DNA of 33,903 bases from positions 1 to 33,903 of the forward strand of contig NZ_CACVCH010000062.1 of assembly GCF_902729425.1 (NCBI RefSeq). The letters run 5' to 3'. The position numbers and the translations under genes were made by a program. Below the pieces are notes generated by a model. It was not told the DNA's origin. It did not search any database and worked only from the letters and a program-made list of their open reading frames with translations. This DNA comes from Magnetospirillum sp. SS-4 (lineage in GTDB: Bacteria; Pseudomonadota; Alphaproteobacteria; Rhodospirillales; Magnetospirillaceae). This document shows positions 1 to 33,903 of the stretch, in pieces. How positions within the stretch are numbered: position 1 is the stretch's first letter; each line of letters begins with the position of its first letter.

Positions 1-64
1 TGCCGACATCCCCAAAATGGTCCAAAAGAAGGCGTAGGCGGTCCTTGACCAGCATCTCTTCCAT
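1..64 (-). CDS. 5' end of a minus-strand gene, possibly ISAs1-type transposase (partial)
   Basis: Reading down from an ATG at 64 gives 21 open codons to the window edge, beginning MEEMLVKDRLRLLLDHFGDV. A GGGAG sits about ten bases upstream of the ATG. The L-L-x-H-F pattern near the N-terminus resembles the start of ISAs1-family transposases, which usually have LLxHFxxxxDPR; the DPR part would lie outside the window. The fragment is too short for a firm call and could be an unrelated protein. Confidence 0.35.
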   Translation of the reverse strand, partial: MEEMLVKDRLRLLLDHFGDVG

Positions 65-254
65 GGCATCCGACTCCCGGTGACAAACCCGAAGCCGTTT
101 GAATCATGGACCGCTCACACCCGCCACCCCATTCTCATCACTATCCGTTAACCTGACCACGTTGCCGTGCGACTCGTACCGCCGCCGTGCCATCAATGCC
201 CTCCATGCCTGAGGGAATCGTTGGATCACGGCGCGGGACGAGACGGAAGCCTGT

Positions 255-656
255 TTATGAGTTTACGCCTGAACTTGCCTTGGCCAGGGCCTTGGCGACC
301 ACCATCCTGACCCAGGCCGCACGGGAAAGCCCCAAGGCTTCCGCCTGGGCGTCGATCTGGGGAAGCTGGGCGTCGTCGAACCGGATGATGACGGCCTCCT
401 TGTTCTTCTTCTCCTTTTTATCCTTCTTGTCCTTTTTCCGTTCCTTCTTGTCCTTTTTCTTCTCCTTCTCTTTCCTGGCGGCCTTCACCCCGACGGCTCC
501 GTCCTCGCGAACCGGTTCGGCCGCGGCGACAACCTCCTCGGGAGCGGCGGGAGCGGCGGCCTTGCGCGCCGCCGGCTTGGCGGCTCGGGCCGCTTTCGCC
601 CCGGGCGCCGGGACAGGGACCGAATCGTTCGCCTTTACCTTCGTCTCGTCGGACAT
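255..656 (-). CDS. Lysine/alanine-rich protein with C-terminal ribbon-helix-helix domain
   Basis: This 133-residue protein has three parts. Residues 1-60 are Ala/Pro/Lys-rich with an AAKPAARKAAAP-type stretch like bacterial histone-H1-like tails. Residues about 68-95 are an almost pure Lys/Glu/Asp tract. Residues about 97-130 read as a ribbon-helix-helix (Arc/CopG) fold: a short strand (VIIRF), then helices around LPQIDAQAEALGLS and RAAWVRMVVAKAL. Such domains usually bind DNA as dimers, so a DNA-binding role is likely; whether it is a repressor or a nucleoid-type protein is unknown. The start at 656 is chosen because GGAG lies seven to eight bases upstream; an upstream in-frame start at 692 has no such site. 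No antitoxin partner gene is adjacent, and it is divergent from the gene at 831. Confidence 0.75.
   Translation of the reverse strand: MSDETKVKANDSVPVPAPGAKAARAAKPAARKAAAPAAPEEVVAAAEPVREDGAVGVKAARKEKEKKKDKKERKKDKKDKKEKKNKEAVIIRFDDAQLPQIDAQAEALGLSRAAWVRMVVAKALAKASSGVNS
421..459. repeat. 18-bp direct repeat, 21-bp period, inside the lysine tract
   Basis: The plus-strand sequence TCCTTCTTGTCCTTTTTC occurs at 421-438 and again at 442-459. On the minus strand it encodes part of the Lys/Asp/Glu tract. The 21-bp period equals seven codons, so the repeat can expand or shrink without a frameshift. Confidence 0.8.
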
Positions 657-830
657 ATGTCGCACTCCAATCATCGCGATCACTCGCATCACAGTGAAAT
701 TTATATATCAGACCGATATCGCTTTTTCAATCGGAATCGCCGTGCCGGCCCGATGGCCCGTCACGACATCCCTTGACCCGGCCGTTCCGGCAATGGTCCA
801 CTGACCATCGGGCGGACTGAGGGGGCAAGG

Positions 831-1523
831 ATGACACAGACCATCGGCTACCGGTTCTTCTCGGCGGAAGCGGGCAAGATTTCCGTCGATCTTCACTTCG
901 ACGACGACACCTTCGCCCTGGTGATTCCGGACACGGCCGAGCGGCCGGAATGGACCCGGCTCGCCTACGAGCGCTGCGTGAACTGCCCGCTGCCGGACGA
1001 GACCAGGCACTGCCCGGCGGCGGTCGGCCTGGCCACCTTCCTGCCCAAGTTCAAGGACAAGCCGTCCTACGAGAAGGCGGTGGTCGAGGTCGATACCCCG
1101 AACCGGGTCATCGTCTCCAAGACCACCTTCCAGGCCGGCATGGCGTCGCTGCTGGGGCTGGTCTGCGCCACCTCGGGCTGTCCGATGACCCGTTTCCTGC
1201 GGCCGATGGCCCGGTTCCACCTTCCGTTCTCGGACGAGCGCGAGACGGTGTTCCGGTCGCTGTCCAGCCATCTTCTCGGCCTCTACATCGCCGCCAAGAT
1301 GTCCAAGCGCAAGCCCGACATGTCGCTGGATCAGCTGAAGTGGAACTACATGGAACTGTCCATCGTCAACGGCGCCCTGGCCGAGCGCCTGCGTTCGGCG
1401 GTCAACCGCGACGCGGCGCTGAACGCGGTGATCATTCTCGATTCCTTCGCCCAGATCACCCCCGAGAACATCGAGAGCGGTTTTGAAGACGTCCTCCAGT
1501 GCTTCATGGTCGAGGCGGAGTGA
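831..1523 (+). CDS. Conserved-looking protein with Cys motifs, function unknown
   Basis: A 230-residue soluble protein with no signal peptide or membrane segment. It starts at ATG 831 behind a purine-rich GAGGGGGCAAGG. It has a C-x2-C-x8-C cluster at residues 49, 52 and 61 (CVNCPLPDETRHC) and a C-x4-C pair at 112 and 117 (CATSGC). Together these could bind a metal ion, though no family with a known function is recognised. The C-terminal half is helical (SSHLLGLYIAAKM; AERLRSAVNRDAALNAVIILD). It stands alone between a divergent gene and an ABC-type binding protein, so context gives little. The reading frame has typical high-GC third-position use. Confidence 0.7.
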   Translation: MTQTIGYRFFSAEAGKISVDLHFDDDTFALVIPDTAERPEWTRLAYERCVNCPLPDETRHCPAAVGLATFLPKFKDKPSYEKAVVEVDTPNRVIVSKTTFQAGMASLLGLVCATSGCPMTRFLRPMARFHLPFSDERETVFRSLSSHLLGLYIAAKMSKRKPDMSLDQLKWNYMELSIVNGALAERLRSAVNRDAALNAVIILDSFAQITPENIESGFEDVLQCFMVEAE

Positions 1524-1617
1524 CGGCGCCCCCGCCCCCGGCATATTGAGCGTGGCGAAGCCCGGCGGCCCTGCTAAACTGCCGGGGACAACAGCGTCTT
1601 CCAGGGAGGGATGCCCC

Positions 1618-2721
1618 ATGAGCAGGACAAGACTTCTGGCGATGGCCGTGACCGCCGCCGCCCTGTTTGCCGGTTTCGACGCCAAGGCCGACATCACCAT
1701 CGGCGTCGCCGGTCCGCTGACCGGCAGCGAGGCGGCATTCGGCGAGCAGTTCCGGCGCGGCGCCGTCAAGGCGGTGGAAGACATCAACGCCAAGGGCGGC
1801 GTGCTGGGCCAGAAGCTGGTTCTCGCCATGGGCGACGACGCCTGCGACCCCAAGCAGGCGGTGGCGGTGGCCAACGAGATGGCGGCCAAGAAGGTTCCCT
1901 TCGTCGCCGGCCATTTCTGCTCGGGCTCGTCGATCCCGGCGTCCGACGTCTACGCCGAGACCGGCATCCTGCAAATCTCGCCGGCCTCGACCAACCCCAA
2001 GTTCACCGAGCGCGGCCTGCCCAACGTCTTCCGCACCTGCGGCCGCGACGACCAGCAAGGCCAGGTCGCCGCCCAGTACATCGCCGGGAAACTGGCCGGC
2101 AAGGTGATCGGCATCGTTCACGACAAATCCGCCTACGGCAAGGGACTGGCCGACCAGACCCGTGACGCGCTGAACAAGCTGGGCGTCAAGGAAGTGGTCT
2201 ACGAGGCCATCACCGCCGGCGAGAAGGATTACTCCGCCCTGGTCTCCAAGCTGAAGCAGGCCAAGGTCGACGTCCTCTACCTGGGCGGCTACAAGACCGA
2301 GGGCGGCCTGATCGTGCGCCAGATGCGCGACCAGGGACTGAAGACCATGCTGATGAGCGGCGACGCCCTGGTCACCGAGGAATACTGGTCCATCACCGGC
2401 GCCGCCGGCGAGGGAACCTTGATGACCTTCAGCCCCGATCCGCGCAAGAACCCCGCCAACGCCGAACTGGTGAAGTACTTCCGCGCCCAGAATTACGAGC
2501 CCGAGGCCTACACGCTGTACACCTACGGCACCATCCAGGCCTGGGCCCAGGCGGTGGAGAAAGCCAAGTCCACCGACTGGAAGAAGGTGGCCGCGGCGCT
2601 GAAGGCCGGAAAGTTCGACACCGCGCTTGGCGCCATCGGCTTCGATTCCAAGGGCGACGTCGCCGCCCCCGGCTACGTCATGTACGAGTGGAAGAACGGA
2701 AAGTACGACTACGCCAACTGA
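1618..2721 (+). CDS. Branched-chain amino-acid-type ABC transporter substrate-binding protein
   Basis: A 367-residue periplasmic binding protein of the LivJ/LivK family (type I fold). A signal peptide is visible at residues 1 to about 24 (SRTRLLAMAVTAAALFAG, then a DAKAD cleavage region). The mature start ITIGVAGPLTGSEAAFGEQ is the family signature; GGVLGQKLVL follows, and SPASTNP is the region that contacts the ligand. ATG 1618 has GGGAGG eight bases upstream and sets the signal peptide correctly; the frame stays open further upstream without a better start. No permease or ATPase gene is next to it, so it is an orphan or serves a transporter elsewhere. The substrate is probably an amino acid or related small acid, but this cannot be fixed from sequence. 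Confidence 0.92.
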   Translation: MSRTRLLAMAVTAAALFAGFDAKADITIGVAGPLTGSEAAFGEQFRRGAVKAVEDINAKGGVLGQKLVLAMGDDACDPKQAVAVANEMAAKKVPFVAGHFCSGSSIPASDVYAETGILQISPASTNPKFTERGLPNVFRTCGRDDQQGQVAAQYIAGKLAGKVIGIVHDKSAYGKGLADQTRDALNKLGVKEVVYEAITAGEKDYSALVSKLKQAKVDVLYLGGYKTEGGLIVRQMRDQGLKTMLMSGDALVTEEYWSITGAAGEGTLMTFSPDPRKNPANAELVKYFRAQNYEPEAYTLYTYGTIQAWAQAVEKAKSTDWKKVAAALKAGKFDTALGAIGFDSKGDVAAPGYVMYEWKNGKYDYAN

Positions 2722-2745
2722 AACACCATCAGGGGGAGGACGGGA

Positions 2746-3075
2746 ATGCCCTTGTCAGACTGCATCGACGCTTGCGAGCTGGCGCATCGCGCCTGCACCG
2801 AGACCGTCATCCACGGCCTCCAGCACGGAGGAAAGGCGGCGGAATGGGAATTGGTCCAACTGCTGCTGGATTGCGCCGACATCAACGAGACCGCCGCCGA
2901 TTTCATGCTGCGCTCGTCCAGGCTGCATCACCTGACCTGTCAGGTGGCGGCCGAGGTCAGCGACATCTGCGCCAGTGCCTGCGAAAAGCTGGCCGCCGAG
3001 GATGTGCGGCTCAGGGAATGCGCCCAGGCCTGCCGCCGCGCCGCCACCGCCTGCCGCAAGACCATCAAGACCTGA
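2746..3075 (+). CDS. Cys-rich four-helix-bundle copper-binding protein (DUF326/Csp-like)
   Basis: A 109-residue protein with ten cysteines, at residues 6, 10, 17, 43, 65, 75, 79, 92, 96 and 103. They are spaced mostly as C-x3-C, C-x6-C or C-x9-C along predicted helices (CIDACELAHRAC; CASACEKLAAEDVRLRECAQAC). This matches DUF326 proteins, often mislabelled ferredoxins, which include the copper-storage proteins Csp1/Csp3: a four-helix bundle whose core cysteines hold Cu(I). No signal peptide is seen, so a cytosolic Csp3-like role is more likely than a periplasmic one. It starts 24 bases after the binding-protein gene behind AGGGGGAGGACGGGA, so the two may be co-transcribed. Copper storage is inferred from the family. 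Confidence 0.85.
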   Translation: MPLSDCIDACELAHRACTETVIHGLQHGGKAAEWELVQLLLDCADINETAADFMLRSSRLHHLTCQVAAEVSDICASACEKLAAEDVRLRECAQACRRAATACRKTIKT

Positions 3076-3106
3076 AAGCCCTTGCATCCCGGGGGCCCAG
3101 GACACA

Positions 3107-3151
3107 GATGAACACGGACGGACGCGAATAAATCCGTCGTCCGTGTTCATC
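3107..3151. repeat. 14-bp perfect inverted repeat (hairpin) in the intergenic region
   Basis: The arms GATGAACACGGACG (3107-3120) and CGTCCGTGTTCATC (3138-3151) are exact reverse complements around a 17-base loop. There is no T-run, so a classical terminator is unlikely. The ATGAACACGG/CCGTGTTCAT core looks like a dispersed intergenic repeat rather than a gene-specific site. The hairpin lies between the copper-protein gene and the MFS gene. Confidence 0.7.
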
Positions 3152-3196
3152 CCCGTCATTTTATTTCCCCGCCCCTTGCCGATTGGTGTACCCCCC

Positions 3197-4384
3197 GTGA
3201 CAGAACCAGCCCGCACGTCCTGGCCCGCCACCATCCTGGCGGTGGGCGCCGGAATCGTCGCCGCCTTCCAGGTGGGCAAGGCCCCCATCGCCTTGCCGTT
3301 CATTCGCGACGAGATCGGCCTCAGCCTCACCCAGGCCTCGTGGATCCTGTCCATCTTCGCCCTGCTGGGCGCCACCGCCGGCGCCGCCGCCGGCAGCATC
3401 GTCACCCGGATGGGCGCCCGGCCGATGTTGCCCGCCGGCCTCATCATCCTGGCCGCCGCCAGCCTGGCGGGCGCCTTCGCCACCGACCTCGCCTCCCTGC
3501 TGGTCAGCCGCGCCATCGAGGGAATCGGCTTCATGCTGGTGGTGATCTCGGCCCCCGCCCTGATCACCCTGCTGACCCGGACCGCCGACCGTCAGACCGC
3601 CTTCGGCCTGTGGGGCAGCTTCATGCCGTTCGGAGTGGCCCTGTCCATGACGGCGGCGCCGCTGCTGCCCATGATCGGCTGGCGGGGCCTGTGGGGAGGA
3701 ATGGCGGTGCTGCTGGCGCTCTATGCCGTGCTGATCCATCGGCGCATGCCGAAGCCGCCGCCGCCGCCGGCCAGCGAGGACGACCATCCTCTGCGCGACA
3801 TCGCGGCCACCATTACCGCCCCCGGCCCGCTGGTGCTGGCCGGCATCTTCATCCCCTATTCCGCCGCCTACGCCGTCCTGGCCGGGTTCCTGCCGACCCT
3901 GCTGATCGAACGCATGGACGTTTCCCCCGGCACCGCCGGCCTGATGACCGCCCTGGCCGCCGCTTTCAACATCATCGGCAATATCGCCACCGGCCCGCTG
4001 CTGCGCCTGGGGGCCAGCCGCTGGGCCATCCTGGCCGCGGCCGGCCTGACGGTGGCGGTGGTGCTGGCCGGCATCTTCGCCCCAGGCACGCCGGTTTTGC
4101 TGGCCTATGGGCTGTGCATGGTGTTCTTCACCGTCGGCGGCCTGGTGCCGGGCTGCCTGCTGGGGGGGGCCTCGATCTACACCGCCGACCGGCGCCTGGT
4201 TCCGGTGACGCTGGGTCTGCTGATGCAGGGCAGCAATCTCGGCCTGCTGCTGGGACCGGTGGCGGTCGGCGCCGCCGTGGCCGCCACCGGCGGCTGGTGG
4301 GCGGCCGCCGCGGTGCTGGTGCCGGCGGCTCTCGCCGGCCTGGGACTGGTGTTGGTCTTGCGCCGGATGGGCAAGGAGTCTTAA
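3197..4384 (+). CDS. MFS transporter
   Basis: A 395-residue protein of about twelve hydrophobic segments, the usual size and layout of the major facilitator superfamily. Between segments 2 and 3 is a G-x-x-x-x-R-x-G-A-R-P loop (GSIVTRMGARPM), the recognisable MFS motif A region. A cytoplasmic Pro-rich central loop (RRMPKPPPPPASEDD) separates the two six-helix halves. The start is uncertain: GTG 3197 precedes the first membrane segment at a good distance, but no clear ribosome site is visible and the frame is open well upstream. The substrate is unknown. It ends twelve bases before the dehydrogenase gene, suggesting a two-gene unit, so lactate, glycolate or another organic acid is a reasonable guess. 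Confidence 0.85.
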   Translation: MTEPARTSWPATILAVGAGIVAAFQVGKAPIALPFIRDEIGLSLTQASWILSIFALLGATAGAAAGSIVTRMGARPMLPAGLIILAAASLAGAFATDLASLLVSRAIEGIGFMLVVISAPALITLLTRTADRQTAFGLWGSFMPFGVALSMTAAPLLPMIGWRGLWGGMAVLLALYAVLIHRRMPKPPPPPASEDDHPLRDIAATITAPGPLVLAGIFIPYSAAYAVLAGFLPTLLIERMDVSPGTAGLMTALAAAFNIIGNIATGPLLRLGASRWAILAAAGLTVAVVLAGIFAPGTPVLLAYGLCMVFFTVGGLVPGCLLGGASIYTADRRLVPVTLGLLMQGSNLGLLLGPVAVGAAVAATGGWWAAAAVLVPAALAGLGLVLVLRRMGKES

Positions 4385-4395
4385 GCTTTCCCATC

Positions 4396-5766
4396 ATGAC
4401 GCTGCCCCCCGCCCTGCTCGACCAGCTTGCCGCGATTTTTGGCGACCGCCTGTCCACCGCCCCGGCGGTGCGCGAGCATCACGGCAAGGATGAAAGCCAC
4501 TTCCCCCCCTGCCCGCCCGACGCGGTGGTGTTCGCCCTGTCCACCGCCGACGTGGTCGGGGCGGTCAAGGCCTGCGCCGCCCATCTCGTGCCGGTGATCG
4601 CGTTCGGGACGGGAACCTCGCTGGAAGGCCACGTCGCCGCGCTCAAGGGGGGTGTCTGCATCGATGTGGCCGGGATGAATTCCATCTTGTCGGTGCGGCC
4701 CGAGGACCTGGACGTCACCATCCAGCCCGGCGTCACCCGCAAGCAACTGAACGAGCATCTGCGCGACAGCGGCCTGTTCTTTCCCATCGATCCCGGCGCC
4801 GACGCCTCGCTGGGCGGCATGGCGGCGACGCGGGCGTCTGGCACCAACGCGGTGCGCTACGGCACCATGCGCGACAACGTGCTGTCGCTGGAGGTGGTGC
4901 TGCCCGACGGCCGCGTCATCCGCACCGCCCGGCGCGCCCGCAAGTCCTCGGCCGGCTACGACCTCACCCGGCTGTTCGTGGGATCGGAGGGGACCCTGGG
5001 CATCATCACCGAGCTGACGCTCCGCCTGCACGGCATTCCCGAGGCGATCTCCGCCGCCACCTGCCCGTTCCCGTCGGTCGAGGCGGCGGTCGAGACCGTC
5101 ATCCTCACCATCCAGTCCGGAATTCCGGTGGCGCGCATCGAGTTCATGGACGAGGTGATGGCCGACGCGGTCAACCGCTATTCCAGGACGTCGCACCGGG
5201 TCGCCCCCACCTTGTTCTTCGAGTTCCACGGCAGCCCGGCCAGCGTGCGCGAACAGGCCGAGCGGGTCGAGGCCATCGCCGCCGAACTGGGGGGAGACGG
5301 CTTCCGGTGGGCCACCGGCGCCGAGGACCGCACCCGGCTGTGGGCGGCCCGCCACAACGCCTATTACGCCGGCGTGGCGCTGCGTCCCGGCTGCCGCGCC
5401 TGGACCACCGACACCTGCGTTCCCATCTCGCGGCTGGCCGAATGCCTGCTGGAGACCAAGGCCGATCTGGCGACCTCGGGCCTGACCTCGGCGGTGGTCG
5501 GCCATGTGGGCGACGGCAACTTCCACGTCATGCTGCTGGTCGATCCCAACCGGCCGGAGGAAATCGCCGAGGCGGAAGCGCTCAACCGCCGCATCGTCCA
5601 CCGCGCCCTGGCCATGGACGGCACCTGCACCGGCGAACACGGAATCGGTCACGGCAAGATGGAATTCCTGGCCGCCGAATTCGGCGACGGACTGGACATC
5701 ATGCGGGCCATCAAGACCGCCATCGATCCGCTGGGGATCATGAATCCGGGAAAGATCGTCGGATAG
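4396..5766 (+). CDS. FAD-linked D-lactate/glycolate-type dehydrogenase
   Basis: A 456-residue flavoprotein of the GlcD/D-lactate dehydrogenase (cytochrome) group, oxidising 2-hydroxy acids and passing electrons to the respiratory chain. The N-terminal FAD-binding (PCMH) domain has VIAFGTGTSLEGH near residue 70, IQPGVTRKQLN, DPGADASLGGMAATRASGTN and GSEGTLGIIT. The C-terminal FAD-oxidase domain has VGHVGDGNFH, the family's metal/substrate His motif, and TGEHGIGHGK close to the end, then IMNPGKIV. The start at 4396 is the first ATG after the MFS stop. It has no GlcE/GlcF partners next to it, which favours a single-subunit D-lactate dehydrogenase (Dld) over glycolate oxidase. The exact substrate is inferred. 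Confidence 0.88.
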   Translation: MTLPPALLDQLAAIFGDRLSTAPAVREHHGKDESHFPPCPPDAVVFALSTADVVGAVKACAAHLVPVIAFGTGTSLEGHVAALKGGVCIDVAGMNSILSVRPEDLDVTIQPGVTRKQLNEHLRDSGLFFPIDPGADASLGGMAATRASGTNAVRYGTMRDNVLSLEVVLPDGRVIRTARRARKSSAGYDLTRLFVGSEGTLGIITELTLRLHGIPEAISAATCPFPSVEAAVETVILTIQSGIPVARIEFMDEVMADAVNRYSRTSHRVAPTLFFEFHGSPASVREQAERVEAIAAELGGDGFRWATGAEDRTRLWAARHNAYYAGVALRPGCRAWTTDTCVPISRLAECLLETKADLATSGLTSAVVGHVGDGNFHVMLLVDPNRPEEIAEAEALNRRIVHRALAMDGTCTGEHGIGHGKMEFLAAEFGDGLDIMRAIKTAIDPLGIMNPGKIVG

Positions 5767-5770
5767 CGGC

Positions 5771-5977
5771 CTATGCCGCCATTCCGGCCGCCGCCGCGCG
5801 GGGAAACACCAGGTCGACCAGATTGTGGGCGATGGCCGGAACCTCGAACGGCAGGGCCGCCATCAGCACCGCCCTGGCGGCGTCGCGCTGTTCCTGCGGA
5901 TCGAGCCCGGCCCGGCGGGCCTCGGCGACCACGCGAAGAACCAGGGCGGCGAGGACGGCTTCCTGAGACATGGCCAT
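5771..5977 (-). CDS. Small protein, paralogue of the 6086-6292 gene, function unknown
   Basis: A 68-residue protein starting at ATG 5977, eight bases after GGGAGG; a longer upstream reading lacks a ribosome site. It shares with its neighbour the pattern GLxxxEQRDAAxAVLxAxxPxxxPxIA, followed by a Val-rich segment ending in P. It is mostly helical with no signal peptide or membrane span. It converges with the dehydrogenase gene, the stops lying four bases apart. No known family is recognised. Confidence 0.65.
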   Translation of the reverse strand: MAMSQEAVLAALVLRVVAEARRAGLDPQEQRDAARAVLMAALPFEVPAIAHNLVDLVFPRAAAAGMAA

Positions 5978-6085
5978 GGACGATCCTCCCGCTCGCTTCG
6001 ACGAGCTCAACACTGCCGCCCCGCTCCCGATCAATCCAGGCACGAACATCGAGGATTTGTAATGTAATGTGTTCACCCGATGGGA

Positions 6086-6292
6086 TCAGAGGGCGGCGAT
6101 GCCACCCATGTCCCGGTCGCCGATGAAGGGATAAAGCTGCTCGACCACCAGATTGGCGATGGACGGCGTCAGCGACGGAACCATGGCGAGCAGGACCGCC
6201 TCGGCGGCGTCGCGCTGCTCCTCGACCCCCAGCCCCTGGCCCCGGGCGCTCGACACGGCGGATCCGATGATCTCAAGCAGGGACGGGTCCAT
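6086..6292 (-). CDS. Small protein, paralogue of the 5771-5977 gene, function unknown
   Basis: Also exactly 68 residues, beginning MDPSLLEIIGSAV, with GGAGG eight bases before ATG 6292. Alignment with the downstream paralogue needs almost no gaps and conserves Gln-Arg-Asp-Ala-Ala-x-Ala-Val-Leu and the Pro-x-x-x-Pro-x-Ile-Ala turn. The two lie in the same orientation 108 bases apart, which indicates a tandem duplication that has since diverged. The function is unknown. Confidence 0.68.
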   Translation of the reverse strand: MDPSLLEIIGSAVSSARGQGLGVEEQRDAAEAVLLAMVPSLTPSIANLVVEQLYPFIGDRDMGGIAAL

Positions 6293-6403
6293 GGGGTTTT
6301 CCTCCGAGGAGGAACTCTCTGCGGTTCCACGAACATCAGTGTGGCCCCAGCCCCCGATCCATTCCACCCGCTAAAGGAAATCACTTGTAAGCCGTTGTGA
6401 CAT

Positions 6404-7195
6404 TCAGAGTGTCGAGCCCACGTCCTCGCCGATCACGTCGCGATAGGCGTGCCAGCTGGCATGGCCGACCAGCGGCAGGGCGACGACCATGCCCAGGAAC
6501 GCCAACGCCATGCCGAAGAAGGTGATGACGGCGATGGTGGCGGCCCAGCCGACCATGCCGCGCCAGTTGCGCCAAACCGAATGGACGCTGAACAGCATGG
6601 CCTCGACCACCCCCACGTCGCGTTCCAGCAGCATCGGCATGGCGAAGACGCTGACGGAAAAGGCGATCACCGCCAGGGTGCCGCCGACCAGGGCGCCTAC
6701 CGCCAGAAAGCCGATCGAATCGACCTTCAGCACCACATCGACCAGGAAGCCGTCCATGGACAGCGGCGCCCCCGGCGGATGGAACAGGGCGAAAATCATC
6801 AGCCCCAGCAGCAGCCACACCATGAACAAGATGGTCAGGACCAGCCCCATGTTGCCGACCTGGCCCAGGCGCCGGCGGACGCCGGCCACGACCAGGGCGA
6901 GGGAGACCGGCTCGCCGTTTTCCACCCGCCGGCTGATCTCGTAGAAGAACACCGCCGCCAGCGGCCCCACCAGCATGAACCCGGCCAGCAGGGGAAACAG
7001 CAGCGCCCCCATGGCCGCCGCCGTCAAGATGGCGTAGATCGTCGCGCCGATGCCCGCGTAGAGAGCGCCGAAGCCGAGGCTGAGGCCGGGATGGCGCCAC
7101 ATGTCGCGCCAGCCGGCGCCAAGCCATTCCGAGGCCTGGGCCGGCGAGACCAGCCGGGACGAGGGATAGCGGGAACCCATGGCCATGGACATCAT
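6404..7195 (-). CDS. DUF2189-like integral membrane protein
   Basis: A 263-residue protein with about six hydrophobic segments. The N-terminal region has AGWRDMWRHPGLSLGFGALYAGIG, where Trp-Arg-Asp followed by P-x-L-S-L-x-Y-G-type residues opens the DUF2189 family of alphaproteobacterial membrane proteins. A conserved-looking W-R-N-W-R segment lies near residue 213. The ATG at 7195 follows AAGGGGGCGATC; a second ATG at 7192 is equally possible. The gene is divergent from the MarR gene with about 220 bases between. The physiological role of this family is not known. Confidence 0.8.
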   Translation of the reverse strand: MMSMAMGSRYPSSRLVSPAQASEWLGAGWRDMWRHPGLSLGFGALYAGIGATIYAILTAAAMGALLFPLLAGFMLVGPLAAVFFYEISRRVENGEPVSLALVVAGVRRRLGQVGNMGLVLTILFMVWLLLGLMIFALFHPPGAPLSMDGFLVDVVLKVDSIGFLAVGALVGGTLAVIAFSVSVFAMPMLLERDVGVVEAMLFSVHSVWRNWRGMVGWAATIAVITFFGMALAFLGMVVALPLVGHASWHAYRDVIGEDVGSTL

Positions 7196-7415
7196 GATCG
7201 CCCCCTTCCTGAGCGCGCCCCGGTCATTCCCGGGACGGCGGAACCTTCATGCTATTTGGAAACTCTCCACGGTTTGCGCAAGGTATCGGAACACATTCTT
7301 GCCGACGGAATCAGTCGATAAGATGCATCCAGCGACTATCTTAATCCTACTTAGGCGTTGTATGCCGCCGCGGAAACCAATAAATCTTGCTCAGGTCATC
7401 ATTGGAGCGAATGTC

Positions 7416-7916
7416 TTGGCAAGCAAGGACAAGAGCAAGAGCGGCGCTACATGGCCCGGTACCGGCGACATTTCCCCGTCGACGCCTTCCGGCATCGGTC
7501 TCGACATGCTGGATGACATCGTCGGCTACTGGCTGCGCCGTGCCCAGGTCATCGTCTATCAGGATTACGTCCGCACCGTCGGCTCCATGGACATTCGCCC
7601 GTCCCAGTTCGCCGCCCTGACCATCATCGGCGCCAATCCGGGCCTCAGCCAGACCACCTTGGCCGCCACCATGGGCATCGACCGCTCGGGGGCCGTCATC
7701 CTGATCGACGCGCTGGAAGGCAAGGGACTGGCCACCCGGGCGCCGTCGCCGGTGGACCGCCGGACCTACGCCATCTTGCTGACCGAGCAGGGCAAGACCA
7801 CCCTGGCCAAGCTGAAGACCCTGGTGATGGAGCACGACCGCCGCGTCACCGCCTGCCTCTCTCCGGAAGAGCGCAATCAGTTGAACAGCATCCTGCTGCG
7901 TATCTGCCATGCCTGA
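7416..7916 (+). CDS. MarR-family transcriptional regulator
   Basis: A 166-residue regulator with the MarR winged helix. Residues about 65-105 hold the helix-turn-helix (LSQTTLAATMGIDRSGAVILIDALEGKGL), followed by the wing (ATRAPSPVDRRTYAILLTEQG) with the typical D-R-R-x motif. The N- and C-terminal helices would form the dimer interface. TTG 7416 is preferred as start because GGAG lies eight bases upstream and the product begins with a normal short polar tail; ATG codons further upstream give an unusually long N-terminus with no ribosome site. The palindrome just after its stop codon and the crotonase gene beyond suggest it represses that gene and responds to an acyl-CoA or aromatic acid. The ligand is inference. 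Confidence 0.85.
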   Translation: MASKDKSKSGATWPGTGDISPSTPSGIGLDMLDDIVGYWLRRAQVIVYQDYVRTVGSMDIRPSQFAALTIIGANPGLSQTTLAATMGIDRSGAVILIDALEGKGLATRAPSPVDRRTYAILLTEQGKTTLAKLKTLVMEHDRRVTACLSPEERNQLNSILLRICHA

Positions 7917-7917
7917 C

Positions 7918-7938
7918 ATTGTTGTTGCACACAACAAT
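7918..7938. promoter_or_regulatory. Candidate MarR operator
   Basis: ATTGTTG (7918-7924) and CAACAAT (7932-7938) are exact inverted arms around a 7-base centre. The site sits two bases after the MarR stop and 41 bases before the crotonase start, where it could control that gene's promoter. The size and symmetry fit MarR-family sites. Confidence 0.6.
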
Positions 7939-7979
7939 CTATCGACATAACATAACCGCATGTTCCGAGGAGATGCGGC

Positions 7980-8759
7980 ATGACCACACATTCGCTTACC
8001 TGCATGACGTTGGAGATGCGCGGCCCGGTGGCCGTTGTCGGGCTTCACCGTCCCGACAAGCGCAACGCCATCAACGATACCATGATCGACGAGATACACG
8101 CGGTTTTCTCGGCTCCACCCAAGGAAGCCCGCGTCATCGTCCTGCACGGGCACGGCCCCCATTTCTCGGCCGGCCTCGACCTCAGCGAGCACCGCGACCG
8201 CGGCGCCTTCGAGGTGATGATGCATTCCCAGACCTGGCACCGCGCCTTCCATCAGGTCCAGATGGGCGGCCTGCCGGTGGTCACGGCGCTGAAGGGCGCG
8301 GTGGTTGGTGGCGGCCTGGAACTGGCAACCGCCAGCCATGTCCGGGTGGCGGAGCCCTCGACGTTCTACGCCCTGCCCGAGGGGCAGCGCGGCATTTTCG
8401 TGGGCGGCGGCGGTTCGGTTCGCATCGCCCGCATCATCGGCGCCGGCCGCATGACCGAGATGATGCTGACCGGCCACGCCTACAACGCCCAGGAAGGCCA
8501 GGCCATGGGGCTGTCCCACTACCTGGTCGGCGAGGGCGAGGCGCTGGCCAAGGCGATGGAACTGGCCGAACGCATCGCCGGCAACGCGCCGCTGTCGGTC
8601 TACGCCGCCATCAACGCCCTGCCCCGCATCCACGACATGGCCCATGCCGAGGGGCTTTACACGGAATCCCTGATGGCCGCCCTGGTCCAGACCAGCGGCG
8701 AGGCGCGCGATCGCATGCGTGACTTCCTGGAAAAGCGCGCCCCCAAGGCGGGCTCGTGA
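7980..8759 (+). CDS. Crotonase/enoyl-CoA hydratase family enzyme
   Basis: A 259-residue crotonase-fold protein. The oxyanion-hole segments are HFSAGLDL (61-68) and the Gly-rich VVGGGLELA (109-116). Both acidic positions used by enoyl-CoA hydratases are present: Glu114 in GGLELA and Glu134 in ALPEGQRG. Hydration/dehydration chemistry is therefore possible. The segment after Glu134 (GIFVGGGGSVRIARIIG) matches the family's PGAGGTQRL region. Start ATG 7980 follows GAGGAGATGCGGC. With the MarR gene and palindrome upstream it looks like a ligand-inducible single-gene unit, possibly for catabolism of an aromatic or branched acyl-CoA. The substrate cannot be read from sequence. Confidence 0.87.
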   Translation: MTTHSLTCMTLEMRGPVAVVGLHRPDKRNAINDTMIDEIHAVFSAPPKEARVIVLHGHGPHFSAGLDLSEHRDRGAFEVMMHSQTWHRAFHQVQMGGLPVVTALKGAVVGGGLELATASHVRVAEPSTFYALPEGQRGIFVGGGGSVRIARIIGAGRMTEMMLTGHAYNAQEGQAMGLSHYLVGEGEALAKAMELAERIAGNAPLSVYAAINALPRIHDMAHAEGLYTESLMAALVQTSGEARDRMRDFLEKRAPKAGS

Positions 8760-8782
8760 ATCATCCTCCCGGATGATGCACT

Positions 8783-8821
8783 GGAGACCCGAGAGCCCAT
8801 GGCTCCGGGTCTCCTTTTTTT
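8783..8821 (+). terminator. Rho-independent terminator after the crotonase gene
   Basis: A strong stem pairs GGAGACCCG-A-GAGCC (8783-8797) with GGCTCCGGGTCTCC (8801-8814), with one bulged A and a CAT loop. A run of seven T residues follows (8815-8821). It separates the crotonase unit from the fatty-acid cluster. Confidence 0.93.
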
Positions 8822-8930
8822 CGCCGCCGGCCCACGCCGCGCCAGGGTGGCGGCATCACTCCTTGCTTGACTCCGGGGCGTGGTTTCCCTTTCCTCTCGC
8901 CAGCCGTTTTCCAGAGGGGGAGCCTTCGTC

Positions 8931-9872
8931 ATGACCCGCGCATTCGTTTTTCCCGGCCAGGGATCGCAGGCCGTCGGAATGGGCCGCGAACTGGCCGAGG
9001 CCTTTCCCGCCGCCCGCCACCTGTTCCAGGAGGTGGACGAGGCCCTGTCGCAGAAACTGTCCTCGTTGATGTTCGACGGACCGGAGGCCGACCTGACCCT
9101 GACCGAGAACGCCCAGCCCGCCCTGATGGCGATGTCGCTGGCGGTGGTCCGGGTGCTGGAAAGCGAAGGCGGGGTCGACCTCGCCAAATCCGCCGCGTTC
9201 GTCGCCGGCCATTCGCTGGGCGAGTATTCCGCCCTGGCGGCCGCCGGCGCGTTCAGCGTCGCCGATACCGCCCGGCTGCTGAAGATCCGGGGCCAGGCCA
9301 TGCAGAAGGCGGTGCCGGTCGGCCTGGGCGCCATGGCGGCGCTGCTGGGCGCCGAACTGGAACAGGCCCGCGAGATCGCCGCCGCCGCCGCCGAGGGGGA
9401 TGTGTGCGAGGCCGCCAACGACAACGGCGGCGCCCAGGTGGTGCTGTCGGGCCACAAGACCGCCATCGACCGCGCCATCAAGATCGCCGCCGAGCGCGGC
9501 ATCAAGCGGGCCATTCCCCTGCCGGTCTCCGCCCCATTCCACTGCGCCCTGATGCAGCCCGCCGCCGACGCCATGGAGGAAGCGCTGGCCAAGGCGGCGA
9601 TGAAGGCCCCCGCCCTGCCGCTGGTCGCCAACGTCACCGCCGCCGCCGTCACCGATCCGGCCGAAATCCGCGCCCTGCTGGTGCGTCAGGTCACCGGCAC
9701 CGTCCGCTGGCGTGAAAGCGTCCTGTTCATGAAGGCGCAAGGCGTCGATTCGCTGGTCGAACTGGGTGCCGGCAAGGTGCTGGGCGGTCTGGCCAAGCGC
9801 ATCGACAAGGAGGTCTCGGGGACCTCGGTGGGCAATCCCGCCGACATCGACGCATTCTTGAAGAGTTTGTGA
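8931..9872 (+). CDS. fabD: Malonyl-CoA:ACP transacylase
   Basis: A 313-residue enzyme that moves the malonyl group from CoA to acyl carrier protein to feed chain elongation in type II fatty-acid synthesis. It has the N-terminal FVFPGQGSQ motif, the nucleophile Ser95 in GHSLGEYSA, and the catalytic His204 in PFHCALM. The C-terminal VELGAGKVLGGL is also typical. Length and motif spacing match FabD. ATG 8931 follows AGAGGGGGAG. It is first in fabD-fabG-acpP-fabF, the usual alphaproteobacterial order. Confidence 0.97.
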   Translation: MTRAFVFPGQGSQAVGMGRELAEAFPAARHLFQEVDEALSQKLSSLMFDGPEADLTLTENAQPALMAMSLAVVRVLESEGGVDLAKSAAFVAGHSLGEYSALAAAGAFSVADTARLLKIRGQAMQKAVPVGLGAMAALLGAELEQAREIAAAAAEGDVCEAANDNGGAQVVLSGHKTAIDRAIKIAAERGIKRAIPLPVSAPFHCALMQPAADAMEEALAKAAMKAPALPLVANVTAAAVTDPAEIRALLVRQVTGTVRWRESVLFMKAQGVDSLVELGAGKVLGGLAKRIDKEVSGTSVGNPADIDAFLKSL

Positions 9873-9878
9873 CCAGTG

Positions 9879-9976
9879 CCTTTGACCTCGCCCTTCGAGA
9901 CGCTTCGCTCCTCAGGGTGAGGTCAAAGGTAAAGTCCTCATCCTGAGGAGGCCTGAAAGGCCGTCTCGAAGGATGG
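9879..9976. repeat. Paired inverted copies of an intergenic palindromic repeat between fabD and fabG
   Basis: Copy 1 (about 9889-9922) contains CCTTCGAGACGCTTCGCTCC followed by TCAGGGTGAGG. Copy 2 (9936-9976) is the same element on the other strand: CCTCATCCTGAGGAG, a spacer, then GTCTCGAAGGATGG. The motif pair CCTGAGGAG / GTCTCGAAGG is a recurring intergenic palindrome of alphaproteobacteria. Copy 1 is also enclosed by an 11-bp perfect inverted repeat, CCTTTGACCTC (9879-9889) and GAGGTCAAAGG (9919-9929). The element occupies nearly all of the 132-base gap. Confidence 0.85.
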
Positions 9977-10004
9977 GATACCTGTTATAGAGGGAGAGCC
10001 TTCC

Positions 10005-10742
10005 ATGTTCGATCTTTCCGGCAAGACCGCGCTGGTGACCGGCGCCTCGGGCGGCATCGGCGGCGCCATCGCCAAGGCGCTCCACGCCCGGGGGGCGACC
10101 GTCGGCCTGCACGGCACAAGGCGTGAGGCGCTCGACGCCCTGGCCGCCGAACTGGGCGAGCGCGTCCACGTCCTGCCCGCCAACCTGTCCAGCCCGGAAG
10201 CGGTGGAACAACTGGCCAAGGATGCCGAGGCCGCCCTGGGCTCGGTGGACATCCTGGTCAACAACGCCGGCCTGACCAGGGACGGCCTGGTGCTGCGCAT
10301 GAAGGACGACGACTGGGCCACCGTGCTCGACGTCAACCTGACCGCCGCCTTCCGCCTGTGCCGCGCCGCCGTCAAGGGACAGATGAAGCGGCGCTGGGGC
10401 CGCATCATCAACATCACCTCCATCGTCGGCGTCACCGGCAATCCGGGACAGGTCAACTACGCCGCCTCCAAGGCCGGCATGATCGGCATGAGCAAAGCGC
10501 TCGCCCAGGAAGTCGCCAGCCGCAACATCACCGTCAACTGCATCGCCCCCGGCTTCATCACCTCGGCCATGACCGACGTGCTGACCGAGGACCAGAAGGG
10601 CAAGCTGCTGCCCGGCATTCCCGCCGGCCGCATGGGCAGCCCGGAGGAAATCGCCGCCGCCGTGGTCTATCTCGCCTCCACCGAGGCGGCCTACGTCACC
10701 GGCCAGACCCTTCACGTCAACGGCGGCATGGCCATGATATGA
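10005..10742 (+). CDS. fabG: 3-oxoacyl-[ACP] reductase
   Basis: A 245-residue short-chain dehydrogenase that reduces 3-oxoacyl-ACP with NADPH. It has the cofactor motif TGASGGIG (12-19), NNAG near 86-89 and the catalytic tetrad Asn111, Ser139, Tyr152 and Lys156 (NYAASKAG). IAPGFITSAMTD and the C-terminal TGQTLHVNGGMAMI are FabG hallmarks. ATG 10005 follows AGAGGGAGAGCC. Its position between fabD and acpP confirms the role. Confidence 0.97.
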   Translation: MFDLSGKTALVTGASGGIGGAIAKALHARGATVGLHGTRREALDALAAELGERVHVLPANLSSPEAVEQLAKDAEAALGSVDILVNNAGLTRDGLVLRMKDDDWATVLDVNLTAAFRLCRAAVKGQMKRRWGRIINITSIVGVTGNPGQVNYAASKAGMIGMSKALAQEVASRNITVNCIAPGFITSAMTDVLTEDQKGKLLPGIPAGRMGSPEEIAAAVVYLASTEAAYVTGQTLHVNGGMAMI

Positions 10743-10769
10743 TGGCGCCCCTTTATGGGGTGCCGACGC

Positions 10770-10797
10770 TGGTCAAGGCGGAAAAAGTGTGCTAGGT
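10770..10797 (+). promoter_or_regulatory. Candidate acpP promoter
   Basis: TGGTCA (10770-10775) and CTAGGT (10792-10797) are separated by 16 bases, with TGTG just before the -10-like element. The site is about 90 bases upstream of acpP, whose product is needed in large amounts. It is a sequence-pattern call only. Confidence 0.45.
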
Positions 10798-10813
10798 AAC
10801 GGCACTTTCCGCC
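10777..10813. repeat. Inverted repeat overlapping the acpP promoter/leader
   Basis: GGCGGAAAAAGTG (10777-10789) pairs with CACTTTCCGCC (10803-10813); the left arm has two extra A residues. No T-run follows. It may be an operator, or a hairpin at the 5' end of the acpP leader. Confidence 0.5.
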
Positions 10814-10885
10814 TGACAAGGGGGGCTGCGCCGCCCAGGCGCGGAACCAGATTTTCCAACAGACGAAGCTTCCGAGGAATCGCAA

Positions 10886-11119
10886 ATGAGTGACGTGGCC
10901 GAACGGGTTAAGAAGATCGTCGTCGAGCATCTGGGCGTCGAGGAGTCCAAGGTGACCGAGAACGCCAGCTTCATCGACGACCTGGGCGCCGACAGCCTTG
11001 ACACCGTCGAGCTGGTGATGGCCTTCGAGGAAGAATTCTCCGTCGAGATCCCCGACGATGCGGCGGAAAAGATCCTCACGGTGAAGGACGCCATCGAGTT
11101 CATCACCAAGAACTCCTGA
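10886..11119 (+). CDS. acpP: Acyl carrier protein
   Basis: A 77-residue acidic protein carrying growing acyl chains on a phosphopantetheine arm. The attachment site is Ser37 in [18 protein letters not shown], the near-invariant ACP signature. Length, acidity and helix pattern are standard. ATG 10886 follows GAGGAATCGCAA. The leader of more than 100 bases after fabG, with a candidate promoter, suggests expression separate from fabDG. Confidence 0.98.
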
Positions 11120-11127
11120 ATCGAATC

Positions 11128-11159
11128 GAACGCCGCCCCGTCATGACCGGGCGGCGTTC
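11128..11159 (+). terminator. Hairpin between acpP and fabF, likely partial terminator
   Basis: GAACGCCGCCC (11128-11138) and GGGCGGCGTTC (11149-11159) form an 11-bp perfect stem with a 10-base loop, followed by ATTTCCTTCCC. The T-content downstream is weak. Partial termination or mRNA 3'-end stabilisation would give more acpP than fabF message. Confidence 0.65.
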
Positions 11160-11195
11160 ATTTCCTTCCCATACACTTCCGAAAGCCAGGGTTTC

Positions 11196-12455
<1,260 letters not shown>

Positions 12456-12480
12456 GGGGCGGCCGAGGCAAACGATGCCG

Positions 12481-12512
12481 AAGGCCCCCATGCGGCGCAT
12501 GGGGGCCTTTTT
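12481..12512 (+). terminator. Rho-independent terminator after fabF
   Basis: AAGGCCCCCATGC (12481-12493) and GCATGGGGGCCTT (12497-12509) form a 13-bp perfect stem with a three-base loop and a TTTTTC tail. It lies 14 bases before the mltG start, so mltG may depend on readthrough, or the hairpin may act as an attenuator. Confidence 0.88.
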
Positions 12513-12526
12513 CTTGGAAGGACGCC

Positions 12527-13516
12527 ATGGGTAAAGCCATCCTCAAGACCTTCGCCATCGCCCTGGTCCTGGCCGCCGCGTCCGGCCTCGGCCTCGCCTG
12601 GGAAGGCCACCGCCGCTTCACCGCCCCCGGTCCCCTGCCCCAGCCGACAACCCTGGTCATCTCCAAGGGGGCCGGCATCGAAGCCATCGGTCATGGCCTG
12701 GAAAATGCCGGAATCATCTCCAGCCGGCTGATCTTCGCCCTGGGGACCAAGCTGCGCGGCGCCCGCCTCAAGGCCGGCGAATACGCCTTTCCCGCCCATG
12801 TCTCGGCCGAGGAGGCCATGCGCATCATCGCCGAGGGCAAGGTGGTGATGCATCGCCTCACCATCGCCGAGGGACTGACGGTCAGGCAGGTTGCAGCCCA
12901 GGTCATGGACGCCGAATTCCTGTCCGGTTCCATCACCCGCAAGACCGCCGAGGGGTGGCTGCTGCCCGAGACCTGGTACATGGTGCGCGACGAGCCCCGC
13001 GACGAGGTTCTGGCCCGCATGGAAAAGGCCATGCGCCAGACGGTCGATGTGCTGTGGATGGCGCGCGCCCCCGGCTTGCCGCTGAAAAGCAAGGAAGAGG
13101 CGGTGATCCTGGCCTCCATGGTCGAGCGCGAGACCGGAATCGAGGGCGAGCGCCCCCGCGTGGCGGCGGTGTTCTACAACCGGCTGGCCCGGCGCATGCG
13201 GCTGCAATCGGACCCGACGGTGATCTATGGCCTGTCCGACGGCCAGGGGGAACTGGACCGTCCGCTAAGCCGCGCCGACCTCGCCGCCGCCCATCCCTGG
13301 AACACCTATGTCATCGACGGACTGCCCGGAACCGCCATCGCCAATCCCGGCCGCGCCTCGCTGGAGGCGGTGCTGCATCCGGCCCGAACCGACGAGTTGT
13401 ATTTTGTCGCCAACGGCAGCGGCGGCCACGCCTTCGCCCGCACCCTGGAGGAGCACAATTCCAACGTCGCCAAGTGGCGCCGGATCGAGAAGGACCGCAA
13501 GGCCGGCGGCGGCTGA
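12527..13516 (+). CDS. mltG: Endolytic murein transglycosylase MltG (YceG-like)
   Basis: A 329-residue inner-membrane enzyme that cleaves nascent glycan strands and is thought to set their length. One N-terminal membrane anchor is seen at residues about 5-25, then a LysM-like region (TTLVISKGAGIEAIGHGLENAGII). The catalytic YceG domain follows, with Glu200 in LASMVERETGIEGERPRVAAVF and the family motif MRLQSDPTVIYGL. It ends with HPWNTYVIDGLPGTAIANPG and HNSNVAKWR, both usual for the family. ATG 12527 follows GGAAGGACGCC. It sits directly after fabF, the common place in alphaproteobacteria. Confidence 0.95.
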   Translation: MGKAILKTFAIALVLAAASGLGLAWEGHRRFTAPGPLPQPTTLVISKGAGIEAIGHGLENAGIISSRLIFALGTKLRGARLKAGEYAFPAHVSAEEAMRIIAEGKVVMHRLTIAEGLTVRQVAAQVMDAEFLSGSITRKTAEGWLLPETWYMVRDEPRDEVLARMEKAMRQTVDVLWMARAPGLPLKSKEEAVILASMVERETGIEGERPRVAAVFYNRLARRMRLQSDPTVIYGLSDGQGELDRPLSRADLAAAHPWNTYVIDGLPGTAIANPGRASLEAVLHPARTDELYFVANGSGGHAFARTLEEHNSNVAKWRRIEKDRKAGGG

Positions 13517-13518
13517 GG

Positions 13519-16506
13519 CTATCGCTGCCGGGGCGGCGCCAGATGGATGTCGCCCAGATCGGGCAACGGCCGGGACGGTTCCGCCCCCTCCCCGTCGGCT
13601 TCCAGCTTGGCCATGGCGGCCTCGACGGCGGCGGCCACCTCGGCCATCTCGGGATCGAATGGCGGACCGGCCGCGTCCTCGGTCTCCTCCAGCAAGGCGG
13701 CGATGTCGGCGTCGGACATGATGCCGCCGAAGCCCGGTTCCTCCGGATCGGCGTCATCGTTGACCTCTTCCAGCAGCGCCGCGATCTCGGCGTCGGACAT
13801 GGCAGTGGAAAACAGGCCGGTGGACGGCGGGGCGGCGACGCCCTCCTCCAGGTCCTCTCCCGCCTCGACCAGCATCGCCTCCATGTCGGCGTCGGACATG
13901 GCGACGCCGAACAGCGGCGTTCCCTCCGGCTCCCCCTCCAGGTCCTCTCCCGCCTCGGCCAGCATCGCCTCCATGTCGGCGTCGGAAATGGCGACGCCGA
14001 ACAGCGGCGTTCCCTCCGGCTCCTCCTCCAGGTCCTCTCCCGCCTCGGCCAGCATCGCCTCCATGTCGGCATCGGAAATGGCGGTAGCGAACAGCGGCGT
14101 TCCCTCCGGCTCCTCCTCCAGGTCCTCTCCCGCCTCGGCCAGCATCGCCTCCATGTCGGCATCGGAAATGGCGGTAGCGAACAGCGGCGTTCCCTCCGGC
14201 TCCTCCTCCAGGTCCTCTCCCGCCTCGGCCAGCATGGCGTCCATGTCGGTATCGGAAACGACGGTGCCGAAAACCAGCGGCGGCAGCGGCGGCTCGTCCT
14301 CGGCCGTCAATCCGCCCACCGCCTCCATCGCCTCGGCCAGCATCTGGTTCATGTCCTCGTCGCTGAAGCCGGGTTCGAAAGCGGCGGCAAGGGGAGCGGG
14401 CCCAGGCTCCCGCGCGGTGGCGGACGGCATCGACGGAACGCGGCGACGCAGGTGATAGACCGCCTGACGGCCGAAATCCTTGGCCAGCGACAGCACGCCG
14501 ACATATTCGCAGGCGAAGCGTTCCAGGAACTCCTCGTCCCGATTCTGCGCCTCGGAGCGCAGCGCGCTCTGCTCGGCGGTCAGGACCGCGACGAATTGCT
14601 GGGTGGCGTAGACATGCCCGATCACCGTCACCGGTTCCAGCCGGGCGGCGCGGTTGATGTGGCTGCCGTAGAAGTTCTGGCGGCCGCAGATGGGATCGAT
14701 GGCCTGAAACACCGGCCCGGCATGCAGCGAAATCCGCAAGGACAGGGGATGGGGCAGCCGGTCGCGCAGTTCCTCGTCGGCCTCGGCCACCATTTCCTGA
14801 AGGGTCTGGGCGTATTCGGCCATGGGCGAGGCCTTGTCCATCACCGCGAAGATGGCGTCGCCCCAGGTGTTGATGGCGATGGGCTGAACCTCCAGCCGGG
14901 CCATGCCCCGGTTGATGATGCGCAGGAAGTCGAGGAAAACCGGAGTGTGCTCCTCCTTCAGCCTGGAATAGCCGGCGATGTCGCAAAACAACATCGACCG
15001 GATGACGCGGCCCTCGCCCTGCTCGTCGTCGCCGTCCCCATCCATGTCCGGCATGGCGGGAGTGGAATCGCCGGCCAGATCGGGACGCTTTTGCAGCAGC
15101 GCATCCAGGTCGATGATGCGCAGCCGGGAAATATCCTCCCACTGGTCGATGAAGTCGGCGGCGCCGCCGACCAGCGAGCCGGGCATCATGTCCCATACCG
15201 CCAGCAGATAGGGGTCGGTGGACAGGAAGCTGGCCCGAAGCGTCGCCATGCCGTGCAGGCACTGGTTGGCGAACCGGTACAGCATGGAATGGCCGAGGAA
15301 ACGCTCCTCGGTGGCGTAGGTCACGGTGTTGGCCAGCTTCAGCGCGTTTCGGAACCGCATTTCCCAGCGCGAGCCGCCATAACGGACGTTCTCGGCGATG
15401 AAGTCGTCGATGGCGTAGGGCATGACCACATTGACCTCGGCGCCCCGCTCCAGCATCGCCTCGATGAACAGCAGGTCCGAGCCGCAGGCCGCCATGGAAT
15501 AGCCGACCTGCGCCCCCAGTTCGTCCAGGGAATGGGCGATCTCGGCCCGCACCGCGCTTTCCAGTTCGGGCGGAAAGTGCGGTCCCTCGCCGGGACGGTC
15601 CAGTGGATGGCCGGTGAACACCACCACCGTCGGCGGCTTGAGGATATCGAACACGGCCGGCGGCACCGGAATGCCGCCGTCGCGAAGCAGGGCGAGCTGC
15701 TTCAGCGCCGAAACGGTGCTGCCGTAATGAATGCCCTCCAGGGTGCTGGCCCAGGCGAAGGAGGCCAGGGCCTGCTGGGCGTCGCCCAGCAGCAGATGGG
15801 CCTGACCGACGGTGACCAGCAGCTGATGACGCCGTTCCGGCGACAGCGACGGATCGGATTCCGCCGTGCCGACCCGGTCGGCGACGCTGCGGGCCAGATT
15901 TCGCGCCTCGTCGCGATCGCCCAGCAGCCAGGAGGTGACGGCTGCGTCGATGCCGGCGGCGGGCGCCCCGCCGATGTGAAAGGCGCGCAGGAACAGATCG
16001 CGGCAATGTTCGAGATCGCGGGGCAGGCCCGAGGCGATCCAGGCCTCGCGGAATACGCCGGCCAGGGCGGTATAGGTCTCGGCATCGGCATCGGCGACCA
16101 GCTTCTTGCCGCGCACCAGTTCCAGCGATTCGGCCAGTTCGGCCATGATCGCCAGGGTTTCCTTGCCTTCGGGCGCCCCCAGCGCCTCGACCGCCCGCTT
16201 CAGGCTGCCGTGCAGGCGGTGAAACGGTCCCTCGTCGATCAGAATGACGTCGAGCAGCGGCTGCAACAGCCGGCGGGCCTCGTCCACCGCGCCGGTCTGC
16301 GACAGGGCGACGGCGCCGAAGATGGTCAGCTTGAAGCTGTTGGGATATTGTTTCAGCCCTTCGCGCGCCGTGTCGTGCGCCAGGAAATTCTGCCCTTCCT
16401 CAAGCAGATCCCGCGCGATGCGCTCCCAGTCCTCCAGGGTGCGGATCGGGCCTGCCCCCGTACTGATCGGTATGGATTCCGCCAAGATCGGGCGAGCCTT
16501 TCCCAT
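13519..16506 (-). CDS. TPR / SLOG-like / class III nucleotide cyclase protein with acidic repeat tail
   Basis: A 995-residue soluble protein. Residues 25-290 are paired helices of TPR type (AREGLKQYPNSFKLTIFGAVAL; HQLLVTVGQAHLLLGDAQQA). Residues 293-380 resemble a SLOG/LOG Rossmann nucleotide-binding domain: VVVFTGHPLDRPG, YSMAACGSDLLFIEAMLERGAEV and VVMPY. Residues 500-645 are a class III cyclase domain: metal Asp509 in LFCDIAGYS, Asp550 in NTWGDAIFAV, and the transition-state pair Asn618/Arg622 in HINRAARLEP. It is probably active, but ATP versus GTP is not resolved. Residues 710-945 are an acidic tail with eight copies of S-D-x-D/E-M/I-x-x-M/L-L. No transmembrane segment is seen. It converges with mltG, stops two bases apart. 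The start is ATG 16506, with a weak ribosome site. Confidence 0.85.
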   Translation of the reverse strand: MGKARPILAESIPISTGAGPIRTLEDWERIARDLLEEGQNFLAHDTAREGLKQYPNSFKLTIFGAVALSQTGAVDEARRLLQPLLDVILIDEGPFHRLHGSLKRAVEALGAPEGKETLAIMAELAESLELVRGKKLVADADAETYTALAGVFREAWIASGLPRDLEHCRDLFLRAFHIGGAPAAGIDAAVTSWLLGDRDEARNLARSVADRVGTAESDPSLSPERRHQLLVTVGQAHLLLGDAQQALASFAWASTLEGIHYGSTVSALKQLALLRDGGIPVPPAVFDILKPPTVVVFTGHPLDRPGEGPHFPPELESAVRAEIAHSLDELGAQVGYSMAACGSDLLFIEAMLERGAEVNVVMPYAIDDFIAENVRYGGSRWEMRFRNALKLANTVTYATEERFLGHSMLYRFANQCLHGMATLRASFLSTDPYLLAVWDMMPGSLVGGAADFIDQWEDISRLRIIDLDALLQKRPDLAGDSTPAMPDMDGDGDDEQGEGRVIRSMLFCDIAGYSRLKEEHTPVFLDFLRIINRGMARLEVQPIAINTWGDAIFAVMDKASPMAEYAQTLQEMVAEADEELRDRLPHPLSLRISLHAGPVFQAIDPICGRQNFYGSHINRAARLEPVTVIGHVYATQQFVAVLTAEQSALRSEAQNRDEEFLERFACEYVGVLSLAKDFGRQAVYHLRRRVPSMPSATAREPGPAPLAAAFEPGFSDEDMNQMLAEAMEAVGGLTAEDEPPLPPLVFGTVVSDTDMDAMLAEAGEDLEEEPEGTPLFATAISDADMEAMLAEAGEDLEEEPEGTPLFATAISDADMEAMLAEAGEDLEEEPEGTPLFGVAISDADMEAMLAEAGEDLEGEPEGTPLFGVAMSDADMEAMLVEAGEDLEEGVAAPPSTGLFSTAMSDAEIAALLEEVNDDADPEEPGFGGIMSDADIAALLEETEDAAGPPFDPEMAEVAAAVEAAMAKLEADGEGAEPSRPLPDLGDIHLAPPRQR
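13912..14271. repeat. Tandem 90-bp repeats in the cyclase gene
   Basis: CAGCGGCGTTCCCTCCGGCT starts at 13912, 14002, 14092 and 14182, an exact 90-bp period (30 codons). The units 14002-14091 and 14092-14181 appear identical base for base, and the flanking ones differ at a few positions. More diverged copies of the encoded motif extend on both sides to about 13700 and 14360. Confidence 0.93.
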
Positions 16507-16667
16507 GAGCCAGACTCATTGTTTATCATGACCCGGCCTGCCCCGGAAGGCCTCCCCGGCGACAATGCGCGGCATAATGGCGAACACCGCCGCCGGCCAC
16601 GCCCCAGCAATCAAAAAAACAAATCATTTCAATTCGATAAGCAGATAAGGACGGGCGCGATCCCCCG

Positions 16668-16697
16668 TTGACGGAGAGCTTTCCCAGGGATTACGGT
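16668..16697 (+). promoter_or_regulatory. Weak candidate promoter for the SET-decarboxylase unit
   Basis: TTGACG (16668-16673) is followed after 18 bases by TACGGT (16692-16697), about 50 bases upstream of the SET gene start. The rest of the 240-base gap between the divergent genes has an A-rich stretch (16611-16640) and no recognised gene. Confidence 0.3.
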
Positions 16698-16747
16698 GAT
16701 GGGGATTTCGACCTTTCCTCACCCCCGTCCGAGGTGTTTGGGCCATC

Positions 16748-17263
16748 ATGAGCGAAATCTACCCCAGTGAACTGAGCACCGACGACCTGCTGCCCACGTC
16801 CAGCCGCTTCGCCGTCGCCTCGGTGAACGGGGCGGTGGGCAAGGGCGTCAGGGCGAAAATCGGCTTCGAGCGCGGAACCCTGGTCGCCCGCTTCACCGGC
16901 ATCCTGTCCAACCGGGTCCTCCAGCACACGCTTCAGGTCAGCCCCGACACCCACCTCCACGATCCCTATTTCGTGGGAATGATGACCCATTCCTGCTCGC
17001 CCAATTGCGTTCTCGACATGCATCGCCTGGAAATCTGGTCGCTGTCCGACGTGGCGCCGGGCGAATTGCTGACCATCGACTACGCCGTCACCGAGGACGT
17101 CTTGTTCCGGCAGTTTCCCTGTCATTGCGGCTCGTCGCGCTGCCGCAAGTGGATCACCGGCCGGCGCGAGAGGATCAACGAGGCGGGGCTGGCCTACCTG
17201 GCGGGACTGGCCAGCCGCAAGGTCCGCAGCATCGCCTCGCGGACCCGCTGGGGCGCCCGGTGA
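16748..17263 (+). CDS. SET-domain protein (putative protein-lysine methyltransferase)
   Basis: A 171-residue compact SET domain with a post-SET cysteine cluster. THSCSPNC (80-87) corresponds to the S-adenosylmethionine/lysine-channel motif NHSCxPN. ELLTIDY (106-112) is the catalytic-tyrosine motif ExLxxDY. CHCGSSRCRKWITG (125-138) is the zinc-binding post-SET segment, its fourth cysteine probably supplied by Cys83 or Cys87. Small bacterial SET proteins are thought to methylate lysines of proteins; the target here is unknown. Its TGA overlaps the GTG start of the next gene (GTGA), so the two are translationally coupled. ATG 16748 is the first reasonable start; the ribosome site is poor. Confidence 0.87.
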   Translation: MSEIYPSELSTDDLLPTSSRFAVASVNGAVGKGVRAKIGFERGTLVARFTGILSNRVLQHTLQVSPDTHLHDPYFVGMMTHSCSPNCVLDMHRLEIWSLSDVAPGELLTIDYAVTEDVLFRQFPCHCGSSRCRKWITGRRERINEAGLAYLAGLASRKVRSIASRTRWGAR

Positions 17264-18459
17264 TCGGATCCTATCCGACGGTGGCCCGGTTCATCCAGGC
17301 CGAGGCGCCGGATGCCCCGGTCCATCTGCTGCGCCCCCACCGTCTGGCGCGGGCGGCCCGCGACTTCATCGACGGCTTTCCCGGCGACACCTTGTTCGCC
17401 GTCAAGTGCAACGCCCATCCGCTGGTCCTGCGCACCCTGTGGGATGAAGGCATCCGTCATTTCGACGTGGCCTCGCCCGTGGAGATCGGCCGGGTGGCCG
17501 AGACCCTGCCCGGCGCCGCCATGTTCTACCACCATCCCGCCAAGACGCCCGGCCAGATCGCCCTGGCCTGGGACAGGGGGGTGCGCCATTTCGCGGTGGA
17601 CTGCCCCGCCGAGCTGGAAAAGGTGGCGGACCGGACCGGCCCCGCCATGGTTCCGGTGGTGCGCCTCGCCATTCCCAAGGGATCGGGCGCGGTCTACGAC
17701 CTGTCCACCAAGTTCGGCGCCACGCCGGAGGTGTTCATCGCCACCCTCGGCCGCGCCGCCGCCATGGGATTCCGGCCGGCGGTGACCTTTCACGTCGGCT
17801 CGCAATGTCTCGACCCCGCCGCCTTCCGGCTCGGCCTTGGCATGGCGGTGGAATTGACCGGCCGGGCCGGGGTGGCGGTGGAACTGATCGACGTGGGCGG
17901 CGGCTTCCCCGCCTATTACCGCGCCACCCGGGCGCCGCCGCTGGCCGAGTATTTCCGGGTGATCCGGCAGGCTCACGCCGAACTGACCGCCCCCCTGGGA
18001 ATACGGCTGGCCTGCGAGCCCGGCCGCGCCCTGGTGGCCGAGGGCGGCTCGCTTCTGGTTCGCGTCGTCCTGAGAAAGCCCGATGCGGTCCATCTCAACG
18101 ACGGCATCTTTGGCGGGCTGACCGAAACCTATTGGGGCAAGGACGAATTGCTGCTGCCGTTGCGGGTCATCTCGGCCGATGGCTCGCCGCGGACCGGCGC
18201 GCCGCGGGACCTTACCGCCTACGGCCCGACCTGCGACGGCAACGACGTGCTGCCCTGGCCCGTTTCCCTGCCCGACGACACCGTCACGGGCGACTATATC
18301 GAATTCAATCTGATCGGCGCCTATGGCCGCGAGATGGCGGCCAGCTACAACGGCATGCGCTCGGACGCCGTGGCGGTGATCGAAACGGACTTCGCCGGCC
18401 ATCTTTGCGCCGAGGCGATGGAGTCGGGTAGACGAACCCCCCGACTGGAGGTACTGTAA
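17260..18459 (+). CDS. Fold-III PLP-dependent decarboxylase (ornithine/lysine/DAP decarboxylase family)
   Basis: A 399-residue enzyme of the alanine-racemase-fold decarboxylases. The PLP lysine is Lys49 in LFAVKCN. HVGSQC (His178 stacks on PLP), VGGGFP (phosphate loop) and EPGR (253-256) follow in order. The partner-subunit pair Cys325-Asp326 lies in GPTCDGNDVL, as in ornithine decarboxylases. DLSTKFG near residue 147 also matches the ODC branch. Ornithine or lysine decarboxylation to a polyamine is the likeliest reaction, but the GND context and the unusual partner leave other substrates open. The start is GTG 17260, overlapping the SET stop. An ATG-started alternative would remove part of the N-terminal domain. 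Confidence 0.88.
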   Translation: MIGSYPTVARFIQAEAPDAPVHLLRPHRLARAARDFIDGFPGDTLFAVKCNAHPLVLRTLWDEGIRHFDVASPVEIGRVAETLPGAAMFYHHPAKTPGQIALAWDRGVRHFAVDCPAELEKVADRTGPAMVPVVRLAIPKGSGAVYDLSTKFGATPEVFIATLGRAAAMGFRPAVTFHVGSQCLDPAAFRLGLGMAVELTGRAGVAVELIDVGGGFPAYYRATRAPPLAEYFRVIRQAHAELTAPLGIRLACEPGRALVAEGGSLLVRVVLRKPDAVHLNDGIFGGLTETYWGKDELLLPLRVISADGSPRTGAPRDLTAYGPTCDGNDVLPWPVSLPDDTVTGDYIEFNLIGAYGREMAASYNGMRSDAVAVIETDFAGHLCAEAMESGRRTPRLEVL

Positions 18460-18492
18460 ACCGCTCTTTATGTCATTGTGGGGAGATGGATG

Positions 18493-18696
18493 ATGAAGAA
18501 GACTGTTCTTGCCCTGGGTACCGTCCTGTTGCTCGCCGGCTGCGGTCCGGGCCGGTGGGAGCCGTTCGGCGCCTTCACCGATCCGGTGTGCCTGAAGGAC
18601 GGCTCGGTGGCCTTCTACCAGCAGGCCGACGCCAAGGGCAATCTGGGCGACCCCATCGCCAAGAAGGAATACTGCCCGTGGAACATGAAGAAGTAA
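18493..18696 (+). CDS. Small putative lipoprotein
   Basis: A 67-residue protein with a type II signal peptide: KK, a hydrophobic core (TVLALGTVLLL) and lipobox LAGC with the lipidated Cys17. The mature part has two further cysteines (VCLKDG; EYCPWN) that could pair. GGGAG at 18481-18485 gives seven bases to ATG 18493; ATG 18490 is possible but close. No family is recognised. It is followed by a terminator, so it ends the SET-decarboxylase unit or stands alone. Confidence 0.78.
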   Translation: MKKTVLALGTVLLLAGCGPGRWEPFGAFTDPVCLKDGSVAFYQQADAKGNLGDPIAKKEYCPWNMKK

Positions 18697-18721
18697 GGCT
18701 TGCGCCTTCGCTTCTGCGGAC

Positions 18722-18746
18722 AAGGGGCCTTCGGGCCCCTTTTCTT
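18722..18746 (+). terminator. Rho-independent terminator after the lipoprotein gene
   Basis: AAGGGGCC (18722-18729) and GGCCCCTT (18734-18741) form an 8-bp stem capped by a stable TTCG tetraloop, followed by TTTTCTT. Confidence 0.9.
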
Positions 18747-18824
18747 ATGTCCCCGCGTTCCACAGGCTGTGGATAAGATTGCCGGTGCCCGGCGTTCCCG
18801 ACCGGTGATAGTCTCTGGCCCGCC

Positions 18825-20342
18825 ATGAATTCCCCCGCGCATCAGCTTCCCGCCGTTCCCTCCGAGGGACTGGGCTTTCGCGTTCCACCGCATAATTTCG
18901 AGGCGGAACAGGCGCTGCTGGGCGCAATCATGCTGTCGAACCGCGCCTACGAAAAGGTGTCGGAATTCCTGCGCCCCGAACATTTCGCCGACCCCACCCA
19001 CGGCCGGATCTTCGCCGCCTGCGGCAAGCTGATCGAACGCGGCCAGATGGCCAACCCGGTAACGCTCAAGACCTATTTCGAAGGTGACGGCGGCCTGGCC
19101 GAGATCGGCGGCCCCCCCTATCTGGCCCAACTGGCCAATGCGGTGGTGTCGGTGATCAATGCCGAGGATTACGGCAAGCTGGTGTTCGACCTGCATCTTC
19201 GCCGCGAACTGATCGGCCTGGGCGAGGATCTGGTGAACGCCGCCTTCACCCCCGATCTGGATTCCTCGGCGATGGAGCAGATCGGCTCGGCCGAGGCCAA
19301 GCTGTACGACCTTGCCACCACCGGCCAGACCGAGGGCGGATTCCGCGATTTCCGCAGCGTGCTGATCGGCGCCGTCGAAGCCGCCGAGGCCGCGCACAAG
19401 CGGGAAGGCAAGCTGTCGGGGGTTCCGACCGGCCTGATCGACCTGGATTCCAAGCTGGGCGGCCTGCACGATTCCGATCTGCTGATCCTGGCCGGACGCC
19501 CGTCCATGGGCAAGACCTCGCTGGCCACCAACATCGCCTTCAACGCCGCCTACGCCTACAAGGAGGAAGTGGACGCCCTGGGCCGCAAGAAGGCCATCGA
19601 CGGCGCCATCACCGCCTTCTTCTCGCTGGAAATGTCGTCGGAACAGCTCGCCACCCGCATCCTGGCCGAACAGGCCGAGATCGCCAGCCACAAGATCCGC
19701 CAGGGCGAATTGTCCAACGAGGAATTCGAGCGCCTCGTGGTGGCCGCCCAGAACCTGCATCGCCTGCCGCTGCATATCGACGACACCCCGGCATTGTCCA
19801 TCTCGGCGGTGCGCACCCGGGCGAGGCGGCTGCAACGCCAGCACGGCCTGGGACTGATCATCATCGACTACCTGCAATTGCTGCGCGGTTCGTCGTCCAA
19901 TTCCGAGAACCGGGTCCAGGAGGTGTCGGAAATCACCCGCGGCCTCAAGGCGCTGGCCAAGGAACTGTCGGTGCCGGTCATCGCCCTGTCGCAGCTGTCG
20001 CGCGCCGTCGAACAGCGGGAAGACAAGCGGCCGCAGCTTTCCGACCTGCGCGAATCGGGCTCGATCGAGCAGGACGCCGACGTGGTGATGTTCGTGTTCC
20101 GCGAGCAGTACTACCTGGAACGTGCCGAGCCGGGACAGCGCCCCGACGAATCGCCCGAGAAGTTCAACGAACGCCACGCCAAGTGGCAGCAGCGCTGCGA
20201 GGAGGTCTGGAACACCGCCGAGGTGATCATCGCCAAGCAGCGCCATGGTCCGGTGGGAACGATACGCCTGTCGTTCCAGGGCGAATACACCAAGTTCGGC
20301 AATCTTGCCGCTTCCGACCATTACGAGGAACCGGGATTCTAG
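18825..20342 (+). CDS. dnaB: Replicative DNA helicase
   Basis: A 505-residue hexameric helicase that unwinds DNA at the replication fork. The N-terminal helical domain starts with PPHNFEAEQALLGAIMLSN. The RecA-like motor has Walker A GRPSMGKTS (224-232, Lys230), the FFSLEMSSEQL motif, Walker B IIIDYLQLL, the ALSQLSRAVEQREDKRPQLSDLRESG block and EVIIAKQRHGPVG. An insert after Walker A (KEEVDALGRKKAIDGA) is common in alphaproteobacterial DnaB. No intein is present. The start at 18825 is the first ATG after the terminator; the ribosome site is weak. Confidence 0.97.
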   Translation: MNSPAHQLPAVPSEGLGFRVPPHNFEAEQALLGAIMLSNRAYEKVSEFLRPEHFADPTHGRIFAACGKLIERGQMANPVTLKTYFEGDGGLAEIGGPPYLAQLANAVVSVINAEDYGKLVFDLHLRRELIGLGEDLVNAAFTPDLDSSAMEQIGSAEAKLYDLATTGQTEGGFRDFRSVLIGAVEAAEAAHKREGKLSGVPTGLIDLDSKLGGLHDSDLLILAGRPSMGKTSLATNIAFNAAYAYKEEVDALGRKKAIDGAITAFFSLEMSSEQLATRILAEQAEIASHKIRQGELSNEEFERLVVAAQNLHRLPLHIDDTPALSISAVRTRARRLQRQHGLGLIIIDYLQLLRGSSSNSENRVQEVSEITRGLKALAKELSVPVIALSQLSRAVEQREDKRPQLSDLRESGSIEQDADVVMFVFREQYYLERAEPGQRPDESPEKFNERHAKWQQRCEEVWNTAEVIIAKQRHGPVGTIRLSFQGEYTKFGNLAASDHYEEPGF

Positions 20343-20363
20343 GCAGGCGATCCGGAGAGAAAA

Positions 20364-20855
20364 GTGATAATCTTCGATCTTCGCGAAGAGGCGTACTTTG
20401 CTTCGTATCTTTACGCCATGGCAGCGACCGCCGCGGTCTTCGGCGCGATGGCGGTCGCGCCCCGGTCGCTGCGTTCCCGCATGCCCCCCGCGCTGGCTGA
20501 GGCGATAATCCCTTTCGCATTTGTGTTCATCCTTGCCGCCGGCATCTTCGCCTGGGCGGAATACGATGAACGGCGGCGGGCCGACGCCCTGGTGGAGTTA
20601 TGCCTGAACGGCGGCTGCACTGTCGTGGAAGGGAACGTGCACGATGTCGTACCCGTGCACAAGATCACATCCGGAGGCCGGATGACCGCGCCGATCTGGG
20701 GCGGCCACTTCAGGGTCGGCGATGCGCTTTACACTCATTACCCCCGCGACCACTCCAACTACAGCCCGGCGAACCGGCTGCGCGACGGTGAATGGGCCAG
20801 GGTACACAGCCAAGGCGACACACTGGTTCTCGTTGAGGTCGAGGCGGGTAAATAG
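20364..20855 (+). CDS. Small membrane protein of unknown function, GTG start
   Basis: A 163-residue protein with two hydrophobic segments (residues about 14-33 and 46-66), then a soluble domain of about 95 residues. That domain has CLNGGCTVVEGNV, GHFRVGDALYTHY and WARVHSQGDTLVLVEV, a beta-rich pattern. The start is GTG 20364, five bases after GGAGAGA, a stronger site than any later ATG. It begins 21 bases after dnaB and may be co-transcribed with it, but nothing links it to replication. Base composition is somewhat less GC-rich than dnaB. Confidence 0.7.
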   Translation: MIIFDLREEAYFASYLYAMAATAAVFGAMAVAPRSLRSRMPPALAEAIIPFAFVFILAAGIFAWAEYDERRRADALVELCLNGGCTVVEGNVHDVVPVHKITSGGRMTAPIWGGHFRVGDALYTHYPRDHSNYSPANRLRDGEWARVHSQGDTLVLVEVEAGK

Positions 20856-20894
20856 CGGCAAGCCCTATCTGCGCGCCGCCCCGACGGATCGGAT

Positions 20895-21482
20895 TCAGCC
20901 CACCAGGGAATAGGCCAGCCACGCCAATCCACCGATCACACCCAGGGAGGCCAGCGACAGGACATGTCCGGCCAGGACCCCCAATCCATCCCGCCACAGC
21001 AAGCCCGCCGACAAAGCCAGGATGGCGGCGGCCGGCGGCAGATTGCCGAAAGGCAGCGGCAGGGCCAGCAGCAATCCCTGGAGCCCGATTCCCATCAGGG
21101 CGACGGCGCCCCCCATGCCCACGACGAGGTGGGGCAGACGCGGGCGGGTCCGGCGCTCCACCCGTCGCAGCAACGGGACCAGGAGACGCAAGGCGGCCTC
21201 CAGGAGCGGGCGCGGCAGGGGGCGGTTGGACAGGGACGCGGGCAGGCGGGCCTGTCCATCGCGCAGGGACGACAGGGCCAGCCAGGTGATGCCGAGCCCG
21301 GTCACCACGCCCAGCGGCACCCCCGGAGAGGGGATCAGGGCCAGGGCCGCCATCAGCAGCATCACCAGCAAGGTCGAACGTTCGGCAAGAAGGTGTCCCG
21401 CCTCGGCCAGGGTGGGACCCGAAGGCCCTCCCAGGCGGCGGAGGCGGGACAGGCAGAGCGCCAGGGAACGCGGAGAGGTCAT
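20895..21482 (-). CDS. ExoD-family membrane protein
   Basis: A 195-residue protein matching the exopolysaccharide-synthesis ExoD family in length and layout. A cytosolic N-terminal region (LAEAGHLLAERSTLLVMLLMAALALIPSPG) is followed by Arg-rich loops (RVERRTRPRL) and three to four hydrophobic segments. ExoD in rhizobia affects exopolysaccharide and alkaline-pH tolerance; the mechanism is unknown. Its ATG overlaps the TGA of the TerC gene (ATGA), so they are translationally coupled. It converges with the gene ending at 20855. Confidence 0.8.
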   Translation of the reverse strand: MTSPRSLALCLSRLRRLGGPSGPTLAEAGHLLAERSTLLVMLLMAALALIPSPGVPLGVVTGLGITWLALSSLRDGQARLPASLSNRPLPRPLLEAALRLLVPLLRRVERRTRPRLPHLVVGMGGAVALMGIGLQGLLLALPLPFGNLPPAAAILALSAGLLWRDGLGVLAGHVLSLASLGVIGGLAWLAYSLVG

Positions 21483-22483
21483 TCCGCGGCGCTTTTCTCG
21501 GGCAGGCGATCCTCGGCCTTTCGGGTCTTCCACAGCGAGACCACGATTCCGCCGATGATCAGGCCCAGGGTGACCGCCAGCGACACGGCCGGGTCGGGTT
21601 TGCCGAAGGCCTGGGCCCAGAAGATCTTGCCACCGATGAACACCAGGATCAGGGCCAAGGCGACCTTCAGATAGACGAAGCGATGCATCATGGCCGCCAG
21701 GGCGAAGTACAGCGCCCGCAACCCCAGGATGGCGAAGATGTTGGAGGTGTAGACGATGTAGGGATCCGTGGTGATGGCGAAGATGGCGGGAACGCTGTCG
21801 ACCGCAAAGACGATGTCGGCCAGTTCCACCAGAACCAGGCACAGGAACAGGGGCGTGACCCAGGTGACCATCCGGCCATTCACGTCCGGAGCCCGGACGA
21901 AGAAGCGATGGTCGTGCAGGCCGTCGGTGACCCGCAGATGGCGACGGAGGAAACGCAGGGCCGGATTGGAGCCCATGTCGGAAGGCTCCGCCTCGGCGAT
22001 CACCAGCATCTTGATGCCGGTGACGACCAGGAAGGCGCCGAATACCCACAACACCCAGGAGAACTGCTCGATCAGGGCGGTTCCCAGGCCGATCATCAGG
22101 CCGCGTAGCAAAATGACGCCCAGAATGCCCCAGAACAGGATCCGGTGCTGATACTGCCGGGGAATGGCGAAATACGTGAAGATCAGCGAAATGACGAAGA
22201 TGTTGTCCAGGGCCAGGCTTTTCTCGATGGCGAAGCCGGTCAGATAATTGATCCCGGCCTCGCGTCCCATGCTCGACCAGACCCAGGCGCCGAACGCGAC
22301 GCCCACCGTCATGTAGCCGAAACTGAGAATCAGGCTTTCCCGAACTCCGATCTCACGCTTGCGGCGATGCAGCACGCCAAGATCGAGAACCAGGAGAATG
22401 GCCACCAGGCCCAGGAACATCAACCAGACCCAGGCGGGCCTGCCCAGGAACGGTTCCACGAGCAGCGTCGTCAACCAGTCCAT
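21479..22483 (-). CDS. TerC/Alx-family membrane protein
   Basis: A 334-residue integral membrane protein with about nine spans. Family marks are FAIEKSLALDNIFVISLIF near residue 80, with the acidic Glu and Asp inside the membrane, and LVELADIVFAVDSVPAIFAIT near 215, with two more membrane acids. GLRALYFALAAMMHRFVYLKVALALIL is also diagnostic. Members such as E. coli Alx act in manganese export or tellurite tolerance; metal export is the likely role here. ATG 22483 follows GGAGGCGATC. Coupling to the ExoD-like gene and the half-site array upstream suggest stress- or metal-controlled expression. Confidence 0.93.
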   Translation of the reverse strand: MDWLTTLLVEPFLGRPAWVWLMFLGLVAILLVLDLGVLHRRKREIGVRESLILSFGYMTVGVAFGAWVWSSMGREAGINYLTGFAIEKSLALDNIFVISLIFTYFAIPRQYQHRILFWGILGVILLRGLMIGLGTALIEQFSWVLWVFGAFLVVTGIKMLVIAEAEPSDMGSNPALRFLRRHLRVTDGLHDHRFFVRAPDVNGRMVTWVTPLFLCLVLVELADIVFAVDSVPAIFAITTDPYIVYTSNIFAILGLRALYFALAAMMHRFVYLKVALALILVFIGGKIFWAQAFGKPDPAVSLAVTLGLIIGGIVVSLWKTRKAEDRLPEKSAAE

Positions 22484-22501
22484 GATCGCCTCCACAGATG
22501 G

Positions 22502-22660
22502 TTACGAACTGGCGGACATTTCTGCCTCGGCCGGGCAGCGGGTCAGCCGCGCCCGCAATTCGCCGGAGGCGATGCCCCGGCCCGACAGGGCGCGGATGCG
22601 GAATTCATGCATGCCGTCATGAGGAATCTTGCTGTCCTGACGGGCGGAACGGGTGAACAT
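22502..22660 (-). CDS. Small hypothetical ORF upstream of the TerC gene
   Basis: A 52-residue reading frame starting at ATG 22660 with GGGAG eight bases upstream and ending 18 bases before the TerC start. The product (MFTRSARQDSKIPHDGMHEF...) has no signal peptide or known motif. It may be a real small gene, or a leader peptide for the TerC-ExoD unit. Confidence 0.45.
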   Translation of the reverse strand: MFTRSARQDSKIPHDGMHEFRIRALSGRGIASGELRARLTRCPAEAEMSASS

Positions 22661-22739
22661 GTGCTGTCTCCCTCGGTGACGGTCCGGGCCATGCACCAGG
22701 GCACGCCCACTCCGTCTAAAGGTGGGGAGGAGAGCATCC

Positions 22740-22777
22740 ATAGGAAAGTCATGATATTCCTATTCAATTGATAGGAA
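22740..22777. promoter_or_regulatory. Three-half-site operator upstream of the TerC unit
   Basis: ATAGGAA (22740-22746), TTCCTAT (22757-22763) and ATAGGAA (22771-22777) are three exact 7-bp half-sites in alternating orientation. The last two form a 21-bp palindrome centred on TCAATTG. The array is about 80-120 bases upstream of the small ORF, in the likely promoter region of the minus-strand TerC-ExoD unit. The regulator is unknown. Confidence 0.55.
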
Positions 22778-22974
22778 ATACATATCAAACAGCCATTGGC
22801 GCGGAGCGCCTTCGCAACCCCATTATCTGGGCAGCGCATCTGGAGCAACGAGCCCCATATCTGAAGCACCCTGACGGAGTGGATTTGGTTCAGAATCGAG
22901 GCAAGGGGCGCCGAGCACAGCCGAGCAAAGTTCTGAATCAATCGACGGCCACCTGTTTTGCGGAGGGGGTCGGG

Positions 22975-23187
22975 ATGGCGATGGACGGAGCGGTCGGCGA
23001 AGGGCTTGTTTTTCTGGAGCATTTCCGGGATCTGCCGGACCCGCGGCAAGCCGGCAAGGTGATGTATCCGCAGGAAGAGGTGTTGCTGCTGTGCCTGCTG
23101 GCGGTGCTGGCGGGGGCGGAGGCGTTCACGGACATCGCCCGTTTCGGGACGAAGAAGCTGGAGTTGCTGCGCCGGTCCAGAATCTGA
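22975..23187 (+). pseudogene. Truncated ISAs1-family transposase (N-terminal fragment)
   Basis: Seventy codons encode the typical ISAs1 N-terminus: LVFLEHFRDLPDPRQAGKV followed by YPQEEVLLLCLLAVLAGAEAF and FGTKKLELLRR. Homology stops at about 23178 and the frame ends at TGA 23185-23187. Full transposases of this family have roughly 350 or more residues, so the DDE catalytic part is missing. The upstream 190 bases contain no convincing gene and are probably part of the same remnant. Confidence 0.85.
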
Positions 23188-23409
23188 TCACGGTCATGGC
23201 AGGTCAGACGCCACCGCCCATCGGCCAGACAACGCTGACGACGCAGTAGCATCAGCAACTCGACGCAGTGATCGCTGCCAATTGGCACTGAGAAAACATG
23301 AGGTGGGTTGGAAGAGAAGGTTCTCTGTCAGCCACTTCTCCTCCAAGGACGATTCCAACGACCAGCAGTTTCGGCAGATGGGCCGGCACGCCCTTCATGG
23401 CGTCCGCCC
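23188..23409. other. Gene-free stretch with mobile-element debris
   Basis: The 222 bases between the ISAs1 fragment and the cytochrome gene's 3' end hold no credible complete gene. Short minus-strand readings exist (for example one containing LLMLLRRQRCLADGRW), but they match nothing recognisable. The stretch is probably scar sequence from a second, unidentified element. Confidence 0.5.
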
Positions 23410-24138
23410 TCAATGCTTCATGTGGCCGGAATGGTCCATGGGCATGGATGCCGGCATGGCGGCAGCTCCACCCAGCCCGTTGGCCGTCTGCATGGCGCGG
23501 ATATAGGCGAGCACGTCCTTTTCCTGGCCCGGCTTCAGTCCCTCGGGCTTGGGCATGTCGCCGAACTTCCAGTGATGCGCCTTGGCCCCGTTGGCCGCGG
23601 CGGCAAGGATGACGTCGTCACCGTGGCCGGAGCCGGGTGAGTAGAAAGCGTGCAACAGCGGCGGCCCGGCATCGGAACCGCGTAAGGCGGCGCCATGGCA
23701 GGCGGCGCAGGCCTGCTCGAACGCCGCCTTGCCGGCGCCGGCCTGGGCGGAAAGCTGCGGCACCACCAGCGCCTCCTGGCCAAAGCGGGCCGAGATGGGC
23801 TTGCCGTTCACGGTCAGCGACAGGATGGCCGCCACCTTGTCGGCGGAGGCGACGCCTGCGTCGGCCGCCAGCATCTCGCCATCCGCCTTCAGCGGCACGT
23901 CCAGCTTCTTGCCGGCCACCAGCAAGGTGGCCTTTCCCGAGGCCGCCACCGGCTTGTCGCCGTGGTCGCGCACCCAGGCGCGGATGCCGCCGTCACGCAC
24001 GGCGAATTCGATGCGCCAGCCGTCGGCGGTCTCGGTGATCTGGCCGCCGTAATTGGCGGTCAGCACCCCGTCGGCGGAAGCGGGAAGCGAGGCGCCGAGG
24101 ATGACGGCGGCCACGGCCAGGGTCGCGAGGGTCTTCAT
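23410..24138 (-). CDS. Periplasmic c-type cytochrome with N-terminal beta domain and His/Met-rich tail
   Basis: A 242-residue exported protein. The signal peptide is residues 1-22 (KTLATLAVAAVILGASLPASA). Residues 23-125 are a beta-rich domain (GGQITETADGWRIEFAVRDG; ATLLVAGKKLDVPLK). Residues about 130-218 are one cytochrome c domain with heme site CAACH (144-148) and probable axial Met195 in FGDMPKPEG. The tail MPASMPMDHSGHMKH has four Met and three His, a likely copper- or silver-type metal ligand set. ATG 24138 follows GGAGAAGAAGACC. It is third in the operon after the RND pump, 41 bases downstream. A redox or metal-delivery role for the pump is inferred. Confidence 0.88.
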   Translation of the reverse strand: MKTLATLAVAAVILGASLPASADGVLTANYGGQITETADGWRIEFAVRDGGIRAWVRDHGDKPVAASGKATLLVAGKKLDVPLKADGEMLAADAGVASADKVAAILSLTVNGKPISARFGQEALVVPQLSAQAGAGKAAFEQACAACHGAALRGSDAGPPLLHAFYSPGSGHGDDVILAAAANGAKAHHWKFGDMPKPEGLKPGQEKDVLAYIRAMQTANGLGGAAAMPASMPMDHSGHMKH

Positions 24139-24179
24139 GGTCTTCTTCTCCGGACTGAAGGGGGTGGGAAATGGATGGA

Positions 24180-27100
24180 TCACGCCATCGCCTCCTTGAG
24201 GCGGGCGTCGCCGGCCACCCGCTCCACCGAGGAGCGGGCTACGGCCAGGAAGACAACCGGCGTGACGATGGTGTCGAGGATGGTGGAACTCATCAGGCCG
24301 CCGAAGATGACCACAGCGACGGGGTGGAGGATTTCCTTGCCGGGCTCGCCGCCGGCCAGCACCAGCGGCACCAGGGCCAGCGCCGCCACCAGCGCGGTCA
24401 TCAGCACCGGGGTCAGGCGTTCCAGCGAGCCGCGCACCACCATCTGGCGGCCGAACGCCTCGCCCTCGTGCTCGACCAGATGCAGGTAGTGCGACACCTT
24501 CATGATGCCGTTCCTGGCCGCGATGCCGGTCAGCGTGATGAAGCCGACCAGACTGGCGACGCTCATGGTCTGGTCGGTCAGCCAGATGGCGGCGACGCTG
24601 CCCACCAGGGCCATGGGGATGTTGCCCATGATCACCAGGGCCAGCTTGGCCGACTTGAAGTGGCTGTAGAGCACGACGAAGATGCCGGCCAGCGACAGCG
24701 CCGCCAGCAGGGCGATCAGGCGGCTGGCCTCCTGTTGGCTCTTGAACTGGCCCTCGTAGGTCACGTAATAGCCCTGGGGCATCGTCATCTCGCCCAGACT
24801 CTTCTGGACGTCGGCGATGATGGCGCCCATGTCGCGGCCCTGGGAATTCGCCAGCACCACGATGCGGCGCTGCATGTTGTCGCGGTTGATGATGTTGGGG
24901 CCCTTGGTTTCCACCACCTCGGCCAGCAGCGACAGCGGCACCTTGCCGGCCGGGGTGTCGACCAGGATCTGGCGGAAATCGGCGGCATGGGACCGCCAGT
25001 CCTCGGCCAGGCGCAGCACCACGTTGAAGGTGCGCTGGCCGTCGCGCACCTGACTGACGGTCTTGCCGTTCAAGGCCGCCTCCAGGGTCTCGGTCAACTG
25101 GTCCAGCGTCAGGCCGTATTTCCTCGCCTCGGCTCGGTCGAGGCGAATCTGGAGCTGCGGAATCAGCACCTGCTTCTCGACCTGAAGGTCGGCGATGCCG
25201 GCCACCTTGGCCATGCGCCCCCGCGCCTCCTCGGCCAGGGCGCGCAGGGTGTCGAGGTCGTCGCCGAAGATCTTGATGGCGATCTCGGCCCGGACTCCCG
25301 ACAGCAGGTGGTCGAGACGGTGCGAGATCGGCTGGCCGATATTGGTGACGATGCCGGGGATGCGGGCGAGCTGGGATCGCAGGTCGCCGAGGATGTCCTC
25401 GCGGCCGCGTTCCGACGGCCTCAGATCGACGTCGATTTCCGTGTAGTGGACGCCCTCGGCGTGCTCGTCCAACTCGGCACGACCGGTGCGCCGCCCGGTG
25501 GAAACGACCTCCGGCACCTCCAGGATCAGTTTTTCGGCGATGGCGCCGATGCGGTTGGATTCCGACAGCGACGAACCGGGCGGCAGCATGACGTTGACCG
25601 TCACCGTGCCTTCGTTGAAGGCGGGCAGGAAGGCGCGTCCGAGGAACGGCACCGAGGCCGCCGCCAGCACCACCAGCGCCGCCGCCGGCAAAATGACCTT
25701 GCGCGGATTGTCGAAGGACCAGTGCAGCAGGCGGGTGTCGGCCGCCTTCAGCTTGCGCACCAGCCAGGAATCGCCGTGGGCGACCGCCTTGGCCTTGGGC
25801 AGCAGGTAATAGGACAGCGCCGGGGTCACGGTCAGCGACACCAGGAGCGAGGCGATGATCGACACCACATAGGCGATGCCGAGCGGCGTGAACAGCCGGC
25901 CCTCGATGCCGGACAGCGCGAACAGCGGCAGGAACACCAGCACGACGATGATGGTGGCGTAGACGATGGAGTTTCGGACCTCGCTCGACGCCTGCCGGAT
26001 CACGTCGATGACCGGCAGCGGCACCGCGCGCTGGGCATTCTCGCGAAGACGCCTGAGGATGTTCTCGACATCGACCACCGCGTCGTCCACCAACTCGCCG
26101 ATGGCCACCGCCAGTCCGCCCAGGGTCATGGTGTTGATGGAGAGATTCATCTGCTGGAACACCAGGGCGGTGGCCACGATGGACAGCGGAATGGCGGTCA
26201 GGCTGATGAAGGTGGTGCGCATGTTCATGAGGAAGGCGAACAGCACGATGGTCACCAGGATGGCGCCGTCGCGCAGGGCCTCGACCACGTTGTCCACGGC
26301 GCGCTCGATGAAGTCGGCCTGCTTGAACAAGATGTGGTCGGCCTTCACGTCGGCGGGCAGGCCGCGCTTCAGTTCGTCCAGCGCCTTCTCCACCTCGTGG
26401 GTCAGGGTGACGGTGTTGGCGCCGGGCTGCTTTTGCACCGCCAGGATCACCGCCGGGGCGGCATTGACCGAGGCGTCGCCGCGCTTGACGCCGGGACCGA
26501 AGCGGACGTCGGCGACCTGGCCGACGGTGATGGCGGCGCCGTTGCGCCAGGCGACGACGGTGTCCTTGAGGTCGTCCACGCTGGTGGTCTGGCCGAGATT
26601 GCGGATCAGGAATTCGCTGGTCCGCTGTTCCAGGAAGCCGCCGGTGGTGTTGCTGGCGAATCCGGCCAATGCCTTGGCGAGATCATCGTAGGACAGGTTG
26701 AAGGCCGACAGCCGCGACGGCGACACCAGCACCTGATACTGCTTCACTTGGCCGCCGATGGGGATGACCTGACTGACGCCAGGGATCGACAGCAGGCGCG
26801 GCCGCACCAGCCAGTCGGCCAAGGTGCGGACATCCATGGGCGAGGTAGCGCCGGTTTCCGAGCGCATGCCCACCAGCATGATCTCGCCCATGATCGAACT
26901 TACCGGCCCCATGGTGGGCGTGATGCCCTGGGGAAGCTGCTCCTTGGTGGTCGCCAGCCGTTCGGCGACCAGCTGGCGGTTGCGGTAGATTTCGGTGTTC
27001 CAATCGAACTCGACATAGACGATGGCCAGGCCTACGCCGGAGGTCGAGCGCACGCGGGTGACTCCGGGGGCGCCGTTCATGGCGGTCTCGATGGGCCGGG

Positions 27101-27296
27101 TGACCAGGGTCTCGACCTCCTCCGGCGCCAGGCCCGCCGCCTCGGTCATGATGGTGACGGTCGGGCGGTTGAGGTCCGGGAACACGTCCACCGGCAGCTT
27201 GGCGAGCGTGAAGGTGCCGTAGACGGTGAGGACCAGGGCGAAGGCCAGCACGAACAGCCGGTTTTTCAGGCTGAACTCGATGATTTTGTCGAACAT
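24180..27296 (-). CDS. Heavy-metal-type RND efflux pump (CzcA/CusA family)
   Basis: A 1038-residue inner-membrane proton antiporter of the HME-RND group. It has twelve predicted spans: one at residues 13-33, a block of five near 340-500, another at 525-550, and the rest after 860. The large periplasmic loops fall between spans 1-2 and 7-8. The span-4 proton-relay motif AIGELVDDAVVDVEN (398-412) carries the acidic residues expected for metal-exporting RND pumps but differs from the textbook CzcA (DFGxxVDGAV) and CusA (AIGxMVDAA) forms. The metal is therefore not certain. ATG 27296 is three bases after the adaptor's stop, so the genes are tightly coupled. Confidence 0.95.
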   Translation of the reverse strand: MFDKIIEFSLKNRLFVLAFALVLTVYGTFTLAKLPVDVFPDLNRPTVTIMTEAAGLAPEEVETLVTRPIETAMNGAPGVTRVRSTSGVGLAIVYVEFDWNTEIYRNRQLVAERLATTKEQLPQGITPTMGPVSSIMGEIMLVGMRSETGATSPMDVRTLADWLVRPRLLSIPGVSQVIPIGGQVKQYQVLVSPSRLSAFNLSYDDLAKALAGFASNTTGGFLEQRTSEFLIRNLGQTTSVDDLKDTVVAWRNGAAITVGQVADVRFGPGVKRGDASVNAAPAVILAVQKQPGANTVTLTHEVEKALDELKRGLPADVKADHILFKQADFIERAVDNVVEALRDGAILVTIVLFAFLMNMRTTFISLTAIPLSIVATALVFQQMNLSINTMTLGGLAVAIGELVDDAVVDVENILRRLRENAQRAVPLPVIDVIRQASSEVRNSIVYATIIVVLVFLPLFALSGIEGRLFTPLGIAYVVSIIASLLVSLTVTPALSYYLLPKAKAVAHGDSWLVRKLKAADTRLLHWSFDNPRKVILPAAALVVLAAASVPFLGRAFLPAFNEGTVTVNVMLPPGSSLSESNRIGAIAEKLILEVPEVVSTGRRTGRAELDEHAEGVHYTEIDVDLRPSERGREDILGDLRSQLARIPGIVTNIGQPISHRLDHLLSGVRAEIAIKIFGDDLDTLRALAEEARGRMAKVAGIADLQVEKQVLIPQLQIRLDRAEARKYGLTLDQLTETLEAALNGKTVSQVRDGQRTFNVVLRLAEDWRSHAADFRQILVDTPAGKVPLSLLAEVVETKGPNIINRDNMQRRIVVLANSQGRDMGAIIADVQKSLGEMTMPQGYYVTYEGQFKSQQEASRLIALLAALSLAGIFVVLYSHFKSAKLALVIMGNIPMALVGSVAAIWLTDQTMSVASLVGFITLTGIAARNGIMKVSHYLHLVEHEGEAFGRQMVVRGSLERLTPVLMTALVAALALVPLVLAGGEPGKEILHPVAVVIFGGLMSSTILDTIVTPVVFLAVARSSVERVAGDARLKEAMA

Positions 27297-27299
27297 CGC

Positions 27300-28940
27300 C
27301 TATCTCCCGGCCTTGAGCTGTTCGATGCCCTGGGTCACGACCCGGTCGCCGGGCGCGACACCCTCGGCGATCTCGGCCAGCGGACCGATGACGCGGGCGA
27401 CCCGCACCGGACGGACCTCGAACACCTCGGGCGCGGTACGGACGAACACGACCTGACGGCCACCGACCTCGGCGACGGAATCACGGGGAACTGCGGTGCG
27501 CAGGGAAACGGCGCCGGTGGCCAGATAGACGTCGACCGGCATGCCGATGCTCAACGCCTCCGCCTGTCCGGCGGCCACCTGGAAGATGGCGTGGACGCCC
27601 TGGTCCACCGGATCGACCTTCGGGCTCCGGCCCAACAGCGTCAGCGGGAAGCTTTGATCCGGAACCAGCTTGCTGGCGGCGGTGGCGCCGGAGATGCGCC
27701 TGGCGACGGGCAAGTCATGGATGACCGCCTCGATCCGCAGCCGGGTCGGATCAACGATTTCCACCAGAACCCGGTCGGAAGCGACCACTTCGCCAGGCAC
27801 CACATGGACGTCGGTAACCAACCCGTCCACCGGCGCGGTCAGCAACTCACGCCCCAGCGCCGTCCCGGTGATCTGGCCGCGTTCCTTGCGCAATTGATCC
27901 AGCCGGATGCGGGTGGTCTCAACCTGCTTGGCGGGGACCAGATCGCCGAGTGTTACCTGTCGCGCCAGTTCCCGTTCGGTGATGTTGATTTCGCTGTCGA
28001 CGCGGGACAGCAAGGCGCGTTTGTCGCCTTTTTCCAGGGCGGACAGGGTGGGTTCCAGAACCGCCAGCACCTGGCCGCGCTTGACCTCCTGGCCGGGGAC
28101 CGGAATCGGGTGGGCGGGATCGGACACGACGCGGGCCGGCTGCGACGGCTGCACACGGGCGTAACCCGAGGGATCGGGGATCACCCGGCCGACCACGCGA
28201 ACGCTGTCGGCGGCCTGTTGCGGCTCGACCTTGACGGTGCGGATACCCAGCAGGAACTGGGTCGGCTTGGACATGGCGACGGGCGTTCCCGGCTGGGCCT
28301 GCGGCGGCGCGGCGGGGGCATCGCCATGATCCTCGCCGCCATGGGCATGGGCGGGATCGGCCAGACCCAGCAGGCCGAGCGCCAACACCGCCACGGCGGC
28401 CTTGCGATTGCGCCGGATCAGCGCCAGGCCGCCGGCCAGCAGAACCACGCCGGCACCGCCCGCGGCCCCGACCGCCTTCAAGTTCGATCCCATCGCCGGC
28501 GTGGCCGCCACCGGCCGGGCCGCCGCCTTGCGTCCGGCCGCCTCGATGAGGATCAGGTCATCCTTGCCGGCGGCGGAGACGATCAGGGTCACGTCCGTAC
28601 CGCTCTCGGGCGCGGCCCAATCCAGTTCGTAAACGCCCACCTCGCGAGTCGGCCTCGCCCGCCCTTGCCATCCGCCCACCTCGGCGTCGATGGTCGCACC
28701 GGTCACCGGCGCGTTGGTGTCGGCATCGGCCAGATAGAGGACGGTCTTGCCGGCGGCCGGATAGAGCACGGCCTGGAAGGCGGTTCCCTCGGCCCCGAAG
28801 CCGGATTGTTCGGTGACCACTGGCGTCGCGGCGGCGGGGGCGCCGTGGTCCTCGCCGCCATGGGCGAGCACCGCCGACGGCAGCGCCACGGCCAGCAGCG
28901 CGGCGGCGAGGCCAGAGCGGATGCGCTTCATCTGAATCAT
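27300..28940 (-). CDS. RND periplasmic adaptor (membrane fusion protein) with extra N-terminal module
   Basis: A 546-residue protein, longer than the usual 350-450. Order: signal peptide (1-26, ending AVLAHG); HGGEDHG metal-type motif (27-33); beta domain (45-135); transmembrane segment (156-175) followed by RRNRK; second hydrophobic segment ending ADPAHA; a second HGGEDHG (200-206). The adaptor proper begins near 220: barrel/lipoyl halves (ARVQPSQPARVV; GRELLTAPVDGLVTDVHVVPGEVV), a helical hairpin (ALEKGDKRALLSRVDSEINITERE) and C-terminal VAPGDRVVTQGIEQL. It links the RND pump to an outer-membrane channel. Start 28940 is chosen because AGGG lies nine bases upstream; 28946 and 28931 are alternatives. 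Confidence 0.9.
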   Translation of the reverse strand: MIQMKRIRSGLAAALLAVALPSAVLAHGGEDHGAPAAATPVVTEQSGFGAEGTAFQAVLYPAAGKTVLYLADADTNAPVTGATIDAEVGGWQGRARPTREVGVYELDWAAPESGTDVTLIVSAAGKDDLILIEAAGRKAAARPVAATPAMGSNLKAVGAAGGAGVVLLAGGLALIRRNRKAAVAVLALGLLGLADPAHAHGGEDHGDAPAAPPQAQPGTPVAMSKPTQFLLGIRTVKVEPQQAADSVRVVGRVIPDPSGYARVQPSQPARVVSDPAHPIPVPGQEVKRGQVLAVLEPTLSALEKGDKRALLSRVDSEINITERELARQVTLGDLVPAKQVETTRIRLDQLRKERGQITGTALGRELLTAPVDGLVTDVHVVPGEVVASDRVLVEIVDPTRLRIEAVIHDLPVARRISGATAASKLVPDQSFPLTLLGRSPKVDPVDQGVHAIFQVAAGQAEALSIGMPVDVYLATGAVSLRTAVPRDSVAEVGGRQVVFVRTAPEVFEVRPVRVARVIGPLAEIAEGVAPGDRVVTQGIEQLKAGR

Positions 28941-29122
28941 GGTCATGGTCCCTACTGCACGGGGATCGGGGTACCCTGGGCCGCGGTCAGGGCAGGGCAG
29001 GGCAGAGCGGGCGGATTCGATGGAGGCATGGGTGTCGACCGCTCCGCGCAGAGCCTCGGCTTCGCTCAAGGAAGCAGCCAGGGTGGCGGAAACCGGTATA
29101 CCCCAGGCCCCGATCGCGCCCT

Positions 29123-29138
29123 TGTAAAGTAATGTAAC
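29123..29138. promoter_or_regulatory. Direct-repeat site in the divergent efflux/sensor region
   Basis: TGTAA at 29123-29127 and 29133-29137 are spaced exactly 10 bp, within GTAAAGTAATGTAAC, where GTAA recurs every 5 bp. Response regulators of the OmpR type bind tandem half-sites one helical turn apart. The site lies between the adaptor gene and the kinase gene and could be the autoregulatory site of the regulator at 30586. Confidence 0.5.
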
Positions 29139-29215
29139 AAAGTGAAAGCCAGGGATGCGGAAGAGGCGATGGCCTGCCAAGATCAGCGTCGCCGGATCAA
29201 TCGCAGAGGCGGAAG

Positions 29216-30589
29216 ATGAGGAGACTGATCCCTGATTCCATCGCCGGGAGGACATTGCTGGTCCTGCTGGTGGGGCTGACCCTGTCGCATATGGCGAGTA
29301 CCGCCATCCTGTCATCCGACCGGCACGACGCCATCGCCACCACCAGCGACAGCCTGACAGCCGACCGGGTGGGCGCGTTCGCCCGCCTGCTGGATCAGGC
29401 GCCGGCGGTCGAACGGGATCGACTGGCCCGCAGCCTGGGCAGTCCTCTGTTGACCGTGTCGCTGGGCGATTCCCCCGCCATGTCCGCGACCCACCGCGAC
29501 GAGGTGGAGGTCGTTCCCGTACGCCAATCCCTGGAATCCCATTTCGGTTCCCTCGACCATGACCGCCTGCACGTCACCCGCCAGCGCCACGGCCACGCGG
29601 ACGGAGCCTCGTTCTGGTGGCGGCTGCTGAACGGCTTTCCCGACGAGGACGCCCTGCTGGTCGCCGTGCGGCTGACCGACGGGGCCTGGGCCACCTTCGA
29701 CCTGACCATGCCCGGCCCGCCGACCCTGTGGGCGCCCCATTCGATCCTGTCGGCGCTGGTGATGATTGCCGCCATCCTGGTGCTGGGGGGGTGGGCGGCC
29801 GGGTGGGTGTCGGCGCCGCTTGCCACCTTCGCCCGCGCCGCCGACCGGCTGGGCCGCGATGTCCACGCGGCCCCCCTCTCGGAACGGGGGCCGCGCGAGG
29901 TGCGCCAGGCCGTGGCCGCATTCAACGAGATGCAGGGGCGCATCCGCCGCTTCGTGGACGACCGCACCCGCATGCTGGCGGCCATTTCCCACGACCTGCG
30001 CAGCCCCATCACCCGGCTGCGCCTGCGTGCCGAGATGCTGCCCGCCACCGAATCCAGCCAGAGGATGCTGGCCGACCTGGCCGAAATGGAGGCCATGGTC
30101 ACCTCCACTCTGGAATTCGCCCGGGGCGAGGCGGGCGACGAGGAATCCGCGGCCATCGACCTCGCCGCCACTCTTGAGGCGGTATGCGACAACGCCACCG
30201 ACATGGGGCTGCCTGCCCAATTCGACTGGTCGGGGCGGCTGGTCTGCACCTGCCGGCCGCTGGCGATCAAGCGGGCGCTGGCCAACCTGGTGGAGAACGC
30301 CGCCCGCTACGGCGGCCGCGCCGTCGTCCATGCCCGCCATGCCGGGCGCGACGTCGTCGTCACCATCGACGACGACGGCCCCGGCATTCCCGAAGCCGAA
30401 ATGGAGAAGGTGTTCGCCCCTTTCTACCGCATCGAAGGCTCGCGCAACCGCAAGACCGGCGGCATCGGCCTCGGCCTGACCGTGGTCCGCACCATCATCC
30501 GCGCCCATGGCGGCGACATCCGGCTGGAAAACCGCAAGGAAGGCGGTCTTCGGGTGACGGTGACCATTCCGCAAGGGGAGGAGGCATGA
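29216..30589 (+). CDS. Sensor histidine kinase
   Basis: A 457-residue inner-membrane kinase. Span 1 is at residues 13-33, a periplasmic sensor loop at 34-175, and span 2 at 178-199; HAMP (200-250) and the kinase domains follow. The phospho-acceptor His259 is in AAISHDLRSPITRLR. The N box is NLVENAARY (near 357-365), then DDDGPGIP (G1), FYRIEGSRNRKTGGIGLGL (F and G2). The sensor loop has His109, 115, 119, 125 and 127 within twenty residues (HFGSLDHDRLHVTRQRHGH), a probable metal-binding patch. It overlaps the regulator gene (ATGA) and is divergent from the efflux operon. Sensing the exported metal is inferred. Confidence 0.95.
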   Translation: MRRLIPDSIAGRTLLVLLVGLTLSHMASTAILSSDRHDAIATTSDSLTADRVGAFARLLDQAPAVERDRLARSLGSPLLTVSLGDSPAMSATHRDEVEVVPVRQSLESHFGSLDHDRLHVTRQRHGHADGASFWWRLLNGFPDEDALLVAVRLTDGAWATFDLTMPGPPTLWAPHSILSALVMIAAILVLGGWAAGWVSAPLATFARAADRLGRDVHAAPLSERGPREVRQAVAAFNEMQGRIRRFVDDRTRMLAAISHDLRSPITRLRLRAEMLPATESSQRMLADLAEMEAMVTSTLEFARGEAGDEESAAIDLAATLEAVCDNATDMGLPAQFDWSGRLVCTCRPLAIKRALANLVENAARYGGRAVVHARHAGRDVVVTIDDDGPGIPEAEMEKVFAPFYRIEGSRNRKTGGIGLGLTVVRTIIRAHGGDIRLENRKEGGLRVTVTIPQGEEA

Positions 30590-31332
30590 CCGGGCCGCCC
30601 CACATCCTGGTGGTCGACGACGACCAGGAGATCGGCGCCCTGCTGAAGGAATTCCTGGGCATGCAGGGCTTCATGGTCACCACCGTCGGCGACGGCGCCG
30701 CCATGCGCAAGGCAGTCGAGGCAGGCCGGATCGATCTGGTCATCCTCGACCTGATGCTGCCGGGCGAGGACGGCCTCAGTCTGTGCCGCTTCCTGCGCGC
30801 CGCCACCCGCCTACCGGTGATCATGCTGACCGCCATGGGCGGCGAGACCGACCGGGTGGTGGGGCTGGAGATGGGCGCCGACGACTACCTCGCCAAGCCG
30901 TTCAGCACCCGCGAATTGCTGGCCCGCATCAAGGCGGTGCTGCGGCGGGTCAATGATCGAGGGCAGCCCGAGGGAGAAGCCGCCCTGGCCGCCCCGCGCG
31001 ATGCCGCGCACCGCGACGTCATGCACTTCGCCGGGTGGACCCTGGATTCCGGCCGCCGCCAACTTCGCTCCCAAGACGGGGTGCTGGTCGAAATCACCGG
31101 CGGCGAGTTCGACCTGCTGATGGCCTTCCTGCTCAACCCCCAGCGGGTGCTCAATCGCGACCAGCTCCTCGACCTCACCCGTGGCCGTGTTGCCGGTCCG
31201 CTGGACCGCACCATCGACGTGCAGGTGGGCAGGCTGCGGCGGAAGCTGGAGGTGGACCCCAAGACTCCCGAGCTGATCAAGACGGTGCGAGGCGGCGGGT
31301 ACGTCCTGGCGACCGAGGTTCGTCGCCCATAA
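30586..31332 (+). CDS. OmpR/PhoB-family response regulator
   Basis: A 248-residue two-domain regulator. The receiver (1-125) has the acidic pocket VVDDDQE, phosphorylated Asp55 in LVILDLMLPG, the switch Thr in MLTAMGG, and the Lys of YLAKPF. The winged-helix domain (150-245) has LVEITGGEFDLLMAFLLNPQRVLNRDQLLDL, then RTIDVQVGRLRRKLE as recognition helix and TVRGGGYVL as wing. ATG 30586 overlaps the kinase stop. It probably activates the divergent efflux operon, with the 10-bp direct repeat at 29123 as a candidate site. Confidence 0.96.
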   Translation: MTGPPHILVVDDDQEIGALLKEFLGMQGFMVTTVGDGAAMRKAVEAGRIDLVILDLMLPGEDGLSLCRFLRAATRLPVIMLTAMGGETDRVVGLEMGADDYLAKPFSTRELLARIKAVLRRVNDRGQPEGEAALAAPRDAAHRDVMHFAGWTLDSGRRQLRSQDGVLVEITGGEFDLLMAFLLNPQRVLNRDQLLDLTRGRVAGPLDRTIDVQVGRLRRKLEVDPKTPELIKTVRGGGYVLATEVRRP

Positions 31333-31348
31333 AGGTCATGTTCGAGGA

Positions 31349-31380
31349 GAAGGTGCCAGCGCGGTTCTGGCATCGCCTTC
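31349..31380 (+). terminator. Possible hairpin after the response-regulator gene
   Basis: GAAGG-TGCCAG (31349-31359) pairs with CTGGCA-TCG-CCTTC (31367-31380), giving 11 base pairs with a three-base bulge and a seven-base loop. No T-run follows, so termination is uncertain. Confidence 0.35.
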
Positions 31381-31420
31381 ATCCTGGCCGTAGTGACAAT
31401 TTACACCAAGGCTCATTGAT

Positions 31421-32320
31421 CAGAGTCTGTTTGAAAACGGCTTGAGCGCCTGAGGCTGGCGTGATTCAAGCTGTTGATGTGGAACACATCGACACGCGGC
31501 CGCATGGCTGCCATTGAAAAGAAGACGAAACGGTACCCCAGCGACCTGACCGACGAGGAATGGGGCGCGTTGGAGCCTTTGCTGCCGCAGCCTTCGGGGC
31601 GGGGACGCAAGCGGACGACTGACCTGCGCGAGGTGGTCAACGCCTTGCGCTACATGGTGCGGTCGGGCTGTGAGTGGCGAATGCTGCCGGTGCATTTCCC
31701 GCCCTGGCAGACGATCTACTGGTGGTTCCGCCGTTTCGTGCGCTCACTCCTGTTCCGCACCATCCATGACGTGGCGCTGATGATTGACCGTGAACGCGCG
31801 GGGCGGGAGGCCAGCCCCACGGCGGGTGTCATCGATAGCCAGACGATCAAGGCTCCGATGGCCGACAAGCGCGGTTACGACGCTGGGAAGAAGATCACCG
31901 GGCGCAAACGGCACATCGCGGTGGATACCGATGGGCGGTTGCTGGCCGTGAATCTAACCACGGCGGATATTTCCGACAGCGCCGGGGCCATGCCAATCCT
32001 CGACGCCATCCGCAAACGCTGGCCGTGGATCAAGCATTTCTTCGCTGATGGGGCCTACGACCGCCGCAAGCTGCTCGACAAGGCTGCGTTCCTTGATTTC
32101 GTAGTCGAGGTCGTCCGCCGTACCGACAACGACCCAGGCTTCAAGGTGATCCCGCGCCGCTGGGTGGTCGAGCGCAGCTTCGGCTGGCTAACCCGATATC
32201 GCCGCCTCGTCCGTGACTACGAACGCCGCCTCGACGTGTCCGAGGCCATGATCTTCCTTGCCATGGGAAACCTCCTTGTCCGTAGGATCAGTCACCCCTG
32301 ACATTCTCAAACGGACTCTG
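31421..32320. mobile_element. IS5-type insertion sequence, about 900 bp
   Basis: The ends are near-perfect inverted repeats: CAGAGTCTGTTTGAAAA at 31421-31437 and the complement of CAGAGTCCGTTTGAGAA at 32304-32320 (two mismatches in 17). They enclose one intact transposase. No clear target duplication is seen; the flanks read ...ATTGAT and ACATG.... Its size suits small IS5-family elements. Confidence 0.88.
31504..32301 (+). CDS. IS5-family transposase
   Basis: A 265-residue DDE transposase. The N-terminal domain YPSDLTDEEWGALEPLLP is the DUF4096 signature. The catalytic acids are in GVIDSQTIK (first D), FFADGAYD (second D) and RWVVERSFGWLTRYRRLVRDYE (E, with the Y-x2-R-x3-R context nearby). 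No frameshift is seen, so it is probably active. The start is taken at ATG 31504; ATG 31477, which gives a longer N-terminus, is also possible and neither has a good ribosome site. Confidence 0.93.
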   Translation: MAAIEKKTKRYPSDLTDEEWGALEPLLPQPSGRGRKRTTDLREVVNALRYMVRSGCEWRMLPVHFPPWQTIYWWFRRFVRSLLFRTIHDVALMIDRERAGREASPTAGVIDSQTIKAPMADKRGYDAGKKITGRKRHIAVDTDGRLLAVNLTTADISDSAGAMPILDAIRKRWPWIKHFFADGAYDRRKLLDKAAFLDFVVEVVRRTDNDPGFKVIPRRWVVERSFGWLTRYRRLVRDYERRLDVSEAMIFLAMGNLLVRRISHP

Positions 32321-32380
32321 ACATGTCTTCAGCGGCTATGGTCGCTGCCGCCACTCTGGGACGCATGGGTAAACTGATCC

Positions 32381-32700
32381 GTGGTGAGGGTCACCCACCG
32401 CGGCAACAGGTTTCATGTTGGAGCGGTCCACGACATCCTTTCTCGGACAGCCTATATCGGCACCCACTATTTCAACCGTCGGGAAGCGAAATCGAAGACG
32501 GAAAAGCCGAAATCCGAGTGGGTGGGGACGTCGGTGCCGGCCATCGTCGATGAAGAGGTGTTTCACCGCGTCCAGGCCAATCTGAAGGCCCGCAACCCGA
32601 AAAAGATAGCGCCGAGGACGGTCTCAGGGCCGACATTGCTGACCGGCGTCGCCACCTGTTCGGACTGTGGCGGCGGGATGACGCTGCGCACCGGCAAGGG
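32381..32700 (+). pseudogene. Large serine recombinase fragment (middle portion)
   Basis: About 107 codons show the Recombinase domain (GNRFHVGAVHDILSRTAYIG, EWVGTSVPAIVDEEVFHRVQ) and the start of the zinc-ribbon domain (LLTGVATCSDCGGGMTLRTGKGG). The catalytic N-terminal resolvase domain with its active serine is missing, and the zinc ribbon is cut after its first Cys pair near 32700. The frame begins just after a TGA. It is dead. Confidence 0.83.
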
Positions 32701-32702
32701 AG

Positions 32703-33053
32703 GCGCCTATCCTTGGCTTCTTCACCCTGAGCGCCGCGACGGTGGTCGCCGCCGACCTGCCGCCAGCGATGGAGAAACGCCTGCCGCGACATCCTATTCC
32801 GGCGGCACTGATCGGACGGCTGGCCGTTGATCTGACCGCTGCTGGACAGGGGCTGGGCAGTGTTCTGCTGGCCGATGCCGTCAAGAAGACCAAGGTGGCG
32901 GCGGAGACGGTCGCCATGTCGGTGATCGTCGTTGATCCCATCGACGATGGTGCTCAAGGATTCTACGCGGCGTTCGGGTTCCAGTCCCTGCGGGGACCAC
33001 AGAGACGGATGTTCATGGCCATCCATGGTGGTGCTGCCAAATCGGTGCAGTGA
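32703..33053 (+). pseudogene. GNAT acetyltransferase C-terminal fragment
   Basis: The frame from about 32703 reads GFFTLSAATVVAADLPPAME then RHPIPAALIGRLAVD, followed by the acetyl-CoA-binding loop GQGLGSVLL and AQGFYAAFGFQSL. This is the pattern of small GNAT proteins, often the toxin of DUF1778-GNAT pairs. About 60 N-terminal residues are missing because the sequence joins the recombinase fragment. A GTG at 32742 opens a 103-residue frame, but it lacks the first strands, so activity is unlikely. No DUF1778 antitoxin is present. Confidence 0.75.
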
Positions 33054-33062
33054 TCGGAATGA

Positions 33063-33698
33063 TCACCGCCAATTCCTGACGATCAGCTCCGGCAGCGCCG
33101 AAGCCCACCGCTCGGCGGCGGCGTTGACGTCCAGTCGCTTTCGCAACGAAACCTGCGGCACCAGGATGAACATCACCACAGTGGTCATCCCGCGCCCGGA
33201 GCTGAGCGCCGAGGCGCTGCCTTTGGCGAAACCGCCCCTCTTCCCCGCCCGTGCCCGCATGTTCTCGGCCACCAGCAGCGAGGGGGCTCCCCGGCGGGAT
33301 ATGAAGCGCAGCCGCCCCCCATGCATCTGCTCCCACAGGCCGGGCGTCATGCGTTTGCCTCGGGCACCTTTGCCGGCAGCGTCGGTGGGGATCGCCAACC
33401 AGAAGCCATGCTTGGATTTGATCACCGCGCCCTGGTCGAAGGCGCGGATGATGGTCGGCGCCCTGGTGAAGACGAAGCCCGCCGGTTTGATGCTGTTGCG
33501 GCCCTTGGGATAAAGCTCGGCTCGCCAGGTGTTGGCGAGGCGCTGGCCCATGCCCGCCTCGGTGACCTGGCGGCGGAGGTCGGCCTTCAGCCCGTCGGCG
33601 GCCTGGCGCACGCCAGCGGTGACGGCATCTTCGGCAGCCTTGACCTCCTCGGCCATGATCTTGCGCAGATCGCCGGATATGGCCGCCGCCAGTTTCAT
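33063..33698 (-). CDS. Phage tail/virion-morphogenesis-type protein (DUF6441-like)
   Basis: A 211-residue protein. It opens MKLAAAISGDLRKIMAEEVK, then a long helix (EDAVTAGVRQAADGLKADLR), and the blocks RLANTWRAELYPKG, VIKSKHGFWLAIPTDAAGKG and MTPGLWEQMHGGRLRFISRR. This matches a phage/prophage family of minor tail or head-completion proteins. ATG 33698 is chosen over an upstream start at 33722 because GAGG lies six bases before it and it overlaps the upstream stop (ATGA), a typical phage-module layout. It is the last gene of the module inside the window. Confidence 0.72.
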   Translation of the reverse strand: MKLAAAISGDLRKIMAEEVKAAEDAVTAGVRQAADGLKADLRRQVTEAGMGQRLANTWRAELYPKGRNSIKPAGFVFTRAPTIIRAFDQGAVIKSKHGFWLAIPTDAAGKGARGKRMTPGLWEQMHGGRLRFISRRGAPSLLVAENMRARAGKRGGFAKGSASALSSGRGMTTVVMFILVPQVSLRKRLDVNAAAERWASALPELIVRNWR

Positions 33699-33903
33699 GT
33701 TGGCCTCACGCTGATCGTCCACACCAGCCGTTCGGCATCCAGGCTTGGTTCGCCCTGGACAACGAAGCTGTCGCCGTCATTGACGATGATGTGCCCAGCC
33801 TGGGGCTCGGGAACCTCCCGCCGCCGGATCTCGAACACCGCCGTGCTGGTATGCACGGTGACGTCCGAGAACTCCACCTCGCGGTCGGGCCGCCGTACCA
33901 GGG
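33695..33903 (-). CDS. Probable phage head-tail joining protein (partial, 5' end outside window)
   Basis: The frame is open from the window edge to its stop at 33695-33697, about 68 codons. The sequence (VRRPDREVEFSDVTVHTSTAVFEIR, then VPEPQAGHIIVNDGDSFVVQGEPSLDAERLVWTISVRP) is all-beta. It resembles the small head-tail attachment proteins (lambda gpFII type) in having a GDxxxVxGEP hairpin. It overlaps the next gene by four bases. The assignment rests mainly on this pattern and the phage context. Confidence 0.5.
   Translation of the reverse strand, partial: LVRRPDREVEFSDVTVHTSTAVFEIRRREVPEPQAGHIIVNDGDSFVVQGEPSLDAERLVWTISVRPT

Follow-up and report, generated by a model that had tools for sequence, protein, structure and literature searches.

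A class III nucleotide cyclase of Magnetospirillum sp. SS-4 ends in a long acidic tail carrying eight copies of one short motif. A sequence-only reading had likened this motif to the CheY-binding peptide of the flagellar switch protein FliM. Does the tail dock CheY, as FliM does, or does its motif address another partner? The window is the whole 33,903-nucleotide stretch of DNA that was analyzed (contig NZ_CACVCH010000062.1). All coordinates of the cyclase and its parts refer to the minus strand.

Domain structure and gene neighborhood of the cyclase

The gene (13519..16506; ORF and Pfam evidence) encodes a 995 aa protein with a TPR-like N-terminus, a class III nucleotide cyclase domain and a putative docking-helix tail. 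Homologs were matched in 36 of 99 relatives, counting the genome itself, and at 23 loci. Residues 24–288 (15643..16437) form a TPR-like helical region in the AF2 model, with block pLDDT mostly 67–93. The Pfam TPR-S score of this region, 24.5 bits, is under the cut-off of 27.6; the 50 Foldseek matches listed for the cyclase model, out of 1440, were all TPR-type proteins, with low TM-scores. A middle region, residues 290–480 (15067..15639), is strongly conserved, as seen from invariant alignment columns, and consists of strands and helices in a low-pLDDT part of the model.

Residues 504–651 (14554..14997) match PF00211 (E = 1.2e-10) and cyclases in the PDB, which bears out the earlier identification of the protein as a cyclase. 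The active site is present, with the metal pair Asp509/Asp550 together with Asn618 and Arg622, all invariant across 20 aligned rows; these residues are common to class III cyclases such as the Rv1625c-type adenylate cyclase and soluble guanylate cyclase. The purine-selecting positions, placed via the alignment with the PDB matches, are presumably Lys/Asp in adenylate cyclases and Glu/Cys in guanylate cyclases. Here they are Asn546/Asn611, invariant in the same 20 rows, and the adenylate-cyclase Lys/Asp pair is absent. The protein thus differs from both cyclase types in its Asn/Asn pair, its TPR-like N-terminus and its putative docking tail. Pfam gave no match to the FliM family domains PF02154 and PF01052 in the protein at E 0.1, and a listed anti-phage defense cyclase was ruled out, with 0 PADLOC families at E 0.1.

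The divergent neighbor is a SET-domain protein gene (16748..17263, plus strand; Pfam), homologs of which also adjoin the cyclase in several orthologous loci. The next ORF, a PLP-dependent decarboxylase (17005..18459, plus strand; PF02784), overlaps the SET gene as listed, and its true start is probably later than the listed one. No chemotaxis gene adjoins the cyclase within the window. Our literature search found no published work joining an adenylate cyclase, a FliM-like motif and CheY, and none on this protein among the papers listed; one of these papers deals with a different cyclase, of the CHASE2 type.

The tail and its eight motifs

The acidic tail comprises residues 690–995 (306 residues; 13522..14439), with AF2 predicting disorder between the motifs. 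From residue 680 onwards, its composition is 26% D+E and 2.8% K+R. The eight motifs reported earlier were all found, between 13690 and 14364: SDEDMNQML at residue 715 (14338..14364; AF2 helix 716–730), SDTDMDAML at 751 (14230..14256; helix 752–760), SDADMEAML at 781 (14140..14166; helix 782–792), 811 (14050..14076; helix 812–822), 841 (13960..13986; helix 842–851) and 871 (13870..13896; helix 872–881), SDAEIAALL at 904 (13771..13797; helix 905–914) and SDADIAALL at 931 (13690..13716; helix 932–943). In their wider context, one bead reads ISDADMEAMLAEAGED and one I-type bead MSDADIAALLEETED. The consensus first proposed, S-D-A-[DE]-[MI]-x-A-[ML]-L, fits six of the eight exactly; the motifs at 715 and 751 fit only the looser form S-D-x-[DE]-[MIL]-x-x-[MLI]-L. 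Shuffling the tail (306 residues) 20,000 times gave the loose pattern 0.0009 times on average and at most once, compared with eight times in the real tail, ruling out chance or a translation artefact as the origin of the array.

The AF2 model was built from 20 input sequences and is of low confidence (mean pLDDT 54). In it, a helix begins right after the motif Ser in all eight cases, and the tail is otherwise disordered. Seven of the eight motif helices include a stretch at pLDDT ≥ 50, the second being almost wholly below 50, and the linkers lie below 50. A further helix near the C-terminus (residues 952–973, DPEMAEVAAAVEAAMAKLEAD; 13588..13653; AF2) is of a type different from the motifs. By eye, tails in other genera have, close to their end, a helix that possibly matches it. 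A search of PDB sequences with one repeat unit gave no match.

At the DNA level, a 90-bp tandem repeat (13842..14258; 4.6 copies, 96% matches) encodes motifs 2–6. This duplication is recent, so the motif copies it covers are not all independent; conservation among the 14 orthologs is stronger evidence than the eight copies themselves.

Conservation of the array within the genus

The array is kept in all 14 orthologs of the genus, with 5–12 copies each and 120 in total, that of locus L034 being incomplete at a contig end. The earlier view that this cyclase carries many short, putative docking motifs as a multivalent array is thereby upheld. Two sets of copies were used. In the 120-copy set, [DEN] was demanded at +1 and matches ending in VA, which belong to the C-terminal helix, were left out; the 110-copy set left +1 and +5 free. 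Within the latter, Ser occupies position 0 in 108 copies, Asp +1 in 101 and Ala +6 in 100. Position −1, left free, is hydrophobic in 120/120 copies, and +8 is Leu in 108/120.

The motif Ser is encoded by TCN in 103 and by AGY in 17 of the 120 copies. Core positions have a pN/pS ratio of 0.56 and +9/+10 one of 0.49; the values are higher at −1 (0.84), upstream (1.20) and from +11 to +16 (0.90). The mixture of Ser codon families and this pN/pS pattern therefore indicate that the peptide is what is kept. The motifs are conserved between orthologs while the linkers change; the spacing near 30 residues noted earlier holds in this protein, and ranges from about 20 to 56 across the 12 proteins measured. 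The tail thus gives the impression of a docking array under selection rather than of filler.

Comparison with the FliM and CheZ docking peptides

The docking code shared by FliM and CheZ is given in PMC5677366 as LSQxEIDxLL, with ILNQDEIDSLLG as the Caulobacter crescentus FliM peptide. According to Table 3 of PMC3774744, FliM contacts CheY through L6, I11 and L14, with L15 added as a contact in the Vibrio model. The polar contacts are Gln8, to Val108 N of CheY, and Asp12, by a salt bridge to Lys119.

The tail beads could be FliM-like docking sites of this kind. The tail would then soak up CheY or compete with FliM for it, and so link a nucleotide messenger to motility. The resemblance lies in the length, the Ser at position 0, the hydrophobic register, the acidic +3 and the flexible acidic setting. 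The −1 position, equivalent to FliM L6, is hydrophobic in every copy; the hydrophobic residues at +4, +7 and mostly +8 (FliM I11, L14 and L15) were required by the search patterns and do not form an independent count. The earlier match to FliM thus stands for the hydrophobic register and the acidic residue, and fails at the polar contacts: with the positions free, Gln at +1 (FliM Gln8) occurs in 0/110 copies and Asp at +5 (FliM Asp12) in only 4/110, and Q-x-[DE]-I-D is absent from all 14 array proteins. The beads instead carry Asp for Gln at +1 and mostly Asp over Glu at +3, and they are repeated many times, in the C-terminal part of an enzyme. The peptide at the C-terminus of CheZ is likewise C-terminal, flexible and amphipathic, but is a single copy with the Q and the I-D that the cyclase tail lacks. 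In Caulobacter, as reported in PMC5677366, the FliM change ID57WA, which alters the Ile-Asp pair, abolishes reversals and Cle binding, the effect of the Asp not being separable from that of the Ile.

The canonical code is written elsewhere in the same genome, as Q-x-[DE]-I-D-[SA]-L-[LF]; examples are FliM and a pair of CheZ tails, which end in TNQADIDALLASFD and ISQAEIDSLFG. FliM was found in 17/17 genomes of the genus, so far as this goes in favor of CheY docking. The Gln8 position holds Gln at 44 of 48 FliM loci, the other four not being resolved; these loci comprise 18 of the genus and the best 30 of the order, 47 of them matched (three in another segment), the 48th (L083) being a C-terminal half only. 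The CheY encoded near FliM keeps Lys119, the partner of Asp12, which counts against the FliM-like reading of the beads, though it has Ser for Ala90, Val for Ile95, Lys for Ala99 and Ser for Lys122.

Scoring with a docking profile speaks for some likeness. The six docking peptides from which the profile was built score 26–31, and the median tail copy scores about 7.7, in the top 0.04% of 180,074 background 10-mers. The last two copies of this protein reach 15.1 (motif 7, the highest of the eight) and 14.2 (motif 8), and one ortholog copy, MSDDEIDALL (L011, genome G005), 22.0. Scored were 102 copies from 12 proteins, including a few matches in the C-terminal helix; the background was drawn from longest ORFs, which include shadow frames, and two of the docking proteins left in it ranked first. 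With the polar contacts set against these scores, docking of CheY by a FliM-like code is unlikely, and judged by the motif, the partner is not a CheY that reads the FliM/CheZ code.

Tail-less relatives and the chemoreceptor neighbor

Tail-less orthologs from Magnetospirillum and further genera of the family share the TPR, middle and cyclase regions (mostly 65–75% identical, one 42%). Their short tail lacks the array and, in 15 of the 18 that are readable, terminates in WPG followed by one more residue. None of these 18 readable tails from other genera carries the array; the tails of L013 and L009 were read only in part, as they lacked an anchor.

In 6 of the 17 tail-less loci having upstream DNA (L022, L046, L047, L048, L050 and L052), the cyclase gene is directly preceded by a co-directional gene for an MCP-type chemoreceptor, with the ORFs about 40–65 bp apart. 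The search covered 54 sources with the L046 receptor as the query, and the L046 gene, the one locus checked, has a Pfam MCPsignal match. Because of these six loci, a link of the core enzyme to chemotaxis is possible, and the CheY-docking reading gains a little weight. Against that reading, the chemoreceptor neighbor goes with the tail-less enzymes: no such gene lies directly upstream of the array-bearing cyclases (0/13 loci).

Proposed function of the tail

On balance, we consider the tail to be probably a lineage-specific, multivalent array of short linear docking motifs with a code of its own; the docking, the avidity and the partner are what we infer. A flexible acidic chain would present 5–12 beads, of which this protein has eight, that follow the pattern hydrophobic-S-D-x-[D/E]-[I/L/M]-x-A-[L/M/I]-L-x-E. 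A single bead may fold into a short amphipathic helix that the Ser caps at its N-terminus, the acidic residue at +3 completing a capping box, and its hydrophobic face (−1, +4, +7 and +8) could be offered to one copy of the partner. Avidity would then gather many partner copies at the cyclase, or tether the cyclase to a multi-subunit structure, and recombination between repeats could tune the copy number. The likeliest classes of partner are a receiver-like protein of changed specificity, for which a CheY-like receiver is one candidate, a helical hub or TPR protein, and another copy of the cyclase. Receiver domains gave 136 matches in this genome. Against a docking array, amphipathic helices that start with an S-x-x-[DE] capping box are common and could also serve self-association or solubility, +8 is Ser or Ala in 12/120 copies, and the mean confidence of the model is low, with the second motif helix almost wholly below pLDDT 50.

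A more specific version would have the array as a genus-specific receiver-docking code, SDxD-phi-x-A-phi-L replacing SQxEIDxLL, by which the cyclase, whose gene in some relatives directly follows that of a chemoreceptor, gathers up to a dozen copies of a dedicated CheY-like protein insulated from FliM and couples receptor signaling to cyclic-nucleotide output through avidity; we hold this to be quite unlikely as it stands. Binding of the beads to the protein's own TPR/cyclase region, or to one another, which would cluster the cyclase or keep it inactive, is very unlikely. The protein has its own TPR-like domain, TPR being a common peptide receptor, and its tail is acidic and multivalent; but the core can do without the array, as the orthologs of other genera show, and the tail confidence in the monomer model is too low to reveal docking. 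Expansion of a low-complexity sequence by replication slippage, with little function, would suit the recent 90-bp repeat and the copy number of 5–12, and is highly improbable given core residues fixed despite codon variation, Ser from both codon families and diverged linkers.

The docking array, if it acts as proposed, would be a clear and evolvable example of a bacterial enzyme carrying one docking motif as beads on a string, with sister genera that have the same enzyme minus the array as a natural control. The canonical CheY-docking code occurs in the same genome as a look-alike differing at both polar contacts, so docking specificity can be tested directly with peptides. The chemoreceptor–cyclase gene pair of some relatives offers another, independent approach to the role of the enzyme.

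Occurrence of the array in the sampled genomes

Within the genomes searched, the array is restricted to one genus of spirilla. A search of 385 genomes of the class with the tail returned the tail itself and seven weak matches, none of which carries the array (0/7), and an array common to the sampled class genomes was ruled out; at most six candidates were scored per genome in the first pass. Across the 17 genomes of the genus, every one that has the cyclase shows repeats of the pattern in its cyclase contig; genomes G004, G006 and G015 gave 2, 0 and 0 matches, and the reversed control gave 4 over all 17.

In the genome of SS-4, the pattern matched the cyclase gene six times and six other places once each, with 0 matches for the reversed control; as the six are single matches, a second repeated array in this genome was ruled out. 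By eye, the six appear to lie in a GTPase, an SppA-like protein, an SMC-like protein, an Hsp70, an aldehyde dehydrogenase and an ORF that may not be coding.

Cyclase core and tail array

The cyclase ORF (13519-16506, minus strand) encodes 995 residues, with a class III cyclase domain at residues 504-651 (Pfam, E 1.2e-10) and a TPR-S-like stretch that scores under the curated Pfam cut-off. The active-site residues Asp509, Asp550, Asn618 and Arg622 are all present, and are invariant across 20 aligned homologues (own included). Equally invariant in these rows is Asn/Asn at the purine-selecting positions 546 and 611 (codons 14869-14871 and 14674-14676), read on the alignment; the corresponding pair is Lys/Asp in adenylate cyclases and Glu/Cys in guanylate cyclases. 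Because of this Asn/Asn pair, the second messenger or substrate cannot be named from sequence.

From residue 690 on the tail is acidic and carries eight motif copies, which begin exactly at the residues named by the sequence-only reading (715, 751, 781, 811, 841, 871, 904 and 931). Six of the eight fit the consensus proposed there, and two fit a looser form only. In 20,000 rounds of shuffling, the tail gave a mean of 0.0009 motif matches and never more than one. Motifs 2-6 lie in a 90-bp tandem repeat (96% matches). Comparison of the units that begin at motifs 2 to 5 shows 80-87 of 90 bases identical, so the array is recent in part. In an AlphaFold2 model (20 sequences, mean pLDDT 54), each motif Ser directly precedes one predicted helix (716-730, 752-760, 782-792, 812-822, 842-851, 872-881, 905-914 and 932-943). 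Seven of these helices contain a stretch with pLDDT ≥50; the second has almost none, and linker values stay under 50. The helices can be read as fitting a Ser N-cap with an acidic capping residue.

Probably the array works as docking helices strung on a flexible chain, through which a putative partner of weak affinity would be bound at the cyclase with high avidity.

Comparison with the FliM/CheZ docking code

The repeats had been likened to the CheY-binding peptide of FliM, and a CheY scaffold or FliM competitor had been proposed. According to PMC3774744, FliM contacts CheY through the polar residues Gln8 and Asp12 inside the motif and through the hydrophobic L6, I11 and L14, plus L15 in the Vibrio model. 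The conserved FliM motif is LSQxEIDxLL and the Caulobacter peptide ILNQDEIDSLLG, according to PMC5677366; there and in PMC7534056, changing Caulobacter FliM Ile57-Asp58 to Trp-Ala abolished reversals and binding of the CheY-like Cle proteins.

FliM of the own genome carries VLNQDEIDSLLG, and the Q and I-D form is common to 44 of 48 fetched FliM loci. Searched with the pattern Q-x-[DE]-I-D-x-L-L, the own genome returned six matches (reversed control, 0 and 1): FliM, two CheZ C-termini (TNQADIDALLASFD and ISQAEIDSLFG), a DUF2497-domain protein (AQDDIDSLF), a small protein ending in AQVEIDSLLA, and a sixth in a frame judged non-coding. With the motif Ser as position 0, FliM Gln8 corresponds to +1 and Asp12 to +5, and positions -1, +4, +7 and +8 form the hydrophobic register. 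The tail shares this register with the FliM/CheZ code but differs at the polar contacts, having Gln at +1 in 0/110 and Asp at +5 in 4/110 copies. On a docking profile built from six own-genome docking peptides, those peptides scored 26-31 bits, the own tail copies 3.3-15.1 and the best orthologue copy 22.0; the median tail copy (about 7.7 bits) ranked in the top 0.04% of 180,074 background 10-mers. That the tail binds CheY in the canonical manner and connects to the motor is unlikely. The hydrophobic likeness is real, but the tail does not write the code of its own genome.

One CheY, whose gene adjoins a CheZ gene and lies close to that of FliM, aligns with its E. coli counterpart (best chain E 6.5e-44), retains Lys119, Tyr106 and Val108, and has Ser, Val, Lys and Ser at positions 90, 95, 99 and 122 (E. 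coli numbering). Three points temper the verdict on the FliM code: an Asp at +1 might serve as acceptor for the hydrogen bond that Gln receives; the Trp-Ala change leaves the contribution of Asp alone unseparated; and the 19 short receiver loci that aligned, of 20 fetched, vary widely at the FliM-binding face (Lys at 119 in 2 of 19). A receiver with another specificity is therefore a possible partner. The genome has 136 receiver-domain matches, too many to guess the partner. Self-binding, of the beads to the protein's own TPR or cyclase region or to each other, is less probable still than the canonical mode.

Genus FliM proteins have extra short elements upstream of the CheY site (EWAAMAGDG and EWEAMLGAGD in the own protein); the latter vaguely resembles the tail beads (DMEAMLAEAGED). 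The small protein with the CheZ-tail-like end (L120, 1497-2060, minus strand; G000:C57:23910-23932) matched no Pfam family, and a LuxR-type response regulator ORF lies about 2 kb beyond it. At a third CheZ-like match (L115, G000:C78:136142-136423), an ORF carries the looser docking-like element LGQDAIDKLF. The DUF2497 protein (L121, G000:C59:10423-10445), which is of PopZ type, has the canonical CheY-docking-like SFAQDDIDSLFDS ahead of an acidic spacer. Among 30 PopZ-type loci of the order, two without a readable ORF, such a motif occurs in 6 of the 28 readable ORFs (L156, L162, L170-L173); a polar hub with a candidate receiver-docking site is worth testing.

Selection on the motif

The motif is under selection. 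Among 110 copies found by demanding an acid at +3 and hydrophobics at +4, +7 and +8, with +1 and +5 free, Ser occupies 0 in 108, Asp +1 in 101 and Ala +6 in 100, and the acid at +3 is Asp in 99. The unconstrained -1 is hydrophobic in 120/120 copies, and +8 is Leu in 108/120 and Ser or Ala in 12/120. The pN/pS ratios, close to saturation and usable for comparison only, were 0.56 for the core and 0.49 for +9/+10, versus 0.84 for -1, 1.20 upstream and 0.90 for +11 to +16. Both codon families encode the motif Ser (103 TCN, 17 AGY), and linker length and letters vary between species. Neutral expansion of the array is scarcely credible.

Distribution among relatives

The cyclase matched 36 of 99 genomes, including 14 of the 17 genus genomes (own included in both); G004, G006 and G015 gave no match. 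Twenty-three GTDB loci also matched, with titles including Paramagnetospirillum, Phaeospirillum and Magnetospirillum among others. Every one of the 14 genus proteins bears the array; copy number runs from 5 to 12, and the total is 120. Core identity to other genera is mostly 65-75% (one homologue, 42%), and none of 18 readable distinct tails from these genera has the array. A tail query against 385 class genomes returned itself and seven weak matches, none with the array and mostly ankyrin repeats by eye. The DNA-form pattern is repeated in the cyclase contig of every cyclase-bearing genome among the 17, with scattered single matches elsewhere (reversed control, 4 in all).

One tail from another genus (L028) closes with a single similar element, GDDDIARLL, and in the L011 tail a second low-complexity repeat, of type PIEEESVPVEEEPA, precedes the array. 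In some homologues, namely L016 (G008), L030/L053 (G054) and L014 (G001), the protein runs over two frames or the matched span contains an in-frame stop, reflecting frameshift, pseudogene or sequencing error.

Gene surroundings

In the window, a YceG-like gene lies downstream of the cyclase; upstream and divergent lie genes for a SET-domain protein and for a PLP decarboxylase. Homologues of the latter two adjoin the cyclase in both array and tail-less loci, including L032, L037, L038, L044, L045, L049 and L051. The array locus L033 has a transporter, an HI0933-like flavoprotein, a thioesterase and gyrase B as neighbours (5 of 9 predicted flank ORFs scanned).

In the tail-less locus L046, a chemoreceptor with MCPsignal, HAMP and ligand-binding domains (4220-5932, plus strand; Pfam) lies directly upstream on the same strand (4 of 8 flank ORFs scanned). 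Homologues are so placed in L022, L047, L048, L050 and L052, which brings the count to 6 among the 17 distinct tail-less loci that include upstream DNA; about 40-65 bp separate the two ORFs, a possible receptor-cyclase operon. The six loci are close relatives, so the pairing may represent one event. None of the 13 array loci that include upstream DNA has an upstream chemoreceptor homologue within the 1 to 6 kb searched. The MCP neighbour argues for tying the core enzyme, rather than the array, to chemotaxis. A chemoreceptor homologue also lies about 1.2 kb upstream of the cyclase in L053, and downstream of it in L028, L044 and L051.
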